A stretch of DNA of 43,585 bases from an uncultured SAR86 cluster bacterium. GTDB lineage: Bacteria > Pseudomonadota > Gammaproteobacteria > Magnimaribacterales > D2472. The notes beneath the pieces are model-generated. The model ran no database searches. It was not told where the DNA came from and worked only from the letters and a program-made list of their open reading frames with translations. The position numbers and the translations under genes are program-made. This document shows, piece after piece, positions 1 to 43,585 of the stretch (the first letter of the stretch is position 1; every line of letters starts with the position of its first letter). Location of the stretch: positions 1 to 43,585 of the forward strand of contig CABXPU010000008.1 in assembly GCA_902514105.1 (NCBI GenBank), in the 5' to 3' direction.

Positions 1-1
1 C

Positions 2-352
2 TACAAAATCGGCACGCCTATCGCCTTCGGTACCGACGTTGTCTACTACAAGGAAGGCAAAACACGCGGTACCGCGACGCTGGATTTTTTGCAGAGTTTT
101 GAAGATGCGGGAATTCCGCCATTAGAAACGCTAAGAATGATGACTTTAAATACGGCAAAACTCTTAGGCGTCGATGGTGACCGCGGCGCGATCAAAGTCG
201 GTCTGCGCGCCGACTTGATCGCGGTAACAGGAGAGCCACACAAAGACCTGCAGGCCGCCCTTAAGCGTGTTGAATTTGTGATGAAAAGTGGGGAGATTTA
301 CAAAAAAGACGGGCGTTTTCAGTGGGAGACACCGACGAAGATTGGGCACTAG
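2..352 (+). CDS. Amidohydrolase (imidazolonepropionase-like), C-terminal fragment cut by window edge
   Basis: Frame open from base 2 (YKIGTPIAFGTDVVYYKEGKTRG...) into ORF 89-352; 'GTD' and 'NTAKLLGVDGDRGAIKVGLRADLIAV' are typical of amidohydrolase C-termini. Confidence 0.85.
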   Translation, partial: YKIGTPIAFGTDVVYYKEGKTRGTATLDFLQSFEDAGIPPLETLRMMTLNTAKLLGVDGDRGAIKVGLRADLIAVTGEPHKDLQAALKRVEFVMKSGEIYKKDGRFQWETPTKIGH

Positions 353-378
353 TGCTTTGTCAATTATAATAACTTCTT

Positions 379-1989
379 ATGATTAAATTTTTTAACTTAT
401 TAATAACTAGCAGGTTAGTCATCATTTCGATTGGAATGATTACCTTTACTCCAGCAGTATTAACTCAAGTATCCGATAGGGATATTAGCCCTGAAGACAT
501 TAAAATAGCTATCGAAAACGTAACTTCCAATTACTATATACCTTTTGATGTAACAAATATTGGTCGAGTGGATAGCTCCCTAGCAAATAGTTACACAAGC
601 ATCAGTGGGGCAAATATCTATGAATACCTTGAAGCACTTACTGATATTTCCCTCCAAAGCAAAGCGAATGGGGATGTGCTTTGGGGTCGAATACAGGGCG
701 GTCCATATGAGCGCAAGGCTTCTGAATATGTTAAAAACACTTTCGAGACTTGGGGTTTCGAGGATGTGCAAATGCAGGAGTTTCCATTAACATGCGGAGT
801 ATGGGTTCCTAGTTCTGTAGATCTTTCAGTTCAACAGGGTGAGAACCAAGTAACATTGACATCAGCAGCAACTGGATATCCCTCAGGGGTCACACCACCA
901 GGAGGGCTGACGTTACCGGTTGAGTATGTAGGATTTGGAACTGCCGCTGAACTTCGTGGTAAAGATCTCAAAGGAAAGATTGCACTATTATATGTCAGGG
1001 TGTTCGACGGTGTTTTGATGCACAGTGGACTGGCCTCAGCCAATAGAATAGCAACTGAGACAAATGCAGAGGGAATAATCTTGTGGATGGACTTGCCTGG
1101 AAATGCAAAACATGCGACTCAATTGTACACACCTACCGGGTGGGTTGATTCAATTCCTTGGACAAGTATTGGCTTTGAGGACGGTGCCTATCTTCGAAGA
1201 CTTATCGACATCTCCGACGATGATTCGCAGCCAGTTGTCAATTTATTCGTTGAGGGAGAATTTCGTACTGTCGGCACATCTCAGAATGTAATAGCCGTGC
1301 TTCCCGGCACTACGGATGAAAATCTCATTATTACTGCCCATATAGATGGATTCTGGGAGGCAGTGCTGGATAATGGTACCGGTGTCGCAGCGCTGATGGA
1401 ACTTGCACGATACTATAAGAATATTCCGCAAGAACAACGGACGAGGAACCTCATCTTCTTGGTAACCGGGGATCACGAAACTTGCGGAAGCGGTGGTTCT
1501 GATTTCTACCACAATCGCAACCCGGAAATAATTGAGAAAACAGCACTCGCAATCCAGCTAGAACACCTAGGTGCTCCGGGAAATAAAAATTCCCTAAATA
1601 TGTTGGTAACTACTAATGCCCTAGCACCACTAGTACCATTCATTAGTAATGGAAACTATTCTGTGCGTGATGCAATGCAAAGAATGGTGGATAATTATGG
1701 AATTGTTGTTAATCGAAATTCTTTTACAACCCCCGCCGGAGACGTCGATGGTCTAATAGATATACCAAGCGCAGGATTTATTCAGACAGGGTATCTCTAT
1801 CATAGCGAAATAGACAGCTTAGATTGGTATAAACCAGAAGATCTCGAAAGATTGACTCGTGCCCACGCTTTCTTAATAGATGAAGTAAATAAAATTCCTA
1901 TAGAGGAAATCAGGGAAAGTTCTGTTGTTGGCGATCTACCACCGCCTTACTCATCACCTGATGTTATGGAGTTACTGCGCGTTTGGTAA
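379..1989 (+). CDS. M28 family metallopeptidase with PA-like insert, secreted
   Basis: Hydrophobic N-terminus; 'NVIAVLPGTTDENLIITAHIDGFWEAVLDNGTGVAALMELARYY' resembles the M28 zinc-site region. Confidence 0.85.
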   Translation: MIKFFNLLITSRLVIISIGMITFTPAVLTQVSDRDISPEDIKIAIENVTSNYYIPFDVTNIGRVDSSLANSYTSISGANIYEYLEALTDISLQSKANGDVLWGRIQGGPYERKASEYVKNTFETWGFEDVQMQEFPLTCGVWVPSSVDLSVQQGENQVTLTSAATGYPSGVTPPGGLTLPVEYVGFGTAAELRGKDLKGKIALLYVRVFDGVLMHSGLASANRIATETNAEGIILWMDLPGNAKHATQLYTPTGWVDSIPWTSIGFEDGAYLRRLIDISDDDSQPVVNLFVEGEFRTVGTSQNVIAVLPGTTDENLIITAHIDGFWEAVLDNGTGVAALMELARYYKNIPQEQRTRNLIFLVTGDHETCGSGGSDFYHNRNPEIIEKTALAIQLEHLGAPGNKNSLNMLVTTNALAPLVPFISNGNYSVRDAMQRMVDNYGIVVNRNSFTTPAGDVDGLIDIPSAGFIQTGYLYHSEIDSLDWYKPEDLERLTRAHAFLIDEVNKIPIEEIRESSVVGDLPPPYSSPDVMELLRVW

Positions 1990-2051
1990 ACCATCAGACT
2001 TATAATAAGTATGACAATCTAGTTTATGAAAGAAAACTTACTAGGTCTTTT

Positions 2052-2930
2052 ATGAAGAATAAGTTTCTAATTTATATCTTTATCTATTTATTTGTTTCAG
2101 GTACATCACAAACAATTAATGCTGAGACTAAAATCCTATCGTCTTCAGAAAAAACTCAAATAGCTTACGAAATACATGGAGACAACGAGCGAGCTCTCGT
2201 GTTTGTTCATGGGTGGCTTTGCAACCGATCTTTTTGGAAAGATCAGATCAAACACTTTGCAAACGATTACACTGTTGTTGCTATAGATCTGCGTGGTCAT
2301 GGTCAATCATCTTCTGAAATAGAAAATCTTAGTATCAACGCATTTGCACAAGATGTGATAGCTGTCACCTCTAGCTTAGGACTGAGCGATGTAACCCTCG
2401 TTGGTCATTCACTTGGTGGTTTGGTGGTGTTAGAGACAGCACGTCTCAATGTTATTGACCTCCAGGGAGTTGTAGTTGTAGATGAGCTAGAAGGTGAAGA
2501 TTTATTTTACTCATACTTTTATAAAATAGGAGCGTGGCTGATGTTAAAGTTCGGCTACGATGGGGTAATAGATTCAATGGTCGAAGAATTGTATAAATCT
2601 CCTGCAACACATGATCTTGCAAAAGAAATAAGTGACGCCATGAAAGAAGCACCTCCTGTGATAGGTATTAATTCACTCTTTGGTGAAGGCCATTATCTTG
2701 ATTACATTAACAACCATATAAGTGAAGCGCTTGGAGATATATCTATTCCTATTGCAATATTTAATGCTGGTGACGCACCACTGAAGCACAACTTTGATAC
2801 TGTAAATCAAGAATTATTGGTTACCAAAGGTATCCCAAATACCAGTCATTTTTTAATGATGGAGCAATCGACTGAATTTAACGAATTGCTGGAAAGTATA
2901 CTTGAGGAATTTAAATTAATTTTAAGGTAG
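2052..2930 (+). CDS. Alpha/beta hydrolase with signal peptide
   Basis: 'VFVHGWLCNRSFW', 'DLRGHGQSS', nucleophile elbow 'GHSLGG'. ATG at 2052 gives a signal peptide (MKNKFLIYIFIYLFVSGTSQ) and is preferred to the ORF-track start at 1983. Confidence 0.85.
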   Translation: MKNKFLIYIFIYLFVSGTSQTINAETKILSSSEKTQIAYEIHGDNERALVFVHGWLCNRSFWKDQIKHFANDYTVVAIDLRGHGQSSSEIENLSINAFAQDVIAVTSSLGLSDVTLVGHSLGGLVVLETARLNVIDLQGVVVVDELEGEDLFYSYFYKIGAWLMLKFGYDGVIDSMVEELYKSPATHDLAKEISDAMKEAPPVIGINSLFGEGHYLDYINNHISEALGDISIPIAIFNAGDAPLKHNFDTVNQELLVTKGIPNTSHFLMMEQSTEFNELLESILEEFKLILR

Positions 2931-3002
2931 TGAGGCAAAGCATGCCTAGTTAATATAAATTTCATGTTATAAAATGCGCAACTTAGTTAATTATTAATTG
3001 AT

Positions 3003-3662
3003 ATGAGCACATCAACTTCTAAAAGACCTTTTATTCATCCAGAAGGATGGAAATTCGCGACCATTTTTTTTGTTATTTCAATTCTTTTATCATTCATATC
3101 AATAGCGATTTCAGTTATTGGATATTTATTAACTCTTTTTACCTTATGGTTCTTTCGTGATCCAAAAAGAAATACGCCAATAGACACAAATTTAATTATT
3201 AGCTCTGCAGATGGAAAAGTTTGCCTTATCGATGAGGCTTATCCTCCAGAAGAAGTCTCAATAAACCAAGAAAAAATGAAACGTATCTGTGTTTTTATGA
3301 ATGTTTTCAATGTCCATATTAATCGAAGCCCAGTCTCAGGCACTGTAAAAGATATAATCTATAAAGAAGGTCAATTCTTAAATGCTAGTCTTGATAAAGC
3401 TAGCGAGAAAAATGAAAGAAGCAGTTTAATCATCAGTTCTGATAATGGTGCTGAGATTGTTGTTGTTCAAATAGCAGGCTTAATTGCTAGAAGAATTTTA
3501 GGATTTATATCCAATAATCATAATCTTCATCAAGGAGAAAGATTTGGATTAATAAGGTTTGGCTCCCGAGTTGATATATATATGCCATTAGATGCAGTCA
3601 CAAAATGTTCTATTGGAGACAAAGTGATCGCTGGTGAATCAGTGCTGGCATCATTCAAATAA
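3003..3662 (+). CDS. psd: Phosphatidylserine decarboxylase, short proenzyme form
   Basis: Autocatalytic 'RFGSRVDIYMP' motif, 'NVFNVHINRSPVSG', N-terminal TM; adjacent to pssA. Confidence 0.93.
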   Translation: MSTSTSKRPFIHPEGWKFATIFFVISILLSFISIAISVIGYLLTLFTLWFFRDPKRNTPIDTNLIISSADGKVCLIDEAYPPEEVSINQEKMKRICVFMNVFNVHINRSPVSGTVKDIIYKEGQFLNASLDKASEKNERSSLIISSDNGAEIVVVQIAGLIARRILGFISNNHNLHQGERFGLIRFGSRVDIYMPLDAVTKCSIGDKVIAGESVLASFK

Positions 3663-3667
3663 GACAG

Positions 3668-4402
3668 ATGAAAAAAATTGATCTCAAAGTCTTGCTCCCA
3701 AACATTATTACTTTATCTGGATTAAGTTTTGGCTTAAGTTCAATTAGGTTTGCTCTTGAAGAAGATTTTAATTTAGCAATCTTATGTATTTTAATTGCTG
3801 GGGTTTGTGACGTCTTAGACGGCATGCTTGCAAGACATCTTAAAAGCGAATCAGATTTAGGTGCGCAATTAGATTCTCTTTCAGACTTTCTTAGCTTCGG
3901 CATTGCTCCTGGAATCCTTGTCTACATGTCTATCTTTAATCAGGAGAGTGGTATAGGTGCTTTTGCTTGTTTAATTTTCATTATATTTTCTTGTTTAAGA
4001 TTAGCTTTATACAATGTCAGGCTTGAGTCATCTAAAAATTCTGAAGGAGAGCCAGAGAGATTCTTTACTGGAATACCAACACCTGTTGGCGCAATTTTAA
4101 TTTTATTACCTTTAACACATTCCTTCATGGGATATTATTGGGCGTATGAAAATTTGAACTTTGTAGCGGCCTACATTATTTTAATTAGCGGCTTACTAAC
4201 AAGTAGAATTCCAACTTTCTCAATTAAAAGAAAGAATTTGTATGTTAAATCAAGACTAACATTTTTTATTGCATTTTCTTTAATTGTCTTAAGTTTTATT
4301 AATTTTTTATGGCTATCTATTAATATTTTGGCTTTTATTTACCTACTAACCATTCCGTTCTCAGTTTTTGCTTGGAATAGCAATCTTAATAAATCGAACT
4401 AA
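3668..4402 (+). CDS. pssA: CDP-diacylglycerol--serine O-phosphatidyltransferase
   Basis: CDP-alcohol phosphatidyltransferase motif 'DVLDGMLARHLKSESDLGAQLDSLSD', multi-TM; 6 bp after psd. Confidence 0.93.
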   Translation: MKKIDLKVLLPNIITLSGLSFGLSSIRFALEEDFNLAILCILIAGVCDVLDGMLARHLKSESDLGAQLDSLSDFLSFGIAPGILVYMSIFNQESGIGAFACLIFIIFSCLRLALYNVRLESSKNSEGEPERFFTGIPTPVGAILILLPLTHSFMGYYWAYENLNFVAAYIILISGLLTSRIPTFSIKRKNLYVKSRLTFFIAFSLIVLSFINFLWLSINILAFIYLLTIPFSVFAWNSNLNKSN

Positions 4403-4420
4403 ACAATTAAGATTTTTATA

Positions 4421-4460
4421 ACCCATTAGCCATAGGTTCGAGTTCTCCCGGGCCCACCAT
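4421..4460 (+). pseudogene. tRNA 3'-end remnant (T-loop plus acceptor 3' strand plus CCA)
   Basis: 'CATAGGTTCGAGTTCTCCCGGGCCCACCAT': GGTTCGAGT T-loop then GGGCCC-A-CCA; no matching 5' half upstream, T-stem pairing degraded. Confidence 0.6.
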
Positions 4461-4469
4461 TTTAAAATT

Positions 4470-4694
4470 CTAGTTAGGAGAGTATTTATCACACTTTTCA
4501 ATATCTTTATTATTAGCAAGATTATTTAATACACAATCAATATTCGTCTCATAAGAAGTTTCTTTTTCAGATTTGGAAGTGGTATTTGAAATTAAAGCTA
4601 CAAAGAACCAACAAAAAATAGTTAGTAATATTGACATGATTGTCATCTTATAAAATAAAGACCAAGCTTTTCTCCAACTAACTCTGTCACTCAT
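4470..4694 (-). CDS. Small membrane protein, unknown function
   Basis: 74 aa ORF with one TM segment (MTIMSILLTIFCWFFVALI). Confidence 0.5.
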   Translation of the reverse strand: MSDRVSWRKAWSLFYKMTIMSILLTIFCWFFVALISNTTSKSEKETSYETNIDCVLNNLANNKDIEKCDKYSPN

Positions 4695-4723
4695 TTAATT
4701 CATACTTTATTTGATTAAAACCA

Positions 4724-6142
4724 TTAAATCTGTCTTTCAACGTCTTTTTTTGAATTTTCTAAAAATAATTTTTGATTTTCTATAGTGGCTTTAAATTTAT
4801 CCTCAAGCGGCTTAATTACTTTTAGATTAAACTCATCTTCATTGATAATCTCACAACTATCATATTCACTGGTGCTAAATTTATCTCTATTGAAAGTTCT
4901 TCCAGAACCAGTCATTAATACAGACTCATCTAAATCTATAGAATCTAAAATCACATTGCCTTGAGATTTTCTGATAATTATATTTTTTTTGATCTCGGGC
5001 TTTACTCTCAAATAATCCAATACATATATTTCAGTCCCTACCTTTTCACAAAATAGAGGCTCTATTCCATTGAGCAGAACATCTTTCTGTTTGAAAGATG
5101 AAATAGACACATTTAGATTTGAAGGTGCACCTTTTAGCATGCGTCTATATTCTAAATATCTTTCTTGATCATATGTAAGCCCAAGTTTTCTTAGATCCCA
5201 ATCAATGTAATTTGGTTTAGTATTTTCATTTTCAGCATCTTTTATAGCTTTTTGTTCAAATTTATAGATTAATTCATCTGAGGGATATTGTTCATTGTAA
5301 GCATAACTATAATCAATTAGATCTTGGCAGGATCGCATCACACCAAACTCATGATCTGATTTATAAAAACTTGTTAATATTGCAGTTTCAACCTGACTGC
5401 TACTGCGGTATATAGACGAATTAAGATAATCATCATCAAGTTTATTAATAATTAACCCTTTCCAGTAACTTGGAACTTCAGATCGTCTGGATATTTTAGA
5501 ATTACTGGGACAATAGAGATAAGATGTGACTGTATTTTCTTTAACATAAATTCTTCGCTCTTCTTCTTCTCTTAATTTTTTTTCTTGAGCTAATCTAGCC
5601 TCTTCTAATTTTTTGCGTTCCTCTGCAATTCTCTTTTCTTCAGCTATCCTTCTTTCTTCTTCTTTTTTTCGTTCTTCTTCTTCCCTAGCAATTCTAGCCT
5701 CTTCTTCTTTAATAGCTCTCTCTTCTGCCCTTTTTTTCTCTTCATTTTCTCTTATAATTCTAAGTTCTCCTTCTTTAATAGCTCTCTCTTCTGCCCTTTT
5801 TTTCTCTTGATTTTCTCTTATAATTCTAAGTTCTTCTTCTGCAATCCTTTGCTGCTCAAGTTCTTTTTTAGTTGGCGGAGGAGGTGGAAAAAATAACTCC
5901 ATACAACCATCATATCCCCCATATCTTATTTTTATATCAAAAAAAGTTTTATCATCACTTGAGCTAATAGGACTCATATCAAGATCCATTCTTGCTTTAT
6001 TATAAATCTGGACCCTTGTAGAATCTTCAAAGTTGCGTGTTGCCAATATCTCTGAGCACGCTGCTTGCGCTATCTCTTTTTTGGGAGGCCCACAACTAAC
6101 AATCAATAGAGATAGTAGAAATATTGCGAGTATTTTTTTCAT
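4724..6142 (-). CDS. Coiled-coil lipoprotein with charged E/K/R repeats
   Basis: Start at 6142 gives lipoprotein signal MKKILAIFLLSLLIVSC; long RIAEEEL/EEKKRAEERAIKE helix. The ORF-track start 6322 overlaps the divergent S9 gene and buries the lipobox. Confidence 0.75.
   Translation of the reverse strand: MKKILAIFLLSLLIVSCGPPKKEIAQAACSEILATRNFEDSTRVQIYNKARMDLDMSPISSSDDKTFFDIKIRYGGYDGCMELFFPPPPPTKKELEQQRIAEEELRIIRENQEKKRAEERAIKEGELRIIRENEEKKRAEERAIKEEEARIAREEEERKKEEERRIAEEKRIAEERKKLEEARLAQEKKLREEEERRIYVKENTVTSYLYCPSNSKISRRSEVPSYWKGLIINKLDDDYLNSSIYRSSSQVETAILTSFYKSDHEFGVMRSCQDLIDYSYAYNEQYPSDELIYKFEQKAIKDAENENTKPNYIDWDLRKLGLTYDQERYLEYRRMLKGAPSNLNVSISSFKQKDVLLNGIEPLFCEKVGTEIYVLDYLRVKPEIKKNIIIRKSQGNVILDSIDLDESVLMTGSGRTFNRDKFSTSEYDSCEIINEDEFNLKVIKPLEDKFKATIENQKLFLENSKKDVERQI
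5707..5838. repeat. Two-copy 66-bp in-frame tandem repeat (22 aa)
   Basis: 'CTTTAATAGCTCTCTCTTCTGCCCTTTTTTTCTCTT(C/G)ATTTTCTCTTATAATTCTAAGTTCT' begins at 5707 and again at 5773, nearly identical. Confidence 0.85.
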
Positions 6143-6249
6143 CTTATAATGATAAAAGATAGATAAGATTTTAACAATTCCACTGCTCGAGTGATTTTTA
6201 ATCAACCAATGTATAATTTCTTCATTAGGTAATTTAAGTTTAGGCAAAG

Positions 6250-8190
6250 ATGAATAGAAAATTATTAGTATCAATATTCTTTTTTTTAACATTTCAGGCA
6301 AGTTCTCAAGTTGTAACTTCAACTGAGAATAATGGAAATCTTATATTAGAAGATATACCTCCTATTCCAGAAGCTATTAAGAATGATCTTAGAAGATTTC
6401 AAAATATTAGGTCTGGATCTTTTAGAGGCTTTGATTCATCGGGCAAACAATTATACATATCAACTAGGTTTGGCAATGTTAGCCAACTCCATTTGGTTAA
6501 AAATCCTGGTGGATCTAGAAACCAAATAACATATTTTGATGAGCCAATTGGATCTGTTAGCAAGCAGCCTAAGGGAGATTTGATTGCTTTTACAATGGAT
6601 TCTGGGGGCAGTGAGAACGCACAAATTTTTTCATTAAATCCTTTAGACGGATCTTTTAAATTACTAACAGATGGAGAATCAAGAAACGGCGGACCCTTAT
6701 GGGATAAAACCGGAACAAAAATAGCTTATAGAAGCAATAAAAGAAACGGAGCTTCTAACGATGTATGGGTTATGAGTATTAGTGATCCAGCTTCAGCTGA
6801 GGTGATACTAGAATCTCCTGATGGAACTTCATGGGGGCCAATAGATTGGTCAAAAGATAACTCAAAAGTTTTAATTCAAAACTATATATCAATAACTAAT
6901 TCAAAAGTGTATCTAGTTAATCTAAACACCAAAGAAAAAGAACTAATCCTTGGGAGTGTAAATAAACAATCTGTTAATAGTGGCTTAAGTTTTGATAAAG
7001 ACAGCACGGGCATATTCTATGTTACCGATGAGTTTGGTGAATTTAATAATCTAGCTCACAAAAATCTTTTTTCAGGAGAGATAAAAGTCATTACAAAAGA
7101 TATTAAATGGGATGTTGCAGGTTTTACACTATCTAGTGATGGCGCTAGAGCAGCATTTACAATTAATGAGAATGGCTTTAGCTCCTTATATCTTTTAGAT
7201 ACCAAAACATTGGATTATCAAAAAGTTTCAACTATCCCGATAGGCTTAGTTGGAGGCATTGAATTTAATGAAGAAGCAAGCATGCTAGGTTTATCAATTA
7301 ATACTTATAAAAGCCCATCAGATAGTTACACGCTAGAGCTTAAAAGAAACCCCTTAAGATACGGAGAACTTATAAAGTGGACTGAGTCTGAAGTTGGCGG
7401 ATTAGATACATCTTCTTTTGTTAGCCCAAAGCTAATAAGTTATTCATCTTTTGATGGATTAGATGTTCCAGCATTTGTCTACGCGAAAGAAAGTAAAGAC
7501 CCATTACCAGTAATTATTTATATTCATGGTGGCCCAGAGGGTCAATCACGACCAAGATTTAGCAGCACATTCCAATTATGGATAGATCAACTTGGAGCTG
7601 CTGTCATAACGCCAAATGTTAGAGGTAGTGAAGGATATGGCAAAACATATCTAGGTCTTGATAATGGTTTTAATAGAGAAAACTCAGTAAAAGATATTGG
7701 AGCTTTGCTTGATTGGATCGAGGAACAACCAAATTTAGATTCATCTAGAGTTGCTGTTTATGGCGGTTCTTATGGAGGGTATATGGTTCTTGCAAGTGCC
7801 GTTCACTATAGCGATAGATTAAAGGCAGCAATAGATATTGTTGGAATATCAAACTTTGTAACTTTCTTAACAAACACTCAAGATTACAGGCGAGACTTAA
7901 GAAGAGTTGAATACGGAGACGAAAGAGATCCTGAAATGAGAGCTTTTCTAGAAAAAATTAGTCCAAATAACAATGTTGAGAAAATATTTGTACCAATGTT
8001 TGTAGCACAAGGTGAAAATGATCCAAGAGTGCCTGTAACTGAATCTGAGCAAGTAGTGAAATCATTAAGAGAAGCTGACAAGACAGTATGGTATATGAAC
8101 GCTCTTAACGAAGGCCACGGTTATAGAAAAAAAGAAAATAGGGATATATATCAACAGGCTGTAATCCTTTTTCTAAAAGAACACTTATAA
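6250..8190 (+). CDS. S9 family (prolyl oligopeptidase-like) peptidase, secreted
   Basis: Signal peptide, beta-propeller, 'GGSYGGYM' nucleophile motif, 'GENDPRVP', 'NEGHGY'. Confidence 0.93.
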   Translation: MNRKLLVSIFFFLTFQASSQVVTSTENNGNLILEDIPPIPEAIKNDLRRFQNIRSGSFRGFDSSGKQLYISTRFGNVSQLHLVKNPGGSRNQITYFDEPIGSVSKQPKGDLIAFTMDSGGSENAQIFSLNPLDGSFKLLTDGESRNGGPLWDKTGTKIAYRSNKRNGASNDVWVMSISDPASAEVILESPDGTSWGPIDWSKDNSKVLIQNYISITNSKVYLVNLNTKEKELILGSVNKQSVNSGLSFDKDSTGIFYVTDEFGEFNNLAHKNLFSGEIKVITKDIKWDVAGFTLSSDGARAAFTINENGFSSLYLLDTKTLDYQKVSTIPIGLVGGIEFNEEASMLGLSINTYKSPSDSYTLELKRNPLRYGELIKWTESEVGGLDTSSFVSPKLISYSSFDGLDVPAFVYAKESKDPLPVIIYIHGGPEGQSRPRFSSTFQLWIDQLGAAVITPNVRGSEGYGKTYLGLDNGFNRENSVKDIGALLDWIEEQPNLDSSRVAVYGGSYGGYMVLASAVHYSDRLKAAIDIVGISNFVTFLTNTQDYRRDLRRVEYGDERDPEMRAFLEKISPNNNVEKIFVPMFVAQGENDPRVPVTESEQVVKSLREADKTVWYMNALNEGHGYRKKENRDIYQQAVILFLKEHL

Positions 8191-8201
8191 ACTCTTTCAT
8201 A

Positions 8202-9404
8202 ATGAAAATAAGATTCCTATCCATTTCTTTAATTAGCTTTTTATTAATAAGTTGTGGCGGCGGAGGAGGCTCTGCTCAAGCTCCAGATCCTGTTGCCACT
8301 GTAAGTCTTTCATCAAACAATTCAGAAGTAGAAATTGGATCTCCAGTTATGTTGAGCTGGTCATCAACCAATGCACAAACCTGTTTAGCTTCTGGAAATT
8401 GGTCAGGAACAAAAGCAGTTTCAGGATCAGAAGAAATTATAATAAATCAATCTGGAATGAACTCATTCAACCTAACTTGTTCAGGAGAATCTTCTTCTGG
8501 TAGTGCATCGGTTGTGGTAAATGGAGTGATTCTCAGGATAGATATAACCAATGATATTTTTTCTAATAGAAGCAGTGACTGTGCTGATTATGATGAAAAT
8601 TATAGATCCAGTGTAAGAGATTTAACCAGAGTTATAGATTTTGAGGGGTATCTAGATATTGAAGCTTCCGAAGAATATTGTGATATATACAGTGACAATA
8701 TTCCAAATCATGACTTCAATGATTCATCAGCAAATTTTGCACATAATGCAATTGAAGTAGAAAGAGTTTTTAGAGTAAAAAGATTTCCTGAACAAGCTTC
8801 TCAAAATACAGAAATTAGACGTAACACATGGGATGCCTTAATGTTAAATGGAGTAGTTGTTGATTTAAAAAGTGCAGGATGTTATTCCCCGTCAAGCCCC
8901 AATGCTAATGCTGATGGAAACATAGCAGCTGGCTGTGGCCAATCAGCTCAATGGAATCTAGTCCCGCTTGAGTATACATCTATGTTTGGAGTCGACCTCC
9001 ATAATGCTCATGTTCAAGGAGATGGAACTTATCACTATCATGGCAATCCTAATGCCATGTTTGATGAGAACCCATCAGGAGATGGCTCTCCATTTATTGG
9101 ATTTGCAGCTGATGGATTTCCTATATATGGATCATATATTTTAGACGACACAACAGGACTCTATCGCAAAGTTATATCTGGTTATTCTTTAAAAGAAGGA
9201 AGCCGGGGAACACAAAGTAATACCAACCCTGGTGGAGCATATACAGGGATCTATGAAGAGGACTGGGAATGGACTGATGCTGGTGATTTAGATGAATGCA
9301 ATGGAATGACTTATAAAGGTCAATATGGATACTATGTAACAAATAGTTATCCATACATTATTAATTGTTTTAAAGGCACTATTGATTCTTCTTTTAGTAA
9401 ATAA
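8202..9404 (+). CDS. YHYH domain lipoprotein
   Basis: Lipobox 'SFLLISCGGGGG'; 'DLHNAHVQGDGTYHYHGNPNAMF' and 'FAADGFPIYGSYI' are YHYH-family motifs. Confidence 0.88.
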   Translation: MKIRFLSISLISFLLISCGGGGGSAQAPDPVATVSLSSNNSEVEIGSPVMLSWSSTNAQTCLASGNWSGTKAVSGSEEIIINQSGMNSFNLTCSGESSSGSASVVVNGVILRIDITNDIFSNRSSDCADYDENYRSSVRDLTRVIDFEGYLDIEASEEYCDIYSDNIPNHDFNDSSANFAHNAIEVERVFRVKRFPEQASQNTEIRRNTWDALMLNGVVVDLKSAGCYSPSSPNANADGNIAAGCGQSAQWNLVPLEYTSMFGVDLHNAHVQGDGTYHYHGNPNAMFDENPSGDGSPFIGFAADGFPIYGSYILDDTTGLYRKVISGYSLKEGSRGTQSNTNPGGAYTGIYEEDWEWTDAGDLDECNGMTYKGQYGYYVTNSYPYIINCFKGTIDSSFSK

Positions 9405-9610
9405 ATTTAACTCTTAAAGCTTATTAGTTTGGATTTTAAACCTCACTAAATTCATAATTTTATTGATTATTTTTGTAAAAAAAAATGCACAAAATAATGG
9501 TTAATTTTAATGCATAAATCTATTTAAAATTTTGATTTACAAAATTAAAAAAATGTCGTTTAATCAGATGATAAATTTTTAAATTTGTCATAAATTCATA
9601 AGGGGGCAAT

Positions 9611-10915
9611 ATGACTCATCCAAATCATCCAAGTGTCGATCAGAGCGATCGAGTAGTACCATACAACCTTAGGCAAAGCGGTCGAACGCCTACAGAACTA
9701 TTAATCTCAACTCGAGTTAGGAAGTCACCTTTTTGGCATCTATCTCATGAAGCTGGTTGCTGGAGAGCAACGATATACAACCGTATCTATCATCCTAGAG
9801 GATACGTAAGGCCTGAAGATGGCGGAGCTATGGTTGAGTACGATGCATTGGTTAATCGAGTCACTATGTGGAACGTTGCCGTTGAAAGACAAATAAGAGT
9901 TAAGGGTCCAGATGCAGAGGCTTTTACTGATTATGTAATTACTCGTGATGCAACAAAAATTGAACCAGGTAATGGAAAATATGCAATCTTATGTAACGAT
10001 AAAGGTGGCATTTTAAATGATCCTGTTTTATTGAGATTAGCAGAAGATGAATTTTGGTTTTCTATTTCTGACAGCGATCTATTACTTTGGCTTCAAGGTG
10101 TTAACGTTACCAAAAAATATGATGTTGAAATTGATGAAATTGATGTTTGTCCAGTACAAATACAAGGACCTTTATCTGAAGATCTTATGGCCAAACTTGC
10201 TGGCGAAGAGCTTAGAGAGATTCCTTATTATGGTCTTATGGAAACCAGTATTGGAGGTGCAGAGGTAGTCATCAGTCAAACCGGTTTCACTGGTGAGAAG
10301 GGTTATGAAATATACGTGCGTGATGCGCATGAAAATGCAGAGAAAGTTTGGAATGCAGTTTTAGAAGCTGGTGAAGAATTTGGCCTAATGGTTATAGCGC
10401 CCGCTCATCATCGTAGAATTCAAGCTGGTATTTTATCTTGGGGTCAAGATTTAGACCATGAAACTTCTCCGTTTCAAGTTAATTTATATTATCAAGTACC
10501 AAGAAATAAAGAAGCTGATTACATCGGCAAAAAAGAACTTGAAAGACAACGAGATATGATTGATGCAGGAGAAGCTCCATTTAAGATGCGAATGGTAGGA
10601 ATGATTCTTGGCGGAAAAAATATTACTGACTATGCACCAGATTTCTGGTTGATTGCAGACACTGATGGAAATGATATGGGTTATATAACATCTCCATGGT
10701 GGTCTCCAGAATTAGATACGAACGTAGCACTCGGTTGGGTTCCATGGAGTTCATCAGAGGTAGGAACAAAAATGCAGGTTAGACTGCCTGATGAATATTC
10801 TGATTCACCTGGAGTTCCAGTAGATGCAGAAATAGTTGATGTTCCTTTCAGAGAGTCAGTTACTCCTAATAAGCGAGAAGTTGAAAAAGCAAAAGGGCTT
10901 GATTTCGCTGAGTAA
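9611..10915 (+). CDS. GcvT-fold protein, DmdA-like (possible dimethylsulfoniopropionate demethylase)
   Basis: 'MWNVAVERQIRVKGPDAEAFTDYVITRD', 'GILNDPVLLRLAEDEFWFSISDSD', 'GFTGEKGYEIYV': GcvT/DmdA family pattern with the WxVxxERQ and SISDSD features. RBS 'AGGGGGCAAT'. Confidence 0.8.
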   Translation: MTHPNHPSVDQSDRVVPYNLRQSGRTPTELLISTRVRKSPFWHLSHEAGCWRATIYNRIYHPRGYVRPEDGGAMVEYDALVNRVTMWNVAVERQIRVKGPDAEAFTDYVITRDATKIEPGNGKYAILCNDKGGILNDPVLLRLAEDEFWFSISDSDLLLWLQGVNVTKKYDVEIDEIDVCPVQIQGPLSEDLMAKLAGEELREIPYYGLMETSIGGAEVVISQTGFTGEKGYEIYVRDAHENAEKVWNAVLEAGEEFGLMVIAPAHHRRIQAGILSWGQDLDHETSPFQVNLYYQVPRNKEADYIGKKELERQRDMIDAGEAPFKMRMVGMILGGKNITDYAPDFWLIADTDGNDMGYITSPWWSPELDTNVALGWVPWSSSEVGTKMQVRLPDEYSDSPGVPVDAEIVDVPFRESVTPNKREVEKAKGLDFAE

Positions 10916-10935
10916 AAACTTAACGTTGTTAAATA

Positions 10936-10959
10936 AAAAGGGGCTTTTGCCCCTTTTTT
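10936..10959 (+). terminator. Rho-independent terminator after DmdA-like gene
   Basis: AAAAAGGGGC-TTTT-GCCCCTTTTTT hairpin plus T-tract. Confidence 0.88.
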
Positions 10960-10984
10960 AATTTAAAAACTACTACAGCTTTAA

Positions 10985-11896
10985 TTAAGAATTGCTAGCT
11001 AAATGAGATACTAATTTATCTTTAAACTGATCTAAAATCTCTTCTTCAATTAGATGGCGCATGTTTGGAATTATTACCAACTCACTCTTTGGAATAAGTT
11101 GATGCATCTTATGTGAATTTTTCACATTAATAACCGGGTCTTCTTGGCCATGAATTATTAAAGTGGGGGCTTTTATTAACTTAACTCTTTTAATTCTATT
11201 CTTTGATGCAAGTATTGTTATTAACTGTCTTGCGTATCCAAAACCATCTCTTCTATTTTTGATTCGATTATAGTTTGCAATAGTTTCTTCTCTAAACTCA
11301 GGAGTGTCTAATTCTCTTCCTTTCATACCAATTGCTGACACCCATTTAATTTCTCTTTCGCATACTTCATCAATAGTAGGATTTTCACTTTTTGATCTTT
11401 CTAGCATTATTTCTCTTACTTCCTTTGAAGCGCCATTTAGAGGCCCTGGAACTGATGCTGTTGATGCGATTAAAGTAAAAGATTTAACTCTATTTGGAAA
11501 AATAGAACAAATAATCTGACTAATCATGCCTCCCATAGAGGTTCCTAGGATATGCGCCTTATTGATATTTAATTCATTTAATATATTAATGCCATCTTGC
11601 GCCATATCATCAAGGCTGTATTCAGTCTTCATTGGTAAGCGTAAAAAATAACGCAGATAACCAAGAATAAATGATGGCTTATTAAAGAATCTTGAAGATA
11701 AACCAGCATCTCTATTATCAAAAGTAATAGGCCTATAATTATTTTCAATTAAAAGATCAATTAAATGAGGCGGCCAGTGAACCAGTTGGGCGCCAAGGCC
11801 ATGAACCAAAAGTATAGGCTCAGCTTCTTCTGGACCATAATCACGATAGGCAATTTTTACGCCATTTTTTTCTACAAAACCTTCGTGAAATTTCAT
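10985..11896 (-). CDS. Alpha/beta fold hydrolase
   Basis: 'LLVHGLGAQLVHW', 'FDNRDAGLSSR', 'GTSMGGMISQ', 'IIHGQEDPVI'. Confidence 0.9.
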   Translation of the reverse strand: MKFHEGFVEKNGVKIAYRDYGPEEAEPILLVHGLGAQLVHWPPHLIDLLIENNYRPITFDNRDAGLSSRFFNKPSFILGYLRYFLRLPMKTEYSLDDMAQDGINILNELNINKAHILGTSMGGMISQIICSIFPNRVKSFTLIASTASVPGPLNGASKEVREIMLERSKSENPTIDEVCEREIKWVSAIGMKGRELDTPEFREETIANYNRIKNRRDGFGYARQLITILASKNRIKRVKLIKAPTLIIHGQEDPVINVKNSHKMHQLIPKSELVIIPNMRHLIEEEILDQFKDKLVSHLASNS

Positions 11897-11979
11897 TTAT
11901 ATAGTCTTACATATTTTTAGTATGCAATATAGGAGTTTTTCATATACATTAGATATACAAAAATACTTAAATAAACTTT

Positions 11980-13332
11980 ATGAGCACTAATATTATTAGC
12001 AATAAAATCAGAGCAGCTTATGGAATAGGTGATTATGCTATTTGTCTTTATTGGAGCGGTGTTGGTTTATATTTACTTTATTTTTATACAGATGTTGTAG
12101 GCATTTCACCTTTATTAGCAGGTTGGATTTATGCGTTAGGGATTGCTTGGGATGCTATTACTGATCCATTTATGGGCTATATGGCTGAACGCACTAGAAC
12201 CAAAATGGGCAGTTATCGCCCCTATATTTTTTATGGCTCAATCCCTTTAGCTTTATCCTTCGTATTGCTACTTTGGGTTCCTCCTTTTGAAGGAACATTT
12301 TTATTTGCCTTTTTATTGGCTGTTAATTTAATTCATAGGACTTGTTTCACCATTGTTAGTGTTCCATATTCATCACTAACAGCTAGGATTACTGATGATA
12401 GCGATGAGAGAACAAAATTAACCACTGCTCGAATGTTAGCCGCATCTTTTGGAACTCTAACAGTATCTGCTTTTGGTTTTCCTATTGTGCTTTGGTTTGG
12501 CGGAGGAGAAGAAGCTCTTGGTTTTGTATATCTAGGTTTAGTTGCAGGTCTTACTGCTATTTTTATTCTTAGTATCACAATTTATTTTGTTAAAGAGCGA
12601 AATTTTGAGTTTAATAAATCCCAATTACCCAGTTTTAAAAAGGTATCACAATCAGTTGCAAACAATTATCCTTTTTGGATTGTTTTTGGATCAATACTAA
12701 TTCTAGGATCAACCACCTTGATGTTTAATAATAACTTAATCTACTTTTCTAAATATTATTTGGATCTACATGAATATCAAGGTCTAATTTTAGGCGTTAG
12801 TAGCGGCGTTTCATTTGCAGTTATTCCATTGTGGGCTTTTGCTGCTTTAAAAATAGGTAAGAGAAATGCATGGATGATTTCAATGACTTTCATACTTATC
12901 GGATTTTTAGTATTTTATTTTTACCCCATTAGAACTCTAAATGAATTACTTGTTATTCTTGGTTTAATAGGTATTGGTAATGGGGCAACAGGAGTGCTTT
13001 TTTGGTCTATGCTTCCTGATACTATTGAATATGGCGAATGGAAATCTGGCATAAGAACAGAATCTTCATTGTACGGTTTTATGACCTTTGCTCAAAAAGG
13101 AGCTATAGCCTTTGCTGCTGTTATTTTAGGAATAGCCTTAACAAAAATTGGTTTTGAGCCTAATCAGATTCAAACTCAAGAAACATTAGATGGTTTGAAA
13201 TCTTTAATGACCTGGATACCTCTTGGTGGCGTTTGTATTAGTTTTGCTTTAGTTTATTTTTATCCTATTGATAAAGCTTTTCATAAAAAACTTATTGAAG
13301 AGATTGAAAACAGAAGACTATCAAATGCCTAA
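11980..13332 (+). CDS. MFS/GPH-family sugar:cation symporter
   Basis: 12-TM; 'DAITDPFMGYMAERTRTKMGSYRPYIFYG' and 'FWSMLPDTIEYGEWKSGIRTES' are GPH-family hallmarks. Confidence 0.92.
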   Translation: MSTNIISNKIRAAYGIGDYAICLYWSGVGLYLLYFYTDVVGISPLLAGWIYALGIAWDAITDPFMGYMAERTRTKMGSYRPYIFYGSIPLALSFVLLLWVPPFEGTFLFAFLLAVNLIHRTCFTIVSVPYSSLTARITDDSDERTKLTTARMLAASFGTLTVSAFGFPIVLWFGGGEEALGFVYLGLVAGLTAIFILSITIYFVKERNFEFNKSQLPSFKKVSQSVANNYPFWIVFGSILILGSTTLMFNNNLIYFSKYYLDLHEYQGLILGVSSGVSFAVIPLWAFAALKIGKRNAWMISMTFILIGFLVFYFYPIRTLNELLVILGLIGIGNGATGVLFWSMLPDTIEYGEWKSGIRTESSLYGFMTFAQKGAIAFAAVILGIALTKIGFEPNQIQTQETLDGLKSLMTWIPLGGVCISFALVYFYPIDKAFHKKLIEEIENRRLSNA

Positions 13333-15328
13333 TATTAAGTGGGGTATTATTGGGCCTGGGAATATTGCTAGTGCATTTGCTCACTCAATTGAGCATTGTG
13401 AAAACTCAGATTTAGTAAGTGTCTATGGAAGAGATCAAGAGAAAGTTAATGCTTTTTCCTCAAAGTTTAATATATCTTCTTATACCAATTTTCAAGACTT
13501 TATTGCTTCAAAAGAAATAGACGCTGTCTACATAGCGACACCCCATAGTTCACATTACTTTTATTCAATAGAAGCTATTAAAAGCAAGAAGCATATTTTG
13601 TGTGAAAAACCTTTAACCATGAATCACCTAGAAAGTATGGTTTTATTAAATTTAGCTCAAGAGGCTGATGTTTTTTTGATGGAAGCATATATGTATCGCA
13701 CCCACCCACAGACTGCTAATATTCTTGATAATTTAGATATCTTTAATGACACACAAGATAAAATAATTATTAAAAGCTCTTTTGGGTTTTCTGCAGATTT
13801 ACCAAAAGAACATCGCCTAAGAAATCCATTGTTAGGCGGAGGTGCGATTTTAGATGTTGGATGTTATCCATTGTCTATGAGTAAATTAATAGCAGGAGCT
13901 TTACAAGATTTGCCTTATGCCGATCCTGTTAGTATTAGCGCAACAGGAATACTTGATGAAACGGGTGTTGATCTTCAATCACAAGCGCATCTAATTTTCT
14001 CAGATAAAATAGAAGCAGAAATAAGTTGCGCTATAAATGAAGACTTTGCTAACAATCTAATCATTTTAGCAGGCTCTATTGAATTAATTGTTTCTCAACC
14101 TTGGCATTGCGGCCAATTTCAAGATGGCGCATCCTCTATACAAATCTTTGATTCTGGAAAGTTGGCAAAAGAGATCCCTTACAAAGATTCAATTGGATTA
14201 TTTACAAGAGAAATTGATCATGCTTCTCAGTGCATTCAGGATAAAAAAATTGAATCTGATTTTATTTCTCATACGGATACTCAAAGTAATATGCTGTGGC
14301 TTGATCAATGGAGAAGAGAGTTAGGCATAGGATGCCCTTTAAATAACCTTAAGGAATCTCCAATACCAGAGTCACAATTCTTTCATATACAAGAACCTCA
14401 ACTTGAAAATAATACATTAGAAGATATTGGGAAAGATGCTTCAAGATTAGCCTTTGGTTGTGATAATCAAACATCAAGCCTGCATGCATTTACTATGTTT
14501 GATCATTTTTATGGTGCAGGAGGAAGAATTTTTGATACTGCTTATATATACAACAATGGGAAAGGTGATAAATATTTAGGAGACTGGATTAATTCACGTC
14601 AATTTGAAGATAAGATTATTGTTCTTGGTAAAGGCGCCCATACCCCAGAATGCGAACCTAAATTTATTAGACCTCAAATTATAGAATCCCTTGAACGTTT
14701 AAATATTCAGAAGTTAGATATTTTTTGTCTTCACAGAGATAATCCAGCAGTCCCTGTAGCAGAATTTGTTGATGCTTTAAATGAGATAAAAGATGAAGGC
14801 TTAATAAATTTAATAGGTGCATCTAATTGGGGATTAGAGCGTTTTTCTGAAGCTCAAGATTATGCACAAGTATCTAAAAGGGAAGCTTTTAAAGTTTTAA
14901 GCAATAATTTTAGTTTAGCTGAAATGATTGATCCGGTTTGGCCAGGATGTGTTGGCGTTAATCATGAATATATTAATTACTTAATTGAAAATAAGATTAT
15001 GCTATTCCCTTGGTCAAGTCAGGCAAGAGGGTTTTTTATTAAGAAAAAAGAAGTTACCTCTAATGAGCATTTTTCCAACCCTTCTTTAGAAGAAGAAAAA
15101 AGAGTTTGGCATGATGAAAGAAACCTAAAGAGAAGGGCGAAATGTTTTGAAATGGCTAAGCAAAAAAATGTAGAGCCGATTCAAATTGCACTTGCTTATG
15201 TTCTGCATAAATCTTCACTGATTTTTCCATTAATAGGTCCCAGAACTATCTTTGAAACTAATAGCTCAATTAAAGCAACCCAAATTCTTTTAAGTGATGA
15301 AGAGATGAAAGAATTGGCTATAGATTGA
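13325..15328 (+). CDS. Bifunctional Gfo/Idh/MocA-type oxidoreductase fused to aldo/keto reductase
   Basis: N-half 'WGIIGPGNIASAFA...ILCEKPLTMN...GGGAILDVGCYPLSM'; C-half 'FDTAYIYNNGKGDKYLG...IIVLGKGAH...DIFCLHRDNP...IGASNW'. One uninterrupted frame. Confidence 0.9.
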   Translation: MPNIKWGIIGPGNIASAFAHSIEHCENSDLVSVYGRDQEKVNAFSSKFNISSYTNFQDFIASKEIDAVYIATPHSSHYFYSIEAIKSKKHILCEKPLTMNHLESMVLLNLAQEADVFLMEAYMYRTHPQTANILDNLDIFNDTQDKIIIKSSFGFSADLPKEHRLRNPLLGGGAILDVGCYPLSMSKLIAGALQDLPYADPVSISATGILDETGVDLQSQAHLIFSDKIEAEISCAINEDFANNLIILAGSIELIVSQPWHCGQFQDGASSIQIFDSGKLAKEIPYKDSIGLFTREIDHASQCIQDKKIESDFISHTDTQSNMLWLDQWRRELGIGCPLNNLKESPIPESQFFHIQEPQLENNTLEDIGKDASRLAFGCDNQTSSLHAFTMFDHFYGAGGRIFDTAYIYNNGKGDKYLGDWINSRQFEDKIIVLGKGAHTPECEPKFIRPQIIESLERLNIQKLDIFCLHRDNPAVPVAEFVDALNEIKDEGLINLIGASNWGLERFSEAQDYAQVSKREAFKVLSNNFSLAEMIDPVWPGCVGVNHEYINYLIENKIMLFPWSSQARGFFIKKKEVTSNEHFSNPSLEEEKRVWHDERNLKRRAKCFEMAKQKNVEPIQIALAYVLHKSSLIFPLIGPRTIFETNSSIKATQILLSDEEMKELAID

Positions 15329-17753
15329 TTTCTATTTGAAGATGAATATCTTCAGCTGAAGAACCAATCATGATTTCATAGGATCCTGGCTTCACTTCCC
15401 ATTCTTTTTTGTCGGTATTCCAATATGAGAAATTCCTATGATTTAGAGAAATTTGTATTTGGCTATCTTCATCTGGAGCAAGGAATGTTTTGTCAAAACC
15501 TTGCAAAGTTTTTAAAGGCTCCTCTTCTGTAGCGCCCTTATAAGCAACGTAACATTGAGCAGTTTCTGCTCCAGAACAATCTCCATTATTTTGAACATTG
15601 AATGTGCATAAAATATCATCATTATCTTGCTGAACCTTAAGATTGGAATACGTAAATTTTGTATAAGAAAGACCATAGCCAAAAGGGAATAGTGTCTTAA
15701 TATTTTGTTTGTCATACCACTTATAACCCACTAGAAGTTTTTCTTCGTATTCCATTTGCAGGTCTTTTCCTGGGTAGCATTTATATGCTGGAGTATCTTC
15801 TAGATTAATAGGAAAGGAGGTGGGTAATTTACCCGATGGATTGATTGCTCCAGTCATAAGATCAACCAAGGCGTTACCAAACTCTTGTCCTGCAAACCAG
15901 GTTTGGATTATTGCATCTGCTTTATCAACCCACGGCATTTTTACAGGCGAGCCAGTATTTAGAACAACTATAGTATTTGGATTAGCTTTTAAAACTTCTT
16001 CAATTAAATGGTTTTGATTGGCTGGTAAATTGAAGTCACTTCTATCATTACCTTCAGTTTCCCAATCAGAATTAGTGCCAACAATTAACACCACTTGATC
16101 AGATTCATTAGCAGCATTTATCGCTTCATCAAAAAGGTTTACTTTATCTGGAGGCTGGCAGCCAATGTATATTGCAGGGAAGTTTCCTTCAAATTTATAT
16201 TTAACCTCTATGAGGTAGGTTTCTCCTTCTTTAAACTCCACTGAGCCTTTTCTAGAATCCGAGCTAAATGAAAAGAAGGCTTCTCCGGGACTAGTTTCTG
16301 TCCAATTATCTATAAGTTCTTCGCCATCAATAAAAAGACGAGATTGACCAATACCAAATATTTCAAATTCATGTTGACCAGAAATATCAGGTGTATAGTT
16401 GCAAGAAAATCTTACAGAAATATCTGGTCTTTCTAGTTGCGATATTACATCTTTCGCAAAACCTTCAAATACCCAAAACTTACTGCCTTTTAAATACTCT
16501 TTAGCCAATAGATTTTTATCAAATTCAGAGCCTTGAAAATATTCAACCAAGAATCCTTCATCACCATTTAACTCTTTCTCCATAAGGCTTTCATCAATCT
16601 TGGGCAAGAATTTATGGGTATGACAACCTTTCGCATATGAAATATCTATATCGTCTCCCAATCTATCTTCGAAGGCTGCAAGAGGATGGATCTGATAATG
16701 AGGCTTTAGGCTTGCACTTCCACCACCAATTATTTGAGCTTCTTTTGCATTAGGACCAATAATTGCGAGTTTTTTTAGATCTGATTTTAAAGGAAGTAGA
16801 TCATTATTCTTAAGTAACACCATCCCATCTGCGGCAGACTTTCTCAGCAAATCTCTTCTTGGTTGAGTGTCATGACTTTCTTCAGGTTTAATCCCTGGGT
16901 TTTCAAATCTTTTGGAGAATTTTGCAATATTTAATATTCTTCTTACTTTGTCGCTAATTAAACTTTCTTTTACCTTTCCTTCTTTAACTAGGGCGAGTAA
17001 ATTCTCTCCCCAATTTCTAGCAGGCCCAGGCATTTCAAGATCTAGACCGCCCGTTGCATTTTCTTCTACTTCTAAAGCAGCACCCCAATCGCTCACAACA
17101 TAACCGTCAAAACCCCATTCATCTTTTAATATATCTATAAGTAATTCTTTATGAGAGCTGCAATAAATATTATTTAATTTGTTATAGGCGCTCATAACCA
17201 CTTGAGCATTTCCCTCTTTAACTCCCATTTCAAATGGAAGCAAATATATTTCTCTTAAGCTTCTTTCATCGATATTCGAGCTTACAAGATGTCTTTCAAA
17301 CTCAGTATCATTGCCAATAAAATGCTTTAAACATGCTGCAACATTTTGCGATTGGACACCTTTTACATATTCAGTAGCAATTTTCCCTGAAAGAAAAGGA
17401 TCTTCTGAGAAACTCTCAAAATGTCTGCCACCCAAAGGATGTCTGTGGATATTAATAGTGGGACCAAGAAGAACATCAACATCTTTTATTTTAGCTTCTT
17501 CCCCCAGTGCAATACCTAATTCATTTATAAGATCCATATCCCAAGTAGAACCAATTGAAATAGCGCAAGGAAAACAAGCTGAAGATTTCCCTGAGTTTGA
17601 ATCACCCCTTACTCCATTGGGCCCATCAGACATCTTAATACTAGGGATATCTAATCTATCAATTTTGTTTGTATACCAAGAATTAAATCCACTTAGAAGA
17701 ATAATTTTTTCTTCCAAAGTAAGATCTTCAATAAGTTTATCTATATTAGGCAT
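15318..17753 (-). CDS. GH3 family beta-glucosidase with PA14 insertion
   Basis: 'KMSDGPNGVRG', 'GGRHFESFSEDPFLSG', 'GYVVSDWGAA', PA14-like 'EYFQGSEFD...SRLFIDGEELIDNW', fibronectin-like C-terminus; no signal peptide. Confidence 0.93.
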   Translation of the reverse strand: MPNIDKLIEDLTLEEKIILLSGFNSWYTNKIDRLDIPSIKMSDGPNGVRGDSNSGKSSACFPCAISIGSTWDMDLINELGIALGEEAKIKDVDVLLGPTINIHRHPLGGRHFESFSEDPFLSGKIATEYVKGVQSQNVAACLKHFIGNDTEFERHLVSSNIDERSLREIYLLPFEMGVKEGNAQVVMSAYNKLNNIYCSSHKELLIDILKDEWGFDGYVVSDWGAALEVEENATGGLDLEMPGPARNWGENLLALVKEGKVKESLISDKVRRILNIAKFSKRFENPGIKPEESHDTQPRRDLLRKSAADGMVLLKNNDLLPLKSDLKKLAIIGPNAKEAQIIGGGSASLKPHYQIHPLAAFEDRLGDDIDISYAKGCHTHKFLPKIDESLMEKELNGDEGFLVEYFQGSEFDKNLLAKEYLKGSKFWVFEGFAKDVISQLERPDISVRFSCNYTPDISGQHEFEIFGIGQSRLFIDGEELIDNWTETSPGEAFFSFSSDSRKGSVEFKEGETYLIEVKYKFEGNFPAIYIGCQPPDKVNLFDEAINAANESDQVVLIVGTNSDWETEGNDRSDFNLPANQNHLIEEVLKANPNTIVVLNTGSPVKMPWVDKADAIIQTWFAGQEFGNALVDLMTGAINPSGKLPTSFPINLEDTPAYKCYPGKDLQMEYEEKLLVGYKWYDKQNIKTLFPFGYGLSYTKFTYSNLKVQQDNDDILCTFNVQNNGDCSGAETAQCYVAYKGATEEEPLKTLQGFDKTFLAPDEDSQIQISLNHRNFSYWNTDKKEWEVKPGSYEIMIGSSAEDIHLQIEINL

Positions 17754-17832
17754 TGGTCAATATTAAATCCTTTAATATATATCTTCAATTATTTGATTTT
17801 AGAAAATTATAATAGCTGTTAGCATGGTATAA

Positions 17833-19521
17833 ATGTTGAGATTTTTACTTTTTTTATTTACATCTTTCTCTTTGCTTTCTTTGGCAGAAGATAGAATTAT
17901 TATTCCAAAAGATCTTGTTACTTTAGATTCAGATTATCCCAATGCAACTGCCGTCTTAATTAGAGACGATAGAATCCATGCAGTTGGAGCTAAAGAAGAT
18001 TTAATAAAAGAATTCCCTAATACTCCAGTTGATTCCACGCATAAGAACGATGTACTTATCCCAGGATTTATAGAGCATCATATTCATCCATTACTAGCTG
18101 CAATTACTATGAATTCTGAAATAGTTGCCATTGATGATTGGACAGTTCTAAATAAAAAAAGCACTGGCATTAGAGACAGGGAGGGCTATCTAAAGAAACT
18201 TAAAGAACTTGAATCTAGCATGAATACAAATGATCCTTTAATAAGCTGGGGATTTCATCATTATTTTCATGGCAAGTTAACCAAAGATGATTTAGATAAA
18301 ATTTCATCAGATAGACCTATCTTAATTATTCATAGATCTTTCCACGAATTTATTATGAACTCTAAGGCTTTAGAATTTTTTGGAATAGCTAAAGAAGATT
18401 TAAAGGGTTTAAATGCTGAAGAGAAAAAATTAGCCAATTATGAAGAAGGCCATTTCTCAGAGAGAGGTTTGATAATGGTTATGCCCAAGATTATGCAATT
18501 TCTTGCTGCACCTCAAAGAATAATAGGAGGTCTATCTATAACAGAAGAGTATATTCATAAACAAGGAATAACTTTAATTGCTAATCCTGGCGCCATGTAT
18601 AACAAATTAACTCAAGGTGCTAAAAATTATGTATTTGGTGATACAGACACTCCTTTTAGGTCATTATTTATTCCAAGCGCCTTATATATGCTTGAGCATT
18701 TTAATAATTCTGAGTTATTAGAAGAAACAGAAGCACTTTTAAATTGGGGTGAGGGCAAGGTTCAGTACCTTCCAAAACATATAAAGCTCTTTTCTGACGG
18801 TGCTATGTATTCTCAGAATATGGTTTTGAGAGATGGTTATCTAGATGGACATCAAGGCGTCTGGTTAATGGAAGAAGATATATTTAAAGAAACTTTTAGA
18901 ATTTATTGGGATGCGGGATATCAGATCCATATTCATCAAAATGGCGACTCTGGCTTGGACAGAATATTAGAAGTTCTAGAAGAAAATATGGCTCGAAACC
19001 CCCGTGATGATCATAGAACAACCATTGTTCATTTTGGCTATTCAGCATTTGATCAAATTGAAAAGATGAAACAATTAGGAGTTATTGTTAGTGCAAACCC
19101 TTATTATGTTCCAGTTTTATCAGATTTATATAGCAAAGTTGGTATTGGTTATGCAAGATCTCAAGAAATGGTTCGATTGGGAGATGTAGCTAGAGCAAAT
19201 ATTAAATTATCGCTCCATTCAGACATGCCAATGGCACCAGCATCACCTTTAGCTTTAATACATGCAGCGGTTAATCGTATTAATTATGCCAACGAGGTAG
19301 CTGGACCAAATCAAAGAATTTCTTCACTTAATGCTCTAAAAGGAGTTACCTTGAATGCTGCATATGTATTAGGGCTAGAATCAGATTATGGCTCAATAAG
19401 TCCAGGAAAATATGCGAATTTTACTCTTCTAGAGGATAACCCATTAACAGTAGATCATTTATTGATTAAGGATATTAAAGTTAAAGGTACTATTGTTGAG
19501 GGTAAGTTATTTGGGTTTTAG
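17833..19521 (+). CDS. Amidohydrolase family 3 (YtcJ-like) protein, exported
   Basis: Signal peptide MLRFLLFLFTSFSLLSLA; 'PGFIEHHIHP', 'IHQNGDSGLDRILE', 'HSDMPMAPASPL', 'GSISPGKYANFTLLEDNPL'. Confidence 0.88.
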   Translation: MLRFLLFLFTSFSLLSLAEDRIIIPKDLVTLDSDYPNATAVLIRDDRIHAVGAKEDLIKEFPNTPVDSTHKNDVLIPGFIEHHIHPLLAAITMNSEIVAIDDWTVLNKKSTGIRDREGYLKKLKELESSMNTNDPLISWGFHHYFHGKLTKDDLDKISSDRPILIIHRSFHEFIMNSKALEFFGIAKEDLKGLNAEEKKLANYEEGHFSERGLIMVMPKIMQFLAAPQRIIGGLSITEEYIHKQGITLIANPGAMYNKLTQGAKNYVFGDTDTPFRSLFIPSALYMLEHFNNSELLEETEALLNWGEGKVQYLPKHIKLFSDGAMYSQNMVLRDGYLDGHQGVWLMEEDIFKETFRIYWDAGYQIHIHQNGDSGLDRILEVLEENMARNPRDDHRTTIVHFGYSAFDQIEKMKQLGVIVSANPYYVPVLSDLYSKVGIGYARSQEMVRLGDVARANIKLSLHSDMPMAPASPLALIHAAVNRINYANEVAGPNQRISSLNALKGVTLNAAYVLGLESDYGSISPGKYANFTLLEDNPLTVDHLLIKDIKVKGTIVEGKLFGF

Positions 19522-19690
19522 GAAGAATTTCCTTTAGATTCAAGAAATAACATACTTATTAATATGTTTTCAAACCTTGCATTATGTGTTTTTTCCCTAT
19601 AAATTCTTATATATGAATTATTTATATTTAGGGCAATTCCTATAAGTATAAATAATAATAATTTAATTAATTCATATATGGGGGAATATT

Positions 19691-22594
19691 ATGAGTTCAA
19701 GTATTTATAAAAAATTATTAGGATTTTCTTTTCTAATTCTTATCACTTCAAGCTTTAGTGCTAATATTATCGCAGCAGAATCTGATGCTGCAGTTTTAGA
19801 AGAGATTGTTGTTACATCTCAAAGAACAGAGCAAAGTCTTCAAGATGTGCCTATAGCTGTTACAGCTTTAACGCCACAAATGCTAGAAGACCAACAAATT
19901 GAGGATGGTTCAGACCTTCAATTAGTTACGCCAAGTTTAAGTTTCCAAGGCTCTGACTCAGGTGGTGGATCTTTTAATATTAGAGGTATAACAAATTTAG
20001 CTGTTTCTGCTACTGCTGAAAGTGGAGTTGAAACACACATAAATGATTTACCTGTTGGTTCTTACACTATGCAAGATGGTGAATTTTTTGATATGGAGCG
20101 TATTGAGGTTTTAAGAGGACCTCAAGGTACTTTATATGGAAAGAATTCAGTGGGTGGAGCTATCAACTTAATTACTGCCAGACCGGTACTCGGAGAAACT
20201 CTAGCAAGCGTTAAAGTAGAGACAGGTAGTTACAATCTTAGAAAACTTAAAACTATGGTCAATTTCCCTCTTGGCGATAAAGTTGGAGTTAGATTAGCTA
20301 CTTCTAGTACTACTCGTGATGGAGATATTAAGAATATTTATTCTAAGTCAACAGTTAGTCATATCAATAATAGAGACAACGAAGCATGGAGATTTACAAT
20401 TGCTTGGGATGTAAATGATGATACTGATATTACTTTTGTTCATGATGCATACGATGAAGATTCAATGCGTCATTATGTAAATAATGCCTATTGTCAAAGA
20501 GACCCATCTTTAGTATTTGGTTGTACACCAGGCGGAGCATTAGTTCATGAGTTAACTCATCCAATGGCTACTTATGTTGAAAACTTAGCTATTTTGACAG
20601 GTATCTTAGATTTTACTCCAGTGACAGATATGTCAGGAGCTCCACAGGGCTTTTGGGAAGCTAACGTTAGAGGATTACCTCGCTACATAGTTGATTCAGA
20701 TATTTCTCAATTAATTATTAACCATAAGGTTAATGATAATTGGGATGCTACTGTTTCAATGATGAGAAAAGATAGAATGTACCAGAGAACTGGTACTTAT
20801 GTTTCTGAAGAAATGGATAAGTTACGTTTTAAAGATAACCCATATTTCCCAGGTGGTTATGTGCCAATGAGTGGATACGGACCAGAATGTAATATTGATG
20901 ATGGAACTTTTGGTGTCTATGGCGGATGTATTACAGATGTTATGAATTATCCAGATGGATTTGATAGACAATATAATCCAGCTACAGAAAGAGAAGTATA
21001 CGAAGCAAGAATGCAATCTAGTTTTGATGGCGATATGAACTTCTTATTTGGTGCTATCCATACTGTAGGCAGAGGTCTTAGTATTTATGATATTGCTGCT
21101 AACGGTTTAGATGCTTTAGCATTAGTTCCTCCTACATTGTTAACAGGCTTTCCTCAAGGAGCTGTGCAGTTATATGCCCCGCTGTATAGATCTAGTACTA
21201 TTTCAGCGAATAGAAGTAACGCACTATTTGGAGAAGTTTATTATCAAGCATCAGAAACAACTAAATACACTGTTGGTTTAAGACATACTCAAGATTATAA
21301 GGAGCAATATGGAAGGTCTCCATTCTTAAGTCAGCCTGGGTTTGGTAGTGCTGGCGGAGGTTTTACTCCATTACCAGGTACCTCTTTGCCTGAATTTGGT
21401 GATTCTTGGTATGGTGCTGGTGCTGTTGGTGATCCTGAAGTTAGTTATGAAAATACCACAGGAAGATTTGTGGTTGATCATATATTAAATGACACCACTA
21501 TGGTTTATGCGAGCATTTCACAAGGATTTAAAGGCGGTGGATTTAACCCTCCATTAGACCCTGCTAAATATCCTGATACTCCTCAAGTATTCCCTTCAAC
21601 AGACTTGAAAGCGCTTGAATTTGGTATTAAAACAGACTTCCCTGAAAAAGGAATGAGATTAAATGCATCTGCATATATTTATGATGCAGCTGATTATCAG
21701 GTTACAAAAATTATAGCTAAAACAAGAGTTAACGAAGGTGTTGATGTAACAATGAGCGGTGTTGAAGCTGAATTCTTATGGATTCCGCCTTCAGCTCCAA
21801 ATTGGAAAATCAATGCTGGAATAAGTTATGAAAATTCAGAAGTGGCTGACGGAACTTTCTTACTAAACCCAGTTAATGCCGATCTATGTTTAACTACTGG
21901 ATGTGGCGACTGGCATATGATGAAAGACGCAGCTGACTCTGAAGTCTTTGTCGTAAGAAAAGATGTTGCTGCTGCAATTTTCCAAACATGGTTAGCAGGC
22001 GGATGGGCCCCATATGGATTACAAGATGGAATTATTATTCCTGCTGAATTCCACGGGGACAGATCATCAGGTCTTCCTACTCCAGTTAGTTTCCTTCAAA
22101 CTGGTTTAGTCCCAGGTCACTTGCCATCGCTCGCGGTAAGATCATATTATGAACAATATATGGTACCTGCTGTTTGTGCATTGTTAGGATGTAATCCAGC
22201 TGATGTTATTAGCGACGGTTTACTTTCAGATATTAGTGGAAACCAACTTACTCATCCTGAATTAATGGCTAATGTTGGTGTTCAATACACATTAAATACA
22301 TCTGATTACAATATAGATTTCAGACTAGATGCATATACTCAAGGTGAGAGATATACATCTTTATTTAATCTTGAATTTGATAAAGTTGAATCATGGACTG
22401 AATTGAATGCTCAAATTTCAATCACTCCTGTAAGCGAAGACTCAAATTGGCGTATAGATATATATGGCCAAAATATTACTGATGAAGTTAATGTTATGCA
22501 CGTAGGTGAAGCAACAGCTCCATTAGGCTTTAGTAAAGGCATCTGGGCTAGGCCTCAGGCTACATACGGTATGCGCCTTTCATATAATTTCTAA
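19691..22594 (+). CDS. TonB-dependent receptor
   Basis: 'LEEIVVTSQRTEQSLQDVPIAVTAL' plug, 'RIEVLRGPQGTLYGKNSVGGAINLITARP', terminal aromatic 'MRLSYNF'. Confidence 0.95.
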   Translation: MSSSIYKKLLGFSFLILITSSFSANIIAAESDAAVLEEIVVTSQRTEQSLQDVPIAVTALTPQMLEDQQIEDGSDLQLVTPSLSFQGSDSGGGSFNIRGITNLAVSATAESGVETHINDLPVGSYTMQDGEFFDMERIEVLRGPQGTLYGKNSVGGAINLITARPVLGETLASVKVETGSYNLRKLKTMVNFPLGDKVGVRLATSSTTRDGDIKNIYSKSTVSHINNRDNEAWRFTIAWDVNDDTDITFVHDAYDEDSMRHYVNNAYCQRDPSLVFGCTPGGALVHELTHPMATYVENLAILTGILDFTPVTDMSGAPQGFWEANVRGLPRYIVDSDISQLIINHKVNDNWDATVSMMRKDRMYQRTGTYVSEEMDKLRFKDNPYFPGGYVPMSGYGPECNIDDGTFGVYGGCITDVMNYPDGFDRQYNPATEREVYEARMQSSFDGDMNFLFGAIHTVGRGLSIYDIAANGLDALALVPPTLLTGFPQGAVQLYAPLYRSSTISANRSNALFGEVYYQASETTKYTVGLRHTQDYKEQYGRSPFLSQPGFGSAGGGFTPLPGTSLPEFGDSWYGAGAVGDPEVSYENTTGRFVVDHILNDTTMVYASISQGFKGGGFNPPLDPAKYPDTPQVFPSTDLKALEFGIKTDFPEKGMRLNASAYIYDAADYQVTKIIAKTRVNEGVDVTMSGVEAEFLWIPPSAPNWKINAGISYENSEVADGTFLLNPVNADLCLTTGCGDWHMMKDAADSEVFVVRKDVAAAIFQTWLAGGWAPYGLQDGIIIPAEFHGDRSSGLPTPVSFLQTGLVPGHLPSLAVRSYYEQYMVPAVCALLGCNPADVISDGLLSDISGNQLTHPELMANVGVQYTLNTSDYNIDFRLDAYTQGERYTSLFNLEFDKVESWTELNAQISITPVSEDSNWRIDIYGQNITDEVNVMHVGEATAPLGFSKGIWARPQATYGMRLSYNF

Positions 22595-22610
22595 CATAGA
22601 AAGAAAATTA

Positions 22611-22638
22611 AAAAGCCCTGCAGATGCGGGGCTTTTTT
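22611..22638 (+). terminator. Rho-independent terminator after TonB receptor
   Basis: AAAAGCCC-TGCAGATGCG-GGGCTTTTTTTT. Confidence 0.88.
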
Positions 22639-22660
22639 TTATCTAGAGTAAAATAACAAT

Positions 22661-23566
22661 ATGAAGGAATTCTTTGGTATCTTGTTAATTATAGTAACGC
22701 TGTGGATTAGCTCTCCGATAGTAGCAATATTTTTAGGCATCAGTTATTCAATTGGTTTTAATCTCCATCAAGATTTTATTACCAAATCTATTGGATCTAG
22801 ATTACTCCAAATCGGAATAGTTCTGCTTGGATTTACAATATCTATAACTAAAGCATTTGAGGTAGCAAGTATTTATTTACCTTCTATCTCCTTCTTAGTT
22901 TTATTTACTTTTTTTATTGGAATCTTATTAGGGAAAATAATTGGTGTTGATAAAAAACTTTCTATACTTATTGCATCTGGAGCTGCAATATGTGGAGCAA
23001 CTGCTATGGCAGCAGTGGCACCAATATTAAAAGCAAAACCTCAAGATTTATTAACAGCCATAACGATCATCTTCTTATTAAATGCAACGGCGATAATTAT
23101 TTTTCCTTTAATAGGGAATTTTTTGGATTTATCTCAAAATGAATTTGGTGCATGGGTTGCCATGGCTATTCATGATACTAGCTCGGTTATTGGCGCTGCT
23201 ATGATTTATGGAGATGCTGCTACTGAGTCAGCAGCAACACTTAAGCTTGGTAGAACACTATGGCTTATTCCCTTAGTAATATTTTTATCATTACAGTATA
23301 AAAACAATGATCAAAGTAGAACTAAGTTACCAATCTTTGTATTATTTTTTGTTATTGCGATCTCACTTGGGTCTTATTTTAATTTTAGTGATGAAATAAT
23401 CTCAACTATAAGAATTATAAGTCACTCTTTTCTTTTGATTGGTTTGTTTTGTATAGGAACTCAGATAAATAAAGATGCATTATCCAATATTTCAGTGAAG
23501 CCTTTACAGTTATCATTAATTTTATGGCTAATAGTTATATTAGCTTCTTACTTGGTTGTAGTTTAA
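22661..23566 (+). CDS. YeiH/UPF0324 family putative sulfate exporter-like membrane protein
   Basis: 'LLQIGIVLLGFTIS', 'ASGAAICGATAMAAVAPILKA', 'AIHDTSSVIGAAMIYG'. Confidence 0.9.
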   Translation: MKEFFGILLIIVTLWISSPIVAIFLGISYSIGFNLHQDFITKSIGSRLLQIGIVLLGFTISITKAFEVASIYLPSISFLVLFTFFIGILLGKIIGVDKKLSILIASGAAICGATAMAAVAPILKAKPQDLLTAITIIFLLNATAIIIFPLIGNFLDLSQNEFGAWVAMAIHDTSSVIGAAMIYGDAATESAATLKLGRTLWLIPLVIFLSLQYKNNDQSRTKLPIFVLFFVIAISLGSYFNFSDEIISTIRIISHSFLLIGLFCIGTQINKDALSNISVKPLQLSLILWLIVILASYLVVV

Positions 23567-23576
23567 AGATAAAAAA

Positions 23577-24077
23577 CTAAATAGAAGCGATTATATTATC
23601 AACAACCGAATCAATATCTTGAGAGCCATCAATCTTTATATGAGACCATTTTAGATACAACTTAGTTCTTTGAGAAAAAACATCTTCTGGTGATTTATCA
23701 TTTGGCTCAGCGAAGCCTCTATTTGAGTAGTCACCAACTCTTTGCATGACCACATCAATGGGTATATCAAGATATATAATTAAAGAATTGTGACTAAGAA
23801 ATTCCATAGCTTTTTCGCTATAAACTGCACTTCCGCCAGTAGCTAAAACACTATTAGTAATATTACAATCAAGAATTATATTCTCTTCTTTAGCTCTCAG
23901 CTCAAGGTAACCTTCATTATCTAGGATTGACTGAATAGTTGATTTATTTTCACTCTCAATAAGATGATCACTATCTTGAAAGTTAAGATCTAATTTTGAT
24001 GCTAACTTTCCCCCAATAGTAGTTTTCCCTGAGCCAGGCATGCCAATTAAAGAAATATTAATTATCTTTTTATTCAA
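23577..24077 (-). CDS. Shikimate kinase-like P-loop kinase
   Basis: Walker A 'GMPGSGKTT', 'QDSDHLIE', 'YLELRAKEE', 'VLATGGSAV', lid 'RGFAEP'. TTG start. Confidence 0.8.
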   Translation of the reverse strand: MNKKIINISLIGMPGSGKTTIGGKLASKLDLNFQDSDHLIESENKSTIQSILDNEGYLELRAKEENIILDCNITNSVLATGGSAVYSEKAMEFLSHNSLIIYLDIPIDVVMQRVGDYSNRGFAEPNDKSPEDVFSQRTKLYLKWSHIKIDGSQDIDSVVDNIIASI

Positions 24078-24078
24078 A

Positions 24079-24207
24079 TCATAACTCCCATGATCTAGAT
24101 ATATCTAGACCTTCATTAGTTATAGAGGTGATTTCAGGAAAATTAGCAATAGCTTTAGCTGCATATCTACCCATTCCTCCACTACCACCTAAACATAAAA
24201 CTTTCAT
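24079..24207 (-). pseudogene. Truncated N-terminal stub of a saccharopine dehydrogenase-like Rossmann protein
   Basis: Reverse strand translates to MKVLCLGGSGGMGRYAAKAIANFPEITSITNEGLDISRSWEL*: GGxGGMGR dinucleotide-binding start, then stop after 42 aa; RBS-like AAAGGAATT upstream. Confidence 0.65.
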
Positions 24208-24286
24208 ATAATTCCTTTAAAAAGTTAAACAATTATAAGGCATTATTTAATACCAAAAGACAATATATGCTAAAGGTTATAAAATT

Positions 24287-24673
24287 ATGCTTATGATTAT
24301 TCTATTGGGCTATCTATACCTTTTTCATGCCATCTTAATTCTTGCTTTACTAACTTTTAATTACCACCTGACGGGGTGGCTTATTATGCAGAAGAATAAA
24401 AAAATTTATATTAGATTAGAAGCATTCTTTGTTTTTATAACAGCTTTTGTTCTTTTTAATTCATCTCCATTAAATTGGGTTGTAGGCATATTAATGCTCT
24501 TTCATTTAATTGGAGTGGGCACGTTGCTTTTTAATGCAGACAGTTTTTATGGATCTATAGAAGAATTTTATGAGCTGACTTCGCAGAAGAATATATTAGA
24601 ACTTTTAACGGTCTTTACACTTAGTCTTTCAGGTTTCTTAGTTCTATACTCCCCTTTAATAATTGGTTCATAA
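24287..24673 (+). CDS. Small multi-TM membrane protein, unknown
   Basis: 128 aa hydrophobic ORF, 6 bp upstream of the 5-alpha-reductase-like gene. Confidence 0.65.
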   Translation: MLMIILLGYLYLFHAILILALLTFNYHLTGWLIMQKNKKIYIRLEAFFVFITAFVLFNSSPLNWVVGILMLFHLIGVGTLLFNADSFYGSIEEFYELTSQKNILELLTVFTLSLSGFLVLYSPLIIGS

Positions 24674-24679
24674 ATTATC

Positions 24680-25429
24680 ATGAGCTCTTTTTATATTTTC
24701 TCAATTACTTGGATTGTTATAGCATTTATTATTTTTTGTTCTCTATTTTTCGTAGTAGTTCCCTACGGAAGACATATTAAGCAAGGTTGGGGTCCTGAAC
24801 TATCAGCTCGACTAGCATGGATACTAATGGAATCTCCTTGTGTGATATTAATGCTAGCTCTAGCTTTTTCAGCTTTTGAATATTTAAATTATGTACACAT
24901 AGTTTTTTTAATAATGTGGCTTACTCACTATATTCATAGAACTTTTATATGGCCCTACAAAGTTAATATGGAAGATAAAAAGATGCCACTAGCTATAGCC
25001 TTATCAGGCTTCTTTTTTAATATTGTTAATGTATCGCTTCAAGCTTTTTGGATATTTTATTTTGCCAGTTATCCAAACGATTGGCTTACTTCTTCTATAT
25101 TTTTGTTAGGTTTATCTATATTTGTTGTAGGTTTTTATATCAATATTAAATCGGATTATATTTTAATTAACCTTAGGAAAGAGAAGGGTAATGGTTATCA
25201 TATCCCCAATGGATTCTTATATAAATATATCTCATCACCTAATTATTTTGGCGAGATGATTGAATGGTTTGGATGGGCTATTCTTACTTGGAGTCTTTCA
25301 GGCTTTGTTTTCTTTTTATGGACTGTTGCAAATCTTTTCCCAAGAGCAATAGCAAACCATCATTGGTACAAAAAAGAATTTAAAGATTACCCTGAATCCA
25401 GGAAGGCAATTTTGCCTTGGACTGTATAG
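24680..25429 (+). CDS. Steroid 5-alpha-reductase (SRD5A)/DUF1295-like integral membrane protein
   Basis: 'SPNYFGEMIEWFGWAILTWSL' and 'PRAIANHHWYKKEFKDYPESRKAILPW' are SRD5A C-terminal motifs. Confidence 0.85.
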   Translation: MSSFYIFSITWIVIAFIIFCSLFFVVVPYGRHIKQGWGPELSARLAWILMESPCVILMLALAFSAFEYLNYVHIVFLIMWLTHYIHRTFIWPYKVNMEDKKMPLAIALSGFFFNIVNVSLQAFWIFYFASYPNDWLTSSIFLLGLSIFVVGFYINIKSDYILINLRKEKGNGYHIPNGFLYKYISSPNYFGEMIEWFGWAILTWSLSGFVFFLWTVANLFPRAIANHHWYKKEFKDYPESRKAILPWTV

Positions 25430-25453
25430 AGCTAGCTTAAGAAGCAATTAAGG

Positions 25454-25606
25454 CTAGGCCTTTTTCTTTTTTTTGGCTTTTCTTAATTTTCTGAATAAAT
25501 TTTCTTTTTGACTTGCAGTAATCTGTTTTATAGATCTGCGTCTTTTACTAGCTTGCTCTGATTTAGCTGTACGTTCTGCTTTATTAATTAATATCTCCCG
25601 AAACAT
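25454..25606 (-). CDS. Possible 50-aa Lys/Arg-rich small protein
   Basis: Reverse-strand MFREILINKAERTAKSEQASKRRRSIKQITASQKENLFRKLRKAKKKKKA*; below the ORF-track size cutoff; no strong RBS. Confidence 0.35.
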   Translation of the reverse strand: MFREILINKAERTAKSEQASKRRRSIKQITASQKENLFRKLRKAKKKKKA

Positions 25607-25678
25607 TAAAAAATTTATGCTTACTTATAAGTATAATATCAAATTTTTTAGTAAATAGTTCTACAATAGAATTAATTT

Positions 25679-26980
25679 ATGATGGAAGTTCCTATATCGA
25701 CCCCCCAAAAGGCAATTATTGTTCAAATAGAAGTTGCTTCATTACAAAAAGAACAATCTGCCATTAATGCTTTTACAGAGTTTAAAGAGCTATCAAAATC
25801 TTCAGGAGTTACTATCTTAGAAGAGATATCAGGCAAACAAGATGTACCTTTATCTAGCAATTTCCTTAAAAAGGGAAAAATAGAAGAAATAAAAAGGTCT
25901 GTAGAAAGAAATTCTGCTGAAATAGTTATCTTTAATCACTCTTTATCACCTTCTCAAGAAAGGAATCTAGAAAATGCTTTGAATGCTAGGGTTGTAGACA
26001 GGACAGGACTTATTTTAGATATTTTTGCATCAAGAGCTACTTCACACATTGGTAAGCTTCAGGTTGAATTAGCTCAATTAACCCATCTTTCTACTAGATT
26101 AATTAGAGCTTGGACTCATTTAGAAAGGCAAAAGGGGGGAATAGGGCTTCGTGGTCCAGGGGAGACACAATTAGAGACAGATAAGCGTTTAATTAATAAC
26201 AGAATTAAGACAATTAAAGCAAGGCTAAATAAGAGCCACAAACAAAAAAAGATTAATCAATATTCTCGAATGAAGAGTCAAAATAAATTAGTTGCCTTGG
26301 TGGGTTATACCAATGCTGGCAAAACTACTTTATTCAATAGATTAACTAATAATAAGCAATATGCTGCTGATAAATTATTTGCAACTCTTGATTCAGTTAC
26401 AAGGAAGAATATAGACCCCGAACTAAGCTCTATCCTATTCTCTGATACAGTGGGTTTTATTTCAGATTTACCCACTCAATTAATTGAATCCTTTAAAGGA
26501 ACATTAGATGAACTTAAATCAGCTGATTTATTGCTTCATGTAGTAGATATTTCTGATCCTGACTATAGATTTAAGGTTTCTCAAGTAGATATCTTGTTAG
26601 AAGAGTTAGGTATTTCAGAAATACCTCAGATACGTATTAATAATAAGAGTGATCTAAAGGGCTATAAAGATCCAGCCTTAAGATCAAATCAAGATACTCA
26701 AGAAATATGGATTTCTGCAGAAAAAAATCAAGGCTTGGAGTTATTAAGAGAATCCATAAGTAAAATTCTATTTGAAGGTATTTTTAAGGGCTGGATATCA
26801 TTAGAAGCATCGCTAGGGAGTATTCGATCAAAACTTTATAGCATGGGTTGTGTTCTAGAAGAGAATACAAATGATGATGGTTTAATGTTTTTAAATATTA
26901 ATATTGGAAATAATGAATTAAATAATCTATTGGATATAGATGGCTTAAATCTAGTAGGGGAGAATGAGCCACTTATTTAA
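25679..26980 (+). CDS. hflX: GTPase HflX
   Basis: 'GGIGLRGPGETQLETDKR', 'ALVGYTNAGKTTLFNRLT', 'DTVGFISDLPTQLIESFKGTLDE'. Confidence 0.96.
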   Translation: MMEVPISTPQKAIIVQIEVASLQKEQSAINAFTEFKELSKSSGVTILEEISGKQDVPLSSNFLKKGKIEEIKRSVERNSAEIVIFNHSLSPSQERNLENALNARVVDRTGLILDIFASRATSHIGKLQVELAQLTHLSTRLIRAWTHLERQKGGIGLRGPGETQLETDKRLINNRIKTIKARLNKSHKQKKINQYSRMKSQNKLVALVGYTNAGKTTLFNRLTNNKQYAADKLFATLDSVTRKNIDPELSSILFSDTVGFISDLPTQLIESFKGTLDELKSADLLLHVVDISDPDYRFKVSQVDILLEELGISEIPQIRINNKSDLKGYKDPALRSNQDTQEIWISAEKNQGLELLRESISKILFEGIFKGWISLEASLGSIRSKLYSMGCVLEENTNDDGLMFLNINIGNNELNNLLDIDGLNLVGENEPLI

Positions 26981-27025
26981 GTTAAAAAATTGATTCAATG
27001 TATTTATTTAAATAAACTTAGTTAT

Positions 27026-27454
27026 ATGAAAACTCTAAACAATAAACTAGATGCAATAGCAAAACCTCTTTTAGGAATTACTCCATGGTTATTAAGATTA
27101 TCACTTGGTGTAGCATTCTTTCTTCATGGTCTTGGAAAATTACCTCTTCCACCCCAAAGGATGGTTGTAGCTTTTGAGAGCAGAGGTATGCCAATACCTG
27201 ATATTTTAGCTTCCGCAGTATCTATAGGTGAAATGGCAGCAGGAATAGGGATTATTCTTGGCGGTTTTTTCTCAAATCATATAGGCAATCTTATTACCAG
27301 GCTATCTGGCGGGGCAGTGTGCGTTATTATGATAGGAGCTTTTTATTTAGTTCATTCAGAATGGTTTATTACTACTAAATTGTTTCAAACTGAGCAGATT
27401 TTCCTTTTTACTCTAGGTTTATATTTTGCTATTAGAGGCAACTCTAAAGCCTAA
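27026..27454 (+). CDS. DoxX family membrane protein
   Basis: 'LLRLSLGVAFFLHGLGKL', four TM. ATG at 27026 preferred over TTG at 26990. Confidence 0.87.
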   Translation: MKTLNNKLDAIAKPLLGITPWLLRLSLGVAFFLHGLGKLPLPPQRMVVAFESRGMPIPDILASAVSIGEMAAGIGIILGGFFSNHIGNLITRLSGGAVCVIMIGAFYLVHSEWFITTKLFQTEQIFLFTLGLYFAIRGNSKA

Positions 27455-27518
27455 ATAATCAATAAAATCATAAAACCACTTTAAAAATAAAATATTTCTT
27501 TATAAAACTTGTAAATCG

Positions 27519-27539
27519 AAATGATAATGATTATCATTT
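27519..27539. promoter_or_regulatory. Fur box
   Basis: AAATGATAATGATTATCATTT: 10+1+10 perfect palindrome matching the GATAATGATAATCATTATC consensus; 33 bp before the receptor ATG. Confidence 0.88.
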
Positions 27540-27572
27540 ACAATATTTTTATAAATATATGGAGTATTTATT

Positions 27573-29729
27573 ATGAGTATTAATATTAAAGTTTTAAATT
27601 CATTAGCATTTTTAGTGCTATTTAGTGTAACTGCATATGCTGAAATGGATATTGAAACTGTAACTATAGTTGGATCTCAAGAAGATGTAGCTGGATCAGC
27701 AACAGTCCTATCAAATGAAGATTTAACTAAAATGGTCGACACTGACATTCATAAAGTATTGTCTGCAGTGCCCGGTGTATTTGTAAGATCTGAAGAAGGG
27801 TATGGTCTAAGACCAAATATCTCTATAAGAGGTACAGCACCTGATAGATCAAGCAAAGTAACTTTAATGGAAGATGGTGTTCTTATTGCACCAGCTCCTT
27901 ATACATCAGCATCTGCTTATTATTTCCCAACTACAGGAAGGATTCATGCTGTTGAAGTTCTAAAAGGACCATCTTCAATAACACAAGGACCAAGTACTAT
28001 TGGTGGAGCTATTAATATGATTAGTACCCCAATACCTGAGGTTACATCTGGTTCAATAACACAAGAAGTTGGAAGCGATGCTCTTTCTAGAACTCACGTA
28101 ACATATGGTGTAAATTCTGGGAATCTAGGAGCATTACTTGAAGTTCATGAAAACTCAACAGATGGATTTGATAGTATTGCAAACACTTCTGGTAATGGCG
28201 ATACAGGCTTTGATAAGTCTGATATTTTAGCCAAATTAAGATATACATCAGCCATGCATGAATTAACTTTCAAATATCTTGAATTAGACGAGTCATCTGA
28301 TCAAACATATGTTGGTTTAACTCAGTCTAGTTTTAATGCTGATCCAAGAAGAAGATATGGAATGACAAAATATGACCAAATGAATAATGATGGCGAACAA
28401 ACTTCTTTAGCTTATGTTGGAGATTTTGATGTATTTACTCTTAAAGTAACTTCATGGAGTAATGACTATCACAGAGATTGGTTTAAAGTTGATAAAGCTA
28501 ATAGTACCAAAGCTCATGGAGTAGAAGATGGGATAGATGAAGTTATAGCAGCAGCAAATGCTGGAGATACAAATGCTCAAGCTATTCTTGATGGTTCATT
28601 AGCAGTCACTGTTAAGTTAAAACATAATAATAGATTCTATACAAACGAAGGTATGCAACTTAGCTTATCTAAACAGATGGGTAATCATGATCTGACTTTT
28701 GGCTATAGAGATATGGAAGATTCTGAAAGCAGATTACAATCTTATGAATGTACTGATCAAGGTTCAAATGGAAATCTTTCAGCTTTGGCTTCATGCTCAA
28801 CTGGCTTTACAGGAAGTAATAATAGATTAAGAGTAACTCAAGCTACAGCTTGGTTTGTTCAAGATACTATTACTATGGGTGATTTAGCTGTTACTGTTGG
28901 ACACAGATCAGAAGAATTTGATAAAACTGAGTGGAGATGGGATGACGGAGTTCCAACTAGAACACAGTTAAATTCAAGCTATCCAAAAAATTCATCTGGA
29001 GATTATTCAACCACTGGACTTGGAGCAACATATGATATGAGCGATGACCTAAAATTAGTTGCTGGTTTTCATCAAGGTATGTCACCTGTTTTTGGCGGCG
29101 ATGCTGAACAAGCAGATAACATGGAGTTAGGTTTTAGATATTCTAAAGATATGCGAGCTCTAGAAGTAATGTACTTCACAAGCGACTATCAAAATCTAGT
29201 TGGAGTATGTAAAAACTCAAGCGGAGGAGATTGTGACGCTGGAGATACTTTTGACGGTGGAGAGGTTGATGTTAGTGGTATAGAGGTTTCTGCTTCTACT
29301 ATCCTAGAAGGAAATGGAGTTTCATATCCAATGGCACTAACATTGTCTAATACTTCTGCTGAGTTCCAAGAAAGCTTTGATAGTGATTATTGGGGAACGG
29401 TGGCAGCTGGAGATGATATGCCTTACCTTCCTGATCAGCAAATGACAGCTGTTGTTGGTTTTGTTAAAGATACAGGACTAAGTGGAAATATAAGAATTGC
29501 TAAATATGGAAGCACCTGCTCAACGGCTGCATGCGGAATGTATGAAAAAATAGATTCATATACATTTGTTGATTTAAGTTTAAGGAAGAAATTAAACGAC
29601 AAATTTAGTCTATATAGTGTTATGGAGAATGCAACTAATGCTGAAGATATAGTAGCAAGAGCTCCAAAAAATGGTGCTAGATCTCAAAAACCAAGATCAG
29701 TTAAAGTAGGCTTTACCTTTAGCTTCTAG
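27573..29729 (+). CDS. TonB-dependent ferric siderophore/dicitrate receptor, FecA-like
   Basis: 'YGLRPNISIRGTAPDRSSKVTLMEDGVLIAPAPYTSASAYYFPT', 'EVLKGPSSITQGPSTIGGAINMIST'; Fur box upstream. Confidence 0.92.
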   Translation: MSINIKVLNSLAFLVLFSVTAYAEMDIETVTIVGSQEDVAGSATVLSNEDLTKMVDTDIHKVLSAVPGVFVRSEEGYGLRPNISIRGTAPDRSSKVTLMEDGVLIAPAPYTSASAYYFPTTGRIHAVEVLKGPSSITQGPSTIGGAINMISTPIPEVTSGSITQEVGSDALSRTHVTYGVNSGNLGALLEVHENSTDGFDSIANTSGNGDTGFDKSDILAKLRYTSAMHELTFKYLELDESSDQTYVGLTQSSFNADPRRRYGMTKYDQMNNDGEQTSLAYVGDFDVFTLKVTSWSNDYHRDWFKVDKANSTKAHGVEDGIDEVIAAANAGDTNAQAILDGSLAVTVKLKHNNRFYTNEGMQLSLSKQMGNHDLTFGYRDMEDSESRLQSYECTDQGSNGNLSALASCSTGFTGSNNRLRVTQATAWFVQDTITMGDLAVTVGHRSEEFDKTEWRWDDGVPTRTQLNSSYPKNSSGDYSTTGLGATYDMSDDLKLVAGFHQGMSPVFGGDAEQADNMELGFRYSKDMRALEVMYFTSDYQNLVGVCKNSSGGDCDAGDTFDGGEVDVSGIEVSASTILEGNGVSYPMALTLSNTSAEFQESFDSDYWGTVAAGDDMPYLPDQQMTAVVGFVKDTGLSGNIRIAKYGSTCSTAACGMYEKIDSYTFVDLSLRKKLNDKFSLYSVMENATNAEDIVARAPKNGARSQKPRSVKVGFTFSF

Positions 29730-29752
29730 TACTACTAGTACTACAAAATTTT

Positions 29753-29788
29753 AAAAGAGAGTTATTAAATTTAATAACTCTTTTTTTT
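29753..29788 (+). terminator. Rho-independent terminator after FecA-like gene
   Basis: AGAGTTATTAAATTTAATAACTCT perfect inverted repeat followed by T8. Confidence 0.85.
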
Positions 29789-29857
29789 GGAAGTTTTTTG
29801 AAGACATAATAGGTATAAAATAATTCTTTAATAAAGTACAATTAGCGACTTATTTGT

Positions 29858-29933
29858 GGGGCTATAGCTCAGCTGGGAGAGCACCTGCTTTGCAAGCAGG
29901 GGGTCCGCGGTTCGATCCCGCGTAGCTCCACCA
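29858..29933 (+). tRNA. tRNA-Ala(TGC)
   Basis: 76 nt cloverleaf GGGGCTATAGCTCAGCTGGGAGAGCACCTGCTTTGCAAGCAGGGGGTCCGCGGTTCGATCCCGCGTAGCTCCACCA; encoded CCA. Confidence 0.97.
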
Positions 29934-30035
29934 TTCCTTTTTTTAATCCACAAAAATAAACTCATGTATTTACAAAATGAGTTAAATCTATATAGTTGCT
30001 CGTCCAAAATAAAAAATAAATAGGAAAGAGATAAT

Positions 30036-30779
30036 ATGAATACAGAAAAAGCTTACAAAAATTTAGATTTTTTAACCAGTAAAGATGCGCGTAGCTTAAG
30101 GATTCTAGCAGAATACCTTCACCCAAAAGCCCAATTTGAACAAGAAAAAGTCAGTAATACAATTGTAATTTTTGGATCTGCAAGAGCACCATCCCCAGAA
30201 GAATTAAACAATAGAGAAGGTTTTGATGAAGGAAGAGAAAAAGATCAGAAGCTAGCTAAATACTATGATGCTACAAGAATGCTTTCAAAAAAATTGACAG
30301 AATGGTCTATGGACAAAGACAAGGACGAGCAAAAATATGTTATTTGCTCAGGCGGTGGTCCAGGGATAATGATTGCTGCTAATAGAGGAGCAAGAGAAGC
30401 CAATGGTAAAACAGCATCATTAAGAATTTCATTGCCTTTTGAAAGTGCCCCAAACCCTTATGTGAATGAAGAGTTAGATTTTGAATTTCATTATTTTTTC
30501 ACTAGAAAATTTTGGTTTTCTTATCTTGCGAAAGCATTGGTTATTATGCCTGGAGGGTTCGGAACTTTAGATGAATTCTTTGAGGTTTTAACATTAATAC
30601 AAACAGGCAAAATTAAGAAAAATCTTCCTATTGTTTTATTTGGAAAAGAATACTGGAGTAAATTAATCAATTTTGAAACCTTGGTTGAATTTGGAACAAT
30701 TAATAAAGAAGACCTAGACCTTTTCTTTATTGCTGATAGTGTTGAAGAGGCCTTTAATTACATTACATCAAGCATATAA
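30036..30779 (+). CDS. LOG family protein (lysine decarboxylase-like fold)
   Basis: 'CSGGGPGIMIAANRGA' and 'MPGGFGTLDEFFEVLTLIQTGK' motifs. Confidence 0.92.
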   Translation: MNTEKAYKNLDFLTSKDARSLRILAEYLHPKAQFEQEKVSNTIVIFGSARAPSPEELNNREGFDEGREKDQKLAKYYDATRMLSKKLTEWSMDKDKDEQKYVICSGGGPGIMIAANRGAREANGKTASLRISLPFESAPNPYVNEELDFEFHYFFTRKFWFSYLAKALVIMPGGFGTLDEFFEVLTLIQTGKIKKNLPIVLFGKEYWSKLINFETLVEFGTINKEDLDLFFIADSVEEAFNYITSSI

Positions 30780-30906
30780 TATATTTATGGATATTAAGTT
30801 ATCTAATGACTTAAAGCTTCTTCTGCCATCACTATGAACACTACCGTATATATATTCATACTTGAGATTTTCTATGTTTTGACTATTCTTCAAGGACATA
30901 GTCTAA

Positions 30907-30958
30907 TCTCCTGAAGTAGGGGACCAGTTGGTTCCAGTTTTGAACCAATAGCTCCACC
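30907..30958 (+). pseudogene. tRNA-like 3' half ending TAGCTCCACCA
   Basis: TCTCC-TGAAGTA-GGGGA possible anticodon-like arm; TTGGTTC-CAGTTTT-GAACCAA 7-bp stem/7-nt loop; then TAGCTCCACCA, identical to the tRNA-Ala acceptor end. No 5' half found. Confidence 0.5.
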
Positions 30959-31021
30959 ATTTAAATAATGATCCAATAAAAAACAACCTTATTTCAGTGT
31001 AAAAAATACCGATGATTTCTT

Positions 31022-31210
31022 TTGAAATATGGCTATCCATTTAACCGAAATTACTACATGATTTTAAATGTAGCTGCTGGTGGAATTTACGATAATTACT
31101 GGATAGATAAAGGAACTTTTTGTAATGATAAAGAATGTTCAAACATGAAAAATCCTGATAACCATAGGCTTCTAGTAGATTGGATAGAGTACGAAAAATT
31201 AGATAAATAG
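31022..31210 (+). pseudogene. C-terminal relic of a GH16-like beta-glucanase
   Basis: 'YPFNRNYYMILNVAAGG....LLVDWIEYEKL' resembles the GH16 C-terminal 'PFxxPFYLILNLAVGG...MxVDYVRVY'; in-frame stop at 31013-31015 and no N-terminal catalytic part. Confidence 0.65.
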
Positions 31211-31294
31211 AATTTTTAACTCTATATATTAATTACTCAGCACACCTTATTTATATTAGAATAACGATATATTTAAATTAATAATAAAATCATT

Positions 31295-31570
31295 ATGGTC
31301 GAACTAATAAAAAGAAAATTTATTTTAATTAACGCTCCTGTTGAGAGATTTTTTAAAGATAATTCTGGAACTATATTAAGAACGATTATCTATACTATAG
31401 GGCATTTCTTTATTGCAGCTGCATGCGTAATGTATTTTACGGGCGCTTCTTTTGTTGTTGGTATGACCGATGCAATAGTTGAACCTCTTATAAATGGAGT
31501 TTGGTATTTCATTTTAGATAAGTTTTGGGCAAGCAGGATGTCTAAAGAAGATACTAGAGCGGCAGTTTAA
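31295..31570 (+). CDS. DUF2061-like small membrane protein
   Basis: 'RTIIYTIGHFFIAAACVMYFTG...DAIVEPLINGVWYFILDKFW'. Confidence 0.75.
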   Translation: MVELIKRKFILINAPVERFFKDNSGTILRTIIYTIGHFFIAAACVMYFTGASFVVGMTDAIVEPLINGVWYFILDKFWASRMSKEDTRAAV

Positions 31571-31829
31571 ATATAACTTTTCCTAATATATCTTTCTTAT
31601 CATAAGAATGGCTGGAGGCAGCTGATTCATAAGATAAATTATCCCCAAATATATTAATAGAATTTTCTTTTATACTTCTAACTCTTTTTATTATTTTTCC
31701 GTGATCTTTGCTATTAACTATAACAACATCATTTAATTTTATAGGTAGATATTTTATACACAGAACATAATCATTTGGCCTAAAGTTAGGCAGCATACTG
31801 ATGCCAGATACTTTATATAACCTAAGCAG
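31554..31829 (-). CDS. sodX: SodX-like nickel-superoxide dismutase maturation protease (S26-like), non-ATG start
   Basis: 'VSGISMLPNFRPNDYVL' Ser motif and 'KIIKRVRSI' Lys motif. The Ser codon lies upstream of the ORF-track ATG (31796); the open frame extends to a CTG at 31829 before a stop. Confidence 0.75.
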   Translation of the reverse strand: MLRLYKVSGISMLPNFRPNDYVLCIKYLPIKLNDVVIVNSKDHGKIIKRVRSIKENSINIFGDNLSYESAASSHSYDKKDILGKVIFKLPL

Positions 31830-32295
31830 ACTTTAAAACCGGAACTACGATTTCAAGGTTTGGAGCATAAGAAGAAATCTTCTTTTCAGTTTCTATCTCT
31901 TTAGTAGCCCAAAACATTTCTGCGAATTGATTAATCTTATCAAGAAGACTCAAAGCATCTTCCCTATGAAGACCTTGTTTACATTTAGATCCATCAATCA
32001 TAATAGAGTGAACTAACTCATGAACCCCTAGATGTTTTTCTATTTGAGGCTCTTTAAAATAATCTCCCCAGATAATAGTTACTTCATTTTTAGCTATAAC
32101 TACATGCTCTTCTTTTTGTTGAACAAGCCTAGTAAATTTAGCCAAATTATCTTTATCACTAGGAACTGAATCAGGTATTTCATTGATTAAATCCATAAAC
32201 CTTATAATGCTTAAAGCTGCATACTGTGCTGCGCCTGGATCATAGACACCACAAGGAATATCGCAGTGGGCTTTAACTTCTTCAATTGTAAACAT
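31822..32295 (-). CDS. sodN: Nickel superoxide dismutase
   Basis: Short leader MFTIEEVKA then the Ni-hook 'HCDIPCGVYDP'; helical remainder with 'HELVHSIMIDGSKCKQGLH'. Confidence 0.95.
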   Translation of the reverse strand: MFTIEEVKAHCDIPCGVYDPGAAQYAALSIIRFMDLINEIPDSVPSDKDNLAKFTRLVQQKEEHVVIAKNEVTIIWGDYFKEPQIEKHLGVHELVHSIMIDGSKCKQGLHREDALSLLDKINQFAEMFWATKEIETEKKISSYAPNLEIVVPVLKSA

Positions 32296-32296
32296 A

Positions 32297-32470
32297 TTAA
32301 TTTTCCTCCTTTGCTGATTTTAGATTCCATAAAATATAGGCAGACATAATCATTAATATTCCAAATATACCATCAGCATGTAGATGCAATGCTTCATAAA
32401 CTTTCGATCCATGAGCGCTCACATCAATTGAAATTATTATTAAAAAAAGTACAGATGTTATTTTTTTCAT
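32297..32470 (-). CDS. 57-aa exported/membrane protein with His residues, directly upstream of sodN
   Basis: Reverse-strand MKKITSVLFLIIISIDVSAHGSKVYEALHLHADGIFGILMIMSAYILWNLKSAKEEN*; signal peptide plus TM; its 3' end carries the AAAGGAGG SD for sodN, stop 1 bp before the sodN ATG. Absent from the ORF track. Confidence 0.75.
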   Translation of the reverse strand: MKKITSVLFLIIISIDVSAHGSKVYEALHLHADGIFGILMIMSAYILWNLKSAKEEN

Positions 32471-32616
32471 TAATTTTTCCTATTTTAAACTTATAAATTA
32501 TTATCTTTTAGTTTATATTTATTATCAATAAAGTTTATACAAAAATTAATAAAGATTTCATTTAGTTTTAATGTAAAATCTCATTAATCTCATTTTTAAA
32601 AGCTAATTTATTATAG

Positions 32617-34767
<2,151 letters not shown>

Positions 34768-34774
34768 AGAAACT

Positions 34775-35233
34775 TTGAGACAACTAAAGATAATTAACAT
34801 TCTTTTTGTATCTATTGCATTAAGCGCTTGTATCTCAAACACAATAATAGACGAGTCGAGCAAAGATAATTATTTTAATGTAATTAACACACCTATTTAT
34901 GTATCCAAAGCTGCAAATATAACGCAGGAAGTATTTGAAGATGAATTGTCTAATTGCATTTCGTCCTCAAAAAACAAAGTTAATATCTCAACCAAAGTTG
35001 GAATAGGAACTGGAGCAATTATATTAGCTAACGGTTTATACGGAATAGCAACAGCAACAGGATTTCTTGCTCCAATAGTGGTACTGGGGGGCTCTGTATT
35101 GGCTCTTGTTGGTGGCGGCGCAATTTGGGCAACTCAAGCTACCGGAGAGAATAGAAAATATTTAAATATAGAAAACTGTCTAGAAAAAGAAGGTCACGAT
35201 GTCATCTTTTATGTTGAAAAAAGTAGTAAATGA
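34775..35233 (+). CDS. Small lipoprotein with glycine-zipper-like TM, unknown
   Basis: TTG start; lipobox 'SIALSAC'; 'GTGAIILANGLYGIATATG...GGSVLALVGGGAIW'. Confidence 0.55.
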   Translation: MRQLKIINILFVSIALSACISNTIIDESSKDNYFNVINTPIYVSKAANITQEVFEDELSNCISSSKNKVNISTKVGIGTGAIILANGLYGIATATGFLAPIVVLGGSVLALVGGGAIWATQATGENRKYLNIENCLEKEGHDVIFYVEKSSK

Positions 35234-35385
35234 TAATAATTATTATTTACGCACTCGAAGGTTAATCTTTTAGAGAAACTTTGCTCTGACTACTTATAGG
35301 AGGTCATCAAAACACACTTTTAAGGCTCTATTTGATAAGGGAAACTCTATACCTTAAACATATAACCTTCGAGTCCTCAATAAAA

Positions 35386-37533
35386 TTATCGTACAATCAT
35401 CATTTCATCAATTAACCTAGTATCTTTCTCATAGACTTCTAAGGCCCAAAGTAAGTATCTAGAGTCAACGTGAATAGTTCTTGTTTGAGGTATGAATTTA
35501 TAATCAGAAATAATGGTTTCTAACATTCCGTCAAATGCTAAACCAACAAACTCACCTCTAGTATTAATAGTAGATGATCCTGAATTTCCATTGGTTATGT
35601 CTAAATTAGAAATGTAATTAACCGGAACACTCCCAATATCACTAAATGAATAACTTCCATACTCCTTATCGGTAATTAACTTAAGTTGCTTTGTATCAAC
35701 TTCAAAAGGTGAAACACCTGTATTTTTTTGAGCAATACCTTCAAGGGTTGTGAAAGGCTTGTAATAAACGCCATCTTTTAGCTCAACCCCCATTACATTT
35801 CCAAAAGTAACGCGTAAAGTTCCATTTGCATCTGGATATATATCCTTACCTTGAGATTTATAAAATCTTCTTAATGATTTAATAAATATAGATATATTTT
35901 TTTGTTGTAAGCTTGAACGAGCCTTATTTTTTTTCTCACGTTCCATACCCTCATCAAAAACATTTCTAGCAAAAATAATGAATGGATCTGTTGACTCATT
36001 TAGCTCATCAATAGAAGCATCCAATAATTCAACTCTCTTTGATACCTCAAGAAGATCTGATGGGTAATCATACATTCCATCTACTACAGATATAGTCTCT
36101 TCATATGAATTATCGAGTTTTAATAATTCGCTATATATTTTATGCCTGTCACTGCTGTTAACATCTCTGTATTTGTTCAATCTGAATAAAAAGATGCCTT
36201 TATCAACCTCTGGATCAAATCTATATTCCATTCCCCTCATTCTATTAACTAATCTTTCATAATCTCTTTCCTGATAGCCTGGTTCTCTATCTCCGTTAGG
36301 CTTCGTCTTTTCATATGCATGCCTATATATTGTTGATGCAGTTCCAATCAGCGTAGAACCTCCATAATAAGTATTGTTAAGACTTTCACTATTTTGCTCA
36401 TTTGAAATTTTTAGAAGAGCATCTAAAGCACTTTTTTCTTCAGCTGATCCACTTGAATCTAGAAAATCTATGAATTTGTTCCAATTTTGTTTTTCTTGTT
36501 TAAGCAAATTAAAGTTTTTTGCACCCTCAACTTGACCAGATATTTTTTTATAGTAATTTTCATATCCACTTATGCTACCTCTATACTTAAGAGCTTTGGC
36601 TTCATCATCTTTGGTTAGATCACGCATCAGATCTATACCTGACCTTAAGAACTCCACATAGTTTTCGAAACCGAATTGAACGTCAAATCTAATTTTTGGG
36701 TATGGAAGTAGTCTATTAGTTCTTCCTGGATATCCAGCAACCATAACAAAGTCACTTTCTTTAACACCGCTTTTAGATACCTTTAGAAAATTTCTAGATT
36801 TATATGGGACATTCTCTTTAGAAAATTCTTTGCTTTCATTTTGAGGGCTAACATAGGCTCTTAATAAGGCAAAATCACCCGTGTGTCTTGGATACATCCA
36901 ATTATCAATTTCTCCTCCAAATTCCCCTATTGACTGAGGCGGCGCATAAACCAAACGAACATCTTTAATTATCAATTTTTTTATTAATTGATAGGTTTCT
37001 CCGCTATAGAAACTTCTAACTTCACATTGATATTCTTCACTAGTCTCACAATTTTTTATTAGATTTTTTCTATTATTTTGAATCATCTGATATCTTTCAT
37101 TTTCGGAAGAAGATTCACTTGTTCCTTTTAAAACTTTAGAAGTTACATCAGTACTTTCTTGAGTAATATAAACTCTGGCACCAGGAGCGGACGGAGCTTC
37201 TTCCTCTATACTTCTGGCAATAAAACCTGTTTTAAACAAATCTTTTTCCATCCTTCTAGTATTAAACTGAAGATATGAGCCTTCAACACAATGGTAATTG
37301 GTTGCTATAAGGCCTGAGTCTGAAATAAAAGCAGCAGAGCAGCCACCAAGACTTACTATTGCATTAAGAGGGTGCTCAAATAAATTACTAAATTTCCTTA
37401 TGTTGCCCCTAAATCCAGCAGCCCTTATATCTTTTTCAATATTAGGAAGCTGATGCGGCTCCCACATTCCTTCGTCGGCATTAAGCTGAATTGATGGTAG
37501 TAATAGAGCGATAAAAAAAGTTAATCTAATCAT
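35386..37533 (-). CDS. S46 family peptidase (DPP7/DPP11-like)
   Basis: 'GGCSAAFISDSGLIATNYHC', 'GEIDNWMYPRHTGDFALLRAY', 'NGNSGSSTINTRGEFVGLAFDG'. Confidence 0.95.
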   Translation of the reverse strand: MIRLTFFIALLLPSIQLNADEGMWEPHQLPNIEKDIRAAGFRGNIRKFSNLFEHPLNAIVSLGGCSAAFISDSGLIATNYHCVEGSYLQFNTRRMEKDLFKTGFIARSIEEEAPSAPGARVYITQESTDVTSKVLKGTSESSSENERYQMIQNNRKNLIKNCETSEEYQCEVRSFYSGETYQLIKKLIIKDVRLVYAPPQSIGEFGGEIDNWMYPRHTGDFALLRAYVSPQNESKEFSKENVPYKSRNFLKVSKSGVKESDFVMVAGYPGRTNRLLPYPKIRFDVQFGFENYVEFLRSGIDLMRDLTKDDEAKALKYRGSISGYENYYKKISGQVEGAKNFNLLKQEKQNWNKFIDFLDSSGSAEEKSALDALLKISNEQNSESLNNTYYGGSTLIGTASTIYRHAYEKTKPNGDREPGYQERDYERLVNRMRGMEYRFDPEVDKGIFLFRLNKYRDVNSSDRHKIYSELLKLDNSYEETISVVDGMYDYPSDLLEVSKRVELLDASIDELNESTDPFIIFARNVFDEGMEREKKNKARSSLQQKNISIFIKSLRRFYKSQGKDIYPDANGTLRVTFGNVMGVELKDGVYYKPFTTLEGIAQKNTGVSPFEVDTKQLKLITDKEYGSYSFSDIGSVPVNYISNLDITNGNSGSSTINTRGEFVGLAFDGMLETIISDYKFIPQTRTIHVDSRYLLWALEVYEKDTRLIDEMMIVR

Positions 37534-37555
37534 AATTTTTCCTTTAATTTGTTTG

Positions 37556-38809
37556 TTAATTTATAGAACCTTTGAAGCTATATTTTTGGATAGGAATACT
37601 TATTCCTATGTATAGAATATTTACAAGTGAGTGAATTAATATAAGTTGAGTTGCAAGTAAGTTTAAATTAACTAGGCCACCAAAATATATAGCAAGAATA
37701 AGGATAGAAGAGACACCAAGTTGAATGTTAAAGCTATTTTCTTTATTTTGAAGAATGTAAGAGGTTAGCAGAACACCTAGGATAAAAATTAAACCAAAAA
37801 TTGCAGTTTCTTGATATGTTTGACTAGCTAATGTAACAGTTATAGATCCGGCTATTATTATTGTTGAGAAGATTTGAATAATTCCAAATATTTTTTGCTG
37901 CTTATTTAAAGGCGGGCTATATTTTTGTTTAAACAAAGCTGGATCTGGATTTGGATTATTATCAATTACATCTTCAGGTCGCCAGCTTGTAGATGAATAC
38001 CATATTTTAATTTTATTACTTATTTTTTTTGTATGAATGGTATCTTGAACCATTTGATAAAATACTTGGAAATTTGCCCAAATAGGATTCCAGCTATTTA
38101 GTGGCTTTACTGTCCCATACACCGGCTCAATATCAGGGCGTTCAGGAATATAGGTTCCAAATATTCTATCCCAGATAATAAATACACCACCATAGTTAGC
38201 ATCTATATATTCTTCATTCTTTGCATGATGAACACTATGGTTCATGGGCGTAATAAAAATCTTTTCTAGGATGCCTAAATGGCCTATATGTTTAGTATGA
38301 ACCCAAAACTGATATACAAGATTAACTCCAGCAACTGTAACAAAAACCCCTCCTGGAACGCCTATCATTATCATTGGTAGATAAAAAATCCATTTCCATA
38401 ACCAGCCAGTGCTGGTTTGTCGTAAAGCTGTTGAAAGGTTAAATTCTTCACCATGATGATGAACGCTATGGGTAGCCCATAAAACTTTTATTTCATGATG
38501 CATTCGATGCATCCAGTAATAAGAAAGATCATATAAAAGAAAAGCAATTATCCAAGTTACAGGGCTGTCAATTGGCAATAATTCAAGATTTAAATAAGAC
38601 CCGGCATAGACAAAAACAGCTCCTTGAAAACCAATATTTAACATTGGAGGAAACCTGCTAATTAAACCAAGACCTATGCTGGTAAAAGTATCGCTGAGTT
38701 TGTAATTATTTTTACCTACCTTTAGGCCATAAAGGAATTCAATTAGTATCAGTAAAAAGAATACTGGTACTGCTAAAGTAATGATTATAGATTTGTCGGT
38801 AAGTATCAT
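37556..38809 (-). CDS. Sterol desaturase/fatty acid hydroxylase family protein
   Basis: His boxes 'HRMHHE', 'HSVHHHGE', 'HSVHHAKN'; multi-TM. Confidence 0.93.
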   Translation of the reverse strand: MILTDKSIIITLAVPVFFLLILIEFLYGLKVGKNNYKLSDTFTSIGLGLISRFPPMLNIGFQGAVFVYAGSYLNLELLPIDSPVTWIIAFLLYDLSYYWMHRMHHEIKVLWATHSVHHHGEEFNLSTALRQTSTGWLWKWIFYLPMIMIGVPGGVFVTVAGVNLVYQFWVHTKHIGHLGILEKIFITPMNHSVHHAKNEEYIDANYGGVFIIWDRIFGTYIPERPDIEPVYGTVKPLNSWNPIWANFQVFYQMVQDTIHTKKISNKIKIWYSSTSWRPEDVIDNNPNPDPALFKQKYSPPLNKQQKIFGIIQIFSTIIIAGSITVTLASQTYQETAIFGLIFILGVLLTSYILQNKENSFNIQLGVSSILILAIYFGGLVNLNLLATQLILIHSLVNILYIGISIPIQKYSFKGSIN

Positions 38810-38850
38810 TTTTTATTATTTCCCTTGTCAGATTATAAATTAAAATACTT

Positions 38851-39681
38851 TTAATTTTCTAGAATAGATAAAACACCTAAAGCATTAGCATAAGCTCCAT
38901 CTTTATTATATTCACCTGAAACTCCAGCCAGTTTTAATCTTTCGTCTATGCCTTTTTTAACTTCGCTTAGCATGTGAGTTCTCCCAATAAAATAAGCTTT
39001 GTCTAAACCTACCATCAGGGCATTAAGGTAAGTTACTGTTCCAATAACTTCTCCAACCATATTGCATAATGCCGCAGAAACATTTTCTATAGTGTCTTCA
39101 GAGGTATTTTTTGCTTTTGCAAAATTAGCAGCAGTAATCTCAGGGCTTAATTTACCTATTTCATTAACAGTATCCCCAAGGATAATATCTAAAGATTTTC
39201 TATTACCTTTCAATGCAAACTCGTTTATCTCTATTCCATCAATATTCTTAAAAAGCAGACCTGATAAACCTTCAAGCATTCCGCCGCCAACAGCAATTCC
39301 GCCCAGATAACTTGCTTCGTTTCCATGAAGGTAAACACAAGCAGTACCAGTCCCAGCACTTACAATAAGAGCTGATTCATCTTTAATATTATGAATATAC
39401 TTAGCTCCTTCACCTATAGCTTCTATTTCATTAATTTTTACAACAGGAGTATCCATTATTGAATCAGGAAGCTCTGCGGATTTACCTCCAGTAACCCCTA
39501 TAGAATGAATCTTTTTTACATCAAGATTAATTTTTCTTATAAACTCCAAGACAACTTCTTCATTTAGCTGTTTGTCCTTATTTCTTTCGCTAAATAGTGA
39601 AGGGAAAGTGTGATAATGAATTTCATCATCTTTAACCACAAGGTCTGTATTAGTGATACCAAAATCAAAGGCTAGAATCAT
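38851..39681 (-). CDS. Type II pantothenate kinase-like / ASKHA kinase
   Basis: 'AFDFGITNTDLVV', 'SAGTGTACVYLHG...YLGGIAVGGGMLEGLSGLLF' as in type II PanK/Fumble-like proteins. Confidence 0.75.
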   Translation of the reverse strand: MILAFDFGITNTDLVVKDDEIHYHTFPSLFSERNKDKQLNEEVVLEFIRKINLDVKKIHSIGVTGGKSAELPDSIMDTPVVKINEIEAIGEGAKYIHNIKDESALIVSAGTGTACVYLHGNEASYLGGIAVGGGMLEGLSGLLFKNIDGIEINEFALKGNRKSLDIILGDTVNEIGKLSPEITAANFAKAKNTSEDTIENVSAALCNMVGEVIGTVTYLNALMVGLDKAYFIGRTHMLSEVKKGIDERLKLAGVSGEYNKDGAYANALGVLSILEN

Positions 39682-39701
39682 TTTATATCTTAATTAATTG
39701 T

Positions 39702-41912
39702 TTAAAGCGAAGATTTTATAGTTTCCTTGGGCCAAGTCATTGGAATTTGTTGTTGAGGATTAAATGCCTTGGGTCCCAATGCTGGTATAGCGTTAGAAGC
39801 TTTATTAATTTCATCTTCATTTAAGAATCCACTTGGGACAAGTTTAAATACATCTAGGCCACGAGTTATTTCAGTTCCATAGATATAGCCATTATAAAAG
39901 TAAGCAGACCAATAACCGCCAGTAATCAATATGTCTTCCATAATAGGGCCGCGATCAAAATAAGCTATTTCCTTTGGGTTTGCAGAATCCGTAAAATTCA
40001 TTACTGAGATTCCGCCTTGATACCAAGCTTGAACAAAAATATCTCTGTTTGGAACTGGAATTATAGAACCATTATGAGCAACACAGTTTTCTGTCTCAAG
40101 CTGAGGTGCTGGCATTTTATAATGGCTTCTAAATACAAGCTTATTATCAACTATGTCATAGATTGCATCTGCGCCCCAATCTAGCGGATCCCAAGCGCGA
40201 CATCTTGCACGACCGCCACCGCCCCATTCATCAGTAAAAATAACCTTAGTGCCATCGTTATTAAATGTAGCAGAGTGCCAATATGCAAAACCTATATCAG
40301 TAACAACATCTAACCTTTGAGGGTTATAAGGGTCTGTTATATCAAAAAGGATACCGTTACCTGAACAGGCTCCAGCAGCTATATTGGTCGAAGGGAATAC
40401 AGTAATATCATGGCATTGATCAGTTCGACTAGTATCTTGAGTTTCGTCTCCATGGTCGCCACCAACCCACAAGCCACCAAGAGCTCCTGTTTCTGGATCA
40501 GCAAAAACTGTAGGACTGCTAACAATTCTTGATTTAGAGGGATCAGCAATAGGTATCTCAATAACATCTATTCTAAATAGGGCCGTTCTATCATCACCAG
40601 GAATATTACCTATACATTGTTCCATTTCCTCTTCATCTCTTACACCCCCAGTGCCAGAGTTATAAACAATGATTTTTCCATCATCCGTTGTAGATACAAC
40701 TGAATGAGTATGAGAGCCTCTACATGTTTGCACTGCACCAACTTGTTTTGGATTACTTAGATTAGAAATATCAAATATTCTTATACCCCTAAAACGTTCA
40801 GGGCTAGCATCTCTTTTAACGCCATCAAGCCCGCAATCTATTCGACTTCTAATTTCTTCAACTGACATGATCAATATATCTCCAACTATTGATACATCTC
40901 CTTGACCCCCAGGACAAACTATTGAAGAAATAAGATCAGGAATCCCATTCTCTTGAATTTTATACATATTAAAACCGTGATAACTTCCAGCAACTAGCAA
41001 GTCATCTCTAAAAGCCATATCAGTATTTGCGAAGCTTAAAATAGGAGAGCGGAGTGAGTCTGATCTTTCTTCAGTTGTTTCCTCCTCCTCATCATCTTCC
41101 TCATCAAGATATTCTACTCCTTTAGCAGCTGGATCATCTGGGTCAAAAAAACCTACAGGCTTTTTCAGAGAAGCTATTAATTCTAAATTCAATATAGCCT
41201 CATCAGCAAAATATAAGCCTGCTGTTAGGCCTGCTCTTGGATCATCTGATAGATTAACTGCTATAAAATTCATTCTTTCAATTTCAACACTTTGGTCATT
41301 TATTAAATCTGATACAAATTCATTAAATATTGGATCATGCGCAGAACCTGGATATTTTTCTAATTCTCTTACCATCTCAATAGCGCCATCATGATGAGTA
41401 ATCATGAGCTTGAGAAATAATCTATCAAAATCTGTACTTTTTGAATCCTGAAGAGCTTCTAATTGTTTTGGTGTGGCCATGCCAACCATATTCATATGCA
41501 TATGATGTTTTTTAGACATACTTGGTAACTCTATATCGCGCTGTTTCAACCAATTCTCCATAAAGTCTATTTCATCTTCTTGAGATACATCTATACGGTC
41601 AGCAAGATCAAGTATTGTTTCATTGTTAGTTCTTTTATCTGCAAGATTTGACATTAATATAGCTTGCTCGTGATGGACTATCATTCCCTGTAAAAATTTT
41701 ACATCAGCCTCAACATATGAAGTTGCAGCAATATTAGATGCTACTTTTGGATCAAGTTCTTTTGAGGCCTCACCCGGAGCACCTGGCTGAATTATTGGCG
41801 GATTAGAATCTTCATTTTCTGCTAATAACTGACTAGATAACAAAATAAAAAAGAAGAGGGCACAAAAATTAAGAGTATTTTTATATATATTGTATTTATT
41901 TATTCTCTTCAT
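39702..41912 (-). CDS. DUF305 domain fused to LVIVD-type beta-propeller, exported
   Basis: 'DVKFLQGMIVHHEQAILMSNLA' and 'LMITHHDGAIEMV' (DUF305); acidic linker 'DEEDDEEEETTEE'; then 'IRIFDISNLSNPKQVGAVQTCRGSHTHSV', 'LFDITDPYNPQRLDVV' propeller repeats. Confidence 0.85.
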   Translation of the reverse strand: MKRINKYNIYKNTLNFCALFFFILLSSQLLAENEDSNPPIIQPGAPGEASKELDPKVASNIAATSYVEADVKFLQGMIVHHEQAILMSNLADKRTNNETILDLADRIDVSQEDEIDFMENWLKQRDIELPSMSKKHHMHMNMVGMATPKQLEALQDSKSTDFDRLFLKLMITHHDGAIEMVRELEKYPGSAHDPIFNEFVSDLINDQSVEIERMNFIAVNLSDDPRAGLTAGLYFADEAILNLELIASLKKPVGFFDPDDPAAKGVEYLDEEDDEEEETTEERSDSLRSPILSFANTDMAFRDDLLVAGSYHGFNMYKIQENGIPDLISSIVCPGGQGDVSIVGDILIMSVEEIRSRIDCGLDGVKRDASPERFRGIRIFDISNLSNPKQVGAVQTCRGSHTHSVVSTTDDGKIIVYNSGTGGVRDEEEMEQCIGNIPGDDRTALFRIDVIEIPIADPSKSRIVSSPTVFADPETGALGGLWVGGDHGDETQDTSRTDQCHDITVFPSTNIAAGACSGNGILFDITDPYNPQRLDVVTDIGFAYWHSATFNNDGTKVIFTDEWGGGGRARCRAWDPLDWGADAIYDIVDNKLVFRSHYKMPAPQLETENCVAHNGSIIPVPNRDIFVQAWYQGGISVMNFTDSANPKEIAYFDRGPIMEDILITGGYWSAYFYNGYIYGTEITRGLDVFKLVPSGFLNEDEINKASNAIPALGPKAFNPQQQIPMTWPKETIKSSL

Positions 41913-42099
41913 CTTCTTTTATCTCCTCTGCTTCACCCTCAATAATTGTTGGTCTTCCTTGCGGCGGTTTTTGACGTTTGCCAAACCTATTAATTCTATT
42001 ATCACGATTAAGTTGATTTTTTGATGCCTTAACCTTACCTAAATTACTAATTAAGACAAGAGAGGCAAGAAAAATTAAAATCCAAAAAAATGAACTCAT
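41896..42099 (-). CDS. Small single-TM protein, unknown
   Basis: 67 aa; overlaps the DUF305 gene start by 17 bp, 4 bp after the Bax inhibitor gene stop; operon-like. Confidence 0.6.
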   Translation of the reverse strand: MSSFFWILIFLASLVLISNLGKVKASKNQLNRDNRINRFGKRQKPPQGRPTIIEGEAEEIKEDEENK

Positions 42100-42103
42100 T
42101 TTT

Positions 42104-42850
42104 TTATCTTCTACTATTTAATTTAGCTAACAATCTAAGTATTTCTAGATATAACCAGATTAAAGTAACCATTAAAGAGAAAGCTCCATACCATTCCATA
42201 TATTTAGGAAGTCCAGCTTCAGCTCCTTCTTCAATGAAATCAAAATCTAAAACAAGATTAAACGATGCTATAGCTACAACAAATAGTGAAAACCCAATAC
42301 CAAATAGTCCATTTGAGTGGATAAATCCAATAGGAGATCCAAACAATGACATTACAATGCTAATAAGATACAAGAACATAATACCCATAGTTGCTGATGC
42401 AACCATTAATCTAAAGTTTTCAGTCGGTTTAACTAACCCACTTTTGTATAAAAATAACAATGAGGCTGTGATGCCAAAAGTAAGTCCTATTGCCTGGATA
42501 GCTATGCCTGGGAACTGTGATTCAAATAGCATTGTTATTCCGCCCAAGCCAATACCTTGAGAAATAGAATAAAGAGGCGCTGTAGAGCTAGCCTTAGTTG
42601 GACTTCTAAATATTGTTACCATGGCTAAAATAAAACCAATTATAAAAGCAGGTATCATCAAACCTGGATTATTCCAACCAATAAAAGCACCACCAAAACA
42701 CAAAGCAAGTAAAATCCCTGTTTTATTCACCGCGCCATCTAGCGTCATTCTTTCAGCCAAAGGTACAGATTCTCCTGTTTGAGAAAAATGTTTCCTAAAG
42801 GCGGGATTGCCAGATCTTCCAAATGTATTTATAGCTGCATGTTTTGACAT
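42104..42850 (-). CDS. Bax inhibitor-1/YccA family membrane protein
   Basis: Seven-TM pattern; 'GESVPLAERMTLDGAVNKTGILL', C-terminal 'MEWYGAFSLMVTLIWLYLEILRLLAKL'. Confidence 0.92.
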   Translation of the reverse strand: MSKHAAINTFGRSGNPAFRKHFSQTGESVPLAERMTLDGAVNKTGILLALCFGGAFIGWNNPGLMIPAFIIGFILAMVTIFRSPTKASSTAPLYSISQGIGLGGITMLFESQFPGIAIQAIGLTFGITASLLFLYKSGLVKPTENFRLMVASATMGIMFLYLISIVMSLFGSPIGFIHSNGLFGIGFSLFVVAIASFNLVLDFDFIEEGAEAGLPKYMEWYGAFSLMVTLIWLYLEILRLLAKLNSRR

Positions 42851-42925
42851 AAAATTAGCCTCCTTTGGTGAATATAAGTCTCTATATTAAATATCTATGG
42901 GCTTTAAAACAAATTAAAAGGCTAT

Positions 42926-43585
42926 TTATAAGCTTTTAATCCACTCACCAACAAGTTTTATAGCCTCTTCATGCTCAAGCGCTCTTCCAGATTCAGGCAT
43001 CATAATCCCTGGATCTAAAGATTCCATTCTATAAAGCAGTATTGATTCTTCGGGTTTGCCTGGAACTATTGAATACTTAAGATTATTGCTTGCTCTTCCG
43101 GTAGCAATAGGTTTTTTATAATAACCAAGATGAATTTTTCTTTCTTCAGCGAAATCTAAATATAAGCCAGTAGTATCAGCAGAACCTCCATCAATATGGC
43201 AATGACCACAATTAATATCTAGATATGATCTAGCTCGATCATCAAGGGTAAGCGATGCATCTTCCCAATTAGGCATAGTCTTAAATTCTAAATTTTTATT
43301 AATCCATCCTTGTTTGTGCCATTTCAACAATTGATTCATTGCCCCTTCTTGATAGGCTAGGTTTTTATTTAAATTTCTTGCTTTAGGCCCAATAGGTTTA
43401 ATGCTTTTATCTGATTGATGGCATTCTTTGCACTGGTTAATATTTGGAACTCTATATCTTACTTCTTGAATAACCCCGTCTTGATTTACAAATTGGGTTG
43501 GAATAGTTTTTCCAGCAATAGTTAAAAATGCATCACTTTGCTCCTGATTCCATACATAACTTACATTTTTCCATTGCCCTTTCTT
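42926..43585 (-). CDS. Diheme c-type cytochrome (SO2930-like), 5' end outside window
   Basis: Frame open from 43585: 'KKGQWKNVSYVWNQEQ...INQCKECHQSDKSIKPIGPKARNLN' joins the ORF-track protein with 'NCGHCH'; two CxxCH motifs. Confidence 0.88.
   Translation of the reverse strand, partial: KKGQWKNVSYVWNQEQSDAFLTIAGKTIPTQFVNQDGVIQEVRYRVPNINQCKECHQSDKSIKPIGPKARNLNKNLAYQEGAMNQLLKWHKQGWINKNLEFKTMPNWEDASLTLDDRARSYLDINCGHCHIDGGSADTTGLYLDFAEERKIHLGYYKKPIATGRASNNLKYSIVPGKPEESILLYRMESLDPGIMMPESGRALEHEEAIKLVGEWIKSL

Follow-up and report, generated by a model that had tools for sequence, protein, structure and literature searches.

A fusion of a Gfo/Idh/MocA oxidoreductase and an aldo/keto reductase in SAR86 bacteria and its relatives in other phyla

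SAR86 bacteria are among the most abundant bacteria of the surface ocean (PMC11582366), and their use of sugars is poorly defined. In the window, that is, the whole stretch of 43,585 nucleotides analyzed here from an uncultured SAR86 cluster bacterium, two redox folds stand in one frame between a putative sugar importer and a glycoside hydrolase. The locus raises the question of whether the two are truly fused with both active sites intact, how widely the fusion is distributed and what such a protein would do with an imported sugar. An importer, a bifunctional redox enzyme and a GH3 hydrolase would form a concrete module of sugar use in these bacteria. The genome carrying the window amounts to 956 kb in 54 contigs, is 68% complete and has SAR86 cluster bacteria as its nearest relatives.

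One frame with two catalytic halves

Positions 13325..15328 of the forward strand constitute one unbroken frame from ATG to TGA, encoding 667 amino acids. An alternative in-frame start (TTG) exists at 13268, but the alignments of most homologs begin at the position of the ATG. The Pfam search placed the Rossmann domain PF01408 at residues 4–121 (E 5.7e-25) and PF22725, the GFO C-terminal domain, at residues 150–241 (E 1.5e-5, slightly below its curated cut-off), followed by PF00248 at residues 381–664 (E 5.4e-45). The scores of PF01408 and PF00248 (88.8 and 154.1 bits, respectively, each against a curated cut-off of 24) assign the protein to both the Gfo/Idh/MocA family and the aldo/keto reductases. 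The preliminary description had proposed a single-chain protein of this composition, and the presence of PF01408 and PF00248 in one open frame confirms that the gene encodes a true fusion of two unrelated redox enzymes.

The GFO half extends approximately over residues 1–340 (13325..14344, forward strand) and the AKR half approximately over residues 367–667 (14423..15325, same strand). Between them lies a junction of about residues 341–366 (14345..14422, forward strand), variable in sequence and predicted to be ordered. In the GFO half, the lysine of the EKP motif is K95, and the downstream catalytic residues of the Gfo/Idh/MocA family are D177 and Y181. The Asp-Tyr-Lys-His tetrad of the AKR half (D404, Y409, K436, and H470) aligns in position with those of IolS and DepB. 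The motifs first read from the letters of the DNA, that is, CEKPL with K95, DTAYIYNNG with D404 and Y409, VLGKGAH with K436 and CLHRDNP with H470, are all in place. A residue census covered 84 distinct fused sequences, and all 84 have K95, D177, and Y181 as well as D404, Y409, K436, and H470. The earlier claim that catalytic residues are kept in both halves is upheld, and the alignments give good support for two intact active sites.

Conservation is distributed over both halves. At least 97% conservation was found at 120 positions of the query; the GFO half accounts for 51 of them and the AKR half for 69, and no column of the junction (341–364) reaches this level. The pairwise distances of the GFO halves correlate with those of the AKR halves (r = 0.98), as expected if the halves have been inherited together. 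The AlphaFold model of the fused protein, based on a 25-row alignment, has a mean pLDDT of 91.5 and a pTM of 0.91. The junction is predicted as ordered (pLDDT blocks of about 89–95), and only residues 575–584 drop below a pLDDT of 50. No PDB chain listed by the fold and sequence searches spans both halves.

Each half has single-domain counterparts. Dimeric dihydrodiol dehydrogenase, the KijD10 3-ketoreductase, the Caulobacter aldose-aldose oxidoreductase, and glucose-fructose oxidoreductase have the fold of the GFO half with the catalytic lysine and tyrosine at the same positions, but they are approximately 20–23% identical to it in the fold alignment. IolS, DepB, and perakine reductase share the fold and the catalytic tetrad of the AKR half, whereas the fused family differs from them in its HRDN and SQARGFF motifs.

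It could be argued that just one half works as an enzyme, with the other as a passenger in a structural or regulatory role, as there are AKR folds without enzymatic activity, like the potassium channel beta subunit, which is found among the weak matches of the fusion. However, the catalytic sets of both halves are invariant across phyla and the tetrad is also kept, with few exceptions, in the unfused AKRs, which makes a passenger half very improbable.

Distribution and origin of the fusion

Full-length fusions, counted where a single uninterrupted frame matched 612 or more of the 667 residues, were found in about 96 of the 203 genomes of the SAR86 order. The remaining genomes yielded fragments, matches to a single domain, or nothing, and the two halves were not seen as separate intact genes in any of the 203. 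Full-length relatives outside SAR86 show about 36–40% identity and are located in Kribbella, Streptomyces, Pseudonocardia, Mesorhizobium, Thermosporothrix, Thermoflexales, Planctomycetota, Lentisphaerae, and one Pseudomonadales genome; Chloroflexota as well as Planctomycetota are represented. The plasmid records with a match covering 80% or more of the query number 193 and are almost all rhizobial, and 45 out of 59 relatives of one Kribbella genome carry the fusion. Judged by this distribution, the fusion is an old, widespread, and conserved family, and the idea of a local oddity was not borne out.

In a single SAR86 assembly (FRAM18_bin311; L071/G083), the symporter, the fusion, the GH3 gene, and their neighbors are all in pieces. 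Because the neighboring genes are broken too, indels of assembly or sequencing are the likely cause rather than gene decay. This is the sole split case in SAR86, and it speaks against the view that an error in sequencing or annotation joined two separate genes in the window. The same single frame appears in the independent assemblies of about 96 SAR86 genomes and of other phyla, so that such an artifact has a negligible probability. Chance read-through or mis-assembly is excluded, because the unbroken two-domain frame recurs in independent genomes.

The rhizobial proteins WP_011427608.1 (Rhizobium etli p42b) and WP_011649798.1 (pRL9) are typical fused relatives, recorded as "aldo/keto reductase" and consisting of about 660–680 amino acids. 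Domain order, length, and catalytic residues are the same as in SAR86, with about 38% identity over the full length.

In order to find unfused relatives, the AKR half alone was searched in 251 genomes from the phylum to which Thermosporothrix belongs and in 246 from that of a planctomycete. Identity to this query is 48–100% in fused proteins and mostly 30–51% in unfused AKRs. A clear GFO gene is located near 9 of the 34 fetched unfused AKR loci (raw count, flank of about 1.5 kb). In six of these nine (L141, L180, L181, L182, L183, and L184), the GFO gene immediately precedes the AKR gene on its strand, as in the fusion, with a gap of a few bases or an overlap in some cases. Quick trees of each half, built without an inferred root, place the fused sequences together in a single group, both for the AKR half (SH-aLRT 100) and for the GFO half (SH-aLRT 93); in the GFO tree, the outsiders have long branches. 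The simplest account consistent with these data would be one fusion event of a GFO-AKR gene pair, which later spread.

Both folds and the redox conversion of sugars are well known, and public databases contain many fused sequences. In the records examined, the annotation of the fusion, where given, is nearly always plain "aldo/keto reductase," and many proteins with just this label could be re-annotated. No paper on a GFO-AKR fusion was found in the open-licence literature, where names written with slashes, like "Gfo/Idh/MocA" and "aldo/keto," may have escaped the search, and the passages found in the SAR86 isolate paper do not mention the gene. The family is real, conserved, and apparently uncharacterized. 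The copies on rhizobial plasmids are open to knock-out in culturable strains, and a function found there could be transferred to the ocean bacterium.

Genomic neighborhoods

In the window, a GPH-family sugar:cation symporter (11980..13332, forward strand; PF13347, E 4e-89, with TIGR00792 above its cut-off) is located directly upstream, and its last 8 bases are also the first 8 of the fusion gene. Downstream, a convergent GH3 glycoside hydrolase with a PA14 domain (15318..17753, reverse strand; Pfam and NCBIfam) overlaps the fusion by 11 bases. The nearest model for this GH3 is a beta-D-glucosidase, with a score under the cut-off of that model. The placement of the fusion between a GPH importer and a GH3, as initially described, was thereby recovered. 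Immediately beyond the GH3, positions 17833-22594 contain genes for an Amidohydro_3 amidohydrolase and a TonB-dependent receptor of 967 amino acids (Pfam).

Nearly all loci of the nearer SAR86 families that have enough flank retain the order of GPH, fusion, and convergent GH3, and the symporter and the GH3 were found in 48 loci each. In 40 of 47 SAR86 loci, the symporter gene and the fusion gene share 8 or 14 bases at the GPH stop, which suggests translational coupling of the two genes. At the other end, the fusion and the GH3 overlap tail to tail (15318-15328 in the window), and a convergent overlap of 6–44 bases exists in 46 of the 47 SAR86 loci measured. In the deepest of the SAR86 families sampled, six of eight loci have GPH ahead of the fusion. 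A GH3 is also nearby in six of the eight, there at a greater distance and in the same orientation as the fusion, and genes such as those of a pyruvate kinase, a sodium/solute symporter, or a GlcD-like FAD oxidase are found close by.

The high-GC neighborhoods outside SAR86 were read from annotated records and with a gene picker based on codon composition. In rhizobia and Phyllobacterium, the unit consists of a binding protein, two permeases, an ATPase, and the fusion, with a divergent AraC-type regulator, and in several rhizobia the importer and the fusion appear to be the entire transcription unit. The Kribbella unit includes a binding protein, two permeases, and the fusion. The sugar-import context proposed in the preliminary description is therefore found again, the sugar importer being a GPH symporter in SAR86 and of the ABC type in rhizobia and Kribbella. 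Unlike SAR86, the rhizobial fusions have the ABC importer in place of the symporter and no adjoining GH3. As the GH3 neighbor was observed in SAR86 only, hydrolysis would not be a general part of the system, and the importer is, by the loci compared, the more widely shared partner.

Planctomycetota and Thermosporothrix show mixed neighbors and no consistent importer. In one Planctomycetota genome (L069:6382-8554), genes for a ThuA-domain protein and a GH32-like protein come after the fusion. A TIM-barrel gene is located beside the fusion in Thermoflexales (L077:4700-5971, xylose-isomerase-like by Pfam) and, as annotated, in two Phyllobacterium plasmids (L112:11039-11812 and L114:11036-11806), where it may possibly add a step to the pathway.

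Proposed function and alternatives

The reading that we tentatively prefer, at slightly less than even chances, is a bifunctional carbohydrate oxidoreductase in which each half performs one hydride transfer on the same compound. A sugar or glycoside would be imported by the GPH symporter in SAR86 and by an ABC importer elsewhere, and in SAR86 the neighboring GH3 would probably trim it. The GFO half, of the aldose-dehydrogenase or ketoreductase type, would carry out one hydride transfer through K95, D177, and Y181, and the AKR half would carry out another on the compound used by the GFO half, through D404, Y409, K436, and H470. With the cofactor recycled between the halves, an unusable sugar might be turned into a usable isomer or epimer.

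This bifunctional reading draws on the invariant residues (84/84), the correlated distances of the halves, the ordered junction, and the pTM of the model. It is further based on the importer directly upstream in SAR86, rhizobia, and Kribbella, on the unfused AKR relatives that are directly preceded by an unfused GFO gene, and on the alignment of the GFO half with the NADP-binding dihydrodiol dehydrogenase, KijD10, and aldose-aldose oxidoreductase. The mixed neighborhoods of Planctomycetota and Thermosporothrix argue against it, and the conserved importer is no proof of a substrate common to both halves. Both halves probably use NADP(H), as indicated by aligned residues and by what is known of the families. 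In the alignment with dihydrodiol dehydrogenase, R36 stands opposite an arginine known as a ligand of the 2′-phosphate, and R640 falls in the part of the AKR half where the cofactor motif is located.

We infer a shared imported-sugar substrate, opposite directions of the two halves, and a redox-neutral outcome. The preliminary interpretation is thus supported in part; the two sequential redox steps on one sugar and the epimerization by an internal hydride shuttle that it envisaged are hypothetical. That one half oxidizes while the other reduces is somewhat the better bet, mainly because the importer and the fusion seem to stand alone in some loci. A stricter form of this, a self-contained sugar isomerase or epimerase, is rather unlikely. 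One half would oxidize the sugar, the other would reduce the intermediate, and NADP(H) would be recycled within one rigid protein, so that importer and fusion would be the whole catabolic module. If true, this module would be common to marine SAR86 and soil bacteria.

Two redox steps that do not balance are nearly as likely as the redox-neutral reading, with roughly one chance in three on our estimate. Both halves might oxidize, both might reduce, or they might act on successive intermediates with other enzymes between, and the fusion would just co-deliver two steps of one catabolic route. The invariant residues and the operon pairing fit such steps equally well, and the relatives of the GFO half include C1 aldose dehydrogenases. 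Room for intermediate steps is offered by the TIM-barrel gene after the fusion in Phyllobacterium and by the GlcD-like FAD oxidase in the deepest SAR86 family. On the contrary, the operons of Rhizobium and Kribbella contain the importer and the fusion with no other obvious enzymes.

A more specific route is known for levoglucosan. In Bacillus smithii, an established pathway of four enzymes (LgdA, LgdB1, LgdB2, and LgdC) has GFO enzymes at both ends, with oxidation by a GFO enzyme and a later reduction that regenerates the cofactor, as would be the case here (PMC7676230). The Lgd enzymes are separate proteins, however, the final reductase is a GFO enzyme and not an AKR, and the pathway needs lyase/hydratase partners, which are rarely found in SAR86 (PMC7676230 for the pathway). 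By analogy, the GFO half would oxidize C3 of a glycoside, separate TIM-barrel enzymes of the lyase/hydratase type would cleave it, and the AKR half would reduce the 3-keto sugar. This precedent and the TIM-barrel genes beside the fusion in Phyllobacterium and Thermoflexales favor such a route, but it is improbable. Tyr181 is found in the GFO half in all 84 sequences, and levoglucosan dehydrogenase and inositol dehydrogenase have His at this position. As for the cleaving partner, no PF01261 lyase/hydratase was detected in the 68% complete genome of the window. Proteins with PF01261 are present in only 20 of 202 SAR86 genomes, and this scarcity disfavors a levoglucosan-type pathway as the function in SAR86.
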